From: Opitutales bacterium
GTDB lineage: Bacteria; Verrucomicrobiota; Verrucomicrobiia; Opitutales; UBA953
Assembly (NCBI GenBank): GCA_030725715.1
Contig: JANRFG010000013.1
Coordinates: forward strand, 1 to 64,000
DNA: 64,000 nt
Direction: 5' to 3'
Shown here: positions 1-64,000 of the stretch, piece after piece
Layout of the letters: the number at the start of each line of letters is the position of its first letter
How positions within the stretch are numbered: position 1 is the first letter of the stretch
Program-made: the position numbers and the translations under genes
Notes under the pieces: model-generated
Database searches by the model: none
What the model was told of the DNA's origin: nothing
What the model saw: the letters and a program-made list of their open reading frames with translations, nothing else

Positions 1-371
1 AGCTCTCCCGGCTGCTTACCTTCCGGTTCCTTGAGCTGGTCGCCCCAACCAAGGATACGCGCCTGGGCGCCGTGATGCTCGGCCTTGGTCTTGTCGCCCC
101 GCTCCATCCAGATGCGGGACATCGAGGTGTGGATGTGGATGTCCTTCGGGCGCAGCGTGAGGGCCTGCTCGCCGGCGGCGAGGGCTGCGTCGTATTGACC
201 GGCGGCGAAGTGGACTTCGGCTTTGGCCAGCCAAGCTTCGAAGCAGGCCGGATCGGCCGCGACCGCCGCCGCCAGCTTCGCGAGGGCGCCGGCTTCGTCG
301 CCGATCGCGAAGTCGAACGACGCCTCTTCCGCCAAGGCCAGGGCGCGCGCTGAGGGCGTAGGATCGGACAT
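1..371 (-). CDS. TPR-like repeat protein, truncated by window start ([71 protein letters not shown]...)
   Basis: My translation of the complement from ATG at 371 stays open to the window edge and has TPR-like periodicity; absent from the ORF track because it lacks a stop inside the window. Confidence 0.7.
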
Positions 372-458
372 GCGGACACCGTGCGAGGAGCCCGCGGCAT
401 CGCAAGCGCTCCTTTCACGCTTGGAAAGGGCCCGAGGGGGTCGCAACTTACCCGCATC

Positions 459-1577
459 ATGGATCCTCGCTACGGAAAGCTCGCCGACGTGCTCTGCGGT
501 TTCTCGACCCGTCTCAAGAAGGGGGAGAACGTGCTCATCGACGCCCACGACGTCCCCGAGGACTTCGTCATCGCCCTGATCCGGGCCGCCCGCGAACGCG
601 GCGCCACCCCGATGGTCAACCTCCACAAGGCCCGCGTCGGCCGCGAGATGGTCAAGGGCGGCACCAAGGAACAGTTCAAGCTGGCCGCCGACCACGAGCT
701 CGCCCGCATGAAGAAGATGCAGGCCTACATCGCCGTGCGCGGTTCCGACAACATCTTCGAAGGCAGCGACATCCCGGCCGCCCAGGCCAAGCTCAACGGC
801 GAAATGATGCGTCCGGTCCTCGACCACCGCGTCAACAAGACCAAGTGGGTCGTCCTCCGCTGGCCGACGTCGTCCATGGCCCAGCAGGCCAAGATGAGCA
901 CCGAGGCCTTCGCCGACTTCTACTTCCGCGTCTGCACGCTCGACTACTCCCGCATGATCCCGGGCATGGAAGCCCTCAAGCAGGCCATGATGAAGACCGA
1001 TGAGGTCCACATCGTCGGCCAGGGCACCGACCTGAAGTTCAACATCAAGGGCATGAACGCCATCCCCTGCGGCGGCGAATACAACATCCCCGACGGCGAG
1101 GTCTTCACCGCGCCGATCAAGGACTCCGTCAACGGCGTGCTGCAGTATAACTGCGCCACCATCTACCAGGGCGTCTCGTTCGAGAACATCCGCCTCGTCT
1201 TCCGCAAGGGCAAGATCGTCGAGGCCACCTCGAACAACACCAAGCGCCTCAACGAGATCCTCGATACCGACGGCGGCGCCCGCTTCATCGGCGAGTTCGC
1301 CATCGCCTTCAATCCGCACATCCTCAACCCGATGCAGGACATCCTGTTCGACGAGAAGATCGCGGGCTCCTTCCACTTCACGCCCGGCAAGTGCTACGAG
1401 ACCACCGACAACGGCAACCATTCGTCCATCCACTGGGACATGGTCTGCATCCAGCGCCCCGAATACGGCGGCGGTGAGATCCGTTTCGACGGCCAGGTGA
1501 TCCGCAAAGACGGCCTCTTCCTTCCCAAGCCCCTCCAGAAATTGAATCCCGCATACCTCCTCGGTAAGGCCAAATAA
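459..1577 (+). CDS. Aminopeptidase, M29 (thermophilic metalloprotease) family
   Basis: ORF 381..1577; likely start ATG 459 ([28 protein letters not shown]); M29-like features ([22 protein letters not shown]). Confidence 0.8.
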
Positions 1578-1578
1578 C

Positions 1579-2697
1579 ATGGCCAACCAAAAAAAGCCGA
1601 AGAAGGCTCAGCCCAAGCGTCTCGGCTCCCGTCCGCAGGCCCGCACGGCCAAGGCGCTCAAGCGCAAGGCCAAGCCTGCCCCGCACGTGCCCTACGCCGC
1701 CCGTCCGGCCAAGGCCCCGCTCGAAGAAGTCCGTCCGGATGAGATCTTCAAGACCCGCATCCCGGACGAGTTCGAACCCGCCCGCGCCGACAAGATCATC
1801 GCCACGCTGCTCGACGGCGTCAGCCGCTCCCGCGTGCAGAAGGCCCTCGACCTCGGCATGGTGAAGGTCAACGGCCAGACGGCCGATTGCCGCACGCTGC
1901 TCAATCCCGGCGACGCCATCGAAGTCGCCCTGCCCTCCCCCGGCGAGCCCACCGCCCGCCCGGTGAAGATGGCCCTCGAGGTCCTCTTCGAAGACGCGCA
2001 CATCATCGCCGTCAACAAGCCGGCCGGTCTCCTCACGCACCCCGTCCAGGGTTCGGACGAGGTCTCGATCGTCCACGGCCTGCTCCATTACACCAAGGGC
2101 AAGCTCGCCCCGGCCGGCGGCGCGCCCCGCCCCGGCGTCGTGCACCGTCTCGATCGTGAGACCTCCGGCGTCATCGTGCTCGCGAAGACCGACAAGGCCT
2201 ACCACGCGCTCGTCGCGCAGTTCGCCGAACGCACCGCCAAGAAGGAATACCTCGCGCTCGTCGACAAGGCCCCGCGCCTCCTCTCCGGCGTCATCAACGC
2301 CAACATCGACCGCCACCGCACCGTCCGCGTGCGCATGGCCGTCCGTGAAGACGGCCGCGAAGCCATCACCGACTGGCGCGTCGAAGAAAAATACGGCGTC
2401 GAAGCCGCGCTCGTCCGCGCCTTCCCGCACACCGGCCGCACGCACCAGATCCGTGTCCACCTCGCGCACATCACGCACCCGATCCTCGGCGACCGCACCT
2501 ACGGCAAGTTCGACGTCCCGAGCTACACCGGCTGGCCGATGCCCCGCGTGATGCTCCACGCCCACAAGCTGACCCTGACGCACCCTCAGACCGGCAAGCC
2601 GCTCACGATCACCGTCGAGCCGCCCAAGGACTTCCAGGAGCTCAAGGAATGGCTGGCCAAGAAGTTCGGACGTAAGTCGTACCTTCTTCCCGCGTAA
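1579..2697 (+). CDS. RluA-family pseudouridine synthase with N-terminal S4 domain
   Basis: Motifs NKPAGLLTHP, GVVHRLDRETSGVIVLAKT, HTGRTHQIRVHLAHI. Confidence 0.92.
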   Translation: MANQKKPKKAQPKRLGSRPQARTAKALKRKAKPAPHVPYAARPAKAPLEEVRPDEIFKTRIPDEFEPARADKIIATLLDGVSRSRVQKALDLGMVKVNGQTADCRTLLNPGDAIEVALPSPGEPTARPVKMALEVLFEDAHIIAVNKPAGLLTHPVQGSDEVSIVHGLLHYTKGKLAPAGGAPRPGVVHRLDRETSGVIVLAKTDKAYHALVAQFAERTAKKEYLALVDKAPRLLSGVINANIDRHRTVRVRMAVREDGREAITDWRVEEKYGVEAALVRAFPHTGRTHQIRVHLAHITHPILGDRTYGKFDVPSYTGWPMPRVMLHAHKLTLTHPQTGKPLTITVEPPKDFQELKEWLAKKFGRKSYLLPA

Positions 2698-2706
2698 GCG
2701 GTATAA

Positions 2707-2734
2707 GCGGTTGGCGGTTAGCGGTTGGCGGTTG
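2707..2734. repeat. Short tandem heptamer repeat, GCGGTTG/GCGGTTA x4
   Basis: Read directly: GCGGTTG GCGGTTA GCGGTTG GCGGTTG, preceded by GCGGTATAA. Confidence 0.85.
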
Positions 2735-2817
2735 GGAGCAGCCATGGGGATATGCTGCCCTAGGTAGGGACGTGATCACCATCGCCCCCTCGCGCACTCG
2801 AGCCCTCCGGTCCTCGT

Positions 2818-4230
2818 CTAGTATCCCTTCTGGCCGGGCTTAGGCACTTTGCTCGGGGCTTTCCAGTCGGCAGGCAGGATCTTCGCGGCGGTCAGCGGGT
2901 CGTTGTCGCCGTCGGCTTTCATCTCGGCGGCGAGCTTGGCGAGCATCTCCTTGATACGCTCGGCATGCTCCGGGAGCGTCGACAGGTCCTTGGTCTCGTA
3001 AGGGTCGGCCTGGAGATCGAAGAGTTGGGTACGGTCGACGTGCGGATAACGGATGAGCTTCCAGCGTCCGTCGCTGAGCGCCTTCTGGATGCTCCTGTAA
3101 CCGAACATCAGGAACGGGCGGGCGGACTGGCTCGGATCCTTGAGCACGGCGGCGAACTCGCGTCCGTTGGAACCCGGCGGCGTAGTGACGCCGCAGAGCT
3201 TGCCGAGCGTGGGCAGGACGTCGAAGAGGTAGCACATCGCCTCGCTGCGCTTGTCCGCGGCGATACCAGGTCCGGCGACGATCAGCGGCACGCGCATGGA
3301 GTGCTCATAGAGGTTCTGCTTGCCGATGAGGCCGTGCGAACCGCGGGCCACGCCGGAGTCGGCGGCGTAGACGATGATCGTATTGGCGGCGTAGGGTGAG
3401 GCGTCGACGGCGTCGAGGACGCGGCCGACCTGGACGTCGAGGAAGGAGATGTAACGATAATACTCGGCCAGCATGGTCTTCACGTCGGCCTCGGGACGCG
3501 GCCACTTCATCAGCTGCTCATCACGGATGACCATCTGGCCGTTGTCGAACGGATGCTGCGGCAGGAAGTTCGGCGGCAACGGGATCGAGGCCGGCGCATA
3601 ATCGATCGGGAACCCTTCCGGGACGATGTGGGGGTCATGCGGTCCGTCGAAGGCGAGATACGAGAAGAACGGCTGCTTGCCGTCCTGCGACTTCAGGAAC
3701 GCGAGGGTCTCGTCGGTGGCCTCCTCGCAAAGGTGTTTCGGGGAGATCTTCGAAGGGGTGAGCTTACCGGTCGGCAGCATGTCACTGGTCGGCGCCTTAA
3801 GCGGATTGGCCATTCCACCCACGAAGAGCGCTTTGGCCTGCTGGAAGGACTTAGGGATCGAAGGCGGGCCGTTATGCCACTTGCCGGCAGCGAAGGTCGC
3901 GTAGCCGGCCGCGCCGAAAGCGTGAGGCCAGGTCTGATGCTTCAGCAGCTTCTCGTCGATCTGCGCCAACGAGCGACCGGATAGCAGCATCGCCCGCGAA
4001 GGAACGCAGGTCGCGCCTTGGTTGCCGCCCTGCATGTAAGCGCGGGTGAAAGCGACGCCGCGCTTCACGAGGCGATCGAGGTTCGGGGTCTTGATGACCG
4101 GATTGCCCAAGGCCGCGATGGTATCGGCGCGTTGGTCGTCGGCGAAGATGAAGACGATATTCGGGGGCTGGGCGGCGGTCAGGGACACGACCGTGACCAG
4201 TAAAGCAAGGCAGAGACGGGGCAGGCTCAT
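2818..4230 (-). CDS. Secreted type I sulfatase
   Basis: Signal peptide, PNIVFIFADDQRADT, formylglycine motif CVPSR (C-x-P-S-R), GKWHNG. Confidence 0.92.
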   Translation of the reverse strand: MSLPRLCLALLVTVVSLTAAQPPNIVFIFADDQRADTIAALGNPVIKTPNLDRLVKRGVAFTRAYMQGGNQGATCVPSRAMLLSGRSLAQIDEKLLKHQTWPHAFGAAGYATFAAGKWHNGPPSIPKSFQQAKALFVGGMANPLKAPTSDMLPTGKLTPSKISPKHLCEEATDETLAFLKSQDGKQPFFSYLAFDGPHDPHIVPEGFPIDYAPASIPLPPNFLPQHPFDNGQMVIRDEQLMKWPRPEADVKTMLAEYYRYISFLDVQVGRVLDAVDASPYAANTIIVYAADSGVARGSHGLIGKQNLYEHSMRVPLIVAGPGIAADKRSEAMCYLFDVLPTLGKLCGVTTPPGSNGREFAAVLKDPSQSARPFLMFGYRSIQKALSDGRWKLIRYPHVDRTQLFDLQADPYETKDLSTLPEHAERIKEMLAKLAAEMKADGDNDPLTAAKILPADWKAPSKVPKPGQKGY

Positions 4231-4270
4231 GGCCTCATCAAGCCCGCCCGCCCAGGTAAGGCAACCCCTT

Positions 4271-5191
4271 TTAGGCGTTGAAGCCGTGGTGACCGTCCTG
4301 CTTCCGGTGCTCCGGGACGTCCGGTTCGACGTGCACCAGCACCGAAATCACCTCGGGGTGGGACTTCAGGATATCGGACTTGATGCGGCCCGCGATGGCA
4401 TGCCCTTCGGCCACCGTAGCGGTCTCGGCCACCTGCAGGTGGAAATCGACCTCGAAGCGGTCGCCCAGACGACGGGCCCGGAAGGCGTGGAAACCCTTGG
4501 CCCCGGGGGCCGCGAGGATGTGCTCACTGAGGTCATGCAGCACGTGCGCCGCGGGAGCGGTATCGAGCAGGTCTTCGCAGGCGCCTTTGAAGAGTTTAAT
4601 ACCCTCAGAACCCAGCCAGCCGGCGAGTACGAGGCCGACGACCTTATCCAGAGCGCGCCAATCTGGGTTCACGTTAGCCACGACGACCGCGACCAAGGCG
4701 AGCAGCGAAGCCACGGCGTCGGCGCGGTGGTCCGTGGCGTTGGCCATGAGCAGGCGCGAGCCGAGACGTTCAGCCTGCCGGCGCGCATACTGATAGAAAC
4801 CTTCCTTGATGAGCAACGCCCCGCCGGCGACCCAAGCGGCGGCGAGACCCGGCTGAGCGACCTCGGCGCCGCTGACGAGCGCGGAGAGCGACTGCCAGGC
4901 GAGGCCGAGGCAGAAGATGAGCACCAGCGACGAGATGAGCATCGTCGCCAAGGTGGAAAAGCGATGATGGCCGTAGGGATGATCGTCGTCCTTGGGAAGA
5001 TGGGCGAACTTCAGGCCGATGATGGCCGCGATGTCGCTGGCGATATCGACCAGCGAGTGGATGCCGTCGGCGACCAAAGCCTGCGAGGACGCAATGATTC
5101 CCACGCTCAGCTTGGCTCCCGCCATGAGGACGTTGACCGCCAGGCTGAGCGCCACGGTCAGACCGCCCTCGTGCTGCAGCGTCGTGCTCAT
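4271..5191 (-). CDS. Cation diffusion facilitator family transporter
   Basis: Multiple TM segments with ADGIHSLVDIASD and DDDHPYGHHRF motifs; NATDHRADAVAS. Confidence 0.9.
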   Translation of the reverse strand: MSTTLQHEGGLTVALSLAVNVLMAGAKLSVGIIASSQALVADGIHSLVDIASDIAAIIGLKFAHLPKDDDHPYGHHRFSTLATMLISSLVLIFCLGLAWQSLSALVSGAEVAQPGLAAAWVAGGALLIKEGFYQYARRQAERLGSRLLMANATDHRADAVASLLALVAVVVANVNPDWRALDKVVGLVLAGWLGSEGIKLFKGACEDLLDTAPAAHVLHDLSEHILAAPGAKGFHAFRARRLGDRFEVDFHLQVAETATVAEGHAIAGRIKSDILKSHPEVISVLVHVEPDVPEHRKQDGHHGFNA

Positions 5192-5832
5192 TTGGGCGAG
5201 TTCGCTTTGATCAGGTCAGCCTCGGCGACCCAGTCGATCCGGACGAGCTTGGCCTCGGCGACGGCCGGGTGGCCATTCAGTTCACAGACCAGAGCTTCGA
5301 GCTGCCCCCACGGGGCGCCGCCGGGCTGCTTACGCCAGGCATCGAGACGGAGGAGGACTTCTTCGTGGCCGGCCCAGGCTGCGGCGACGTCACCAGAAGC
5401 GATCTTCACCTCGGCCGCCTGATGGCCGGGCTTGAGCTTGAGGGCGATCCGGTCCGCGAAGGTGAACGCATAAGCCGAAACGGGGCCAGGCTCAGCCAAG
5501 GCGACGCCGGCGGCATAGGTCTCCTTGATCAGGATATGCTCCTCGGGCAGTTCCTTGCCTTCGGGCGAATAGCGGCGCGTGCCGCCGGTGACGAGCGTGC
5601 GGACCTTGCCTCCGTCCTTGGCTTCCGCGACCTGCTCGAAGAGGACGTAGGCGCCGTAGAATCCCTTCTGCTGGACCGCGTAGTCATACATCATCGGGGC
5701 CATGCTCAGGGAAGAGCGCACCATCCGGAGCTGGTTCTGCTTCTCGCTGCCGCAGGACTTGCCGCCGAGCAGGACCATGACGCCCAACAAGGCGCCGACC
5801 AGGAAGATGACGAAACGTTCGCGCTGACCCAT
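5188..5832 (-). CDS. Hypothetical membrane-anchored protein
   Basis: N-terminal TM helix; start overlaps downstream CDF gene by 4 bp (ATGA). Confidence 0.65.
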   Translation of the reverse strand: MGQRERFVIFLVGALLGVMVLLGGKSCGSEKQNQLRMVRSSLSMAPMMYDYAVQQKGFYGAYVLFEQVAEAKDGGKVRTLVTGGTRRYSPEGKELPEEHILIKETYAAGVALAEPGPVSAYAFTFADRIALKLKPGHQAAEVKIASGDVAAAWAGHEEVLLRLDAWRKQPGGAPWGQLEALVCELNGHPAVAEAKLVRIDWVAEADLIKANSPK

Positions 5833-5929
5833 GCCGAGACTTCAGCCGAGGAAGCCCACCGGGGCAAGGAGAAGCCTCCGGCAGTGCGTTTGGCGTTGGA
5901 AAATCACCCGCGGACGCCAAAACAGCCTC

Positions 5930-6334
5930 ATGCTTCAGGCCACCGTCGAGACCCGCGTCCGCTTCGCCGAGACCGATGCGATGGGCGTCACCTACCACGG
6001 CAATTACCTCCCTTGGTTCGAGATGGCCCGCGTCGCCCTGCTCGACCAACTCGGCACCCCGTATCGCCAGCTCGAGCAGGAGGGCTTCCTGCTGCCCGTC
6101 CTCGAGACCGGCCTGACCTACCACCGCCCTTCCCGCTTCGACGACCGTGTGCGCATCACGGTGACCCTGGCCGAGAAACCCAAGGCCCGCCTCCGACTCA
6201 CCTACCGGGTCGAGCGCGACGGCGAGCTGCTCGTCGAAGGCTTCACCATCCACGCCTTCGTGAACCGCGAGTTCAAGGCCGTGCGCCCTCCGGACAACGT
6301 CGAGGCCGCGATGCGTCAAGCCTTCGGAGCCTGA
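5930..6334 (+). CDS. Acyl-CoA thioesterase (YbgC/4HBT family)
   Basis: VRFAETDAMGVTYHGNYLPWFEMARVALLDQLG hot-dog fold signature; start chosen at ATG 5930. Confidence 0.88.
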   Translation: MLQATVETRVRFAETDAMGVTYHGNYLPWFEMARVALLDQLGTPYRQLEQEGFLLPVLETGLTYHRPSRFDDRVRITVTLAEKPKARLRLTYRVERDGELLVEGFTIHAFVNREFKAVRPPDNVEAAMRQAFGA

Positions 6335-6338
6335 TTTC

Positions 6339-6989
6339 ATGAAGATCGCCGCCGCCCCGCTGGGGCCTTTCGAAACCAACGCCTACCTCGTCGTCGCCGA
6401 GAACGGCAAGGACTGCTGTGTCATCGACGCCCCCAAGGACGCCGGCCCGCTGTTGCTCGCGGAGATCAAGAAGCAAGGCCTCAACCTGACGCACCTGCTC
6501 ATCACGCACGGCCACTGGGACCACATGTGCGATGGGCGCTATTTCGCCGACGCCGGCGCCAAGGTCATCGCCCACAAGGACGACCAACAGCTCATCGAGA
6601 ACATCGAAGCGTATCGTAATCGCTACCAGTCGATGATCCCGTCGCTCTCCGACGACGACTTCCGCTCGGTCAAGGTCGACCGCTGGGTGGATGACGGCGA
6701 CGTCGTCGAGACCTGCGGCTACAAGTTCGAGATCCGACATGTGCCTGGCCACTGCCCCGGCAGCATCCTCTTCTACGCCGCCGACCAGAAGATCGCCTTC
6801 ACCGGCGATGCCATCTTCAAGGGCTCCGTCGGCCGGACCGACCTCCCCAACGGCGACTGGAACCAGCTCCTGACCTCGATCCGGAAGCGCATCTACAGCC
6901 TGCCGGACGATGTCGTCCTCCTGCCGGGCCACGGCGGCCAGACCTCGGTGGGCGTCGAGAAGCAGACCAATCCGTACGCCAAGCCCTGA
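6339..6989 (+). CDS. MBL-fold metallo-hydrolase (glyoxalase II-like)
   Basis: THGHWDHMCDGRYF, HVPGHCPGSILFY, FTGDAIFKGSVGRTDLP, LPGHGGQT. Confidence 0.92.
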   Translation: MKIAAAPLGPFETNAYLVVAENGKDCCVIDAPKDAGPLLLAEIKKQGLNLTHLLITHGHWDHMCDGRYFADAGAKVIAHKDDQQLIENIEAYRNRYQSMIPSLSDDDFRSVKVDRWVDDGDVVETCGYKFEIRHVPGHCPGSILFYAADQKIAFTGDAIFKGSVGRTDLPNGDWNQLLTSIRKRIYSLPDDVVLLPGHGGQTSVGVEKQTNPYAKP

Positions 6990-6994
6990 GCCGC

Positions 6995-7507
6995 GTGCCG
7001 ACCCCCTGCCCCTTCCTGCCGTCCTGCGGCCGCCCGCTCTCCTGGCGCGACCTCAACGCCCTGCGTGACGACCGCGGGCCCGAGCTCTATCGCCTCTGCC
7101 TGGAATACGGCCAGCAGCTCTGGTTGGACGACCTACCCGCGCGGGCGCTGCTCGCCGTCGACCGGGCGCTTTATTGCGACGTCCCCGGAGACGCGGGCGT
7201 GCTGACCGAATATCCCATGCCCTATCGCGCCATCGGCTGGATGGTGAAGCAGCCGGCCGACACCTTCACCGGCAACGCGCGGGTGCATTACCAGCACCTC
7301 GCCGACCGCGTGCGCGGCGAGCGAGCGGACCTCAAGAAGTGGCGTGCCTGGGCCGCCTGGGCCGTCACGCGATACGTCCGCCCGGACCTCACCGGCGACC
7401 CTAAGCATATCGTCTCCGAGCCCACCCACGCCGAGATCGAAGCCGGCCTCAGCACCTATGGCGTGAGCGGTGAAATAGACGAGTGGCGCCGCGCCCTCGC
7501 CGACTGA
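6995..7507 (+). CDS. Hypothetical protein
   Basis: 170-codon ORF (GTG start) between MBL and cupin genes on the same strand; no antisense candidate with recognisable motifs. Confidence 0.6.
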   Translation: MPTPCPFLPSCGRPLSWRDLNALRDDRGPELYRLCLEYGQQLWLDDLPARALLAVDRALYCDVPGDAGVLTEYPMPYRAIGWMVKQPADTFTGNARVHYQHLADRVRGERADLKKWRAWAAWAVTRYVRPDLTGDPKHIVSEPTHAEIEAGLSTYGVSGEIDEWRRALAD

Positions 7508-7526
7508 ACCCACCTGCTATTTCCCT

Positions 7527-8171
7527 ATGAATCTCCACGCTGACCATTCCCTCCGCATCGTCGTCGACGGGACCGACCTACAGGCGGGCAGAGCAGGAGA
7601 ACGCCCACTGGAGCAGCGCGAAGTCCCGGCACCTAGCCGCATCACCCTTCGCTCGTTCGAAGCCGGCGAGACCTGGTCGCACGACGGAGGCAAGTTGCTC
7701 GAAGTGCTCGTCGTCCGCGGGCTCGTGAAAGTGAACGGCGAAGACCTCGGACCCGCGTCCTACGCCCGACTCGCGCCGGGCGTATCCGCCGCGTTCACCG
7801 CCGTCGAGGCCAGCATGGTCTACCTGAACGAACGCACGCCTTCAGAGCCGGAAACGGACTCTTACGCGCTCCGTGGCGCGGACTTGGACTGGCGGCAAGG
7901 CATGGTCCCGGGACTCAAGGTCACCTCATTGCACCAAGGCCTGATCAAGCATACCGCCTTGGTGCGCTGGGCTCCCGAGACGCGTTTCAATCCGCACACC
8001 CACGTCGGCGGCGAAGAAATCCTCGTCCTCGAAGGGGTCTTCCGCGACGAGCATGGCAGCTATCCCGCCGGCACGTGGATCCGCAGCCCGCATATGAGCC
8101 ACCACCGGCCGTTCACCGGTCCGGAAGGCGCGACCATCCTCGTCAAAGTCGGCCACCTCGACGTGGCCTAA
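7527..8171 (+). CDS. Cupin (ChrR-like) domain protein
   Basis: VRWAPETRFNPHTHVGGEEILVLEGVFRDEHGSYPAGTWIRSPHMSHH. Confidence 0.85.
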   Translation: MNLHADHSLRIVVDGTDLQAGRAGERPLEQREVPAPSRITLRSFEAGETWSHDGGKLLEVLVVRGLVKVNGEDLGPASYARLAPGVSAAFTAVEASMVYLNERTPSEPETDSYALRGADLDWRQGMVPGLKVTSLHQGLIKHTALVRWAPETRFNPHTHVGGEEILVLEGVFRDEHGSYPAGTWIRSPHMSHHRPFTGPEGATILVKVGHLDVA

Positions 8172-8175
8172 GCCG

Positions 8176-8859
8176 TCACTTCGACAGGTCCAGAATCTCG
8201 GCCTCGAGCGCGATCGTCCGTCCGCCGGCGCCGCCGAGGAGCGTCTTTGCGCCGGGCTTCACCGTGATCGTCGTGTTCGTGCGCGAGACCGCGACCTGCG
8301 GAGCAGGGGCGTCCACGATGACCGCCTTGTGCAGGACGAGTTCGACCGACTGACCGAGGCGGGAGAGCGTGAGCGCCTCGCGTTTCTCGTCATAGGACTT
8401 GAGCGTCCAGCCATCGATGCGACGGCCCAGCGGGACCCACTGGCGCTTACCAGCGGCATCTTCGATCGAGAACAGCTTGTCCTTGGTCAGCACGCCATGG
8501 AAGAACGGCAGGTTGCTCTTGGCGCGGGCGGGAGCGGCCGGGGCGGCAGGCGTCACCGCCGGGAACGGGGCCGGTGCCGGCGGGGCCTCGCGGGACTCCG
8601 CGACCGCTTCAAGCGTGAGAGTACCGTCCTTGTTGACCTTCGGGGTGACCGTGAAGACCACGCCCTCCTCGGCTGAGCCCACGCGGATGGTCGTCTGCTT
8701 GCCGTCGACCGTGATCACCGTCGGTTCGGCGTAGACCTCCGGCTTACCGTCCTTGTCCGGGCGCATGAACGTGGCCTTCACCTTCAGGTGGGTCGGCACG
8801 GCGTCATCGGCCGCGAAGGCCGTGGAGACCAGCAGGACGGCGAGCAAGGAGCGGAGCAT
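8176..8859 (-). CDS. Secreted protein with secretin-like and PilP/GspC-HR-like beta motifs (paralogue A)
   Basis: Signal peptide; EPTVITVDGKQTTIRVG...GVVFTVTPKVNKDGTLTLEAV, then LFSIEDAAGKRQWVPLGRRIDGWTLKSYDEKREALTLSRLGQSVELVLHK. Confidence 0.65.
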   Translation of the reverse strand: MLRSLLAVLLVSTAFAADDAVPTHLKVKATFMRPDKDGKPEVYAEPTVITVDGKQTTIRVGSAEEGVVFTVTPKVNKDGTLTLEAVAESREAPPAPAPFPAVTPAAPAAPARAKSNLPFFHGVLTKDKLFSIEDAAGKRQWVPLGRRIDGWTLKSYDEKREALTLSRLGQSVELVLHKAVIVDAPAPQVAVSRTNTTITVKPGAKTLLGGAGGRTIALEAEILDLSK

Positions 8860-8862
8860 GGC

Positions 8863-9606
8863 TTAGCGGGCGACCGGTGCGGCCACCGGCGTGGCGGAGA
8901 CGATGCCGCTGACGGAAAGTTCGAGGCCGCCGACGCCGGGGACCTTGGCGATCTCACCGGGGCGGACCGTCACGACCGTGCTGAGTTCGCTGGCCGAGGC
9001 TTCGATGGAGGACTTGTAGAGATGCAGTTCCTGCTGGGTCGCGCCCTGCGAGACCGTGAGGACGTTGGTCTCGACGTCGAAGGCCTCGAGTTTCCAACCT
9101 TCGACGGTCGCACCGAGCTTGTACCAGCGGCGGGCGCTGCGGCTGTCCTGGATGGAGAACAGCCCTTCCTTCGCGAGCACCGAGTAGAAGACCAGCGTGC
9201 CGTCATGGTCCTTGGATTCGCGCTTACGCTCGCGCTTGGCGTCCTTGGGGTCGACGACCTCCGGCTTGTGGCTGATCGAGACGCGGACCGAGATGCTGAG
9301 CATGCCGTCGGGCTGGACGGTCGGGGAGATCACCAGTTCCATCGAGGTCTCCGGCTTGCCCTTCGGGTCCTTGGGGTCCGGCTTGCCGGCGACCGAGACG
9401 CGGGCCTCGGAACCCGAGATCACGGAGACGGACGGGAAACTCATCAGGTCGGACTTGCCGGTCTTCGGGTCGATGTGCGAGACCGTGCCGCGGACCGTCA
9501 CGGTAGGCGGCGGGGCGGGCGGAGCCGGCGTCGCGGCAGCCAGGCCAAGGGACGTCAGGACGCCGAGCGCGAGCAGGAGGAAGCGGGGGGCCATGGGGAT
9601 GGGCAT
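8863..9606 (-). CDS. Secreted protein, paralogue B of 8176..8859
   Basis: Signal peptide; FPSVSVISGSEARVSVAG...MELVISPTVQPDGMLSISVRV, then LFSIQDSRSARRWYKLGATVEGWKLEAFDVETNVLTVSQGATQQELHLYK. Start uncertain (ORF opens at 9630). Confidence 0.65.
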   Translation of the reverse strand: MPIPMAPRFLLLALGVLTSLGLAAATPAPPAPPPTVTVRGTVSHIDPKTGKSDLMSFPSVSVISGSEARVSVAGKPDPKDPKGKPETSMELVISPTVQPDGMLSISVRVSISHKPEVVDPKDAKRERKRESKDHDGTLVFYSVLAKEGLFSIQDSRSARRWYKLGATVEGWKLEAFDVETNVLTVSQGATQQELHLYKSSIEASASELSTVVTVRPGEIAKVPGVGGLELSVSGIVSATPVAAPVAR

Positions 9607-9669
9607 GGTTCTATTTCCTTTATACCCCATCGCGAGGTAAAAGGTTGCATCCCGCGGCCCAGAAAGGCT

Positions 9670-10923
9670 TCAGAGACGCTTGAAGATCAGCGAGGCGTTG
9701 TGCCCGCCGAAGCCGAGGTTGTTCGAGATCGCGACGTCCACCTTGCGGGCCTTGGCGGCGTTCGGCGTGTAGTCGAGGTCGCAGTCGGGATCCGGGTTCT
9801 CGTAATTGATCGTCGGCGGGATCATGCCCGTATGGATGGCCATGACGCACGCGGCCGCCTCGACGCCGCCGGCGGCGCCCAGGAGGTGGCCGGTCATCGA
9901 CTTGGTCGAGGAGATGGAGATCTTGGGAGCGAGGTCGCCGAAGCAGCGCTTGATCGCGAGGGTCTCGCAGCGGTCGTTGATCGGGGTCGAGGTGCCGTGG
10001 GCGTTGATGTAGCCCACTTCGGACTTCTCGATGCCGGCCTCGGCGAGGGCGCGGTTGAGGCAGAGCGCGAGGCCCTTCCCTTCCTGGTCCTGTCCGGTGA
10101 TATGATAAGCGTCGCAGGTGGCGCCGTAACCGGCGAGTTCGCAATAGATGCGGGCGCCGCGGGCCTGGGCGTGTTCGAGGGACTCGATGACGAGCACGCC
10201 GGCGCCTTCGCCCATGATGAAACCATCGCGCAGCTTATCGAACGGACGGGAGGCCTTCTCGGGCGTGTCGTTGAAGTCGGTCGACATCGCCTTCATGTTG
10301 CAGAAGCCGGCGTAACCGAGACGCGTGATGGCGGCTTCGGAGCCGCCGGAAAGCATGATGTCGGCGTGGCCGTCGCGGATGTGACGCAGGGCTTCGCCGA
10401 GGGCGTGGGAGCCGGAAGCGCAGGCCGAGACGACGCCGAAGTTGACGGACTTCGCCTGGAACTCGATGGCCACCACGCCGGAGGCGATGTTGGCGATGAG
10501 CGAAGGGATCGTGAAGGGGGAGACGCGGGACGGGCCGCGTTCGACGAGGATGCGCGCCTGGTTCTCGATGGTCTCCATGCCGCCGATGCCCGAGCCGATG
10601 ATCACGCCGAAGCGTTCGGCGTCGAGCTTCGTGACGTCGACGCCGGCGTCCTGGATGGCGAGGCGGGAAGCGGCGACGGCGTACTGCGTGTAGCGGTCGT
10701 TGCGCTTGGCTTCCTTGCCGTCCATGTACTTCGCGGGATCGAAGTCGCGGACTTCCGCGCCGACCTTGGACGGAAAGTCCGTGGGATCGAAGCGGGTGAC
10801 GCGCGAAATCCCGGAACGACCCTTGATCAGGGCGTCCCAGAAGGTCGCGTTGTCGTGACCGAGGGCCGTGATCGAGCCGATGCCCGTCACGACTACCCGG
10901 CGAGATTTGCGGTCGGAGCTCAA
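9670..10923 (-). CDS. fabF: 3-oxoacyl-ACP synthase II
   Basis: KAS signatures (VVSACASGSHALGEALRHI, NAHGTSTPINDRCET, KSMTGHLLGAAGG); adjacent acpP and fabG. Confidence 0.97.
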   Translation of the reverse strand: MSSDRKSRRVVVTGIGSITALGHDNATFWDALIKGRSGISRVTRFDPTDFPSKVGAEVRDFDPAKYMDGKEAKRNDRYTQYAVAASRLAIQDAGVDVTKLDAERFGVIIGSGIGGMETIENQARILVERGPSRVSPFTIPSLIANIASGVVAIEFQAKSVNFGVVSACASGSHALGEALRHIRDGHADIMLSGGSEAAITRLGYAGFCNMKAMSTDFNDTPEKASRPFDKLRDGFIMGEGAGVLVIESLEHAQARGARIYCELAGYGATCDAYHITGQDQEGKGLALCLNRALAEAGIEKSEVGYINAHGTSTPINDRCETLAIKRCFGDLAPKISISSTKSMTGHLLGAAGGVEAAACVMAIHTGMIPPTINYENPDPDCDLDYTPNAAKARKVDVAISNNLGFGGHNASLIFKRL

Positions 10924-10955
10924 GGGGACGGGCCTATGCGAAAAGCCCGGTCAGG

Positions 10956-11198
10956 TTACTTGGTGGCGCTGGCCTTGATGTGCTCGATGGCATCACCAAG
11001 GGTCTTGATGCCGGCGGCCTTGTCTTCCGGGATCGTGATGCCGAACTCGTCTTCGAAAGCCATGATGATCTCGACGAGGTCAAGGGAGTCAGCCTTCAGG
11101 TCGCCCTGGAAGCTGGCACCGGGGGTGAGCTGCTCGGGGGTGACGGAGAGTTGCTTGACGATGATGTCCTTGACGCGCTGTTCGATGTTTTCGGGCAT
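10956..11198 (-). CDS. acpP: Acyl carrier protein
   Basis: 80 aa with KADSLDLVEIIMAFEDEFGI phosphopantetheine site. Confidence 0.97.
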   Translation of the reverse strand: MPENIEQRVKDIIVKQLSVTPEQLTPGASFQGDLKADSLDLVEIIMAFEDEFGITIPEDKAAGIKTLGDAIEHIKASATK

Positions 11199-11230
11199 AA
11201 TAAAAGGGTGTTTTGGTGGATTTTTGGGTG

Positions 11231-11974
11231 TCAGATGGCCATGCCTCCGTCAATCGAAAAGACCTGCCCGGTGACATAGCCCCCCTCTTCCGAGGCGAGG
11301 TAGTCGACCATGGCGGCGATATCGTTGACTGAGCCAAATCGTCCCAGAGGAATGACGCCGAGGATCTTCTGCTTCACCTCGTCGGAGAGCTCGCCGGTCA
11401 TGTCGGTGGTGATGAAGCCAGGAGCGACGGCGTTGGCGGTGATCGAGCGGCCGGCGAGTTCGCGGGCGAGGGTCATCGTGAGGCCATGGAGGCCGGCCTT
11501 GGCGGCGGCGTAGTTGGCCTGGCCGGCATTACCTTGCACGCCGGTGACGGACGAGATGCTGATGATGCGACCCCAGCGCTTCTTGGTCATCGGGCGCACG
11601 AGGCCCTTGGTCCAATAGAAGGCGGAGGAGAGATTGGTGGAGATGACGTCGTTCCAGTCCTGGTCGGACATCGCCATGACGAGCTTGTCGCGGGTGATGC
11701 CGGCGTTGTTGACGAGGATCTCGACGGCGCCGAATTCGGCGATGATCTGCTCGCAGGCCTGGGCGACCGCGGCGGCGTCGGAGACGTCGACCTGGAAGGC
11801 CTTGGCCTTCTGGCCCTTGGCGAGGATGTCGTTGGCGACCTGCACGCAGGTGTCGGACTTCGAGACGCAGAGCACGGTGTGACCGTGGGCGGCGAGACGT
11901 TCCGCGATGGCCTTGCCGATGCCGCGACCGGCTCCGGTGACGAGGGCGACGCGAGGATTGTGCGTGAGATGCAT
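11231..11974 (-). CDS. fabG: 3-oxoacyl-ACP reductase
   Basis: SDR motifs VTGAGRGIGKAIAERL, NNAGITRDKL, YAAAKAGLHG, GYVTGQVFSIDGGMAI. Confidence 0.96.
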   Translation of the reverse strand: MHLTHNPRVALVTGAGRGIGKAIAERLAAHGHTVLCVSKSDTCVQVANDILAKGQKAKAFQVDVSDAAAVAQACEQIIAEFGAVEILVNNAGITRDKLVMAMSDQDWNDVISTNLSSAFYWTKGLVRPMTKKRWGRIISISSVTGVQGNAGQANYAAAKAGLHGLTMTLARELAGRSITANAVAPGFITTDMTGELSDEVKQKILGVIPLGRFGSVNDIAAMVDYLASEEGGYVTGQVFSIDGGMAI

Positions 11975-12053
11975 CAGGGTTTTATGTGCAAGGAAACGGG
12001 GCCGCTGGCAAGTGGCTAATGCCCCGCCGCAAGCCCCCTGCCCCGCCCGCCGC

Positions 12054-13202
12054 TCAGTAGACGTCGCGCTGGTAGCGGCCGTCCTTCTTGAACTGCTTCA
12101 CCCAATCCACGGCGGCCTCGGGCGTCATGCCGCCCTGCTCGGCCACGATGGCGTGCAGCGCGGCGTCGACGTCCTTGGCCATGCGCTTGGCGTCGCCGCA
12201 GACGTAGAAGTACGCGCCCTGCTGGATCCACTTCCAGAGCTCGGCGGCGTTCTCGCGCATGCGGTCCTGGACGTAGACCTTGGCGGCCTGGTCGCGGGAG
12301 AAAGCCGTGTCGAGGCGCGTGAGCACGCCCGACTTCTGATACTCCGCCCACTCGTCGGCGTAGAGGAAGTCGTGGTCCTTGCGCTGGTCGCCGAAGAAGA
12401 GCCAGTTCGGGCCCTTGGCGCCGCGGGTGGCGCGGTCCATGACGAAGCTGCGGAACGGCGCGACGCCGGTGCCGGGGCCGACCATGATGACCGGGAGACT
12501 ATCGTCGGCCGGCAGGCCGAAGTGCGAATCCGCCACGAAGACCGGAAGGTCGGCTTCGTTCATCCGGGCGCGGTCGGCAAGGTAGCTGGAGCAGACGCCT
12601 TCGCGCGGGCGGCCGTTGGTCTCGTAACGCACGACGGCCACGGTGAGGTGGATCTCCTGCGGATACTTCGACGGCGCGGACGAGATCGAGTACAGGCGCG
12701 GCATCAGCTTGCGCATCAGCTCGATGACTTCCTGAGCGGACGGGCGGGCGGACGGGTGCTCGAGGAAGAGGTCGAGGAATTCGCGCTGTTCCATCCAGGC
12801 CTTCTTCTTCTCCGGGTCGGCTTCGCCGATGGCGGCGGCGAGGCGGGCCTGGTCGGCGGCGTCGGTCGCGCGGTCGTGGAGGAGCTGGGCGAACTTGTAG
12901 GTCGGCCCGTTGAGGGCGAGGCGGGTCGAAAGCGCCTGGCGGAGCGAGATCGGGGCGGTGTCCTTCGGGATGGTCACCTGCTCGTCGCCCGTGAAACCGG
13001 CGGCCTGGAGCAAGGCGTCCACAGATTTAGGGTTGTTGGTCGGGAAGACGCCGAGGCTGTCGCCGCACTTGTAGGTCAGGCCGCTGCCGGCGAGGGAGAC
13101 CGAGAAATGCTGGGTGTCCTTCTGGCTGGCCGGGGAGCTCAGGCGACGGCGGTCGACGAGGCGGGCCGGGAACGGATTGTTCTTGTCGTAAGGAGCGGAC
13201 AT
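12054..13202 (-). CDS. Sulfite reductase flavoprotein-like (CysJ-type FAD/NADPH domains without a flavodoxin domain)
   Basis: YKCGDSLGVFPTN, RLYSISSAP, GVCSSYLADR, GPGTGVAPFRSFV, WLFFGDQRKDHDFLYADEW, YVCGDAKRMAKDVDAAL. Confidence 0.9.
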   Translation of the reverse strand: MSAPYDKNNPFPARLVDRRRLSSPASQKDTQHFSVSLAGSGLTYKCGDSLGVFPTNNPKSVDALLQAAGFTGDEQVTIPKDTAPISLRQALSTRLALNGPTYKFAQLLHDRATDAADQARLAAAIGEADPEKKKAWMEQREFLDLFLEHPSARPSAQEVIELMRKLMPRLYSISSAPSKYPQEIHLTVAVVRYETNGRPREGVCSSYLADRARMNEADLPVFVADSHFGLPADDSLPVIMVGPGTGVAPFRSFVMDRATRGAKGPNWLFFGDQRKDHDFLYADEWAEYQKSGVLTRLDTAFSRDQAAKVYVQDRMRENAAELWKWIQQGAYFYVCGDAKRMAKDVDAALHAIVAEQGGMTPEAAVDWVKQFKKDGRYQRDVY

Positions 13203-13205
13203 GAA

Positions 13206-13235
13206 AGTACCCCGCAGGATGCCTAGCGGGGTACT
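13206..13235 (-). promoter_or_regulatory. Perfect 10-bp stem hairpin just upstream of the 13202 start codon
   Basis: AGTACCCCGC-(10 nt)-GCGGGGTACT read directly; ends 3 nt before ATG on the minus strand. Confidence 0.6.
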
Positions 13236-13261
13236 GATGCAAACCTCTTTTGGAGGCGGGC

Positions 13262-13951
13262 TTACTTCCAGACCTTCACCCAGTCGACGTCGACGTCGTC
13301 CGGGAGGCTTTTGACGACCAGCCTCGGACGGTCCTGCTCTTCGATGCGGTGGGTCAAGGCCAGCGACATCGGCCGGACGAATTCCTTGCGCTCGAGCTTA
13401 TGGACGGCCTTGCCGTCCATGTACCAGGTGAAGCCCTTCTCGGTCCAAAGGATGCCGTAGGTATGGAACTTCTTGGAAAGGTTCGTGAACTTGCCGACCG
13501 GCTTGTCGGGGCGGAAATCCTGGATCACGGACTCCATGACGCCGCGAGCCCAGGGGCTGACACGTTCCTTGCCGGTGCCATGGAAGGAAGCGGTGATGCT
13601 CGGCGGGGTCTTCTCGTCGTCGGTGATGATGCGGAACGTCCCGGCATGGCCGTCGCCGGCGTTCATCCGCATGGAAGCCTCGAAGTAGCCGAACTGCTGG
13701 CTGAACTTGCCGCGTGTGGTGAGCACGTTCTTCTGGATCATGTCGTCCTTGACCTTGAGGCCGATCCGCAGGGCGCCGCCCTTGCCGGACTTGACGAAGG
13801 TGAACACCTCGCGTGCGCCGATCACGTTCCACTTGGTCTCGTCGATCTTGCCGGCGTCGAAATCGTCGGAGAAGACGAGCTTCTTGCCCAGGGAAGGATC
13901 GGCGGCGAAGACCGTCGCACCGACCAGGAAGAGGAGAAAGGTGAGGCGCAT
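13262..13951 (-). CDS. Secreted GH16-fold (ConA-like lectin/glucanase) protein, catalytic motif absent
   Basis: Signal peptide; LVFSDDFDAGKIDETKWNV, FGYFEASMRM, YGILWTEKGFTWYMDGKAVHKL, DVDWVKVWK. Segment where EIDxxE is expected reads PPSITASFHG. Confidence 0.8.
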   Translation of the reverse strand: MRLTFLLFLVGATVFAADPSLGKKLVFSDDFDAGKIDETKWNVIGAREVFTFVKSGKGGALRIGLKVKDDMIQKNVLTTRGKFSQQFGYFEASMRMNAGDGHAGTFRIITDDEKTPPSITASFHGTGKERVSPWARGVMESVIQDFRPDKPVGKFTNLSKKFHTYGILWTEKGFTWYMDGKAVHKLERKEFVRPMSLALTHRIEEQDRPRLVVKSLPDDVDVDWVKVWK

Positions 13952-13956
13952 GGCGA

Positions 13957-14649
13957 TTATTTCCAGACCTTGACCCAGTCGATGTCGACGTCGTCCGGCA
14001 GTTCCTTGAGCACGAGCTTGGGGCGCTCCCATTCACCGATCCGGTGGGTGAACTGCAGGGTCATGGGCGCGGTGATGGCGATGCGATCCGCCTTGTGGAT
14101 CTGCTTGCCGTTCACGAACCAAGCGAAGCCCTTCTCGGTCCAGAGGATGCCGTAGGTGTTGAACTTCTTGGACGGCTCGCCGCCCTTGAGGATCTTCTTG
14201 CCCGAGTTTTCGGAGCGGAGGTCATGCTGGCCCTTGTCATCGAGGTAACGCGCCCAAGGGGCGAGGTAGTCGTCGCCCGTGCCTTCCCACAGCGCGAGGA
14301 TGTAGGGGACGACCTTGTCGTCCTTGCCGCGGATGGACATGTTGCCGGTGTGGCCGGGATTGGCGTTCATGCGGATGGAGGCCTCGAAGTAGCCGCGGAC
14401 CTGCTCGTACTTGCTACGGATGCCGTTGGTCTGGATCATGTCGTCTCGCTTCATCAGCGTGATGCGGAGGGCCTTCGACTTGCCGACCGTGACGAAGGAC
14501 ATCGCCGTGGGCTCACCATAGGTGGACCACTTCGCCGCATCGAGGGCGGGGCCGTCGAACTCATCGGAGAACGCCAGCTTCATGTTCGAAGCCGGGTTGA
14601 CGGCGCTCAGGGTGGCCGTCAGGGCGAGGAGGCTGAGGAGTTGCTTCAT
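13957..14649 (-). CDS. Secreted GH16-fold protein, catalytic motif absent
   Basis: LAFSDEFDGPALDAAKWSTYG, RGYFEASIRMN, YGILWTEKGFAWFVNGKQIHK, DIDWVKVWK; motif segment reads VPYILALWEG. Confidence 0.8.
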   Translation of the reverse strand: MKQLLSLLALTATLSAVNPASNMKLAFSDEFDGPALDAAKWSTYGEPTAMSFVTVGKSKALRITLMKRDDMIQTNGIRSKYEQVRGYFEASIRMNANPGHTGNMSIRGKDDKVVPYILALWEGTGDDYLAPWARYLDDKGQHDLRSENSGKKILKGGEPSKKFNTYGILWTEKGFAWFVNGKQIHKADRIAITAPMTLQFTHRIGEWERPKLVLKELPDDVDIDWVKVWK

Positions 14650-14677
14650 GGGGGTGGGTGGCGAAAAGGAGTGAAAC

Positions 14678-15376
14678 TCAGGGAAGCTTGAAGACCTTGA
14701 CCCAGTCGACCTGCATCGGTTCGGGGCCCAGCTTCGGGTTCATGAAATCCTTGAGAAGGCCGCCTTCCGGGAGGTTCTGGTAGAACTCCAGGTACATCGG
14801 CGCCTTGGGAATCGGGCGGGACAGCTTGTGGACTTGCCGGCCTTCGACGTACCAGATGTACGAGGTGGCGTTCCACCGCAGGCCGTAAGTCAGGAACTTC
14901 TTGTAGGACTTGCCTCCGTCCATCGCGATGACCTTCTCCTTCGGGACCAGACGGTGGGCGCCGGAATCGTCGACGATATTGAGGTTGGGCTCGATGCGGT
15001 CGGCGCCGGTGAAGACGAACGAAAGCGAGGCCGAGGGCACGATCTCCATCTTCTCGTTGCGGATACCGTAGACGGCCCAGCCGCGGTTCTTAGACTGCAC
15101 GGCGCGGATCGAAGCCTCAAAGTAACCCTGGCCATGGGTGAACTTCCTGGAAGTGTGGGCGTTGCTGCCGTTCCAGAAGCCCGCCTTGTCCTTGGGGGTG
15201 ATCTCGAGCTGGAGCTTGCCGTCGACCACGCGGGCCTGACCGCCGACGTTCCAGTTCTTCTTCAGATCATAGTCCTTGGCGTCGAAGTTATCCTCCCAGA
15301 CCGGCTTCAGGCCGGTATTGGGAGCGGCGCCCAACGACAGGGCGGCCAGCAGGGAGAAAAGCGTAAGGGCTTTCAT
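14678..15376 (-). CDS. Secreted GH16-fold protein, catalytic motif absent
   Basis: LKPVWEDNFDAKDYDLKKNWNV, QGYFEASIRAV, YGLRWNATSYIWYVEGRQVHKL, QVDWVKVFKLP; motif segment reads VPSASLSFVFTG. Start chosen at MKALTLFSLL. Confidence 0.78.
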   Translation of the reverse strand: MKALTLFSLLAALSLGAAPNTGLKPVWEDNFDAKDYDLKKNWNVGGQARVVDGKLQLEITPKDKAGFWNGSNAHTSRKFTHGQGYFEASIRAVQSKNRGWAVYGIRNEKMEIVPSASLSFVFTGADRIEPNLNIVDDSGAHRLVPKEKVIAMDGGKSYKKFLTYGLRWNATSYIWYVEGRQVHKLSRPIPKAPMYLEFYQNLPEGGLLKDFMNPKLGPEPMQVDWVKVFKLP

Positions 15377-15432
15377 GAAAGGGGTATGATTGAAGTAAAT
15401 CCGGTGTCCGGGGGGAAGCAAGCCCAGGCGGG

Positions 15433-16137
15433 TCACTGGTAGACCTTCACCCAGTCCACACGCATCGGCTCCGGGCCCATCTTGGGGTCCTTGAAGCTCT
15501 TGAGCAGGCCGGCTTCCGGAAGGCGATTATGGCTCAACCCGATGTACATCGGCTTGGGGGTGGCCGGGATATTGTACGAGATGCGGATGGTGTAGGCCAA
15601 GCGGCCGTCCACATACCAGCGATAGTCGTTCGGACCCCACTGGAAACCGAAACGGTGGAATTTCTTGGAGTAGGAATCATCCCTCGGGATCGGATTTTCC
15701 TTCGGGTTGAGGCCGCGCCCTCGCTCCTCGTTCCGCACATACAAGCCCAGGCTGACGGTATTGCCGCCGCTGTTGCTGAAACCCATGCCGGCGGAGGGCG
15801 GACGGTCGTCTTGATTACGGATGCCGAAGCCGCAGCCATGGCCGCCGGTCTGCACGAACATGATGGAGGCTTCGATGAAGCCGGCCTTGGAGGCGTATTT
15901 GCCCCGCGTGTCGACGTTGGAACCGCGCCAGAACATGGGCTTGGAGCCGGGCGTGATCTCCAGCGAAAGCTGACCGTCGACGATGCGCACGCCATCGGCG
16001 TTGCCGATGTTCCACTTCTTCTTGTCGATCTCCTTGTCGTTGAACTCGTCGGACCAGACCAGCCTGAGGCTGGACTCGGGACCGGCCCAGAGAGAGGTCA
16101 GACAGAGGAACAGGGCGAGCAGGCGCGAGGTGTGCAC
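15433..16137 (-). CDS. Secreted GH16-fold protein, catalytic motif absent
   Basis: LRLVWSDEFNDKEIDKKKWNIG, AGFIEASIMFVQ, FGFQWGPNDYRWYVDGRLAYTI, RVDWVKVYQ; motif segment reads PPSAGMGFSNSG. GTG 16137 gives a clean signal peptide (VHTSRLLALFLCLTSLWAG); ORF extends to TTG 16185. Confidence 0.75.
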   Translation of the reverse strand: MHTSRLLALFLCLTSLWAGPESSLRLVWSDEFNDKEIDKKKWNIGNADGVRIVDGQLSLEITPGSKPMFWRGSNVDTRGKYASKAGFIEASIMFVQTGGHGCGFGIRNQDDRPPSAGMGFSNSGGNTVSLGLYVRNEERGRGLNPKENPIPRDDSYSKKFHRFGFQWGPNDYRWYVDGRLAYTIRISYNIPATPKPMYIGLSHNRLPEAGLLKSFKDPKMGPEPMRVDWVKVYQ

Positions 16138-16159
16138 GGCAGTAAGGGGTATCTCCAAG

Positions 16160-16180
16160 AAAAAACCCCTAGACCTAGGG
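16160..16180 (-). terminator. Intrinsic terminator downstream of the RsuA/RluB-family gene
   Basis: Minus strand: CCCTAG-GT-CTAGGGG followed by TTTTTT. Confidence 0.65.
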
Positions 16181-16208
16181 TGCAAGCCTTAGATGCCGAC
16201 CGGACCGC

Positions 16209-16913
16209 TCAGTTCTCGAAAATCGAGTCGATTTCCTTGCGGGAAAGCGGTCGGCAGTCCCCCAAGGGCATCTTCCGCAGGACCAGCCCGCCGATCTGGA
16301 AACGACGGAGGGTCTTCACATGGAAGCCGAAGATCTCGAAGAGGCGGCGGATCTCGCGTTTACGTCCCTGGTCGAGGTGGACCTCGAGATGGGCGGCGTG
16401 ATCGGGGTGACGGATGACCTTCTTGAAGCGGAGGTGCTCCCCTTCTTCGACGGCGCCCTTGAGCAGTCGAGGCGTGAGGGTCGGGTCGTAGTCGCGGTTG
16501 AGGACGATCTCGTAGCGTTTGATGACGCCGCCCGAGGGGTGCATGACCTTGTTGGCGAGTTCGCCGTCGTTGGTCAGGATGAGCAGGCCTTCCGAATCCT
16601 TGTCGAGACGGCCGACGCAGAAGAGGCGCAGCGAGCCGTATTCCGGCGGGACCATGTCGAAGACCGTCTGGCCGCCATGCGAATCATCGTTGGTGCAGAG
16701 GTAGCCGCGCGGCTTGTTCATCATCAGCACCACCGTACGGCTGAGCGGCTTGATGTGCTGCCCCTGGCAGATGACCGTGTCCACGGAGGGGTCGACGGGC
16801 TGGCCGGTGACCGCCAGCTTCCCGTTGATCATCACGGACCCCGAGGCGACCAGCCGCTCCGCCTCACGACGGGAGCAGACCCCCGCCTGGGCGAGGTACT
16901 TGTGGATACGCAT
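16209..16913 (-). CDS. RsuA/RluB/RluF-family pseudouridine synthase
   Basis: S4 domain MRIHKYLAQAGVCSRREAERLV; MNKPRGYLCTNDD, VGRLDKDSEGLLILTNDGELANKVMHP, GRKREIRRLFEIFG. Confidence 0.93.
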   Translation of the reverse strand: MRIHKYLAQAGVCSRREAERLVASGSVMINGKLAVTGQPVDPSVDTVICQGQHIKPLSRTVVLMMNKPRGYLCTNDDSHGGQTVFDMVPPEYGSLRLFCVGRLDKDSEGLLILTNDGELANKVMHPSGGVIKRYEIVLNRDYDPTLTPRLLKGAVEEGEHLRFKKVIRHPDHAAHLEVHLDQGRKREIRRLFEIFGFHVKTLRRFQIGGLVLRKMPLGDCRPLSRKEIDSIFEN

Positions 16914-17036
16914 GGGTCCTTCGGAAGGCACGCCCTACCCTTTGAGGCTTTTGCCCCGCAGGGCGAGACAATCATCCGACGGAAGGCCGAAGGACTTTTC
17001 TCGCCCTCGGCGGGGTGGTCGTCTTAGTCCTCCCCC

Positions 17037-17909
17037 ATGCGCCTCATCGACGGAAACGCCATCGCCCAACAAGTCCTCGCCGAAGTCAAGGAACGCGTGG
17101 CCAGGCTCGCCCCGGTCGTGCCCCACGTGGCCTTCGTCCGCGTCGGCGACGACCCCGCCTCGGTCTCCTACGTGACCAAGAAGCAGAAGACCGCCGCCGA
17201 AGTCGGCATGAAGGCTTCGCTCCAGCTCTTCCCCGAGACGGTCTCGAAGGAAGAACTCTTCGCCCACCTCGACGCGCTCAACGCCGACCAGTCGGTCCAC
17301 GGCATCCTGATCCAGGCCCCCCTGCCCAAGCACCTGCCGGAGACCGAGGTCTTCAACCGCGTCTCGCCCGACAAGGACGTCGACGGCTTCGGCACGCAGA
17401 GCATCGGCCGCCTCGTCCAGGAACTCCCCGGCGCCTTCGCCGCCTGCACGCCCGCCGGCGTCATCGAACTCCTCCGCCGCTCCGGCGTCGAGACCGCCGG
17501 CAAGCACGCCGTCGTGGTCGGCCGTTCGCTCATCGTCGGCAAGCCCGCCGCCGCCCTGCTCCTCGCCAAGGGCTGCGACTGCACCGTCACCATCGCCCAC
17601 TCCCGCACCAAGGACCTGCCCGGCATCGTGCGTCAGGCCGACATCATCGTCGCCGCGATCGGCAAGCCCCGCTTCATCACCGCCGACATGGTCAAGCCCG
17701 GCGCGGTCGTCATCGACGTCGGCATCAACCGCGTGCCCGACGCCACCAAGAAGACCGGGTACCGCATCGTCGGCGACGTCGACTTCGACGCCGTGTCGCC
17801 GCAGTGCGAAGCCATCACGCCCGTCCCTGGCGGCGTGGGCCCGATGACCGTCGCGATGCTGATGAAGAACACGCTTGATGCCTGCGAGCGCGCCCAAGCC
17901 CGTGGCTAA
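17037..17909 (+). CDS. folD: Bifunctional methylenetetrahydrofolate dehydrogenase/cyclohydrolase
   Basis: [89 protein letters not shown]. Confidence 0.97.
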
Positions 17910-18501
17910 TCCGCCCCCGATCCCGCCGCCTCCCGCGGGATACTGGTGGCGCACCTTGGCCTGCCTGGCGGACATCATTCCGCTGATGATCCTCGGCTGG
18001 GCCTTGGCCGGGCTTCTCGCCGGACCCGAAGAACTCGCCGCCCGCCAGCAGGCCGACGACTGGACGAAGCGTTTCACGGAACAATACGTGAAAGCGATCA
18101 AGAGCGGCTCCCCGCGCGACCTGCAGCTCATCAAGGACATGGCGCTCAACCCGAAGGAAGCGGATGTCCAAGCCTTCACGACGTGGTATTCTTTCCAAGG
18201 CAACGTCAGCTTCGTCACGATGCTCCTCGCGCTCGCGCTTCAGGAGTGGCTCCTCGCCGGTCGCACCCTCGGCAAACGCATCTTCAACCTCCGGACGATC
18301 GGACTGCCCGACGTTGAACCGCCCGGCTTCCTGCCCGCCTTGATCCGCTCGGCGTGGAAGGCGGCGTTCTTCGCGCTGCCCAATCCGTTCTTCATGCTGC
18401 TCGGCATCGTGAACTTCCACGTGCCGCTCTTCCGCCGCGATAAACGGGCATGGCACGACTTGTGGACGCGTACGCAGGTCGTCGACGGCAAGGGAGACTG
18501 A
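17878..18501 (+). CDS. RDD-family membrane protein
   Basis: TM segments; [52 protein letters not shown]; overlaps the folD 3' end. Confidence 0.75.
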
Positions 18502-18508
18502 CCCTTCG

Positions 18509-19429
18509 ATGCGCCTCGCCCTGCTCCTGTTGACCTTGGCGAACGCGCTCGCGGCGGCGGACCTGACCTTGCCACCGCTGACCGACCAAGGACCCCAGCC
18601 GGGCAAGCGCGCGGCCGTCACGGCGCCCGAATACGCCGGCACGAAGGTCCATCACCTGATCGTCCTGCCCGATGACTGGACGCCGGACTGGCAGGCCAAG
18701 GGCAAGCGCTGGCCGGTGATCGCCGAGTATACCGGCAACTATTTCCCCGCCTCCGGTTCGACCGGCGAAGTCGAAGGCGCCGCCCTCGGCTACGGCCTGG
18801 CGCGCGGTCGGGCCATCTGGGTCGTGTTGCCCTACGTCGCCAAGGATCGCACCAAGAACGAGCGCACGTGGTGGGGCGACATCGACGCCACCGTCGGTTA
18901 CGCCAAGGCGAACCTCCCGCGGATCTGCGCGGAGTTCGGCGGCGACCCCAAGAAGGTCGTGCTCTGCGGTTTCTCTCGCGGCGCCATCGGCGTCTCGTTC
19001 CTCGGCCTGCACGACGACGAGGTCGCCCGGCTCTGGTGCGGCCTCTGGGCCCACGATCACTTCGACGGCATGCTGGAATGGAAAGGCCACGCCTGGGGTT
19101 CGCCGCTGGCCCGTTATCGCGAAGAAGCGACGGTCCGCCTGCGCCGGCTCGCCGGACGGCCGCTGCTCGTCACCCAAGCGGGCAGGAGCGCGACGGGCAT
19201 GCCGGCACTCCTGCCGGTGGGCACGGAGACGAAGAAGTTCATCACTGCCATCGCGCCGACGAACGTGGAATTCCTGAACATCGACATGGCCGCGCTCTTC
19301 GGCGGCTTCCCCAACGACTTCGTGAAGCACCCGCACAACGACCGCTGGCCTCTGCGCGACGGACCGGCGACGGAAGCCGCGCGGGCCTGGTTCACGCGCG
19401 CGACGACGGCGGAGCGGCCCGCCAAGTAA
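18509..19429 (+). CDS. Secreted alpha/beta-hydrolase-like protein
   Basis: Signal peptide; nucleophile-elbow-like GFSRGAIG. Confidence 0.65.
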   Translation: MRLALLLLTLANALAAADLTLPPLTDQGPQPGKRAAVTAPEYAGTKVHHLIVLPDDWTPDWQAKGKRWPVIAEYTGNYFPASGSTGEVEGAALGYGLARGRAIWVVLPYVAKDRTKNERTWWGDIDATVGYAKANLPRICAEFGGDPKKVVLCGFSRGAIGVSFLGLHDDEVARLWCGLWAHDHFDGMLEWKGHAWGSPLARYREEATVRLRRLAGRPLLVTQAGRSATGMPALLPVGTETKKFITAIAPTNVEFLNIDMAALFGGFPNDFVKHPHNDRWPLRDGPATEAARAWFTRATTAERPAK

Positions 19430-19437
19430 GCGGGCAC

Positions 19438-19467
19438 AAAAAAGGCCCCGGGGTGAGCCGGGGCCTT
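19438..19467 (-). terminator. Intrinsic terminator of pnp
   Basis: 10-bp perfect stem AAGGCCCCGG/CCGGGGCCTT followed by a T-run on the minus strand, just past the pnp stop. Confidence 0.85.
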
Positions 19468-19488
19468 GTTCGGTGAAGTCAGCCGGGG

Positions 19489-21729
19489 TTAGCCCTGGCC
19501 GCCTTCGCTGTCACCGCCGCGTTCGCGGAAGGGACGGCGTTCGCCACGATCCGGACGGTCGCCACGGGGGCGGTCCATCGGCTTCGGGGCCGGGGTGTAT
19601 TCGCGACCTTCCTTCTCGGCGATGGCGGCGCGGCGCGAGAGGCGCACGCGGCCCTTGTCGTCGATGCCGACGCACTTGACGATGATCTCGTCGCCGAGCT
19701 TGCAGATGTCCTCGACGCGCTCGACGCGGTGGTCGGCGAGTTCGGAGACGTGCACGAGGCCTTCCTGGCCGGGGAGGCATTCGACGAAGGCGCCGAATTC
19801 CTTCACGGAGCGGATGATGCCCTTGTAGGTCTTGTTGATCTCGATCTGGGCCGAGAGGAGGTTGACCTCGTTGACCGCGCGGGCGAGGGACTCGCCGTCG
19901 GTCGCGAAGATCGTGACCCAACCGGAGTCGTCCTGGTCGATGTCGAGCTGGCAGCCGGTGTACTCGGTGATGCGCTTGATGTTCTTGCCGCCCGGGCCGA
20001 TGAGGGCGCCGATCTTGTCCGCCGGGATCTTGATGCGGTGGGTGCGGGGAGCGCAGGACTTCAGCTCGGCGCGGGTGGCCGGCATGGTCTTCGTCATGAT
20101 GTCCAGGATGGCGTCACGGGCGCCCTTGTTCTGGGCGATGGCTTCCTTGGCGATGGCGATCGGCAGGCCGTGGATCTTGAGGTCCAGCTGGAAGGCGGTG
20201 ATGCCTTCGCGGGTGCCGCAGATCTTGAAGTCCATGTCGCCGTAGTGGTCTTCGGCGCCGATGATGTCGGTGAGCACGCGATGCTTCACGATCTTACCGG
20301 CGGCGTCTTCGGTCACGAGACCGCAGGAGATGCCGGCGACCGGGGCCTTGATGGGCACGCCGGCGTCGAGGAGCGCGAGGGTGCCCCCGCAGACGGACGC
20401 CATCGAGGTGGAGCCGTTGGACTCCATGATCTCGGAGACGAGACGGATGGAGTACGGGAAGTCCTGCTCGGACGGGAGGACGGAGAGCAGCGAGCGCTCG
20501 GCGAGGTTGCCGTGGCCGGTCTCGCGGCGGGAGGTCATGCCGAAACGGCCGGTCTCACCCACCGAGAAGGGCGGGAAGTTGTAGTGCAGGAGGAACGAGC
20601 GCTTGCTCGGGCCGCCGGTGATGGCGTCGACTTCCTGGGCGTCCTTGGAGGTGCCGAGGGTGGCGAGGACGAGACCCTGGGTCTCGCCGCGCTGGAAGAG
20701 CGAGGAGCCGTGGACGCGCGGGAGCACGTCGACTTCGCAGGAGATGGCGCGGAGATCCAGCGGCTTGCGGCCGTCGGCGCGTTCGCCGCTCTGGATGATA
20801 GCGTTGCGGTAGACCTTCTCCTGGAGCTTCTCGAAGGCCATCTTGATCTGGCGGGAGTCGAAGACGTCGCCGAGCTCGGCCTTGCAGGCGGCCTTGGCCT
20901 TCTCGACCACGGCCTTCACGGCGTCGCCGCGTTCCTTCTTGGAGGCGAGGAAGATCGCCTTCTTGAGCTGGTCGCCTTCGCCGGCGACGCGCTCGCAGAT
21001 GGCGAGGGCCTTCGGCTCGCAGACGACGAGCGGGAAGACGCGCTTGGTCTTGGAGTACATCGCGGCGAGCTTGCGCTGGGCGGCGATGATCGGCTGGATG
21101 GCCTTCTGGGCGTATTCGAGGGCGGCGATGAAGTCGGCTTCCGGCAGCTGGTCGGCCGAACCTTCGATCATCATCATGTCGTTCTCGTTGCCGACGTAGA
21201 TGAGGTCCAGGTCGGACTCATACTGCTGTTCGTGGGTCGGGTTGACGACGAACTGGCCGGCGACGCGACCGAGGCGGATGCCGGCGATCGGGCCGTTCCA
21301 CGGGATGTCGGAGCAGAGGAGAGCGGCGGAGGCGCCGTTCACCATGAGCACGTCGGAGTCGTTGATCTGGTCGGCCGAGAGGAGGAGGCCGATCACCTGG
21401 ACTTCGTTGAGGAAGCCTTCGGGGAAGAGCGGGCGGAGGGGACGGTCGCAGAGGCGCGAGGTCAGGATCTCCTTGTCGGAAGGCTTGCCTTCGCGGCGGA
21501 AGTAGCTGCCCGGGAATCGGCCGGCCGCCGCGAACTTCTCGCGGTAGTCGACGGTCAGGGGGAAGAAGTCCTGGTCGGGGGAGCGCAGGTCTTCGGCGGC
21601 GGTGGCCGACACGAAGAGCGTGGTCTCGCCCTTGCTGATGGTGACCGCGCCGTTGGCGAGGCGGGCGATGGAGCCCGTGTTGATCGTGATGCCGAGTTCT
21701 TCGATGGTCACGGAGTGTTTCTGTTTCAT
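19489..21729 (-). CDS. pnp: Polyribonucleotide nucleotidyltransferase
   Basis: Two RNase PH domains, KH ([15 protein letters not shown]), S1 ([30 protein letters not shown]); downstream of rpsO. Confidence 0.98.
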
Positions 21730-21804
21730 GGGTGTTTTATGCTTGGTGCGTTGTGCCGGGCGGGAGTGCCCGGCGGGTTGTGGTTTGGGTGGGTGAAAAG
21801 CGGA

Positions 21805-21826
21805 CGTCCCAGCCTAGGCTGGGACG
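21805..21826. promoter_or_regulatory. Perfect 22-nt palindrome in the rpsO-pnp spacer
   Basis: CGTCCCAGCCTAGGCTGGGACG is its own reverse complement. Confidence 0.7.
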
Positions 21827-21835
21827 CTCGGTGAA

Positions 21836-21861
21836 CAAAAGCGCCCGGAGGCGCCGTTCAC
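21836..21861 (-). terminator. Putative rpsO terminator hairpin
   Basis: Minus strand GTGAACG-GCGCC-TCCG-GGCGC-TTTTGTTCAC: GC stem plus short T-run and flanking GTGAAC/GTTCAC inverted repeat. Confidence 0.55.
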
Positions 21862-22118
21862 TTGCGGAGGTTGAGCTTGGCCAGGAGCGCGTTGTAGCGG
21901 TCCAGGTCGCTCGACTTCAGGTAGGCGAGGAGCTTGCGACGACGATTCGTCAGCATGATCAGGCCGCGACGGGAGTGGAAATCCTTGCGGTGGGTGCGCA
22001 GGTGCTCGGTCAGGTGGGTGACGCGGGCGGTGATCAGCGCGACCTGGACTTCCGGAGAACCGGTGTCCTTGGCGTCCTGCTGGTGCTTCTTGATGACTTC
22101 AGACTTATTGACCGACAT
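21858..22118 (-). CDS. rpsO: 30S ribosomal protein S15
   Basis: [48 protein letters not shown]. Confidence 0.98.
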
Positions 22119-22354
22119 GGTGGTGGTTAGTTTTGGGTTGAGGATGGCCGACTTGGGAGAAATTCCCGAAAGCCCCGCCGTTTGGCCGGACTCTCCGTCT
22201 GGAACAGGCTTGCGCCCGCCGACCAGCGTGAGAAGGGCTCCGCCCCTCTCCCTAACGAAGTTGACCCATGGAAATGACCATCCCCCACCCCCTTAGCAAG
22301 AAGGAACTACCCCTCCGGGAGGCGGACCATAAAGACCTATTTGCCCGTTTTCGC

Positions 22355-22744
22355 TCAGTTCGGCAGATCCAGCCAATAGACATCTCCATCATTGCGGCGG
22401 ATGGACGGGAAGAACCACCCCCTCGGTTCGGGGATGATTTCCGCCAGGTCGAAGACCCGTACGCTCCGGGGCATCTGGCGGAAGTACAACGTGAACTGGT
22501 GCGGCTGCCCGTCGGGAATATGGTACCAATGCGGATAGAGGGAGATGTTCTCGAAACGGATCATCTCGCTGGTGATCGAGGATGCCTGGTCCAGCAGGAA
22601 CGTGCTTTGCCAGATGCGGACCGACGGCGCGTAATCCGGCGCGCAGCGGATGTGGACGACGATCGGATCTTCCGGTTGGACCTGATCCTGCGTGGCTTCG
22701 ACCGGAAGGGTGCGGACGACGGGCGCGATGAGCGGGGCGGGCAT
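22355..22744 (-). CDS. Hypothetical protein
   Basis: Start probably at MPAPLIAPVV (22744); sensible globular composition (ISLYPHWYHIPDGQPHQFTLYF). Confidence 0.55.
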   Translation of the reverse strand: MPAPLIAPVVRTLPVEATQDQVQPEDPIVVHIRCAPDYAPSVRIWQSTFLLDQASSITSEMIRFENISLYPHWYHIPDGQPHQFTLYFRQMPRSVRVFDLAEIIPEPRGWFFPSIRRNDGDVYWLDLPN

Positions 22745-22837
22745 GGCGTCATCGTGCCGCGGAACTTCCGGCCCGCAAGCGCCAGCCGTGTCATTAGCCC
22801 GTTGACTCCCCTGCCCCGCCTTAGCGTCATAGCGGGC

Positions 22838-23137
22838 ATGGAACCAGGCTCCGAAGACCAACCCCGCCTCACCGGCGCCGAACGCGGCAAGCTGCGCAGC
22901 CTCGCCCAGACGCTCGACCCGAAGGTCTTCGTCGGCAAAGTCGGCGTGAACGCGGGCATCGCCAAGCTCCTGGAGGAAGCCTTCCGTAACGCCGACCTGG
23001 TGAAGGTCCGCTTCACCGCCGAACGCGAGGAGATGGACAAGCAGGCCCAGGAACTCGCCCAGCTCACCGAAAGCGAAGTCATCGGCAGCGTCGGCCGCAC
23101 GGCGACGTTCTTCAAGCTCGGGACGGACATCGAATAA
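22838..23137 (+). CDS. CRS1/YhbY-domain RNA-binding protein
   Basis: LTGAERGKLRSLAQTLDPKVFVGKVGVNAGIAKLLEEAFRNADLVKVRF...VIGSVGRTATFFKLG; start ATG 22838. Confidence 0.88.
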   Translation: MEPGSEDQPRLTGAERGKLRSLAQTLDPKVFVGKVGVNAGIAKLLEEAFRNADLVKVRFTAEREEMDKQAQELAQLTESEVIGSVGRTATFFKLGTDIE

Positions 23138-23140
23138 GCC

Positions 23141-24028
23141 ATGGACGCCTCGCTGTTCCAGTCACGGCACGAGGCATTCATCACGCAGGCGGAAGCTTCG
23201 CTGCGCCGGCTGACGCCGGCCGCGACGGCCCGCCCGGCGCGCCTGCACGGCGCGATGCGCTACTCGCTCGAAGCCGGCGGCAAGCGCCTGCGCCCGGTCC
23301 TCTGCCTGGCGACGGCCGTGGCCTTCGACCCGCAGGCCGACGCCACGCACGCCGCGACGGCGCTGGAGTGCATCCACACCTATTCGCTGATCCATGACGA
23401 CCTGCCGTGCATGGACGACTCCGACCTGCGCCGCGGCCGCCCGTCCTGCCATAAGGCCTTCGACGAAGCCACGGCCCTGCTGGCCGGCGACGCCCTGCAG
23501 CCGCTGGCCTTCGAACTCCTCGCCGTCGGCTACGCCGACCGCCCTGCCCTCGCCACCGCACTCGTGCGCGAACTGGCCGTGACGGCGGGCTCGACGCTGC
23601 TCGTCGGCGGACAGACCGAGGACATGGGCGGACTCGCCGCGGGCGCGACGGACGACCGCCTGCGATTCATCCTGCTCGGCAAGACCGCCGCGATGCTCAG
23701 CGCCTCGTTCGCCATGGGCGCGTTGGTCGGCGGAGCCTCCGCCGCCGACGTCGAACACTGCCGCCTTGCCGGCCGCGCCGCGGGCATCGCCTTCCAGCTG
23801 GTCGACGACCTCCTCGACCTCACCGCCGACGCCGCCCAGCTCGGCAAGCCCGTCGGCGCCGACGCGCAGAACGGCAAGTTCACCTATGCCGGCCTGCACG
23901 GCGTCGAAGCGACGAAGCAGCGCATCGGGCAGCTGACCGCCGAAGCCGTCACGCACATGCAGGCGACGAAGGGCGATACCGCCTTCCTCGTCGAACTGGT
24001 GCGCCGGATGGCGGCGCGCCGCACATGA
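23141..24028 (+). CDS. Polyprenyl (farnesyl/geranyl-type) diphosphate synthase
   Basis: GGKRLRPVL, YSLIHDDLPCMDDSDLRRG, FQLVDDLLDLTADAAQLGKPVGAD. Confidence 0.94.
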   Translation: MDASLFQSRHEAFITQAEASLRRLTPAATARPARLHGAMRYSLEAGGKRLRPVLCLATAVAFDPQADATHAATALECIHTYSLIHDDLPCMDDSDLRRGRPSCHKAFDEATALLAGDALQPLAFELLAVGYADRPALATALVRELAVTAGSTLLVGGQTEDMGGLAAGATDDRLRFILLGKTAAMLSASFAMGALVGGASAADVEHCRLAGRAAGIAFQLVDDLLDLTADAAQLGKPVGADAQNGKFTYAGLHGVEATKQRIGQLTAEAVTHMQATKGDTAFLVELVRRMAARRT

Positions 24029-24433
24029 TCAGTCGTCGAGCCGCCGGCCAGCGGACGGCAGCTGGTCGGACAGGAAACCGTAATAGGTGCCGATCCAGAG
24101 GCGCCAGGCGAACGCGTGGATGAGCGGCGGCACCACGAAGATCGCGCCCACCGCGAGACGCACCGCCCAGTCGCCGCCGACCCAGCCGAGGCGATAGGCG
24201 CCCAGGAGGAGCGGCAAGACCCCGAAGGCGGTGAGTCCGTAGTTCCAGACGATGGCGCCGAGGAAGAAGCCCTCCTTGCGACGTAGGGTCATCCCGCAGC
24301 CCGCGCAATGCGTGGGCGTATCCCAGAGACGCGCGAGCCGACCCGTCCGGTCGTCCGCGGCGCGGATCGGCGCACCACAGTCCGGACAACGCCCGCAGGC
24401 TGATTTCCAGAAGATATCCGCGCGGAAAGCCAT
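24029..24433 (-). CDS. DUF983-like membrane protein
   Basis: CGRCPDCGAPI...CAGCGMTLRRKEGFFLGAIVWNYG with TM helices; start probably at MAFRADIFWKS. Confidence 0.75.
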   Translation of the reverse strand: MAFRADIFWKSACGRCPDCGAPIRAADDRTGRLARLWDTPTHCAGCGMTLRRKEGFFLGAIVWNYGLTAFGVLPLLLGAYRLGWVGGDWAVRLAVGAIFVVPPLIHAFAWRLWIGTYYGFLSDQLPSAGRRLDD

Positions 24434-24470
24434 GTCCGGAGTCTGTCCGCACCGACCCTGGGTGCAAGCC

Positions 24471-24506
24471 AAGCAAAAGGCCGGCTGCCTTTCAGCAGCC
24501 GGCCTT
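24471..24506 (-). terminator. Intrinsic terminator of tsf
   Basis: Perfect 12-bp stem AAGGCCGGCTGC/GCAGCCGGCCTT followed by TTTTGCTT on the minus strand. Confidence 0.8.
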
Positions 24507-24529
24507 GATGAGCCTAGGCTCTTCGCTGA

Positions 24530-25570
24530 TTACTCGGCGGCGGTCTCACCCACCTGGAAGCGGGTGAAGCGGACGATCGAGACTTCTTCACCGACCTTGC
24601 CCTTGGCAGCGGCGATGAGGGCCTGGATCTTCTGCTCGGGATCGCGGAAGTAAGCTTGTTCGAGGAGGCAGGAGTCGGCGAAGAACTTGTCGACGCGGCC
24701 GGAGATGATCTTCTCCATGTTGGAGAGCTGGCCCTTCTTGCGGCCTTCGGCGGCGATGACCTGCTTCTCGCCCACGGCGATACGCTTCTCGAGTTCGGCG
24801 ATGGCTTCGGCGTCGTTGGCGGCCTTCTGCTCGACGAGCTGGCCCTTGTAGTCCTCGACGATGCGCTTGGCTTCGTCGATGGCCTTGTCGGCTTCGGACT
24901 TCGTGAACTCGGCGGCGATCTCGCGTTCCTTGGCGACGACGTCGGCGGAGACGTCTTCGCGGCGGACGAAGCGGGCGTTGTTGGCGACGACCTGCATCGC
25001 GAGCTGGCGGGCCAGTTCGGCGACTTCCGGGTTGGCGGCGGCGGCCTGGGTCTTGAGGCCCAGTTCGAGGAGGACGGCGATCTTGGCGCCGGTGTGCACG
25101 TACGCGGAGACGCGACCCACGCCGGTGGCTTCGAACTTCAGGACGCGGGAGACCTTGAGGTTCTCGCCGATCTTGAGCACCTGATCGTTCAGGTAGTCGT
25201 TCACCTTGCGGGAATTGTCGGCGTGGTAAGGCTGCTCGAGGAGACCCTCGGCGCCGTTGGCGGCGGCCTGGCCCACGAGTTCCTTGGCGAGCGCGATGAA
25301 GGCCTCGTTCTTGGCGACGAAGTCCGTCTCGCAGTTCAGTTCGAGGAGGGTCGCGGCGCGGCCGTCGGCGGAGACGTTGACGGCGAGGATGCCCTCGCTC
25401 GCCTTGCGGTCGGCCTTCTTGTTGCGGGTGGCGACACCCTTGATGCGGAGGATCTCGACGGCCTTCTCCATGTCGCCGGCGGCCTCGGTCAGGGCCTTCT
25501 TGCAATCCATCAGACCCGCGCCGGTACGCTGGCGCAGATCGTTGACCGTCTGGGCGGTGATAGCGGACAT
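24530..25570 (-). CDS. tsf: Elongation factor Ts, with apparent charged helical insertion
   Basis: VNDLRQRTGAGLMDCKKALTEA, LNCETDFVAKNEAF, SGRVDKFFADSCLLEQAYFRDPEQ; downstream of rpsB. Confidence 0.97.
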   Translation of the reverse strand: MSAITAQTVNDLRQRTGAGLMDCKKALTEAAGDMEKAVEILRIKGVATRNKKADRKASEGILAVNVSADGRAATLLELNCETDFVAKNEAFIALAKELVGQAAANGAEGLLEQPYHADNSRKVNDYLNDQVLKIGENLKVSRVLKFEATGVGRVSAYVHTGAKIAVLLELGLKTQAAAANPEVAELARQLAMQVVANNARFVRREDVSADVVAKEREIAAEFTKSEADKAIDEAKRIVEDYKGQLVEQKAANDAEAIAELEKRIAVGEKQVIAAEGRKKGQLSNMEKIISGRVDKFFADSCLLEQAYFRDPEQKIQALIAAAKGKVGEEVSIVRFTRFQVGETAAE

Positions 25571-25577
25571 GGTCGGA

Positions 25578-26432
25578 TTACTTGGACTTGCGGGGAGCCG
25601 GGCGCTTGGCGGGAGCGGCGCCTTCGACGGCTTCCGAACCTTCGTTGGCCTTCAGGAGTTCTTCCGAGATCTGGACCTCAGGCTGGACGGATTCGCCGGC
25701 GTCCTGGCGGGCGACGGGGGTCACGGTCTTGCGGTCCTGGGTCACGGCCTTTCGGCGGGAGAGACCGTTCTGGACGGCCTGGGTGAGGACTTCGACGACC
25801 AGGCGGATGGACTTGGCGGCGTCGTCATTGCCCGGGACGGGGAACTTGAGGAGGGTCGGGTCGGAGTTCGAGTCGCAGAGGCCGATCACGGGGATGCCGA
25901 GACGGACGGCTTCGTTGACGGCGATCTCTTCGAGCTTGGTGTCGACGACGATCATCGCGGACGGGAGTTCGCGGTATTCGAGGAGGCCTTCGAAGTTACG
26001 CATCATGCGCGACATCTCGCGCTTCACGGCAGCGGCTTCCTTCTTGTGCATCTTGGCGAGGGAACCGTCCTGCTCCATGCGGAGGTAGGTGCGATACTTG
26101 TCGAGCGAGCGCTTGATGGTCGCGAAGTTGGTGAGCGTGCCGCCGAGCCAGCGGTTCACGGCGAAGGGCATGCCGGTCGACTTGGCGGCCTGGCGGACGA
26201 CTTCCTGCGCCTGGGGCTTGGTCGCGACGAAGAGCACTTCCTTGCCCTTGGCGGCGGTGTCTTCGATGAAGGCGGCGGCGGCGGCGAGGCACGCGTGCGT
26301 CTTCTCGAGGTCGATGATCGACACGCCGTTGCGGTGGTCGAAGATGTACGGACGGCTGCGGGGATTCCAGCGACGGGTCTGGTGTCCGAAGTGGACGCCG
26401 GCATCGAGGAGGTCTTTGACTGTGATGTTCAT
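25578..26432 (-). CDS. rpsB: 30S ribosomal protein S2
   Basis: LLDAGVHFGHQTRRWNPRSRPYIFDHRNGVSIIDLEKT, RWLGGTLTNFATI. Confidence 0.98.
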   Translation of the reverse strand: MNITVKDLLDAGVHFGHQTRRWNPRSRPYIFDHRNGVSIIDLEKTHACLAAAAAFIEDTAAKGKEVLFVATKPQAQEVVRQAAKSTGMPFAVNRWLGGTLTNFATIKRSLDKYRTYLRMEQDGSLAKMHKKEAAAVKREMSRMMRNFEGLLEYRELPSAMIVVDTKLEEIAVNEAVRLGIPVIGLCDSNSDPTLLKFPVPGNDDAAKSIRLVVEVLTQAVQNGLSRRKAVTQDRKTVTPVARQDAGESVQPEVQISEELLKANEGSEAVEGAAPAKRPAPRKSK

Positions 26433-26660
26433 GGTATTTTTGGGCTCCGTATCCCTTTTCCTGCCGAAGGAGGGGACATTGGATCAGGTAGGACTGACTG
26501 GGTTTTGGGTTTTATGTCCGAGGCGATCGGCGGTCGCTTCAAACGGTGGAAAGTGGGTTCAAACACCCCTGCCCGCCCGGGGCAAGCGGGAAAATCAACC
26601 GAAAGGGGCTCCTTTGGAACTGACACGGGATGCCCGTCTCGGCAGGGTCGGCGCAACGCG

Positions 26661-27941
26661 ATGTCTTGGGCCTACCGGATACTCTTCCCGCTGCTGCTGA
26701 TCCCGGCCCTCCCTTACTACTTCTGGCGGATGCTCCGTCGCGGGGGCTATGGCGCGGGATTCAGCCAAAGGTTCGGCTTCTTCCCCTCCCCCGGCCCGAA
26801 GACCCCCGGAAAACGCCGTTTCTGGCTCCAAGCGGTCTCCGTGGGGGAAATCGAGGCCATCGGCCCCCTGCTCCGCCAGCTGCAGGCCACGGGCGAGGCC
26901 GAGATCATCCTGACCACCACGACGAGCACGGGCTTCCGGCTGGCCAAGGAAAGGTACGCCGACGTGGCCCAAGCCATCGGCATCTTCCCGGCCGACCTCT
27001 GGCCCTGCAGCGCCCTCGCCTGGAGCCGCATCCGCCCGGACGTCGTCATCCTGGTCGAAGGCGAGCTCTGGCCGGAGCACCTCGCCCAGGCGCGCGCCCG
27101 CGCTGTGCCCGCCTATCTCATCAACGGACGCATCTCCGACAAGTCCTTCGCGCGCCACCGTCGCTTCCGGAAGCTTTCCCGTTACGTCCTCGGTCACTTC
27201 CGGCAGATCGCCGCGGGCAGCGAAGAAGATGCGCGCCGTTTCCGCGAACTGGGTTTCGCGACCACGCTGACGGGCAACATCAAGTTCGATGTCGCGAGCG
27301 ATGCGCCGATGTCGGCCGACGAACGCGCGCGACTCCGCGCGGAACTCGGCTTCGGCGCCGACCCGCGCACGGTGGTGCTCCTCGGCTCCTCCACGTGGAA
27401 AGGCGAGGAGGCGCTTCTGCTCCGCTTCGTCCGCGAGTTACGGGGAGCCGACATGGATGTCCGCCTCCTGCTCGTCCCGCGTCATTCGGAACGCCGCGCC
27501 GAAGTCGCCGCGGAAGTCAGCGCCAGCGGCCTCGACTGGCACCAGCGCTCTTCCGGCGGACCGACCGCGCCCGACGGCACCGTCGTCCACCTGGCCGACA
27601 CCACCGGCGAACTGCGCCGCCTCACCCGCGCGGCCGACCTCGCCTTCTGCGGCAAGAGCCTTGCTCCGCACGAAGGCGGCCAGACCCCCATCGAATGCGC
27701 CGCGGCCGGAGTCGCCATCGTCTACGGTCCGCGCATGTCCAATTTCCGCGACATCTGCCGCGGGCTCGAGACGGCCAAGGCGGCGTTCCGGGCGGAAGAT
27801 GCCGACACGTTGGAGGTCAAGATCCTGGCCCTCTGCGCCGACGAGCGCGGACGCCGGGAAATGGGCCGCAACGGCGCCGTCTGGCACCAAAGCAATCGCG
27901 GGGCGACCGAACGGACCCTCGCGCTGCTGCTCGGACGCTGA
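26661..27941 (+). CDS. waaA: 3-deoxy-D-manno-octulosonic acid transferase
   Basis: FWLQAVSVGEIEAIGPLL, LTTTTSTGFRLAKERY, VILVEGELWPEHL, NGRISDKSFARHRRF; start ATG 26661. Confidence 0.92.
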   Translation: MSWAYRILFPLLLIPALPYYFWRMLRRGGYGAGFSQRFGFFPSPGPKTPGKRRFWLQAVSVGEIEAIGPLLRQLQATGEAEIILTTTTSTGFRLAKERYADVAQAIGIFPADLWPCSALAWSRIRPDVVILVEGELWPEHLAQARARAVPAYLINGRISDKSFARHRRFRKLSRYVLGHFRQIAAGSEEDARRFRELGFATTLTGNIKFDVASDAPMSADERARLRAELGFGADPRTVVLLGSSTWKGEEALLLRFVRELRGADMDVRLLLVPRHSERRAEVAAEVSASGLDWHQRSSGGPTAPDGTVVHLADTTGELRRLTRAADLAFCGKSLAPHEGGQTPIECAAAGVAIVYGPRMSNFRDICRGLETAKAAFRAEDADTLEVKILALCADERGRREMGRNGAVWHQSNRGATERTLALLLGR

Positions 27942-28988
27942 TCAGGCGACGCGGAAAGCCTCGCGCAGACGACGGGCTTCCTGACGCAGCTCTCCCCCGA
28001 GCACGATCTCGCGGGCGCGCCGGGCGCCGGCGGCGGGATCAGCCGCCTGACCCGCGATCCAGAGCGCCGTGCCCGCGCTGAGACAAAGGGTGTCCATCAA
28101 GCCGTCGGAAACGCCGCCCACGAGCAGGTCGCTGAACATCGCGATGTTCTCCTCGGGCGTGCCGCCGCGCAGGTCGGCGACCGCGCAGGTCTTGAAGCCG
28201 AAATCGCCCGGCAGCCAGACCGCGTCGACCGAAGCGAGTTCGCCGCAGCCGCGCACGCGTACTTCGCCGGCCGTGGTGATCTCGTCCATGCCGCCGCCCG
28301 CGCGGGAATGCGTGACGAGGCCGCGCTTCACGCCGAGCTCACCGAGCGTCGCCGCGAGCGGCTCGACCCAGCGTTCGTCATAGACGCCCACGACCATGTA
28401 GGCCGGGCGGGCCGGATTGATGAGCGGACCGAGGACGTTGAAGACGGTCTTGGTGCCGCTCTCGGCGAGCTGCTTGCGCACGCCGAGCACGGCCTTGAAC
28501 GCCGGATGGAAAGCCGGCGCGTAGAGGTAGCAGAAGTTCGCCTCGCGCAGGCCGCGCAGCAGCTGTTCGTCCGAGGCGTCGAGCACGACGCCCAGACCGG
28601 CGAGGAAATCCGCGCTGCCGGACTTCGAGGTGATCGAGCGGTTGCCGTGCTTGAGCACCGGCACACCGGCCGCGGCCACGATGAGCGCGCTGGCGGAGGA
28701 GATGTTGAAGCTGCCGGAGCGGTCGCCGCCCGTGCCCACGATGTCGATCGACTTCGCCGGCCAGTCACCGAAATCGGTGCGGCGGGCGAGGTCGCGGTAA
28801 GTGCGGGCGAAGCCCGTGACCTCCGCGGCCGTCTCCCCTTTGCGCGCCAGGGCGAGCAGGAAGGCCGCCTTATCCGCGTCGGACACCGCGGCGGCGGCCA
28901 TCGCCAAGGCGGCGGCGGCGGCCTCCGCGGGGGCGAGGTCACGACCGGCCGACAAAGCGGCGGTCAGGTCAGGAAGGGCCAGGGCCAT
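27942..28988 (-). CDS. trpD: Anthranilate phosphoribosyltransferase
   Basis: DIVGTGGDRSGSFNISSASALIVAAAGVPVLKHGNRSITSKSGSADFLAGLG. Confidence 0.96.
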   Translation of the reverse strand: MALALPDLTAALSAGRDLAPAEAAAAALAMAAAAVSDADKAAFLLALARKGETAAEVTGFARTYRDLARRTDFGDWPAKSIDIVGTGGDRSGSFNISSASALIVAAAGVPVLKHGNRSITSKSGSADFLAGLGVVLDASDEQLLRGLREANFCYLYAPAFHPAFKAVLGVRKQLAESGTKTVFNVLGPLINPARPAYMVVGVYDERWVEPLAATLGELGVKRGLVTHSRAGGGMDEITTAGEVRVRGCGELASVDAVWLPGDFGFKTCAVADLRGGTPEENIAMFSDLLVGGVSDGLMDTLCLSAGTALWIAGQAADPAAGARRAREIVLGGELRQEARRLREAFRVA

Positions 28989-29066
28989 GCCGGATTAGCC
29001 ACGTTCGGGGCCTTCGGGACAAGGCATTTTCGCCACAAGGGGTTTGCAACGGGGGGAAAGCACCCA

Positions 29067-29726
29067 ATGATGGACCCTATGGACGATGGCGACCAACCCC
29101 AGGGCGACTTCGACGGTTCCGGCAACGCCTCGTGGGGCGAGGCCGACTGGTCCGGCTACCTGCAGCGCAACGACCTCGAGGTCGGCCGCTTCCTCGCCTA
29201 CTACAACGAGGTCAAGAACCTGCCCGACCGCCTGGACATCAGCGCCCGCCGGATGGGCTGGGAGAACGCCGACTGGGCGCCCGGCGACGGCCCGGAAGAG
29301 GTCAATGACGACGAGGACGAAGGACCTGACCTCCCCTACTGCATCCACCAGCACCCGGTCTACGTCGTGGCCCGCGCCCTGTCCCTCCAGCTCACCCAGT
29401 CCTTCCGCCGCCTGAACGTCGACGCCGGCGCGCAGCTCACCGCGCTCGAGGCGACCAACATCATGCACTCCTTCTGGGACGGTCAGCATCAGATGATCAT
29501 GGCGATCAACGCCACCGACACCGGCGACCTGCCCCTCGCGCTCGTGCACATGAAGCGCGCGCTGGCGGCCATCAATTATTCGATCGGCCTCACGGCCGGG
29601 ATGCCCGCGGGCGTGCGCCTCTCCTCGGCCGAAGCCGCGCATGACCTCGAAGCCACGCTGTTCGACCTCCGCGAAGTCTGCCTGCGCGTGATGGCCGACT
29701 GCCGCTGGGACGGACGGAAGAAGTAG
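29067..29726 (+). CDS. Hypothetical protein with acidic N-terminus
   Basis: Starts at ATGATG 29067 (MMDPMDDGDQPQGDFDGSGNASWGEADWSGYL). Confidence 0.65.
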   Translation: MMDPMDDGDQPQGDFDGSGNASWGEADWSGYLQRNDLEVGRFLAYYNEVKNLPDRLDISARRMGWENADWAPGDGPEEVNDDEDEGPDLPYCIHQHPVYVVARALSLQLTQSFRRLNVDAGAQLTALEATNIMHSFWDGQHQMIMAINATDTGDLPLALVHMKRALAAINYSIGLTAGMPAGVRLSSAEAAHDLEATLFDLREVCLRVMADCRWDGRKK

Positions 29727-29727
29727 G

Positions 29728-30702
29728 TCAGGCCTCGCCGCCCTTGCCCTTGGCCATGAACTCGATGAGCCGGTCGCTGAACTCCTTGGCGGAGTCGTGA
29801 CCCATCGCGCGCAGGGCCTGGACGGAAGCGGCCACCTCGACGAGGCGGGCCATGTCGCGACCGGGGCGCACGGGGATCGTCATGTGCGGCACCTTGCGGC
29901 CGAGGATCTCGAACGTCTCGACCTCCAGACCGGAGCGCTCTTCGTCCATGCCCGGCTGCCAGAGCACGAAGGTCACGACCAGGTCGACGCGCTTCTCGCG
30001 CCGGATCGAACGCACGCCGAAGATCGAAGGGATGTTGATGATGCCGATGCCGCGGCACTCCATGTAGCCGCGGTTGAGCTCCTTGGCGGTGCCCTGCAGC
30101 TCGCGGTCGCCGATGAGCGTCACGATGACGTAGTCGTCGGCGACGAGGGAGTGGCCGCGCTCGATGAGCGCGAGGGCGCACTCGCTCTTGCCGATCCCGG
30201 AGTCGCCGCGGAGGATGACGCCCACGCCTTTGATGTCGACCAGCGTGGCGTGCATGTTCGTGCGCGGGGCGAACTTCTCCTCGAGGAGGACGGTCGCCTC
30301 GGCGGAGAAGTCCTTCGACTTGAGCTGCGTGCGGATGAGGGGCACCTTATGGCGGTCGGCGATGCGTAGCAGGACTTCGTCGGCCGGCAGGCCGCGGGAG
30401 ATCACGACGGCGGGGATCCGCTTGGAGAAGACGTCGTCGAGGAGCTTCTCCCGCACCGCGGCGGCCTGGTCCGCGAGGTAGGCCATCTCGCCCGCGCCGA
30501 AGAGCTGGAGACGCTTGTAGGCGAACTCCTTGAAGTAGCCGGTGACCGCGAGCGCCGGACGGTTGAGCGACTTCTCGGCGATCATGTTGTCGAGACCCTC
30601 GGCGCCGGCGAGGAGCTCGAGCTGGAGCATGTCCTGGAAGGAAGCCAGGAACTCACGCACCGAGACGGATTCGGGGCGGGTGTCGGGAGCAGGGTCGGAC
30701 AT
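29728..30702 (-). CDS. hprK: HPr kinase/phosphorylase
   Basis: Walker [43 protein letters not shown]. Confidence 0.96.
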
Positions 30703-30707
30703 GTTCG

Positions 30708-31448
30708 TCAGAGTTTGAAACCTTCGCCCAGATAATGGCGGCGGCTTTCGGGATTGTCCACGATTTCGGCGGGCGTCCCGGAGACCAGCACCCTGCCCTG
30801 GTGGATCAGGTAGGCGCGGTCCACGATCGAAAGGGTCTCGCGGACGTTATGGTCCGTGATGAGGATGCCGATGCCGCGGGCCTTGAGCTTGCGGATGATG
30901 GACTGCACTTCGGCGACCGAGATCGGGTCGACGCCGCTGAACGGCTCGTCCATCAGGAGGAAGCGCGGACGCGTGGCGAGGGCCCGGGCGATCTCCAGGC
31001 GACGGCGTTCACCGCCGGAAAGGGTGAAGGCCGGCTGGCGGGCGAGCTTCTCGAGACCGAGCTCGGCGAGCTGCTCCGCGGTCCGCTCCTTGCGTTCGCG
31101 TTCGCCGAGGTCGAGGGTCTCGACGACGGCCATGACGTTCTCCCAGACGGTGAGCTTGCGGAAGACCGAGGCCTCCTGCGGCAGGTAACCGACGCCGGCC
31201 CGGGCGCGACGCCACATGGGCTCGGCCGTGATGTTCTGGCCGTCGAGGAAGACGCGGCCATGCGTCGAAGGGATCAGCCCGACGACCATGTAGAAAGTGG
31301 TGGTCTTGCCGGCGCCGTTCGGGCCGAGCAGGCCGACGATCTCGCCTCCCTGCAGGAACAGGCTGACGTCCTGGACGGCCACCTTGGCGTCGTAATGCTT
31401 GGCCAAGGCCTGCGCCCGGATGACGCCCTTCTCGCTCGATGCGGCCAT
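30708..31448 (-). CDS. lptB: LPS export ABC transporter ATP-binding protein
   Basis: [74 protein letters not shown]. Confidence 0.96.
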
Positions 31449-31466
31449 GCGGATAAGAGGAAGCGG

Positions 31467-33539
31467 TCAGCGTCCCTTGTCGAGGCTTTTGACCTCCGGC
31501 AAGGTGAAGTCGCGGCCGAGGAAGATCTTCGGACGCACCACCTGACCGGGGTTGAGGTCGTCAGGCGCGGACTCCATCCGCCACGACTTGGTCTTGTGGT
31601 CATACGTGACCTCCTTCGCGGGGACGCCTTCGTTGCCCTTGTCGTCGAGGATGCGCGCATCCCCCAGCAACCGGGCCGTACCCAGTTCCGGATTCATCTC
31701 CAAAGACCGCCCCTTGGCGCTGGTGCCGCCGGCGACGACGCCCACGTTGCCACGACCGACCACCCGACGGGCGACGAGCCGTCCGGACTTGTCCGGCGAG
31801 GCGAGGCCTTCGAGGAGGTCGCAGGTGGCGTCCGTCGCTTCGGAATCGATCGCGACGCCTCCGCGGAGGAAGAACTTGGTCAAAGCCGGGGTATGCAGCA
31901 CCTCGTGCGCGTCGGCGACGAAGGCGACTTCCTGGCCGACGCCCTGCGAGACGAAGAGCCGCGGGCGCGTCGGACCGACGCCCCCCGACAAGGTCAGCAG
32001 CCGCGGCTGGCCGACGAGCGCGTCCTGCGCGAGGATCTCCTCGATCTGGACCGCCGGGGTGAGGTCCAACCGCTCACCGAGGCAACGCAGACCCGGCTGG
32101 GCGTAACGGACCTGCCCCGACAGGATGACCTTGCTGAGCGCATACTCGCCCCGCTTCTTCGGGACCGGCAAAGCGAAGGCGACCATCTGGTCGGAAGATG
32201 TGACGACCTGACCGGCGACATACCGGACCGAGCCGAGCAATTCGGCCTGCATGGCCCCGTCCTCGGTCACGACGACGACCTGATCGGCCTCGGCGAGGCC
32301 GGGGACGCCGCCGTTCTCTTCGGGCGGCAGGCGCAGGGCGGCGCGCAAGCCGGGACCCGAACGGATTTCGATACGGTCCTTGAGGGCGTCGGTGCGGATC
32401 GAGAAACCGGCCGCCTCGAGTCCGCGCTTCTCGCGCAGGCGCGGCGTCTCGGCCAGGTCGACCACCTTGGACTTACGATCCCAACGGGCCCGGCCCGCGG
32501 TGAATTCAGAACCTTCAAGTCGGCCCTGCACGTCGCCTTCGGCTTCGAGCTGTCCGCCCCCGGCCTTCGCCTCGATGGCGACCAGGCGTCGCGCGGTGAG
32601 CCGGGTGTCGGCCGAGAGGTACGTGGCTTCGTCCTGGACCTCGATGCGGGTCAGGCCGGCGGCAAGGTCGCGACGCAACGTGACGCGCGCGCCGGTCAGG
32701 TCAGCCGGGGCCTCCTGTTTGCGACGAAGTTGCATCCGGACCGGCTGGCCGTCGCCGGCGTAAAGTTCGGTCAGTCCAAGCTTGGGCTGGTGCCGGAGAC
32801 GCTGGGCGAAGCCCTTGGCCTCAGGCTCTTCGATCTCCACACGGCCGACGAGTTCGGCGGAGTCCTCCTTCGGCTCGAAGGTCGCGCGGTCGCCGCGCAG
32901 GGTCTGCTCGCCGACGACGCGGACGACGCGCCCGGTGGCGACGAGCGAGCGCACCTCGGCGTCTCCGCCCGGTCCGTCGCTGACGAGACATTCGAGACGC
33001 TCGCAGGTCGTGCGTTCGCCGGCCCGCTCCGCGACCACGCCGCCGGTGAAGACCATGAGCGTGCCGCCGGGGGCCGGCGAGGCGTCGAGCCGCAACGCGC
33101 GCAGGCGCAGGCGGCGGGCCGCCGGCTTGGTGAGGTCGAGTTCCGCGACGACGTCGGCGAAGATCGCGAAGGTGTCGCCCTGCGGAGAGGAACGCCAGCT
33201 CCAGCCCTTGCCCGCGAGGTCGAAGCTCGGCGAAGTCGCCCGGACTTGGGCGGCACCCTCCGCGGCGCGAGCGGCGGGCGTCATCACGCCGGAAGGACTC
33301 ACGAAACGGGCCAGCGGCCGTCCGTCCCGGAAGGAGCGGAGGGTGATGTCTTTCATGTCCCACTGCCCTTCCTTCGCGGACGGGCGCATCTTCAAGGCCG
33401 CGGCCTCCCAGACCTTCTCGGCCTTGGCGTCCTCGGAGAAACCGGAGAACACGCCGCCGGTGACCTCCTGGAAGGAGAGCTCCTTCGGCTGCGCCAGGGC
33501 GCCAGCGGCCAGGCAAAGGCAGAGGATGGCGGCGCGCAT
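31467..33539 (-). CDS. Large secreted LptA/OstA-like (possibly LptC+LptA) protein
   Basis: Signal peptide; 690 aa of repetitive beta-type segments (TCERLECLVSD, RGDRATFEPKEDSAELVG); 18 bp upstream of lptB on the same strand. Confidence 0.65.
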   Translation of the reverse strand: MRAAILCLCLAAGALAQPKELSFQEVTGGVFSGFSEDAKAEKVWEAAALKMRPSAKEGQWDMKDITLRSFRDGRPLARFVSPSGVMTPAARAAEGAAQVRATSPSFDLAGKGWSWRSSPQGDTFAIFADVVAELDLTKPAARRLRLRALRLDASPAPGGTLMVFTGGVVAERAGERTTCERLECLVSDGPGGDAEVRSLVATGRVVRVVGEQTLRGDRATFEPKEDSAELVGRVEIEEPEAKGFAQRLRHQPKLGLTELYAGDGQPVRMQLRRKQEAPADLTGARVTLRRDLAAGLTRIEVQDEATYLSADTRLTARRLVAIEAKAGGGQLEAEGDVQGRLEGSEFTAGRARWDRKSKVVDLAETPRLREKRGLEAAGFSIRTDALKDRIEIRSGPGLRAALRLPPEENGGVPGLAEADQVVVVTEDGAMQAELLGSVRYVAGQVVTSSDQMVAFALPVPKKRGEYALSKVILSGQVRYAQPGLRCLGERLDLTPAVQIEEILAQDALVGQPRLLTLSGGVGPTRPRLFVSQGVGQEVAFVADAHEVLHTPALTKFFLRGGVAIDSEATDATCDLLEGLASPDKSGRLVARRVVGRGNVGVVAGGTSAKGRSLEMNPELGTARLLGDARILDDKGNEGVPAKEVTYDHKTKSWRMESAPDDLNPGQVVRPKIFLGRDFTLPEVKSLDKGR

Positions 33540-33577
33540 GGGCCTATGACAGCAGGCCGGGAACGCTTATCAAGCGA

Positions 33578-34570
33578 TTACGCCTTCGGCGCCCGGGGAA
33601 ACGGGGCCGTCGCGACGAAGGCCGGCATCTCGGCCGAGGCCACGGTCTCGCCGACGGCCAGCGGGAAGCCCGCCAGGAATTCTCCGACGGGGAGCATCTT
33701 CCCACCGGGACGCTGCAACTGGTGAAGGACGAGCACGCCCTGCCCGCAGGCGATGCGGACGCCGGAACGGTCGGCGGAGAGGATCTGGCCCGGCACACCC
33801 GAACACGCCGAGCCTTCGCCGCGCGCGGCGCCGACTTTGATCGTGACGCCGCGATGCTCGAAGGTCGAACCCGGCCAGCCTTCGAGCGCGAGCACGCGCT
33901 GCCCGAGCACGGCGGCCGACTGGCGGAAGTCCAGCGGCGCGTCCGTCCGGTTCAGTCGGCGCGCATAGCTGACGAGCGCTTCGTCCTGCGGGACCGGCTG
34001 GGAAACACCCTCGAGGATCGAAGGCAAAGCCGCGGTCGCGAGTTCGCCGGCGAGCACGCCAAGGCGCGCGCGCAGAGCCGCCCGGGCTTCGCCGGGCGAC
34101 GGACGCAGGCTCCGCGAAGCGTGGATGGGGCCGGCGTCGAGCCTGAGCACGACCTGCTGGAGCGAGACACCCGTCTCGGCGAGGCCCAGCGCGAGCGCGC
34201 CTTCGACGGGCGTCGCGCCACGCAAGGCCGGCAGGAGCGAGCCGTGGAAGTTGACGAAGCCCAGCCGCGTCGCCGCGAGGAAATCGGCCTTCAGCAACTG
34301 GCCGTAGGCCATCACCACGCCGAGATCGGCGCCGAGATCGGCGAGCTGGGTCGCGTCTTCAGGGCCGAGTTTCTCCGGCTGACGGAGCGGCAGACCGGCG
34401 GCCTTCGCCCAAGCGGCGACGGGGTTCGGACGGACCTCCTGACCGCGACCGGCGGGGCGGTCCGGCTGGGTGTAGACGGCCACGACCTCGGTGTCGGGCA
34501 AGGCGCGGGCCACGGCGAAAGCCGGGAGCGCGATCTCATCCGAACCGAGCAGGACCAGTCTCCGCGGCAT
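33578..34570 (-). CDS. fmt: Methionyl-tRNA formyltransferase
   Basis: VLLGSDEIALPAF, YTQPDRPAGRGQ, FVNFHGSLLPALRGATPVEGALALGLAETGVSLQ. Confidence 0.94.
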   Translation of the reverse strand: MPRRLVLLGSDEIALPAFAVARALPDTEVVAVYTQPDRPAGRGQEVRPNPVAAWAKAAGLPLRQPEKLGPEDATQLADLGADLGVVMAYGQLLKADFLAATRLGFVNFHGSLLPALRGATPVEGALALGLAETGVSLQQVVLRLDAGPIHASRSLRPSPGEARAALRARLGVLAGELATAALPSILEGVSQPVPQDEALVSYARRLNRTDAPLDFRQSAAVLGQRVLALEGWPGSTFEHRGVTIKVGAARGEGSACSGVPGQILSADRSGVRIACGQGVLVLHQLQRPGGKMLPVGEFLAGFPLAVGETVASAEMPAFVATAPFPRAPKA

Positions 34571-34573
34571 GCT

Positions 34574-36229
34574 TTACTTGCGGGCCTGGCGCGCGGCGCG
34601 GCCTTTCAGCGAACGCGGCTTATCCCAGCGGGTATAGGATTTCTTGCGGACCGGACCCACCTTGCTGCGCGGGTTCTTGGACTTGCCCAGGCGCGGACCC
34701 GAGGGACCGATGGCCTTCTTCGGGGCGTCCGAGACGACGGCCTTGCCGGGGACCTTGGCGGACGGCTTGCGGGCTTCGCCTTCCTCGGCCGGGATCACTC
34801 CGCCCATGGCGCCGGGACCCCCTTGACGGCGGCCGGACTGCTTGGGCTTTCCGACGATGTCCAGGAAGAGCGGGACGCCGGCGAGGTCGAAGCTCTCGTG
34901 CACGCCCTTCACGAGGAAGCGCTGGTAGGCGTCCTCGAGGCGTTCCTCGGAGTTGCAGAAGAGACGGAAGCGGATGGGGCGCTTGGAGACCTGCGTCACG
35001 TAGTAGCACTTGAAGCGCTTGCCCGAGACCATGCGGGGCGGGCGCTTGGTCATCAGGTCCTGGACGACGCGGTTGAGGCGGCCGGTCGAGATCGCCGTGC
35101 CGGCGCGGACGAAGACGCCTTCGGCGGCGTCCAGCATGTCCTCGGCGCGGAGGCCGGTCTGGGCGGACACGAAGAGGATGGGAGGATCAGGCAGGAAGAA
35201 GAGTTCGCGGCGGATGGCCGCACGGAACTTCGCGCGGAACTCTTCCTCGTCCTCGAAGCCGTCGATGTTCTTCTCACGGAAAGCCTGCTTCGCGAGGTCC
35301 CACTTGTTGACCACCAGGACGATGCCGCAACCCAGCAAGGCGAGTTCGCCGGCGAGCTGCTTGTCGATGCGGGTCACGCCCTGGCCGGCGTCGAGCACGA
35401 GGAAGACCACGTCGGTCTCGGCGAGGATCTCATCGGCGCGGCTCTGAGAGAAGAAGTCCAGCGTGTCGCGCTTGTTGGCGGTGCGGCGGCCGGCGGTGTC
35501 GACGAGCGAGAACTTGGCCTGGGAGCCGTCGGCCTTGGTGCGGGAAAGACGGGAGCGGACGGGGTCGCGCGTGGTGCCGGCGACCTCGCTGACGATGAGG
35601 CGGGAACCGCCGAGCAGGCGGTTGCCGAGCGAGCTCTTGCCGACGTTCGGGCGGCCGGCGAGGGCCAGACGGATCGGGCGCGGGCCTTCTTCCCGCGGCG
35701 TCTCGGGCTCAGGCCCGAGCTGCTTGATGATGAGCGCCTGCAGCTGCGGGATGCCGCGGCCGTGTTCGGCGGAGATCAGGAGAGGTTCGCCGAAACCGAG
35801 GGCGAAGAACTCGGACATCAGTCCGTCGCGCTCTTCGGTGTCGGCCTTGTTGGCGACGACGATCACCCTCTTGCCGGCCTGACGGAGCTTGACGGAGACC
35901 TCGAGGTCGAGCGCCGCGCAGCCTTCGGAAGCGTCGACGACGAGCAACACGAGCGAGGCGGCGGCCAGGGCGAAGTCCACCTGCTCTTCGACCGCGTCGG
36001 CGACGACCTTCGGCGTGAGCTCGGCGCGGTACAGGCCGATGCCGCCCGTGTCCATCAGCGTGTAGCGGCCCTCGAACACGTCGGACGTGATGAGGTCGCG
36101 CGTGACGCCGGGCTGGTCGTGCACGATCGAGATGCGCCGGCCGACCAGGCGGTTGAAAAGGCGGCTCTTCCCGACGTTGGGACGGCCCACGATGGCAACC
36201 GCGCGGGAAAGTTCAGTGTTCCGTTCCAT
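34574..36229 (-). CDS. der: GTPase Der (EngA)
   Basis: Two G domains: VGRPNVGKSRLFNRLVG and LAGRPNVGKSSLGNRLLG; NKADTEE, NKWDLAK; KH-like C-terminus. Confidence 0.95.
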   Translation of the reverse strand: MERNTELSRAVAIVGRPNVGKSRLFNRLVGRRISIVHDQPGVTRDLITSDVFEGRYTLMDTGGIGLYRAELTPKVVADAVEEQVDFALAAASLVLLVVDASEGCAALDLEVSVKLRQAGKRVIVVANKADTEERDGLMSEFFALGFGEPLLISAEHGRGIPQLQALIIKQLGPEPETPREEGPRPIRLALAGRPNVGKSSLGNRLLGGSRLIVSEVAGTTRDPVRSRLSRTKADGSQAKFSLVDTAGRRTANKRDTLDFFSQSRADEILAETDVVFLVLDAGQGVTRIDKQLAGELALLGCGIVLVVNKWDLAKQAFREKNIDGFEDEEEFRAKFRAAIRRELFFLPDPPILFVSAQTGLRAEDMLDAAEGVFVRAGTAISTGRLNRVVQDLMTKRPPRMVSGKRFKCYYVTQVSKRPIRFRLFCNSEERLEDAYQRFLVKGVHESFDLAGVPLFLDIVGKPKQSGRRQGGPGAMGGVIPAEEGEARKPSAKVPGKAVVSDAPKKAIGPSGPRLGKSKNPRSKVGPVRKKSYTRWDKPRSLKGRAARQARK

Positions 36230-36274
36230 GGAGGGACAGTCAGGGCTACCCGCCCGGCTAGCAAGCAAGGATGC

Positions 36275-37450
36275 TCAGCGGCCCGGGAGGCCGTCCAGGA
36301 AGCGGGCGATCCGCTCGCCGGCCTCATGGATGCGCTCGTAGCTGGTCGAGAACGACGCACGGCAGAAACCGGCGCCGGCCGCGCCGAAGGCGGTGCCCGG
36401 GACCATGGCGACCTTCTGCTGTTCGAGGAGCTGCTGGGCGAAGGTCATGGAGTCCATGCCCGTCGAGGTGATGTCCGGGAAGGCGTAGAACGCGCCCCGC
36501 GGGAGATGGCACTTCAGGCCGAGCTCATTGAAACGACGGACGATGAAGTCGCGGCGTTCGCGGTACTTGTCGCGCATGTGCAGCATCGAATCGCGGCCGT
36601 TGCGGAGGGCCTCGACGGCGGCCTCCTGGCTCATGATCGGGGCGCACATGATGCCGTACTGGTGCACCTTGAGCATGCCGTCGATGACGGCGGCGGGACC
36701 GCAGGCGTAACCGATGCGGAAGCCGGTCATCGCGAAGGCCTTCGAGAAACCGTGCAGGAAGACCGTGCGCTCGCGCATGCCCGGCAGCGAGGCGATCGAG
36801 ACGTGGTCGCCTTCGAAGGTGAGTTCGGAGTAGATCTCGTCCGAAGCGACCAGCAGGTCCTTCTCGATGGCGAACTTCGCGATGGCCTCGAGCTTGGCGC
36901 GGTCGGCGGTGCCGCCGGTCGGATTGGTCGGGAAGTTCAGGACCAGCAGCTTGCAGCCGGGCTGCCAGGCGGCGCGGAGGGCGGCCGGGTCGAGCGCGAA
37001 CTGGTCGGCGGAGACGGTGCGGATCGGGATGGCCTCGGCGTGGCAGAGCGCGACGCTCGGAGCGTAGCTCACGTAGCAAGGCTCATGGTAGAGGACCTTG
37101 TCGCCGGGATCCAGCACCGCGCGCAGGAGGATGTCGAGCGCTTCGGAGACGCCGATGGTGCCGAGGATCTCGGTCTCGGGGTCGTATTCCGGGCCGTAGT
37201 TACGGGCCACGTAGCGGGAGATCTCCTCACGGAACTGCTGGGTGCCGCGGTTGTCCGTATAGGACGTACGGCCCTTCTCGAGGGAAGCGATCGCGGCCTC
37301 GCGGATGTGATACGGCGTGACGAAGTCCGGCTCGCCGATGCCGAGCGACACCGCGTCCTTCATCTTGGAGACGATGGCGAAGAAGTCGCGGATGCCCGAC
37401 TTGGGCAAGGTCGCGACATGCCGCGCCACGAAACGTCCGGAGGAATCCAT
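36275..37450 (-). CDS. PLP-dependent aminotransferase class I/II
   Basis: LGIGEPDFVTP, NFPTNPTGG, SDEIYSELTFEG, GFSKAFAMTGFRIGYACG. Confidence 0.93.
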   Translation of the reverse strand: MDSSGRFVARHVATLPKSGIRDFFAIVSKMKDAVSLGIGEPDFVTPYHIREAAIASLEKGRTSYTDNRGTQQFREEISRYVARNYGPEYDPETEILGTIGVSEALDILLRAVLDPGDKVLYHEPCYVSYAPSVALCHAEAIPIRTVSADQFALDPAALRAAWQPGCKLLVLNFPTNPTGGTADRAKLEAIAKFAIEKDLLVASDEIYSELTFEGDHVSIASLPGMRERTVFLHGFSKAFAMTGFRIGYACGPAAVIDGMLKVHQYGIMCAPIMSQEAAVEALRNGRDSMLHMRDKYRERRDFIVRRFNELGLKCHLPRGAFYAFPDITSTGMDSMTFAQQLLEQQKVAMVPGTAFGAAGAGFCRASFSTSYERIHEAGERIARFLDGLPGR

Positions 37451-37463
37451 GGTCAGGCGTGGT

Positions 37464-37946
37464 TCAGGGGCTGACCGACGGACGGTCGCGGCCGGAGCCG
37501 TCGGCGGTGACGACGAAGCCGTCCTTCTTGTAGGCGCGGAGGAAGAAGTGGGTGGACGTGCCCTGGACGCCGTCGATGCGGGCCAGCCGCTCGTGGACGA
37601 AGCCGGCGACCTTGTAGAGGTTGTCGGCGGTGACGACGACCAGGAGGTCGTAGCCGCCCGACATGAGGTAGCAGCTCTCGACCTGCTCGAAGGCGGAGAT
37701 GCGCTCGGCGATGGCGTCGAAACCGCCGACGCCTTCGGTGCGCACCTTGATCTCGATGACGGCGCGGACGCGGTGCTCGGACTCGAAGCCCGGATTGAGC
37801 ACCGGACGCATGCCCAGGAGGACGCCCTGCTGACGCAGGCCCGCCAGCTCGCGCTCGACGGCTTCGGCGCCGAGGCCGAGGATGCGGCCGATCTGGGCGG
37901 TGTCGAGGGCTTCCCCGTCGAGGATGAGCTTGAGTACGGAGTTCAT
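37464..37946 (-). CDS. Lrp/AsnC-family regulator
   Basis: N-terminal HTH-like segment plus RAM-type domain (VESCYLMSGGYDLLVVVTADNLYKVAGFV); start ATG 37946. Confidence 0.85.
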   Translation of the reverse strand: MNSVLKLILDGEALDTAQIGRILGLGAEAVERELAGLRQQGVLLGMRPVLNPGFESEHRVRAVIEIKVRTEGVGGFDAIAERISAFEQVESCYLMSGGYDLLVVVTADNLYKVAGFVHERLARIDGVQGTSTHFFLRAYKKDGFVVTADGSGRDRPSVSP

Positions 37947-37954
37947 GGCGGAAA

Positions 37955-39025
37955 TCAGGAAGCCGGAAGGGCGCGACGGGCGCGGACCGCGGCGGCGAGG
38001 CCGTCGAGGACGGGCACGGTCTGCTCGAAGGAGATGCAGGCGTCGGTGATGCTGCAGCCGTAGGCCGAAGCTTCCTTGCCCTTCCAATCCTGGCGGCCTT
38101 CGGCGAGGTGGCTTTCGATCATCACGCCGGCGATGACGCGCGAACCTGCGGCGACCTGCGCGGCGATGTCGGCCGACACGAGCGGCTGGCGACGATGGTC
38201 CTTGGAGCTATTGCCGTGCGAGCAATCGATGACGAGGCGCGTCGAGAGGCCGGCCTTCTGGATGCGGGCGGCGGCGTCGGTCACGAACTCGGCGCCGTAA
38301 TTGGGACCAGTGCGCGAACCGCCGCGCAGGATGACGTGCGCGTCCGGGTTGCCCGAGGTCTGGAAGATGGCGACGACGCCGTCCTTGGTGACGGAGGGGA
38401 ACCAGTGCGAAGAACGGGCGGAGAGGCAGGCGTCGACGGCGACCTGGACCGAGCCGTCGGTGCCGTTCTTGAAACCGACGGGCATGGAGAGACCGGAAGC
38501 CAGCTCACGATGGATCTGGCTTTCCGTGGTGCGCGCGCCGATGGCGCCGTAAGCGACGAGGTCGGCCACGTACTGCGGCGTGATCGGGTCGAGGAACTCG
38601 GTGGCGGCGGGCAGGCCGGCTTCGGCGATCTGCGCGAGGAGACCGCGGGCGAGGCGCAGTCCGTCGTTGATGCGGAAGGAACCGTCGACCTGCGGATCGT
38701 TGATGAGACCCTTCCAGCCGACCGTCGTGCGGGGCTTCTCGAAGTAGACGCGCATGACGACCAGCAGCTCGCCGGCATGCTTCAGGGCTTCCTTCTGCAG
38801 CAAGGCGGCGTACTCCAAGGCGGCCTGGGTGTCATGGACGGAACAAGGACCGACGATGACCATCAGACGGTCGTCCTGGCCGGAGATGACCTTGGCGGCG
38901 TCCCGGCGGGCGGCGGCCACGACCTCGGCGGCGCGCTCGGAGACCGGCAGTTCGGCGAGCACGAGGGCGGGAGACAGCAGGGGGTGCTGGCTGCGGATGC
39001 GTAGGTCGTCCGTATTCTGAGTCAT
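37955..39025 (-). CDS. 3-deoxy-7-phosphoheptulonate (DAHP) synthase, AroF/G/H type
   Basis: VIVGPCSVHDTQAALEYA, MRVYFEKPRTTVGWKGLINDP, IGARTTESQIHRELASGLSMPVGFKNGTDG, DCSHGNSSK. Confidence 0.97.
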   Translation of the reverse strand: MTQNTDDLRIRSQHPLLSPALVLAELPVSERAAEVVAAARRDAAKVISGQDDRLMVIVGPCSVHDTQAALEYAALLQKEALKHAGELLVVMRVYFEKPRTTVGWKGLINDPQVDGSFRINDGLRLARGLLAQIAEAGLPAATEFLDPITPQYVADLVAYGAIGARTTESQIHRELASGLSMPVGFKNGTDGSVQVAVDACLSARSSHWFPSVTKDGVVAIFQTSGNPDAHVILRGGSRTGPNYGAEFVTDAAARIQKAGLSTRLVIDCSHGNSSKDHRRQPLVSADIAAQVAAGSRVIAGVMIESHLAEGRQDWKGKEASAYGCSITDACISFEQTVPVLDGLAAAVRARRALPAS

Positions 39026-39131
39026 CGGTAGGCGGGCTTTCCCGAGGGGAAAAGAGGGCAAATGAAGGGCTACCGAGGGCGGGTGTCAATGACGCGTCCC
39101 GTGTTGACGCGAGGGGCTTTCAGTATCAAAA

Positions 39132-39622
39132 GTGTCTCAAATCGGCATGCCCAAGCAACCCAACCCAGAATCCGCCGTCCAATCCGGAGCCTTCAAGGCG
39201 TTCATCGCCGAAAAGGGACTCCGGGCGACGCGTCAGCGGATGGCGGTGTTCGAAGCGGCCCGGACGATCCAGGGTCACTATACGGCCGAAGACCTGCTGA
39301 AGAAAGCCCGCTCGCTCGACCGCAGCGTCTCCCGCGCGACGATCTACCGCGCCCTGCCCCTCCTCGTCGGCAGCAACGTCATCCGCGAGATGGACGTCGG
39401 CCGCGACCAGAAGTACTACCTCGCCGAAGCCGGCAGCGCCACCTTCCGCGCCCAGCTGATCTGCGAGAACTGCGATTCGATCGTCGAAGTCGACGCGCCG
39501 TTCATGGAATGGTACGGCAAGGCCGTGGCCGCCAAGCACGGCATGCGCCCTCTCTCCCAGAAACTGCAGGTCACCGCATCCTGCCTCAACGACCGTTGCC
39601 CGCGCCGCAAGCCCGCCCGCTC

Positions 39623-39626
<4 letters not shown>
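39132..39626 (+). CDS. Fur-family transcriptional regulator
   Basis: LRATRQRMAVFEAARTIQGHYTAEDLLKKA, SRATIYRALPLLV; Zn-type CENC...CLNDRC. Confidence 0.92.
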
Positions 39627-40600
<974 letters not shown>

Positions 40601-40613
40601 ACGAGACGGCGGA

Positions 40614-40630
40614 GCCCGCGAAAGGCGGGC
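40614..40630. terminator. Hairpin downstream of nadA, possible terminator
   Basis: GCCCGC-GAAAG-GCGGGC; no immediate strong T-run. Confidence 0.4.
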
Positions 40631-40647
40631 GGTAGGGTGAAAAACTT

Positions 40648-40675
40648 TTTACAAAAGTTTGACAATTCGTAATAT
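40648..40675 (+). promoter_or_regulatory. AT-rich putative sigma70-type promoter upstream of 40757
   Basis: TTTACA - 16 nt - TAATAT in an AT-rich island (aaaaactttttacaaaagtttgacaattcgtaatattataaaa). Confidence 0.45.
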
Positions 40676-40756
40676 TATAAAACCCTTGAGAGTACGGACA
40701 AATCCTTAGGCTGGTCGCAGACGAGCCAAGGAACTGCCGGACCCAGCAAACCTCTC

Positions 40757-41092
40757 ATGAAAATCGACCTCGACCCCTCCGCCTTCACTTCCAAGGACGC
40801 TTATGTCCGCGCCGCCCTCTCCAAGGCCCGCGACCTGGCCGTGCAGGCCTGGGAAGACGAGCACAGCGAACGCCAGTCGCTCATCGAGCGCGAAGTCGCC
40901 AGCCTCTCGAAGCCCGAGCTCGCCAAGCGCCTGATCAAGCTCCTCTCCCGCCCCAACCGCGCCCGCGCCCAGATCTCGGACAGCATGCGCAACAAGGCCC
41001 AGTCGATGCGCCGCAAGGGCGCTCCGGTCCGCGAGATCGCGGCCGAGCTCGGCATCTCGATCCCGTCGGTCTACAACATCACCAAGGACTGA
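40757..41092 (+). CDS. Small HTH-containing protein (111 aa)
   Basis: C-terminal resolvase/Hin-type HTH: MRRKGAPVREIAAELGISIPSVYNITKD. Confidence 0.75.
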   Translation: MKIDLDPSAFTSKDAYVRAALSKARDLAVQAWEDEHSERQSLIEREVASLSKPELAKRLIKLLSRPNRARAQISDSMRNKAQSMRRKGAPVREIAAELGISIPSVYNITKD

Positions 41093-41129
41093 ACTTGCCC
41101 GCGGGCCCTGTCTCGGCGAGTCTCCGCCG

Positions 41130-41810
41130 ATGCAGGAATGGACCCGCGGCGACCCGGCGAAAGGCCCCAAGCAGGCCCCTTTGGCGCGCGGCGGGAAGCT
41201 GAACGCGGACACGTTGATCGGCGCCTATCGGGCCGGCATCTTTCCTTGGTACTCCGCGGATGAGCCGGTGAAATGGTGGTGCCCCGACCCTCGCTTCGTG
41301 ATGCGTCCGGGCGACTTCCGGCTGACCGACAGCCTCCGCAAGACGATGCGCAAGGCCGGCTGGACGGTCACCTTCGACCGCTCCTTCGAGGCGGTCATGC
41401 GCCGTTGCTCGGAAGTCCCCCGCCCCGGCCAGGACGGCACCTGGATCACCGAGGAGATGATCGCCGCCTACTGCGAGCTGCACCGCCGCGGGATCGCCCA
41501 CAGCGTCGAAGTATGCTGGCAGGGCGAACTGGTCGGCGGCCTGTACGGCGTGGCCCTCGGCCGGCTCTTCCACGGCGAGTCGATGTTCCACCTCAAGGCC
41601 GACGCTTCCAAAGTCGGCTTCGCGACCCTCGTCGCCCGGCTCGCCGCGGCCGGCTACGTCCTCATCGACTGCCAGGTGCCGACGGCGCACCTCGCCAGTC
41701 TCGGCGCCTTCGCGGTCGACCGGACGGAGTTCCTGGCCGCCGTGCGGATCTTCCGCGACCAGCCGCCGACGGGCGACGCGTTCGTCACTCCGGCTTCGGA
41801 CGCGACCTGA
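41130..41810 (+). CDS. aat: Leucyl/phenylalanyl-tRNA--protein transferase
   Basis: LIGAYRAGIFPWYSADEPVKWWCPDPRFVM, GGLYGVALGRLFHGESMFHLKADASKVGFATLV, IDCQVPTAHLASLGA. Confidence 0.95.
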   Translation: MQEWTRGDPAKGPKQAPLARGGKLNADTLIGAYRAGIFPWYSADEPVKWWCPDPRFVMRPGDFRLTDSLRKTMRKAGWTVTFDRSFEAVMRRCSEVPRPGQDGTWITEEMIAAYCELHRRGIAHSVEVCWQGELVGGLYGVALGRLFHGESMFHLKADASKVGFATLVARLAAAGYVLIDCQVPTAHLASLGAFAVDRTEFLAAVRIFRDQPPTGDAFVTPASDAT

Positions 41811-42354
41811 GCAAGGCGCGGGCCTCGCGCTCATAGACGCGCTCGACGATCACGCACAGCTGCTGCAAGGAACGTCCGTCGGTGTAGACGGCGATGCCCG
41901 CCTGCATGTAGGCCTGTTCGCGCTTCTTCATCAGCTCACGGATGCGGGCTTCGGGATCCTCGCCCTTCAGCAACGGACGACGGGAATTGCCGGCGGTGCG
42001 GCGCAGGATGGTGTCCACCGAAGCGAACAAGGTGACGACGATGCCCTTGGATCGCACCAGTTCGCCCATGCCGGGCGGCACGACCAGCCCGCCCCCGCAG
42101 GCGATGACGGCGCCGTACTCCGGCAGCATGGTCTCGACGACCTGGCGCTCGAGTCCGCGGAAATGCTCCTCGCCGTGCTGGGCGAAGATGTCGGCGATCG
42201 TCGCGCCGGCGAGTTTCTCGACGAGTTCGTCGGTGTCGTAGAAACGACGGCGCCAACGCTTGGCAAGCTGGCGTCCGAGCGCGGACTTCCCCGTGCCCAT
42301 GAATCCGGCGAGGATCAGGTTCGGCGAGTTGTCCTTGTTGGCCACGGGCGACAT
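41785..42354 (-). CDS. aroK: Shikimate kinase
   Basis: LILAGFMGTGKSALGRQLAKRW, DTDELVEKLAGATIADIFAQHGEEHFRGLE, ACGGGLV, RRPLLKGEDP. Confidence 0.92.
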   Translation of the reverse strand: MSPVANKDNSPNLILAGFMGTGKSALGRQLAKRWRRRFYDTDELVEKLAGATIADIFAQHGEEHFRGLERQVVETMLPEYGAVIACGGGLVVPPGMGELVRSKGIVVTLFASVDTILRRTAGNSRRPLLKGEDPEARIRELMKKREQAYMQAGIAVYTDGRSLQQLCVIVERVYEREARALLRSRPKPE

Positions 42355-42408
42355 GCGACCATAGCAAGGCTCCGCCCGCCCCTCGGCAAGCGACAAGCGT
42401 CGGGGGGA

Positions 42409-43290
42409 TTACTTGGCCGGCAAGGCGTCCAACGCGGCCTTGGCCTTCGGCGCCAGGCGTTCGGAGAGGCCCTGCGCAGCCTCGGTCAGGACGGCGCGGT
42501 CGGCTTCGAGGAACAGGCGGGGCACGGCGGCCCAGGCGGCTTCGGTGAGCTCGTTGGCGGGGCCTTTGAGCAACGGGAGGAGCGACGCCTTGAGGGCGGC
42601 GCGGACCTTCGGGCTCTTGGAAGCGCGGACGGCGACGATCCGCACCCAGGCGGCCTTGGACGCGAGCGAGGTGCCGGCAGGCTCGGTCGGGACATGCTTG
42701 GCGGCCAGCGACACCGGAAGGCGCAGGATCTCGTCCTCGACCTCCTGGACCTGCGAACGTTGCGAGAGCTTGCCCAGACGCTCCCAGAGGATCGGCGCGG
42801 CGGTCGAGGAACTGACGCGGCGGAGCAGACGATTGGCGCGCTGGGCGGTCACGAAGTCCTCGTGCTTAGTCAGCGCGACGAGTTCTTCGACGGTCAACGG
42901 GTATTCCTTCGCGGAGCGACGCCGGTCGAGCACGCGCTCGAGGTGCGCGAGCTTGGTCTCGGGCGTGGTGCCTTCGGGGTCCTCATACCTGTTCGGCTGC
43001 CTGGGGTTGAGCGGCAGGCGCGGCTTAGGATTCGGATCGAACAGGAGAACCTGCTGGAGGGCAGCCTGCCCTTCCGGATTCTCAAGGGTCTTCGCCGCGG
43101 TGCGCACGCGCTCGAACCATGCCTTGGCTTCCGGCGAGGCCTTCGTGAAGCCGCGCGAGTGGTCGAGGATGGCCTGCTGGGCGGCGAGCCGCTTCTCCGG
43201 GATCGCGAGGTCGGCGAAGGTGGCGTCGGTGGGGACGTCGGCGGCGAACAGGGCGGCGAAGAAGAAGAGCGGGAGGCAACGATACATCAT
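42409..43290 (-). CDS. Secreted hypothetical protein
   Basis: Signal peptide MMYRCLPLFFFAALFAADV; helical body; start near 43290. Confidence 0.6.
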   Translation of the reverse strand: MMYRCLPLFFFAALFAADVPTDATFADLAIPEKRLAAQQAILDHSRGFTKASPEAKAWFERVRTAAKTLENPEGQAALQQVLLFDPNPKPRLPLNPRQPNRYEDPEGTTPETKLAHLERVLDRRRSAKEYPLTVEELVALTKHEDFVTAQRANRLLRRVSSSTAAPILWERLGKLSQRSQVQEVEDEILRLPVSLAAKHVPTEPAGTSLASKAAWVRIVAVRASKSPKVRAALKASLLPLLKGPANELTEAAWAAVPRLFLEADRAVLTEAAQGLSERLAPKAKAALDALPAK

Positions 43291-43301
43291 GGGGATGAGG
43301 T

Positions 43302-43937
43302 TTAAGATGAGGCGGCGGGGAGAAGTTCGGCCAGCGAGCGGCGATGCCAAGGGCCGAGGACCCACATGGCGAAGGCGGCGCCGAGGAAAGCGCAGAGCAT
43401 GTCCGCCTGGGTGTCCCAGACGAAACCTTGGGAGCCGAGGAAAGCGTCGGCGGCCTGGCCGAGCAGGATCGCCGAGCCCCATTCGAAGATCTCGTAGGCC
43501 GCGCTGAAAGCCCCGGCGAAGCAGAGGCCGGCCCAGGCGGTCAGGCTCACCGCGCCGGCCGCCGGCCCGCGGAGCAGCCATTCGCGGACCATCAGCGCCG
43601 GGACGACGCCCTGCATCAGGTGACCGAGCCGGTCGTAAGGATTGCGCGTCTGCCCCAGCCACTCGGCCACCCACGCTCCGGCCGGCACTTCGGCATAGGT
43701 GTAGTGGGCCCCGACGATGAGAACGATCGCATGGAAGAACATCCAGCGACCAAGGAAGACGCTGGGCGTCCAATCGAGCCGCCAGGCGGCGCCGGCGATG
43801 AGGAAGACCGGCAGGACCTCGAGCATCCAGATCACGTGGTCACGGGCGCCCCAGGCGGACATGAGCCCGAGGGCGGAAGCGAGCACGGCGAGCCAGCGGA
43901 ACTGGCGACGGGCGGACTGGAGGTTCAGATCGACCAT
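43302..43937 (-). CDS. DUF2238/YjdF-like integral membrane protein
   Basis: RNPYDRLGHLMQGVVPALMVREWLLR, SAAYEIFEWGSAILLGQAADAFLGSQGFVWDTQADMLCAFLGA. Confidence 0.85.
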   Translation of the reverse strand: MVDLNLQSARRQFRWLAVLASALGLMSAWGARDHVIWMLEVLPVFLIAGAAWRLDWTPSVFLGRWMFFHAIVLIVGAHYTYAEVPAGAWVAEWLGQTRNPYDRLGHLMQGVVPALMVREWLLRGPAAGAVSLTAWAGLCFAGAFSAAYEIFEWGSAILLGQAADAFLGSQGFVWDTQADMLCAFLGAAFAMWVLGPWHRRSLAELLPAASS

Positions 43938-45211
43938 TGGCCGCGCAACGCGGGCGAGTGGAGCTGGTTGGCCTGGTCGTCGCCGACGAAGCCGGAACCG
44001 TCGGACTTGAAGTTCAGTTTGCGGCCCAGCCGGACGCTGAGGGCGGCGAGATTGACGAGCGTGGAGCTGCGGAAAGCCTCGTTGACGCCGTAGCCGAACG
44101 GACGCTTCTCCCGCGCGCACGCGTCGAAATCGTCTTCCTGATATTCCGGCAGCGGGAACTCCGCGGCCTTGACGAGGAGTTCGGGACGGCTGCAGCGCAT
44201 GCCGGCGAAGAGCTTGCCGTTCGGTCCTTCGAGGAAGGGGTTCTCGGGATTACGCTCGGCGAGCTCGGATTCGAGGATGATGCGCGTGCCGTCCTTGTAA
44301 GTGAGGGTGACGGTCTTCCAGACGCCGCAAGCCATGGCATCCTGGGCGGGCGCGTCGCACTCGACGGTGACGGGCGACTCGCCGTCCTTACCGAGGAAAT
44401 ACTGCACCGGGTCGAGGAAGTGCTGACCCATGTCACCGAGGCCGCCTTGGTCGAAGTTCCAATAGCCGCGGAAGGAGCCGTGCGCCCGATGCGGGTGATA
44501 TGGGATCAGCTGCGAAGGTCCGCAGTAGAGGTCCCAGTTGAGGTGGGCCGGGACGGGCTCGGGCTTGAGGTCCGGCTTGCCGGTCCAGAGGTTGACCTTC
44601 CACTGGATGCCGCCGACCGGGGCGAGACGCACCGTGAGCGGGCCGCCCAGGACGCCGCTCGCGACGACGCGGCGGATCTCCCGGGCCGGGCCGACGCCGT
44701 AATAATTGGTGCGGTTGAGACGGAACCAGGTGTTCACGCGGAAAGGCACGCCGGTCTGCTGCACGACGCGGCTCAGGGCGATGCCCTCCCCGATCGTGCG
44801 GGTCAACGGCTTCTCGCACCAGACGGCCTTGCCACGGCGGGCGGCCATCGCGGCGATGACGCCGTGCCAATGCGGCGGCGTGCAGACGTGCATGACGTCG
44901 GCGTCCGGCATCGCGATGACTTCGCGGAAATCCTCGGCCGTCATCGGCGTGCCGCCGCCGGCCTGCTTGATGCGCTCGAGCTTCTTCTGCACGCGCTGGG
45001 CGTCGACGTCGCAGATGCCGACGATGCGGTTCTTGCCCGTCATGCGCGGCTCGGAGTGCATGGAGGAGATGCCGCCGCAGCCGACGATGACGTGGTTCAG
45101 GGTCTCGCTGGGCGGGACGAAGCCGCGGCCGAGGACGTGCCGGGGGATGATCGTGAAGCCAAGCGCGGCGACGGCGGCCTTACGGAGAAATGAACGACGG
45201 GGTAATCGCAT
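43925..45211 (-). CDS. Gfo/Idh/MocA-family oxidoreductase with Tat-like signal
   Basis: RRSFLRKAAVAALGF; VHVCTPPHWH-type motif (MHVCTPPHWHGVIAAMAARRGKAVWCEKPLTRTIGEG). Confidence 0.92.
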   Translation of the reverse strand: MRLPRRSFLRKAAVAALGFTIIPRHVLGRGFVPPSETLNHVIVGCGGISSMHSEPRMTGKNRIVGICDVDAQRVQKKLERIKQAGGGTPMTAEDFREVIAMPDADVMHVCTPPHWHGVIAAMAARRGKAVWCEKPLTRTIGEGIALSRVVQQTGVPFRVNTWFRLNRTNYYGVGPAREIRRVVASGVLGGPLTVRLAPVGGIQWKVNLWTGKPDLKPEPVPAHLNWDLYCGPSQLIPYHPHRAHGSFRGYWNFDQGGLGDMGQHFLDPVQYFLGKDGESPVTVECDAPAQDAMACGVWKTVTLTYKDGTRIILESELAERNPENPFLEGPNGKLFAGMRCSRPELLVKAAEFPLPEYQEDDFDACAREKRPFGYGVNEAFRSSTLVNLAALSVRLGRKLNFKSDGSGFVGDDQANQLHSPALRGQWSI

Positions 45212-45352
45212 ACGGGGAGATATGAGGACAAAAGACCTCGTTCAATCCTGATAGTTCCGTCCGAGCACTCCGCGCCCACCTATATGGCATTATTCAGCCG
45301 TTAAAAGCATCCGGCGTTTTGCTTTCGCCCGCCTTATCTGCTCCTTGAGGAC

Positions 45353-46585
45353 ATGCCGACCTCGCACCTGCCCGCCGCTCGCGCCTCCGAAGAGGCCACG
45401 CGCCTGCCTGCAGCCATCGCCCAGACCGCCGGGGTGCCCTTCTATGATTCCGGCCACTGGCAGGCGGCGTTTGCCGATCGCTCGGCTCAGCTCGCCGACT
45501 TGCCCCGCATCACGAAGAGCCAGCTGCGCGAACACTCACCCGAAGGCTTTCTGCCGCCTGGGCTGACCGTCGAATCGCTCCTCGCCCGCGGCATGATCGA
45601 AGAAGAGAGCACCTCCGGCACTTCCGGCGCCAGCGTGCGCGTGGTGTTCGGTAAGACTTGGTGGGCCGAACAGGAGTTCCGTGCGCTCCTCCGGAACCCA
45701 TTCCTGGCCGAGTGCTTCGGCGACCGGACCAGCCTCCGCCGCGCCGTCCTCACGACGCCCGGCTGCAGCGGCGTCAGCTGCTATAACCGCTGGCTCAACC
45801 TCGAGCAGCGCACCCTCGGCGACAGCCGCTACGTCAATCAGACGCGCATCCCTTTCACTCTCGGCGACGACAGACTAGCCGTCATGGCGGACGAAGTCGC
45901 GGCCTGGGAGCCCGCCTTCCTCGACGTCGACCCGGTGCACGGCGCTTGGTTCGCCCTGCATTGCGAGCGCCACGGCCGACGCTTCCCCTCCCTGCGGTTC
46001 ATCCTGACGAGCTACGAGTTCACCAGCGTCACGCACCGCGCCATCATGGAACGGGTCTTCGGCGTGCCGGTAATCGACCTCTACGGCTCCAGCGAGACCG
46101 GACACCTGCTCGTCGAGTCGGACGGTGTCATGCGCCCGAGCCCGGAGACCGCGCTGCTGGAATCCTCTTCGGACGGCGGCCTCGGCGAGCTGCTGGTCAC
46201 GACGCTCACGAATCCTTACCTCCCCTTGGTGCGTTACGAGATCGGCGACTACGTCGAACGCGTCGCCGGCGGCTACCTCGTCCACGGACGCAAACGGGAC
46301 GCCCTCCGCGGCGCCGATGGCCAGATTCTCACCACTCGTCAGGTGGACGCGGCCTTCATCGGCGTCCGCGGCATCGCCCATTACCAACTTCGCCAACGGA
46401 CGGATGGCTCCGCCCACCTCAGTCTCCTGCCCGAACAAGCCGGCGACAGCTTGGAGTCGGTCCAGGCCACGCTGGTCGAGCGCCTCTCCCTCCTTCTGGG
46501 GCGCCCGGTCACGAGCGAGTCGGTCGGCTTGCTCACCCCGGAAGACTCAGGCAAATTCCGCCTGACGGTCCGAGAGTCCGCCTGA
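45353..46585 (+). CDS. PaaK-like adenylate-forming enzyme
   Basis: EESTSGTSGASVRVVFGKTWW, IDLYGSSETGHLLVE, RYEIGDYVE, LVHGRKRDALRGADG. Confidence 0.75.
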   Translation: MPTSHLPAARASEEATRLPAAIAQTAGVPFYDSGHWQAAFADRSAQLADLPRITKSQLREHSPEGFLPPGLTVESLLARGMIEEESTSGTSGASVRVVFGKTWWAEQEFRALLRNPFLAECFGDRTSLRRAVLTTPGCSGVSCYNRWLNLEQRTLGDSRYVNQTRIPFTLGDDRLAVMADEVAAWEPAFLDVDPVHGAWFALHCERHGRRFPSLRFILTSYEFTSVTHRAIMERVFGVPVIDLYGSSETGHLLVESDGVMRPSPETALLESSSDGGLGELLVTTLTNPYLPLVRYEIGDYVERVAGGYLVHGRKRDALRGADGQILTTRQVDAAFIGVRGIAHYQLRQRTDGSAHLSLLPEQAGDSLESVQATLVERLSLLLGRPVTSESVGLLTPEDSGKFRLTVRESA

Positions 46586-46631
46586 ACGGGCAGATTAACG
46601 CCGGAAAAGGGGCTTTCGGGCTGGAAAAACC

Positions 46632-46657
46632 CCACCTAAGCCCCCAAGGTGGCCTTT
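46632..46657 (+). terminator. Possible intrinsic terminator between PaaK-like gene and ilvE
   Basis: CCACCT...AGGTGG followed by CCTTTT. Confidence 0.4.
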
Positions 46658-46665
46658 TCACCACC

Positions 46666-47535
46666 ATGGAAGTCTACATCGACGGTAAGTTCTACCCCAA
46701 GGCCGAGGCCAAGATCTCGGTCTTCGACCATGGTTTCCTCTATGGTGACGGCATCTTCGAGGGCATCCGCCTCTACCAGGGCTGCGTCTTCCGCCTCGAC
46801 GAGCACCTCGAGCGCCTCGAGATGTCGGCCAAAGCCCTCTGCCTCGAGATGCCCTGGTCCCGCAAGGAGATCGCCGAGATCGTCTGCGAATCCTGCCGCC
46901 GCAACAACCTGACCGACGGCTACATCCGCCTCGTCGTCTCCCGCGGGTTCGGCGACCTCGGTCTCTCGCCCAAGAACTGCCCGACTCCTTCGATCATCTG
47001 CATCGCCGACACCATCAAGCTCTACCCCGAGGAACTCTACGCCACGGGCATGCGCATCATCACCTCGCCGACCCGCCGCATCAGCCCGGCCGCGCTGCCG
47101 CCGATGATCAAGTCGTTGAACTACCTGAACAACATCATGGCGAAGATGGAAGCCCAGCAGCATGGCTTCCACGAGTGCCTCATGCTCAACGAGCAGGGTT
47201 ACGTCTCCGAGTGCACCGGAGACAACGTCTTCCTCATCCACAAGGGCCGCCTGATCACCCCGGCCTCCCATGCGGGCGCCCTCGTGGGCATCACGCGCCA
47301 GGTCGCCCTCGAAGTCGCCGCCGCCCTCGGCATCCCGACCGTCGAGACGAACATCACCCGCTACGACGTCTGGAACGCCGACGAATGCTTCCTGACCGGC
47401 ACCGCCGCGGAAGTCATCCCGGTCATCGAAGTCGACGCCCGCAAGATCGGCAACGGCAAGCCCGGACCGCTCACCGCCCGCATCCTCGCCGAGTTCCGCA
47501 AGAAGGCTTCGCGCGAAGGCCAGATGATCCGCTGA
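46666..47535 (+). CDS. ilvE: Branched-chain amino acid aminotransferase
   Basis: VFDHGFLYGDGIFEGIRLYQG, YIRLVVSRGFGDLGL, SLNYLNNIMAKMEAQQHGFHECLMLNEQGYVSECTGDNVFLIH. Confidence 0.92.
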   Translation: MEVYIDGKFYPKAEAKISVFDHGFLYGDGIFEGIRLYQGCVFRLDEHLERLEMSAKALCLEMPWSRKEIAEIVCESCRRNNLTDGYIRLVVSRGFGDLGLSPKNCPTPSIICIADTIKLYPEELYATGMRIITSPTRRISPAALPPMIKSLNYLNNIMAKMEAQQHGFHECLMLNEQGYVSECTGDNVFLIHKGRLITPASHAGALVGITRQVALEVAAALGIPTVETNITRYDVWNADECFLTGTAAEVIPVIEVDARKIGNGKPGPLTARILAEFRKKASREGQMIR

Positions 47536-47557
47536 GCCAGCCTGCGCCCTGACGCGG

Positions 47558-49387
47558 ATGCCCGCCGACCCCGTCCCTCCGACTTCCGACGCCCGTGACG
47601 CCACGCTGCGTCGGCTGCTGCGGATCGCCTGGTCGTACCGTGCGGATTGCCTCCAGCTCCTCGGCCTCCAGCTCACCGTCGTCTTCCTGACCGTCGCCGT
47701 CATCGCGCTGGCCGGCGTCGGCATCGACTTCGTCCGTCACTGCGTCGACCGCACCGTCCCCGCGCCGGCCCTGCCCTTCTTCGTCCCCGCCGACGCGACG
47801 GACCAGGCCGTCTTCGTCTGGCTCGGCGCCGGCATCCTCGTCGCCGCGGTCCTGCGGGCGACGCTCGCCTTCGCCTTCGGCCTCGTCTCGGTCCGCTTCC
47901 TGCACGGTCGCATCGTCGTCAACCTCCGCTCCCAGGTCTTCGCCAAGCTCCAGCAGCTCAGCTTCCGCTTCTTCGACTCCAACGCCAGCGGCTCGATCAT
48001 CAACCGCGTCACGTCCGACGCGCATGCCATCCGGCTCTTCATCGAAGGCGTGGTGCTGCAGCTCGCCATCATCGCCCTGACGCTGGCCGCCTGCGCCGCC
48101 TACATGTTCCGCACCGACTGGCGGCTCACGCTGGCCTGCCTTTCCGTCCTGCCGTTCCAGGTCTGGTTCGCGATCCGCTTCTCCCGCAAGGTGCGCCCGG
48201 CCTACGAGGAGAACCGCGAGCTGATGGACCGCATGGTGCTCGGTTTCTCGGAGAACGTGCAGGGCATCCAGGTCGTCAAGGGCTTCGCCCTGGAGCCGCA
48301 CGTGCAGGGACGTTTCGCCGGCTGGAGCGAGGCGATCCGCATCCAGAAGCGCAAGGTCTTCACCGAAGTCGCGCTGTTCTGGCCCGTCATCGACGCGCTC
48401 AACCGTCTTTCGATGGCCATCCTCATCGGCTACGGCGGCTGGATGGTCGCGCGCGGCGAGCTCGCCCTCGGCACCGGCCTGGTCGCCTTCGCGGGCCTGT
48501 TGCAGCAGTTCGACGCCCAGGTGACGACGCTCGCCTCGGTCGTCGACAACGCGCAGGTCTCCTTGGCGGGCGCGAAACGCATCTTCGAGATCCTCGACAC
48601 CGATCCGGGCGTGGCAACCGAGGCCGGCGCGAGTTCGCCGGGACGGTTCCTCGGCCGCGTGGCCTTCGAGAACGTCAGCTTCGAGTTCCAGGACAACGCC
48701 ACGGTCCTGCGCGACCTCTCGTTCGTCGCCGAACCCGGCCAGCGCATCGCCATCGCCGGCGCGACGGGCGCGGGTAAGTCCGCCCTGCTCTCGCTCATCC
48801 CGCGCTTCTACGACCCGCGGTCCGGACGGGTGACGCTGGACGGCCATGACATCCGTCTCCTGCCGCTGCCCGAGCTGCGCCGCCAGGTCGGGATGGTCTT
48901 CCAGGAGAACTTCCTCTTCTCCAATACGATCGCGGCGAACATCGCCTTCGGCCACCCTGAAGCCACGCAGGAACGCATCGAACGGGCCGCGCGCATCGCC
49001 GGGGCCCATGGCTTCATCACGGCGCTGCCCGAGGACTACGAGACCTTACTCGGTGAAGGCGGCGTGAACCTTTCCGGCGGCCAGCGCCAACGCATCGCCA
49101 TCGCCCGCGCCCTCCTGCTCGAACCGACGGTGCTCCTCCTCGACGACCCGACCTCGGCCATCGACCCTGAGACCGAGAAGGAGATCATGGAGGCGATGGA
49201 AGCCGCGATGGCCGGCCGCACGACCTTCATCGTCGCGCACCGCCTGAGCACCCTCCGTCGGGCCGACCTCATCCTCGTCCTCGACCGCGGGCGCCTCGCC
49301 CAGGTCGGCACCCACGCCCAGCTGATGGCGGAAGACGGCCACTATCGTCAGGCGATCCTCGTCCAATCAGAAGGAGCCCCCGCATGA
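47558..49387 (+). CDS. ABC exporter half (TMD-NBD) with Asp at the Walker B catalytic position
   Basis: GATGAGKSALLSLIPRF, LSGGQRQRIAIARAL, VLLLDDPTSAID (usual LLDEATSALD). Confidence 0.95.
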   Translation: MPADPVPPTSDARDATLRRLLRIAWSYRADCLQLLGLQLTVVFLTVAVIALAGVGIDFVRHCVDRTVPAPALPFFVPADATDQAVFVWLGAGILVAAVLRATLAFAFGLVSVRFLHGRIVVNLRSQVFAKLQQLSFRFFDSNASGSIINRVTSDAHAIRLFIEGVVLQLAIIALTLAACAAYMFRTDWRLTLACLSVLPFQVWFAIRFSRKVRPAYEENRELMDRMVLGFSENVQGIQVVKGFALEPHVQGRFAGWSEAIRIQKRKVFTEVALFWPVIDALNRLSMAILIGYGGWMVARGELALGTGLVAFAGLLQQFDAQVTTLASVVDNAQVSLAGAKRIFEILDTDPGVATEAGASSPGRFLGRVAFENVSFEFQDNATVLRDLSFVAEPGQRIAIAGATGAGKSALLSLIPRFYDPRSGRVTLDGHDIRLLPLPELRRQVGMVFQENFLFSNTIAANIAFGHPEATQERIERAARIAGAHGFITALPEDYETLLGEGGVNLSGGQRQRIAIARALLLEPTVLLLDDPTSAIDPETEKEIMEAMEAAMAGRTTFIVAHRLSTLRRADLILVLDRGRLAQVGTHAQLMAEDGHYRQAILVQSEGAPA

Positions 49388-51192
49388 GCAAGCCGCCCCT
49401 CGAGATCGCGGTCCGCCGCCTGCGCCCCGACGAGGAAGAACCGGATCGCCTGCCCCTGCGCTGGTCGACCATCGCCCGGCTCCTCGCGTTCACCCGCCCC
49501 CATCGCCTGCAGCGCAACACGCTGCTGATCCTCTGCGTCTTCCGGGCGATGGCCCTGCCGGGCCTCGCCTGGCTCGTCGGCGCCATCATCAAAGGCCCGG
49601 TCCAGGCCGGCGACGGCGCCGCGACGTTCCGGGCCCTCGCCCTCTTCACGGTCTTCTTCGTCGTCGCCGACGTCGCCCTCTACTGGCGCATCCGGTTGGC
49701 GCACCAGATCGGCGAGAACGTCCTGCGCGACGTTCGCGACCGCCTGATGGCGCACCTCCTCACGCAGCCGCTCTCGTTCTTCCACGCCCGCCGGCACGGC
49801 AGCCTGATCAGCCGCATGGTCTCGGACATCGAGGCGATGCGCAACGGCGTCCAGAACAACTTCTTCATCGCCTTCGTCTCGTTCGGGCAGATGACCTGCG
49901 CCGCCGCGCTGATGCTCCTGGCGAACCCCCGGCTCTTCCTCGTCCTGCTGGCCATCGTGCCCTGCCTGCTGCTCGTCCACGCCTTCTTCCGCGGCAAGAT
50001 CCTGCACGCCTCCCGCGTGCAGCAGGAGACCTTCTCCCGCGTGACCTCGGCGCTCGCCGAGACGGTCCAGGGCATCCGCGTCACGCAGGGCTTCGCCCGC
50101 GAGGACACCAACGCCGGCATCTTCACGCGCCTCGTGCGCAGCCTCGCCGGCAACGTCGTGAAGACCGCCAGCCTGACCTCCCTCTACCTCCCCCTGCTGG
50201 AACTCAACGCCCACGGCTTCATGGCCGCGCTCATCGGCGTCGGCGGCTGGGCCGCCCTCTCCGGCACCGGCACGGGCTTGGGTGACCTGGTGACGTTCTT
50301 CTTCCTGGCGGACCTGTTCTTCTCGCCGATCACGATCATCGGGACGCAGCTCTCGGAAGCCACGCTCGCGATGGCGGGCGCGGAACGTTACTTCCGCGTG
50401 CTCGACACGGCGCCCGCCTGGACGGACAAGCCGGGCGCGACCGAGTGCCCCCGCCTGAGCGGACACGTCGAATTCCGGGACGTCGGCTTCGCCTATGTCC
50501 CGGATCGTCCGGTGCTGCACGAGATCTGCTTCACCGCCCGACCGGGACAGGTCATCGCCCTCGTCGGCCATACAGGCTCCGGGAAGTCGACGATCATCGG
50601 CCTGCTGGCGAAGTTCCAGCTGCCGCTGGCGGGTCAGGTGCTCGTCGACGGTCACGACCTCGCCGACCTGCGCCAGGACACGCTCCGCCGCCAGATGGGC
50701 TTCGTCTTCCAGCAGAACTTCCTGTTCGCCGGCACGATCGCCGACAACGTGAAGGCCGCCCGCCCCGACGCGACGGATGAAGAGATCCGCCAGGCCTTCC
50801 GCGACCTGGACTGCCTCGACCTCATCGAAGCCCTGCCGGAAGGCATCCATACGCCCTGCTCCGAGAAAGGCCGCGGCCTGTCGATGGGCCAGCAGCAGCT
50901 GGTGGCCTTCGCCCGCGCCCTGCTGGCCGACCCGCGCATCCTCGTCCTCGACGAAGCCACGAGCGCGGTCGACACCCTGACCGAAGCCCGTCTCCAGGTC
51001 GCGCTGACGCGCCTGATGAAAGGCCGCACCAGCTTCGTGGTCGCGCACCGCCTCAGCACCATCCGTCGGGCCGACTGCGTCCTGGTGCTGGACGCCGGAC
51101 GCTTCGTCGAACGCGGCACGCACGACGAGCTGCTCGGCAAGCAAGGCGCGTACGCCGCGCTGCACCGCGACTTCCTCAGCTCGACGACCTGA
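49384..51192 (+). CDS. ABC exporter half (TMD-NBD), likely partner of 47558..49387
   Basis: HTGSGKSTIIGLL, LSMGQQQLVAFARALLADPRILVLDEATSAVD; ATGA overlap with the upstream gene. Confidence 0.95.
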   Translation: MSKPPLEIAVRRLRPDEEEPDRLPLRWSTIARLLAFTRPHRLQRNTLLILCVFRAMALPGLAWLVGAIIKGPVQAGDGAATFRALALFTVFFVVADVALYWRIRLAHQIGENVLRDVRDRLMAHLLTQPLSFFHARRHGSLISRMVSDIEAMRNGVQNNFFIAFVSFGQMTCAAALMLLANPRLFLVLLAIVPCLLLVHAFFRGKILHASRVQQETFSRVTSALAETVQGIRVTQGFAREDTNAGIFTRLVRSLAGNVVKTASLTSLYLPLLELNAHGFMAALIGVGGWAALSGTGTGLGDLVTFFFLADLFFSPITIIGTQLSEATLAMAGAERYFRVLDTAPAWTDKPGATECPRLSGHVEFRDVGFAYVPDRPVLHEICFTARPGQVIALVGHTGSGKSTIIGLLAKFQLPLAGQVLVDGHDLADLRQDTLRRQMGFVFQQNFLFAGTIADNVKAARPDATDEEIRQAFRDLDCLDLIEALPEGIHTPCSEKGRGLSMGQQQLVAFARALLADPRILVLDEATSAVDTLTEARLQVALTRLMKGRTSFVVAHRLSTIRRADCVLVLDAGRFVERGTHDELLGKQGAYAALHRDFLSSTT

Positions 51193-51197
51193 CCCGC

Positions 51198-52256
51198 TTA
51201 CTTGGCCGCGGGCGCCTCACCGAATTGCGGACGGACCGGACGGCCCTTGGCGGAGTCCGCCGCCTTGGCCGGCTCGTCGGCCGCCGTCGTCGGGAAAGCC
51301 GGCGCTAGGCCCTTGGCCAGGACCGGGGCGTAGAGATCACCGACCGGGGAGCGGCGGAAGACTTCGGCCTGAAGATACTGGTACGCCGGCACGCCCTCGC
51401 GCGTCTTGACGGCGAGCGAAAGCTCGAGGCGGACGGCCTGGCTGACCGCTCCGCCGCTGAAACGGACGGTCTTGGCCGGACCCAGGACGGCGAGCGCCAT
51501 GCCTGTCGGTTCCTGATGGACCGGCAGCTCCCAGGTGTCGGCGGCCAGATCCGGCGGCAAGAGCACCACCAAGGCGCGGACGGGACCGCCGGGGTTACCC
51601 GGATAGACCAGGCGGCGACGCCAGAGCGGCCAGTAACGGCGGCCGGCTTCGTCCAGGACTTCCGTCCCGCCGGGTCCGTCCACGACCAGCATCCGCTCTT
51701 TCAGGAAAGCCGCCTCGGCCGGCGTGAGTTCGGCGCGCACCGCGCCGACGCGTCGCACGGGACCTTCGTCCGGCCGGACGTCCGCGTTCACGAGCAGGAC
51801 GATTTCCACGGGGCCGGCGACACGATGGTCGATCCAGGCGATGACGCCGTAAGGCACCGCCGTCATGGCCGCCGTGAGCAGCAGGCCGCCGCCCAAGGCG
51901 CGGCCGAACTCGTGACGTTCCCGCAGGGCGACGAGCAGGCCCGCGCCGGCGAAGCCCGCGGCATGGACCGAGATGTCGGTACCCAAGGTCCACTGCGCGG
52001 ACAGGAAGTCGTCGGGCCGGCCGAACCAGCGCAGCCGGAAGAACATCAGGACGACCCAGAGGGTGCCCGCGGTCGCGCCGAGCAGCGGCGCATAGCGCGC
52101 GCCCGCGCGGACATACGTGCGCGTGAGCAGCGCCGAAAGGCCCGAGGCGAAGAGCCCGCCGAAGAAAGCCTCCTTGAGGGAGGCCACGCCCGTGAGGGCG
52201 GCGGCGACCACCAGGAAAGCCCAGGTGAACCAATACGTCAGCGCGTAGGTCTTCAT
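51198..52256 (-). CDS. Hypothetical multi-TM membrane protein
   Basis: Several predicted TM helices then soluble domain; ATGA overlap with the glgC stop. Confidence 0.65.
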   Translation of the reverse strand: MKTYALTYWFTWAFLVVAAALTGVASLKEAFFGGLFASGLSALLTRTYVRAGARYAPLLGATAGTLWVVLMFFRLRWFGRPDDFLSAQWTLGTDISVHAAGFAGAGLLVALRERHEFGRALGGGLLLTAAMTAVPYGVIAWIDHRVAGPVEIVLLVNADVRPDEGPVRRVGAVRAELTPAEAAFLKERMLVVDGPGGTEVLDEAGRRYWPLWRRRLVYPGNPGGPVRALVVLLPPDLAADTWELPVHQEPTGMALAVLGPAKTVRFSGGAVSQAVRLELSLAVKTREGVPAYQYLQAEVFRRSPVGDLYAPVLAKGLAPAFPTTAADEPAKAADSAKGRPVRPQFGEAPAAK

Positions 52257-53548
52257 TCCCCGACCACCGTGCCGGGAGGCACGATCGCGCCCTTCTTGAC
52301 AACGATCACGCCGTCACGGACGAACAAGGCCTCGGTCTCCCACTTCTCCGGCAGGCCCGTAGGCGACAGACGGCAGCCTTCGCCGATGCGCGCGTTCTTG
52401 TCGATGATCGCGTTGCGGATGTGGCAGGCGGGACCGACGCCGATGTCGGGACGACCGAGGGAGCTGTTGCGGGCGAGGTCATGCGGACGCTCGAAGGCGT
52501 CGGCGCCCATCATCACGACGTTCTCGAGGCGGGAACCGCCGCGGATGACGGAGCGCACGCCGATGACGCAGCGGTTGAGTTCGGAGTCGTCGACGATCGC
52601 GCCGTCGGCCATCAGGACGCGGGCGGAGCGGGCGCCATTGAGCTTGGCCGGAGGAAGGTAACGGGAGTGGGTGTAGACGGGGTTCTGGCCGTCGAAGAAA
52701 TCGAACGGCGGCACCGGGTCCGTCAGGGTCAGGTTGCACTCCCAGAAGGAGCCGACCGTGCCGATGTCTTCCCAATAACCGTCGAAGACATAGGCCATCA
52801 TGCGCTTCGAGGCGAGGAGGCCCGGGATGACTTCCTTGCCGAAGTCGGTCTGGGTGTGGTCCGCGAGGGCTTCGCGCATGACCTTGCCCGAGAAGAGGTA
52901 GATGCCCATCGAAGCCAGACAGTAAGGCTGGTCCGACTTGTCGGAGAGGCGGGCGCGGGCGTTGCCGCCGAGCACCAGGGAGGAGATGACCGCCGGATCC
53001 TTCGGCTTCTCGACGAACTCGACGATGCGCAGGTCGGCGTTGACGCGCATGACGCCCAGGGCGGAGACCTGGTCGGAAGGCATGGCCTTGGCCGCGATGG
53101 TGACGTCCGCGGCGTTCTCCATGTGCTGGCGGGCGAGCTCGTCGAAATCGAGGCGGTAAAGCTGGTCGCCGGAGAGGATCAGCACCAGGTCCTCGTCCTT
53201 GAGGTTGTAGTGGTGCAGGTTCTGGCGGACCGCGTCGGCCGTGCCCTGGTACCAGGTCTCCTTGTCGCCGGTCTGCTCGGCGGCGAGGATGTCGACGAAG
53301 CCCCGGCCGAAACCGTCGAACTTGTAAGTCTGCTGGATGTGCTTGTGCAGGGACGCCGTGTTGAACTGCGTCAGGACGAAGATCTGGTTGAAGCCCGAGT
53401 TGAGGCAGTTGCTGATCGGGATGTCGACGAGGCGGTAATTGCTCGCGAGGGGCACCGCCGGCTTGCAGCGGTCCTTGGTCAGAGGGTACAGGCGGGAGCC
53501 ACGGCCTCCCCCCATGATGATGCTGATGACGCGAGGAAGGGAGGGCAT
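52253..53548 (-). CDS. glgC: Glucose-1-phosphate adenylyltransferase
   Basis: IIMGGGRGSRLYPLTKDRCKPAVPLASNYRLVDIPISNCLNSGFNQIFVLTQFNTASLHKHI, WYQGTADAVRQN, LSGDQLYRLDF; start chosen at 53548. Confidence 0.95.
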   Translation of the reverse strand: MPSLPRVISIIMGGGRGSRLYPLTKDRCKPAVPLASNYRLVDIPISNCLNSGFNQIFVLTQFNTASLHKHIQQTYKFDGFGRGFVDILAAEQTGDKETWYQGTADAVRQNLHHYNLKDEDLVLILSGDQLYRLDFDELARQHMENAADVTIAAKAMPSDQVSALGVMRVNADLRIVEFVEKPKDPAVISSLVLGGNARARLSDKSDQPYCLASMGIYLFSGKVMREALADHTQTDFGKEVIPGLLASKRMMAYVFDGYWEDIGTVGSFWECNLTLTDPVPPFDFFDGQNPVYTHSRYLPPAKLNGARSARVLMADGAIVDDSELNRCVIGVRSVIRGGSRLENVVMMGADAFERPHDLARNSSLGRPDIGVGPACHIRNAIIDKNARIGEGCRLSPTGLPEKWETEALFVRDGVIVVKKGAIVPPGTVVGE

Positions 53549-53651
53549 GGCGGGATGACCTACCTTCCCTCCGGTCGCGGTCGCCCTCAAGCGGAAAAGG
53601 TCGAATGGCGGCTTGAAGACGGCGAGTTCACGGGGTTGCATCGCCTCCCGC

Positions 53652-54446
53652 ATGGCTTTCGCCTTCCACATCCTCGGCACCAGCAGTTCCGGCAACTGCT
53701 CCTTGCTGGAAGTCGGCGGCGCGCGGGTGATGCTGGATGCCGGTTTCCAGGGGCCGCGGCTCGAAGCCTCCTTGCAGAAGCTCGGCATCGAAGCCCGGGC
53801 CCTGGACGCCGTCTTCATCACGCACGAACACTCCGACCACTGCGTCGGCCTGCCTGCCCTGCTCCGCCAGAATCCCCGCCTCAAGGTCTTCGCCAACCGC
53901 GAGACCGCCCGGCGCATCAAGGACTCCTTCAAGTCGCAGCCCGACTGGCAGCTCTTCGAGACCGGCACGACGTTCGAGTTCAAGGGACTGCAGGTCACCG
54001 CGATCCCGATCCCGCACGACGCCGCCGACCCCGTCGGCTATGCGTTCGACCTGCCCGCCGAGGACGCGCGTCCGGCGAAACGCCTCACCTGGCTGACCGA
54101 CCTAGGGCACGTCACCCCGGTCGTCCGCCACCATGTCGCCCTCGCCGACATCCTCGTGCTCGAGGCGAATTACGACGACGAGATGCTCGACCTCTCCAAG
54201 CGGCCGATCTCCCTGAAGCAGCGCATCCGCGGGAACTTCGGCCACCTCTCCAACACCCAGACCAAGGACCTGCTCGTCGGCCTGCGCGAATGGCAGGCGA
54301 CCGAGCTCTACCTCGGCCACCTCAGCAAGGAGTGCAACCGCACCGTCATCGTCGACGCCCTGATGAACGAAGTGCGCGACCGGAAGACCGACCTCCGCGT
54401 GACGGTGGTCGATCCTCTCGAGGACAATCCGGTCAGCCTCTGGTGA
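53652..54446 (+). CDS. MBL-fold metallo-hydrolase (YycJ/WalJ-like)
   Basis: FHILGTSSSGNCSLLEVGGARVMLDAGF, FITHEHSDHCVGLPALL, LEANYDDEML, GHLSKECNRTVIVDAL. Confidence 0.9.
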   Translation: MAFAFHILGTSSSGNCSLLEVGGARVMLDAGFQGPRLEASLQKLGIEARALDAVFITHEHSDHCVGLPALLRQNPRLKVFANRETARRIKDSFKSQPDWQLFETGTTFEFKGLQVTAIPIPHDAADPVGYAFDLPAEDARPAKRLTWLTDLGHVTPVVRHHVALADILVLEANYDDEMLDLSKRPISLKQRIRGNFGHLSNTQTKDLLVGLREWQATELYLGHLSKECNRTVIVDALMNEVRDRKTDLRVTVVDPLEDNPVSLW

Positions 54447-54449
54447 GGC

Positions 54450-56360
54450 TTACTTCGTCGGCGGCGCCGGGATGTCGTCGGCGGCCGGCGGCGTGGGCAC
54501 GGCGCCCTCGGAGCGGATGACGGCGCTCTCGGCGACCGCGCGGGCCAGACGCTTGACGGCGGCGCCGCAGGTCGGCGAGGCCGGATTCATGTCCTGGGCG
54601 GAAAGCCAGGCGGACAGGGCCGCGGCTTCGGCGCCTTCCTTCTCGAGCTTCTCGGCCCGGCCGATCAGCTGGGCGTAGCCGGCGACGAGCGGCGCGATGT
54701 CGGAACGGGTCTTGGCGAGCACGAGGTCATCGGACTCGGTCTTGTAGATCTCGACGATCACGTCCCACGCGAGGTAAGGGTTGTTCTGGGCCGCGAGCAT
54801 CGAGGCCTTCTGGATGTTGGCGTCGAGCTCGCCCACGCGCTGGACGACCTTGCGGAGCTTCTCCGAGCGTTCCTTGTCCTGGGCGAGGGCCAGGGCGTAT
54901 TCGAGCTTCTTGTTGAAGATCTCGCGCCATTTGGCTTCGGCCATCAGCCGGTCGAACTCGGGGATCTTCTGGGCGAGGGTGTCCTGTCGGCTCACCACCT
55001 GGTTGGCGAATTCCTTCACGCCGGGATTCTGCGGCCAGATCTTCGTGGCGCGCTCGAGCGCGGCCTCGGCCTTGGCGTTGTCGCCGGCGAGCGCGGCCGC
55101 CTTGGCGGAGAGCAGCGACATGTTGGATGCGTTCATCGCGTTGTTGACCTTCGAGAGCACCGGAGCGCTCGGGAAGTCGCGGGCCTGGCCGCGGACCTTG
55201 TTCACGTAGGCCTCGACGTTCGCGAGGTCGCGTTCGTCGCCGAGGCGCTGCAGTTCGCGCAGGTCCTTCCAGAGCGCGAGCATCTGGCGCTTCTTCTCCT
55301 GCGGGTAGAGCATGACCGGCGGCTCGAACTCGCCGAGGAAGAAGGTCTCCTGGAGACGCTCGAAGGCGCCGTAGAGCTCCTCATGTTTCACCAGGTCGTC
55401 GACCGTCTGCATGCCCTTGCCCACGTCCTTGACCGCCTCGCGGGCGAGCAGGTCGATGGACTCGAGGGTGGGCACGAAATCCGAGACCGGGAAGAACTCC
55501 TTCACTTCCTTGGCGCCGACCACGACCTCCTGGTTGCTGGCGTTGAAGATGACGCGGTAGAAGGCGCTGGTGACGAGCGCATGACGGTAGCGCCGGGCCA
55601 TCAGGAAGGCGACCATCTGGGACTGGAACTCGATCTTGGCCTTGAGGCCGACGGCGGTGAGACGCGTGCCTTGGGCGAGCATCTGGGCCTGCGTGCGGGC
55701 CTCGTCCTTGACCCGGTAACCCAGCTCCGTGGTGCCGGTGGAGCCCTTCGTGACGACCTTGCCCTTGGACTGCTGACGTTCGGCGTTCGCCTCTTCGACG
55801 CGGTCCACCCGGTTGACGATCACGGACTCCTGGACCTTGCGCAGCATCTCGAGCTGGTTGAGGGTGACCTCGATGTCCTTGTACTCGCCTTTCATGCGCC
55901 AGGCTTTCTGGACCTGCGTGGCGATGGTCAGGCAGCCGTCGCCGTCGAACTCGAACTCGGCCGCCTTGAAGAGGAGGTTGAAGGCCTCCTGCTGGTTGCG
56001 GAAGTAGTTGTCCCGGGTGAGCGACTGGGGCGAAAGCAGCCGCTGGATCTGATCGAGGATCGCGACATAGTGCTTCATGTCGCCGTTGTCGGTCGGCGCC
56101 GCGAGGTAACGCTCGAAGCGGGCCCGGACGGTGCGGGTGTTGCCGAGGTTCATCGTGGTACCCTTCCACTGCATGGTCCCGTTCTCCAGGTCGATGGAGT
56201 CGCTGTTGACGTTGAAGAGACGGTCGGCGGCGCCTTCGGCGGTCGAGCTCTTGTAGTTGCCGGCCGTGCCGCCTTGGGCGGGCGCGGGCGGAGGCGCCTG
56301 GGCGAAACCGAGCACGGTCAACGCGCACCAGCCGAAGCATGAAAGGATGAGGTGACGCAT
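54450..56360 (-). CDS. Large secreted protein of unknown function
   Basis: Signal peptide MRHLILSCFGWCALTVLGFAQ at start 56360; helix-rich, TPR-like C-terminal half. Confidence 0.65.
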   Translation of the reverse strand: MRHLILSCFGWCALTVLGFAQAPPPAPAQGGTAGNYKSSTAEGAADRLFNVNSDSIDLENGTMQWKGTTMNLGNTRTVRARFERYLAAPTDNGDMKHYVAILDQIQRLLSPQSLTRDNYFRNQQEAFNLLFKAAEFEFDGDGCLTIATQVQKAWRMKGEYKDIEVTLNQLEMLRKVQESVIVNRVDRVEEANAERQQSKGKVVTKGSTGTTELGYRVKDEARTQAQMLAQGTRLTAVGLKAKIEFQSQMVAFLMARRYRHALVTSAFYRVIFNASNQEVVVGAKEVKEFFPVSDFVPTLESIDLLAREAVKDVGKGMQTVDDLVKHEELYGAFERLQETFFLGEFEPPVMLYPQEKKRQMLALWKDLRELQRLGDERDLANVEAYVNKVRGQARDFPSAPVLSKVNNAMNASNMSLLSAKAAALAGDNAKAEAALERATKIWPQNPGVKEFANQVVSRQDTLAQKIPEFDRLMAEAKWREIFNKKLEYALALAQDKERSEKLRKVVQRVGELDANIQKASMLAAQNNPYLAWDVIVEIYKTESDDLVLAKTRSDIAPLVAGYAQLIGRAEKLEKEGAEAAALSAWLSAQDMNPASPTCGAAVKRLARAVAESAVIRSEGAVPTPPAADDIPAPPTK

Positions 56361-56371
56361 GGCGGGGAGAA

Positions 56372-56758
56372 TCAGAAGCGCTCGAGGGCTTCGACGACCA
56401 GGAGGTCGCGGGTGACGCGCAGCTTGCACTTGAAGCGCTGGCCGACCTCGAAGGAGTCGGCGGAGCCGGCGGGGATGAAGACCGGGATGCGGCCGACGGG
56501 GTCCTTGCTGATCGGCTTCACGGCGAGGACGCGGCCGCGGCCTTCGACGAAGGCGAGCTGCTGCTCGACCTGGCACTCCAGACGGTAGCTGTTGCCCTGG
56601 AGCGTCGCCCAATCGCGACGATAGGTCTCGACCGAGAACGGGGTCAGATCGGCGAAACGACCGCCACCGCCCATGCGGGGCACGACGATCGCGACCAGGA
56701 TCACGATGACCACGACAGGGATGCCGAGGGCGAAGAAGAGGGGGTTGATCTTGGACAT
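56372..56758 (-). CDS. Small membrane-anchored hypothetical protein
   Basis: MSKINPLFFALGIPVVVIVILVAIVVPRMGGG: single N-terminal TM. Confidence 0.65.
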   Translation of the reverse strand: MSKINPLFFALGIPVVVIVILVAIVVPRMGGGGRFADLTPFSVETYRRDWATLQGNSYRLECQVEQQLAFVEGRGRVLAVKPISKDPVGRIPVFIPAGSADSFEVGQRFKCKLRVTRDLLVVEALERF

Positions 56759-56772
56759 GCGGAAGAAGGGGC

Positions 56773-56845
56773 GCAGGGTACCCTGCCCCATCAGCCTAGC
56801 CCGCTTTGGGATTTGTTCCAGCGATTTCCCCGCCTAGGGGAAATC
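56773..56845. repeat. Two adjacent inverted repeats in the intergenic region between 56758 and 56871
   Basis: GCAGGGTACCCTGC (56773-56786) and GATTTCCCC-GCCTA-GGGGAAATC (56823-56845). Confidence 0.75.
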
Positions 56846-56870
56846 CGACGCCCTCCGGCGGGACCGCTCC

Positions 56871-58568
56871 TCAGCTCCAACGCTTCTGCTGGCAGCCGAA
56901 GACGACCAGACAGATGCCGAAAAGCCCTTGGACCAGGAGGACCGTGAGTCCAAAGAACGTGTCAGCCACGAAGGCGCTCTGGTTGGGCATGCTCGCGGTA
57001 TAAGCATCATATAGAGGCAGCCCCATCATGGACTTCATGTAGCCCGACCAGCCCCAGTAGGCGTTGATGAAGGGGCGGCAGAGCCAGGTCAGCGCCGGCG
57101 GCAGGGCCAGGACGACCCCCGAGAGGGGCAGCTGGAAGCCCACGAGATAGATCGAGAGCAAGGACGACTTCTCGGGCGAGGTCAGCATGGCCGAAAACCC
57201 CAGGCAGACCACCGACATCGACACGCAGCTGCCGGCGAGGACGGCCAGCTGTTCGGCCCACGGACCCGGGAAGTTGCAGATGAGTTTCACGAAGAAGCAC
57301 ATCCAGACCCCCTGGGCGACGCCGATGAGCGAGACGAAGACGATCTTCGAGAACGCGTAAGCCCACGGGCGCAGACCGGTCATGCGCTCCTTCTCGTACA
57401 GCACGCGTTCGGCGGAGATCTCGCGTCCGCCGTTATTAGCCCCCATGAGGGTGAGCAGGATGACCTGGAACATCACCAAGCCGGCGGCGAGGCCCGCCAG
57501 CTGGGCGTTGGCCATCTGCACGCCCAAGGCCTGCTTCACTTCCTCCATCGAGGCGATGTTCCGATCCATCGGGATCTTCAGCACATCCCAGGAGCCTTCG
57601 AGATTGAAGATGATGACGAGCAGCGGGAAGCCGAAGGTGATGGCGAGCGTGAGGCCGAGGTAGCCGGTATCGCGGAAAAAGAGCTTCAGCCGACGCGAAA
57701 GCAGCGTGGTGAACTGGGAGACGCCGCCCGGTACGACGGGCTCGGGGAGCGGCTCGACCTCGGCGGGAGCGCCGACCTTGGCGACCGCCGTGGCGTAAGA
57801 ATCCGGATGCTCGGCCTGATGGATCGCCCAGCGGTCCCGCCAGGTGGCCAGGTCGGAGGCGTTCAGCACCTCATAAAGACGGAGACCGTCCGGAATGCCG
57901 AAGTAACCCAGCAGTTCGTCGGGAGACCCTTGGAAGACCACGTCCCCCTGATAGACGACCGTGACCCAGTCGAACTGGTTCAGCTTGCCGAGATTATGGA
58001 TGATGCAGACGAAGCTCTTGTGGTGCGACTCCGCGAGGTTGCGCAGGAGCGCGAGGATCTGGTCCTCGGACTGCGGATCGAGGCCCGAGGTGACCTCGTC
58101 GCAGACCATGCAGGCCGGGTCGAGGGTGAGCTCCAGGCCGAGGGAGAGACGACGGAGCTGGCCGCCGGAAAGGGCGGAGACGCGCTTGTCGCGGTGCGGC
58201 GACATCCCGGTCACGCCGAGCACGGACTCGAGGCGACGTTCACGCTCGGCGGCGTCCGGCACCGCCAGTTCGAGGGCGTATTCCAAGGACTCCGCGACGG
58301 TCAGCTGCGCCTGGGCGGCCGTGAACTGCGGAGCGAAACCGACCTTACCGATGAGGTCTTCGGTGCAGGTGATCGGCTGACCGGCGAGGCTCGCCACTCC
58401 GGTCGAAGGCAGGATGCCTAGGATAGCCTTCATCAACGTCGTCTTGCCGCAGCCCGACGGCCCGATGACGGCGTTGAGTCCCCGCGGGAGGAAGCGGGCG
58501 TTGGCGCCGTCGAGGATGACGGGGCCGTCGGCGCCCGCCCTCACGGTGAGATTCTCGCAGCTCAGCAT
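56871..58568 (-). CDS. ABCG-like ABC transporter, fused ATPase and ABC-2-type permease
   Basis: GPSGCGKTTLMKAILGILPSTG, LSGGQLRRLSLGLELTLDPACMVCDEVTSGLDPQSED, QGSPDELLGYFGIPDG; C-terminal multi-TM domain with LYEKERMTGLRPWAYAFSK. Confidence 0.9.
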   Translation of the reverse strand: MLSCENLTVRAGADGPVILDGANARFLPRGLNAVIGPSGCGKTTLMKAILGILPSTGVASLAGQPITCTEDLIGKVGFAPQFTAAQAQLTVAESLEYALELAVPDAAERERRLESVLGVTGMSPHRDKRVSALSGGQLRRLSLGLELTLDPACMVCDEVTSGLDPQSEDQILALLRNLAESHHKSFVCIIHNLGKLNQFDWVTVVYQGDVVFQGSPDELLGYFGIPDGLRLYEVLNASDLATWRDRWAIHQAEHPDSYATAVAKVGAPAEVEPLPEPVVPGGVSQFTTLLSRRLKLFFRDTGYLGLTLAITFGFPLLVIIFNLEGSWDVLKIPMDRNIASMEEVKQALGVQMANAQLAGLAAGLVMFQVILLTLMGANNGGREISAERVLYEKERMTGLRPWAYAFSKIVFVSLIGVAQGVWMCFFVKLICNFPGPWAEQLAVLAGSCVSMSVVCLGFSAMLTSPEKSSLLSIYLVGFQLPLSGVVLALPPALTWLCRPFINAYWGWSGYMKSMMGLPLYDAYTASMPNQSAFVADTFFGLTVLLVQGLFGICLVVFGCQQKRWS

Positions 58569-58615
58569 CGGTTGCAGTCTTGCCTCCCCCCTGCCCATCG
58601 TAAAGGCTTAACCCC

Positions 58616-59287
58616 ATGAGACCCCTCGCCCTCGCGTTGCTCGCCGCCCTGGCCCTCGTCCCGCAGGCCGAAGCCCTGCAGATGACCAAGCGCGCCATCC
58701 GCAACCAAGGCATCTTCGGGATTAAAATCGCCCGGACGGACATGGCCTTCTACGGCCGCGCGGACGCCATCCTCTCGATCTCCTTCCAGGAATACACCAC
58801 CGGCTCCTTCATCGTCGCCGAAGTCGTGATCGACATGCGGGACTCGAACCAGCAGCTCCGCCTCTACGCCGCGCGCCCCCCGGGCACGGACGATGTCGCC
58901 AACCGCGTCAACCGCGCCAGCGAGGCGAACTCCCAGAACCGCGGTCTGGATCCGAGCCAGGCGTCGAGGCTTCCGGTCCCGGGCCAGCTCGCGGCCGTCG
59001 AATCCAAGCTGAACAACATGGTCTCCGGCACCACCGGAGACATCGTCGTGAAGACCTACCCGACCACCACCCACGCCAAGACCGTCGAAATGGTCGTCTC
59101 CTCCAAGGCGGAACTGCAGCGCCTCTACTCCAACCTGATCACCCTTTACACCGGCTTCGAGATCGAAGCCCAGGACGGCGCCTCCGTGGAGGGCACCAAC
59201 GCCGCCAAGGCCACCATGACGACCAGCGGCGCCACCCCGACCATCAAGATCAACCAGATCGGCGGGGTCCTCTTCACCGTCGAATAA
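58616..59287 (+). CDS. Secreted hypothetical protein
   Basis: Signal peptide MRPLALALLAALALVPQAEA; divergent from the ABCG-like gene. Confidence 0.65.
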   Translation: MRPLALALLAALALVPQAEALQMTKRAIRNQGIFGIKIARTDMAFYGRADAILSISFQEYTTGSFIVAEVVIDMRDSNQQLRLYAARPPGTDDVANRVNRASEANSQNRGLDPSQASRLPVPGQLAAVESKLNNMVSGTTGDIVVKTYPTTTHAKTVEMVVSSKAELQRLYSNLITLYTGFEIEAQDGASVEGTNAAKATMTTSGATPTIKINQIGGVLFTVE

Positions 59288-59401
59288 GCGGGCCGACCTC
59301 GGTCCGACCCCGGTTTCAAGCGGTCCGCCCCTCCCCGGAGGGGTCGGGTAAGTCCGGCTTGACCGTTCCCGCGGCCTTCGCTTGTGTCCGCCCTTACTCC
59401 C

Positions 59402-59965
59402 ATGGCCTCCCTACCCGTCAATCGCATCAAGAAGAAGAACATCATGAGCTACAACGGTGAGCTCTGCATCGTTCTCGAGTGCCTTGTCCGCACCCCCCCT
59501 AACAACGCCTCCTACGTCCAGATGGAACTCCGCTCCATCAAGACCGGCGCCAAGATCCCGGTCCGCTGCGGCATCGGCGTCAGCTTCGAAGTCTTCGACA
59601 ACAGCATCAAGTCCCTCGAATTCTCCTACGAAGCCGACGGCAGCTACGTCTTCGCCGACACCAACACCAACGAAGAATACTACATCTCGGCCACCACCCT
59701 CGCCGACTCCAAGGAGTTCCTGATCTCGGGCACCTCCTACATGGTCCTCTTCGTCGAAGACAAGCCGGTCACCGTCGACCTCCCCCCCTCCGTCACCGTC
59801 GAAGTCCTGGAAGCACCGCCCGCCGTCAAGGGCGACACCGCCGGCAACGTCCAGAAGACCGTCACGTGCGAGAACGGCCTCCAGGTCAACGTCCCGCTCT
59901 TCATCAAGCAGGGCGAGAAGATCAAGGTCAGCACCGAGAATAAGGAATACCTCGGTCGCGCTTAA
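59402..59965 (+). CDS. Elongation factor P family protein with atypical tip loop
   Basis: Three-domain EF-P layout; VKGDTAGNVQKTVTCENGLQVNVPLFIKQGEKIKVSTENKEYLGRA matches the EF-P C-terminal domain; N-domain loop ECLVRTPPNNASYVQMELRSIKTG. Confidence 0.9.
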   Translation: MASLPVNRIKKKNIMSYNGELCIVLECLVRTPPNNASYVQMELRSIKTGAKIPVRCGIGVSFEVFDNSIKSLEFSYEADGSYVFADTNTNEEYYISATTLADSKEFLISGTSYMVLFVEDKPVTVDLPPSVTVEVLEAPPAVKGDTAGNVQKTVTCENGLQVNVPLFIKQGEKIKVSTENKEYLGRA

Positions 59966-59988
59966 GCCGCCCTTACAGCCCTCCTGCG

Positions 59989-60017
59989 AGAACCCCGGAC
60001 CGCCGGGGTTCTTTGTT
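59989..60017 (+). terminator. Intrinsic terminator after the EF-P gene
   Basis: Perfect 10-bp stem AGAACCCCGG-ACCG-CCGGGGTTCT followed by TTGTT. Confidence 0.75.
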
Positions 60018-60040
60018 GGCCGGACGGACCGAAAGGAGCG

Positions 60041-60111
60041 TAGACCCGCAGGGATTCGAACCCCGACAAAGTGAACCAAAATCACTTGTGCTACCGTTAC
60101 ACCACGGGTCT
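60041..60111 (-). tRNA. tRNA-Gln (anticodon UUG), CCA not encoded
   Basis: Cloverleaf by eye: acceptor AGACCCG/CGGGTCT, anticodon arm AGTGA-TTTTGGT-TCACT (34-36 = TTG), T arm CGGGG-TTCGAAT-CCCTG. Confidence 0.93.
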
Positions 60112-60203
60112 GCGCATCCCGACTGAACATCGACTCAGGGGTCGGAGTCAAGCGAGACCAAGGCGGGGTTGACGCTGGGGGAGGACTGTCTCATTTCCCC
60201 TGT

Positions 60204-60938
60204 ATGCCCGCCTCCGCCTCCCAGAAGCCGAAGTATCGTCGGATCGTGCTCAAGATCAGCGGCGAAGCCCTCCGCAACGACGCCACCGGCGAGTCCATCG
60301 ACAGCGCCGTCCTCGACCGCCTCGCCGAGGAGCTGCGCTCGATCCAGAAAGTCGGCACCCAGGTCGCGGTCGTCGTCGGCGGCGGCAACATCTTCCGCGG
60401 CCTCGCCGGCGCGCGCGCCAACGGCACCGACCGCACCACCGGCGACAACATGGGCATGCTCGCCACGGTGATCAACGGCCTCGCCCTCATGGACCGCCTG
60501 GAAAAGGCCGGCCTCGAATGCCGCGTGATGACCGCCATCCCGATGGACCGCATCGCCGAGCCCTTCATCCAGCGTCGCGCCACCCGCCACCTCGAGCGCG
60601 GCCGCATCGTCATCTTCGTCGCCGGCACGGGCAATCCGTACTGCACCACCGACTACGCCTCGGCCCTCCGCGCCAACGAGATCGGCGCCGACGCCATCCT
60701 CAAGGCCACCAAGGTCGACGGCGTCTACGACAAGGACCCGATGAAGCACAAGGACGCCAAGCGCTACGACCGCGTCTCGCACGCCGAAGCCCTGCAGAAG
60801 CGTCTCGGCGTCATGGACGCCGAAGCGTTCTCGCTCTGCGAAGCCAACAAGCTCCCGATCATCGTGCTCTCGATGTCCGCGAAGGGCGCCGTGAAGAAGG
60901 CCGTCCTCGGCCAGCGCATCGGCACGCTCGTCGCCTGA
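60204..60938 (+). CDS. pyrH: UMP kinase
   Basis: YRRIVLKISGEAL, VVVGGGNIFRG, TDYASALRANEIGADAILKATKVDGVYDKDPMKHKDAKRYD. Confidence 0.97.
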   Translation: MPASASQKPKYRRIVLKISGEALRNDATGESIDSAVLDRLAEELRSIQKVGTQVAVVVGGGNIFRGLAGARANGTDRTTGDNMGMLATVINGLALMDRLEKAGLECRVMTAIPMDRIAEPFIQRRATRHLERGRIVIFVAGTGNPYCTTDYASALRANEIGADAILKATKVDGVYDKDPMKHKDAKRYDRVSHAEALQKRLGVMDAEAFSLCEANKLPIIVLSMSAKGAVKKAVLGQRIGTLVA

Positions 60939-60971
60939 TTTTCCAACAACCAACAACCCCTACCCTATCCT

Positions 60972-61535
60972 ATGGACATCAAGAAAGTCATCGCCGACGG
61001 CGCCAACGCCATGAAGAAGGCGGTCGATCATACCTCCCACGAGTTCGCCACGCTGCACACCGGCAAGGCCTCCCCGGGCATGATCGAGAACATCCAGGTC
61101 CACGTCGAAGCCTACGGCATGACGCAGCGCCTCAAGGACATGGCCGCCATCACCACCCCGGACGCGCAGACGATCGTCGTGCAGCCGTTCGACAAGGGCG
61201 TCATGGATGACATCCGCAAGGCCATCATGGCCGCCAACATCGGCATCAACCCCGTCCCGCAGGGCAACTTCATGCGCTGCCCGGTCCCCTCCCTCTCCGG
61301 CGAACGCCGCCTCGAGCTCGCCAAGCGCGCCACGCAGATGGCCGAAGAAGGCAAGGTCCGCGTGCGCAACGCCCGCCGCGACGCCCTTGAAGTCCTCAAG
61401 AAGGGCAACAAGGAGAAGCTCGTCACCGACGACGAGCTGAAGCGCTCCGAGAAGGAGATCCAGACGCACACCGACACCTTCACGGCCGAGATCGAAAAGA
61501 ATCTCAAGGCCAAGGAAGCCGACCTGAAGGGTTAA
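60972..61535 (+). CDS. frr: Ribosome recycling factor
   Basis: [52 protein letters not shown]; downstream of pyrH. Confidence 0.96.
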
Positions 61536-61557
61536 TCGTCAGCCTCGTCCCGTTGCC

Positions 61558-62769
61558 ATGAACATTCACGAATACCAAGCCAAAGAACTGTTCGCTCAGT
61601 TCGGCGTCGCCGTGCCCAAGGGCGTGGCGGTCACCTCTGCCGCCGAATTCGAAGGCGCGCTCGCCAAGATCGACACCACCGGTGGCATCATGGTGAAGTC
61701 CCAGATCCACGCCGGCGGCCGCGGCAAAGGCACCTTCACCGACGGCTTCAAGGGCGGCGTGAAGTTCTCGCCGACGAAGGAGAAGGCCCTCGAGAACGCG
61801 AAGGCGATGCTCGGCAACACCCTCGTGACCGCCCAGACGGGCCCGGACGGACGCAAGGTCCAGACGATCTACTTCACCGAAGCCGCCAACCTGGGCAAGC
61901 GCCCGGACGGCCGCGACGACGAGTACTACCTCGCCATCCTCCTCGACCGCGCGACCTCCTTCCCGGTCATCGTCGCTTCGACCGAAGGCGGCATGGAGAT
62001 CGAACACGTCGCCCACCACACCCCCGAGAAGATCTTCAAGGTGCAGGTCGACCCGGCCGTCGGCCTCCAGGCCTTCCAGGCCCGCCAGATCGCCTTCGCC
62101 CTCGGCTTCTCCGGCGACCTCTTCAAGCAGTGCGTCACCCTGGTGACGAAGCTCTACCAGTTCTACTGGGAGAAGGATTGCGCGATGGTCGAAGTGAATC
62201 CGCTCCTCGTCACGAAGGAAGGCAAGCTCCTCGCCCTCGACGCCAAGGTGTCGTTCGACGACAACGCCCTCTTCCGCCACCCCGACGTGGTCGCCCTCCG
62301 CGACCTCAACGAGGAAGACGCCAAGGAGATCGAAGCCTCGAAGTTCGGCCTCTCCTACATCGCCCTCGACGGCAACATCGCCTGCCTCGTCAACGGCGCC
62401 GGCCTCGCGATGTCCACGATGGACATCATCCAGCACTTCGGCGGCAGCCCCGCCAACTTCCTCGACGTCGGCGGCGGCGCGACGAAGGACCAGGTCACGG
62501 CGGCCTTCAAGATCATCCTGGGCGACGCCAACGTGAAGGGCATCCTGGTCAACATCTTCGGCGGCATCATGGACTGTAACGTGATCGCCACCGGCATCAT
62601 CGAAGCGGTCAAGGAGACCGGCCTCAAGCTGCCCCTCGTGGTCCGCCTTGAAGGCAACAACGTCGAAGCCGGCAAGGCCACCCTCGCCGCTTCGGGCCTG
62701 ACCATCGTGTCGGGCGATTCGATGGCCGACGCGGCCCAGAAGATCGTGAAGCTGGTCAACAACAAGTAA
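61558..62769 (+). CDS. sucC: Succinate--CoA ligase beta subunit
   Basis: [45 protein letters not shown]-type motif, [13 protein letters not shown]. Confidence 0.97.
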
Positions 62770-62788
62770 CCCCCTACCGCACACTCTC

Positions 62789-63694
62789 ATGTCCATCCTC
62801 GTCAAAGAAGACACCCGCATCCTCGTCCAGGGCATCACGGGCGATTTCGGCGCGCGCCACGCCCGCCTCTCGCTCGACTACGGCTCGCAGGTCGTCGCCG
62901 GCGTCACCCCGGGCAAAGGCGGCCAGGTCTTCGAACACGCCGGCAAGAAGGTCCCGATCTTCAACACCGTCGCCGAAGCCGCCAAGCAGACCGGCGCCAC
63001 GGTCTCCGCGATCTTCGTCCCCCCGCCCTTCGCGGCCGACGCCATCCTGGAATGCTTCGACGCCGACCTCGACCTCGCCGTAGCCATCACGGAAGGCATC
63101 CCGGTGCGCGACATGGTCCGCGCCAAGCGCGCCATGGCCGGTCGTCGCACCCGCCTCATCGGCCCGAACTGCCCGGGCCTCGTGACCCCTGGTCGCGGCG
63201 ACAAGTCCTCCGGCGGCTGCCGCATCGGCATCGCCCCGGGCTACATCCACCGCCGCGGCAACGTCGGCGTGGTCTCCCGCTCCGGCACCCTGACCTACGA
63301 AGCCGTCTGGCAGCTCACCTGCCGCGGCAAGGGCCAGTCGACCTGCGTCGGCATCGGCGGCGACCCCGTCAACGGCACCTCGCACCTCGACGTCATCAAG
63401 CTCTTCAACGACGACCCGGAGACCGAAGCCATCATCATGATCGGCGAGATCGGCGGTAACGCCGAAGTCGAAGCCGCCCGCTGGATCAAGGCGCACTGCA
63501 AGAAGCCCGTCGCGGGCTTCATCGCCGGTGCCACCGCCCCGGCCGGACGTCGCATGGGCCACGCCGGCGCCGTCATCGGCGGAGCCGAAGACACCGCCGC
63601 CGCGAAGATCAAGATCTTCCAGGAGTGCGGCATCTCCGTCGCGGCGACCCCGTCCGACATGGCCGACGCGCTCCTCCGCATCTGGAAGGGCTAA
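62789..63694 (+). CDS. sucD: Succinate--CoA ligase alpha subunit
   Basis: [63 protein letters not shown]. Confidence 0.97.
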
Positions 63695-63714
63695 GAAACC
63701 TTCAAGTTCACCTC

Positions 63715-63747
63715 AAAGAGGCCCGGCGACGGGCCTCTTTTGTTTTT
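63715..63747 (+). terminator. Intrinsic terminator after sucD
   Basis: 11-bp stem AAAGAGGCCCG-GCGA-CGGGCCTCTTT followed by TGTTTTT. Confidence 0.9.
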
Positions 63748-63780
63748 ACAGGGGATCAGGCATCAGGCACAAACCATCGT

Positions 63781-64000
63781 ATGTGGTATTACGAACAGAA
63801 CGGTAATCGCGTCGGCCCGGTCGACGAGGCAACGATGCGCGGCCTGATCGCCAACCGGACGATCTCCATCGATACGCTGGTCTGGACGAACGGCATGGCC
63901 AACTGGACCCCGCTCCAGCAGACCCAGCTCGCCGCCGGCCTGCCAGTGCCCCCGCCGATGTCCCACTCGGCCCCGACCACGCCACAGTATCACCCCATCC
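63781..64000 (+). CDS. GYF_2-type domain protein, truncated by window end
   Basis: ATG at 63781: MWYYEQNGNRVGPVDEATMRGLIANRTISIDTLVWTNGMANWTPLQQT, open to the edge. Confidence 0.75.
   Translation, partial: MWYYEQNGNRVGPVDEATMRGLIANRTISIDTLVWTNGMANWTPLQQTQLAAGLPVPPPMSHSAPTTPQYHPI

Follow-up and report, generated by a model that had tools for sequence, protein, structure and literature searches.

Tandemly arranged GH16-fold proteins lacking the canonical catalytic residues form a genus-specific family in Opitutales

Four consecutive genes in a stretch of 64,000 nucleotides from an Opitutales bacterium (assembly GCA_030725715.1, contig JANRFG010000013.1, positions 1 to 64,000), in the following referred to as the window, encode proteins of GH16 fold from which the canonical catalytic set is lost. 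This loss extends to the family to which they belong, as neither the EXDXXE motif nor the middle acid occurs in any of its 140 members. We consider it reasonably probable that this presumably exported family acts non-catalytically, most likely as glycan-binding proteins, a function which we infer from the fold, the missing residues and conservation.

Organisation of the array

The array occupies positions 13262-16137 of the window and lies between two genes which are its fixed neighbours:

12054-13202, minus strand: cysJ/fpr-like FAD-NADP reductase (Pfam FAD_binding_1 and NAD_binding_1), fixed downstream neighbour
13262-13951, minus strand: G1, last array gene, 229 aa, ATG start, PF00722 48.6 bits, 'rear' clade
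13957-14649, minus strand: G2, 230 aa, ATG start, PF00722 33.5 bits, 'rear' clade
14678-15376, minus strand: G3, 232 aa, ATG start, PF00722 27.8 bits, 'front' clade
15433-16137, minus strand: G4, first array gene, 234 aa, GTG start, PF00722 30.7 bits, 'front' clade
16209-16931, minus strand: rluB-like pseudouridine synthase (Pfam PseudoU_synth_2 and S4), fixed upstream neighbour

In agreement with the preliminary description, G1 to G4 are consecutive genes on the same strand which lie close together (intergenic gaps of 5, 28 and 56 bp), and the N-terminus of each product, read by eye from the sequence, is a hydrophobic signal-peptide-like stretch. The products (229 to 234 amino acids) consist of this stretch and the GH16 domain alone; they and their family are presumably exported, either to the periplasm or to the cell surface. 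Their strong divergence, likewise noted before, is reflected in full-length identities to G1 of 49, 36 and 31% for G2, G3 and G4, respectively. A terminator-like stem before G4 scored within chance level.

No polysaccharide-utilisation partner is found beside the array, the neighbours being housekeeping genes. In every locus of the genus with enough flanking sequence rluB is followed by one to five array genes and then, in this order, by the cysJ-like gene, fabG, acp and fabF. At window positions 13203-13250, 5' of the cysJ-like gene, an element TTGCAT-N17-CATCCT is present which is kept in many array-bearing genomes and overlaps an inverted repeat (GTACCCCGC / GCGGGGTAC); it may be the cysJ-like gene's own promoter. 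Also on the minus strand, positions 8863-9630 encode a signal-peptide-like protein of unassigned family, to which a neighbour at about 8179-8860 is ~27% identical; the family of the former is kept beside fabF across the genus.

GH16 fold

Using the gathering score of PF00722 (22 bits) as family cutoff, all four array proteins are recognised as GH16 members with 27.8 to 48.6 bits; the profile also matches all 70 family members scanned. The AlphaFold models of G2 and G4 (pLDDT 94.8 and 94.2) display the beta jelly-roll fold of GH16, and the 50 best PDB matches retrieved by Foldseek for each model are without exception GH16 structures, i.e. laminarinases and others, with query-normalised TM scores of up to 0.80. 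The GH16 fold originally claimed for the array is thus borne out by profile scores, both models and the structural matches alike. GH16 laminarinases and lichenases share with the array proteins the jelly roll, a GYFEAS-like strand and the W..WYVDG and DWVKV landmarks at ~13-21% identity in the Foldseek alignments. They possess, however, E-x-D-x(x)-E and aromatic cleft platforms, both of which are absent from the array family, whose loops are shorter as well.

A different identity, namely that of a 3-keto-disaccharide hydrolase (PF06439, formerly DUF1080), whose concanavalin-like fold is related to that of GH16, was rejected: PF00722 matches 70 of 70 members and Foldseek places nothing but GH16 structures among the 50 best matches, whereas the PF06439 profile weakly matches six of the 70 and none of G1 to G4 at E values up to 1. 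PF06439 is expanded in the genome of the window, where 23 matches are present in 1.9 Mb.

Catalytic site

Alignments of the catalytic strand disagree with one another. MAFFT with canonical outgroups sets the EID of the latter on G109-D111, in the numbering of mature G2 whose residue 1 is the Val at window position 14601, and hhalign pairs VPYILALWEGTG with GVEIDI-LETTG. We chose the ungapped profile match of the Fibrobacter lichenase 3HR9 (P-W-V-E-V-D-I-E-V-L-G) to P99-G109 of mature G2, in view of the 97% conservation of its Pro and Gly anchors within the family and of the fitting hydrophobic alternation. The strand order in the AlphaFold models likewise puts P99-G109 of G2 on the catalytic strand. 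In the 3HR9 register the nucleophile Glu falls on residue 102, the Asp on residue 104 and the acid/base Glu on residue 106; these positions read T-S-H in G1, L-L-E in G2, S-S-V in G3 and G-G-S in G4. The earlier statement that the E/D/E triad is missing in all four proteins therefore needs to be refined. It stands insofar as EXDXXE is absent and, in this register, the nucleophile and the middle Asp are lost from each of them, but G2 keeps the acid/base Glu, the corresponding residue of G1 being a His.

The same picture is obtained for the family as a whole, which comprises G1 to G4 and 136 homologues. EXDXXE is found in 0/140 proteins, and in no member is the full E-D-E set present under any of the three registers (MAFFT, hhalign, 3HR9). 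An acidic residue occupies position 102 in 11 proteins, position 104 in none and position 106 in 74; five carry acids at both 102 and 106, while at least one of the two catalytic-Glu acids is absent from the other 135. The acid/base position holds Glu in 17 of 17 members of the G2-like group and His in 15 of 16 G1-like proteins. Across the family the tryptophans of the canonical GLWPAFW segment (the GxWPAFW cleft aromatics) are replaced or absent. The polar residues His186, Glu190 and Lys145 are conserved to 85%, 92% and 93%, respectively.

The genome of the window (1.93 Mb, 37 contigs) contains two other GH16 genes, in L001 and L002, whose motifs are intact and read GEIDIMEF and VEMDILE, respectively. 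A Paludibacter assembly encodes a 441-aa protein (L131, 4341-5663) with a GH16-like domain which reads HINIFHF where EIDIxEF is expected and which is possibly another GH16 protein without catalytic acids. In a 988-aa protein from the same order (L084, 5700-8663) the C-terminal GH16 domain carries EIDVLD, the acid/base Glu being exchanged for Asp.

Distribution and evolution of the family

Searching 95 related genomes with an alignment of the four proteins revealed strong matches, mostly in tandem runs; of the 55 genus members searched (the window's own genome included), 43 carry them. Since so many genomes carry the family, the loss of the motif from the array in the window is not a matter of chance. 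All 140 near-complete family proteins were extracted from this one genus, probably the freshwater Opitutales genus which GTDB designates UBA953; a table from Lake Erie lists the lineage Opitutales; UBA953; UBA953 (PMC12697132). In a search of 273 genomes of the order, scores of ~1e-63 or better were reached by complete copies from the genus, and matches from outside it were at 3.7e-25 or weaker. The best match outside the genus among 289 genomes of the phylum reaches 1.4e-30, and the four best outsiders of this search have an intact motif (EIDIIE, EIDIME or EIDIVE). A pattern scan through contigs of 84,980 species, which detects only sequences sharing the seed patterns, returned 46 loci resembling those of the genus, together with ten distant loci of 23-29% identity. 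Hence, the search for the array in Verrucomicrobiota did recover the family, restricted to one genus, and no comparable family outside this genus was found in the more than 500 genomes of order and phylum or in the pattern scan. As judged by these sequence comparisons, the family is genus-specific.

The protein tree, some deep nodes of which are weakly supported, groups the copies by position and not by genome, with a 'front' clade containing G4 and G3 and a 'rear' clade containing G2 and G1; species with two genes possess one 'front' and one 'rear' copy. The duplications are therefore old, which confirms the previous view that the array does not result from a recent duplication. As judged from this grouping, the copies are positional orthologues within a family which is probably inherited vertically. 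Simple Nei-Gojobori counts for pairs of close genomes give dN/dS values which mostly lie within 0.05-0.2, and the copies are under purifying selection.

Six genomes (G006, G038, G043, G045, G049 and G053) show an empty site with a gap of 57-69 bp between rluB and the cysJ-like gene. In a tree of four genes, which are linked and leave some nodes weak, these genomes nest within array-bearing lineages beside single-copy genomes; the simplest reading is that the array was gained at the root of the genus and lost later from these genomes. The estimated size of the six genomes is 1.48-1.83 Mb, and genomes with at least two copies are, with one exception, above 2 Mb (Mann-Whitney p = 0.0003, uncorrected for relatedness).

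Discussion

Examples of GH16 proteins without catalytic function have been described before, mostly from animals. Loss of the catalytic residues is reported for roughly 9% of GH16_4, which comprises animal and fungal proteins, for 0.7% of GH16_3 and for 1% of the remaining GH16 proteins (PMC6827312). Insect members that lack the Glu pair are classed as proteins binding glucan (PMC6403176). The beta-glucan recognition proteins of Metazoa (GNBPs), which are GH16_4 relatives with one or both catalytic Glu lost from the GH16 domain, are considered to bind glycans (PMC6827312, PMC6403176). The array family resembles them in that the catalytic Glu pair of its GH16 domain is incomplete (135/140 members lacking at least one acid) but is bacterial, single-domain and arranged in tandem in one to five copies; the additional N-terminal carbohydrate-recognition domain of the animal proteins is absent from G1 to G4. 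While the losses within GH16_4 are not resolved into monophyletic groups, that of the array family is family-wide in one genus. A literature search with little coverage of subscription journals returned no publications that deal with non-catalytic GH16 arrays of bacteria or with GH16 proteins of UBA953, and a conserved bacterial array of this kind appears to be undescribed.

That the GH16 fold can bind without cutting is evident from Glu-to-Ser mutants crystallised with bound oligosaccharides; the title of entry 4BOW names the engineered variant LamA E269S in complex with laminaritriose and laminaritetraose. Since the aromatic glucan platforms are replaced, the cleft of the array proteins may bind something else, and the term 'pseudo-glucanase' should not be taken to imply beta-glucan as the ligand.

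Against glycan binding speak the replaced aromatic platforms, the housekeeping surroundings without a polysaccharide-utilisation partner, and the acids found at the nucleophile position in 11, at the acid/base position in 74 and at both in five of the 140 members. The proteins might be enzymes whose cleft works with another set of catalytic residues, for example the conserved His186, Glu190 or Lys145, or else the retained acid/base Glu together with substrate assistance. Besides the acid/base acid in about half of the members and the five with both Glu positions acidic, the conservation of family-specific polar residues (85-93%) and the strong purifying selection would be in line with such altered catalysis, yet the three cleft positions vary freely by paralogue, and we regard it as unlikely though deserving consideration. 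Envelope or matrix components with a structural or protein-binding role, in which the jelly roll is reused without glycan binding, would suit the lost sugar platforms, the loops shorter than in active GH16 and the housekeeping rather than polysaccharide-utilisation surroundings. The cleft signatures retained within each paralogue group, however, suggest ligands, and we regard such a structural or protein-binding role as quite unlikely.

Although all four proteins pass the GH16 profile, it is very improbable that they are conventional hydrolases whose motif was merely misplaced in the preliminary description, as EXDXXE is absent from all 140 proteins, P99-G109 corresponds to the catalytic strand by the strand order of the models and the ungapped lichenase match yields a middle Asp in no member. 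The loss of the motif could finally point to decaying pseudogenes; we rejected this practically negligible possibility in view of reading frames open in 43 genomes, the low dN/dS (mostly 0.05-0.2) and the positional orthology.

In the explanation which we favour, the retaining-hydrolase mechanism disappeared from the family, most simply in a single event before the genus radiated. Tandem multiplication at one chromosomal site would have come after this loss, with each positional copy keeping its own conserved cleft. The products would serve as periplasmic or surface glycan-binding proteins, i.e. natural lectins, each copy perhaps recognising its own polysaccharide, or polysaccharide end, among those present in lake water. 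Only tentatively do we propose a bacterial glycan-recognition repertoire in which one loss gave rise to a lectin, positional paralogues came to differ in specificity and copies were discarded as genomes shrank. Within this proposal, a functional parallel to the animal glucan-recognition proteins would be a similarly speculative analogy.

If true, the array would represent a clean conversion of an enzyme into a binding protein, kept at a fixed site and under selection throughout a genus common in lakes. Its genes should not be counted as glucanases in surveys of lake carbon cycling, and the empty-site genomes, together with the positional paralogues, make the function testable copy by copy.
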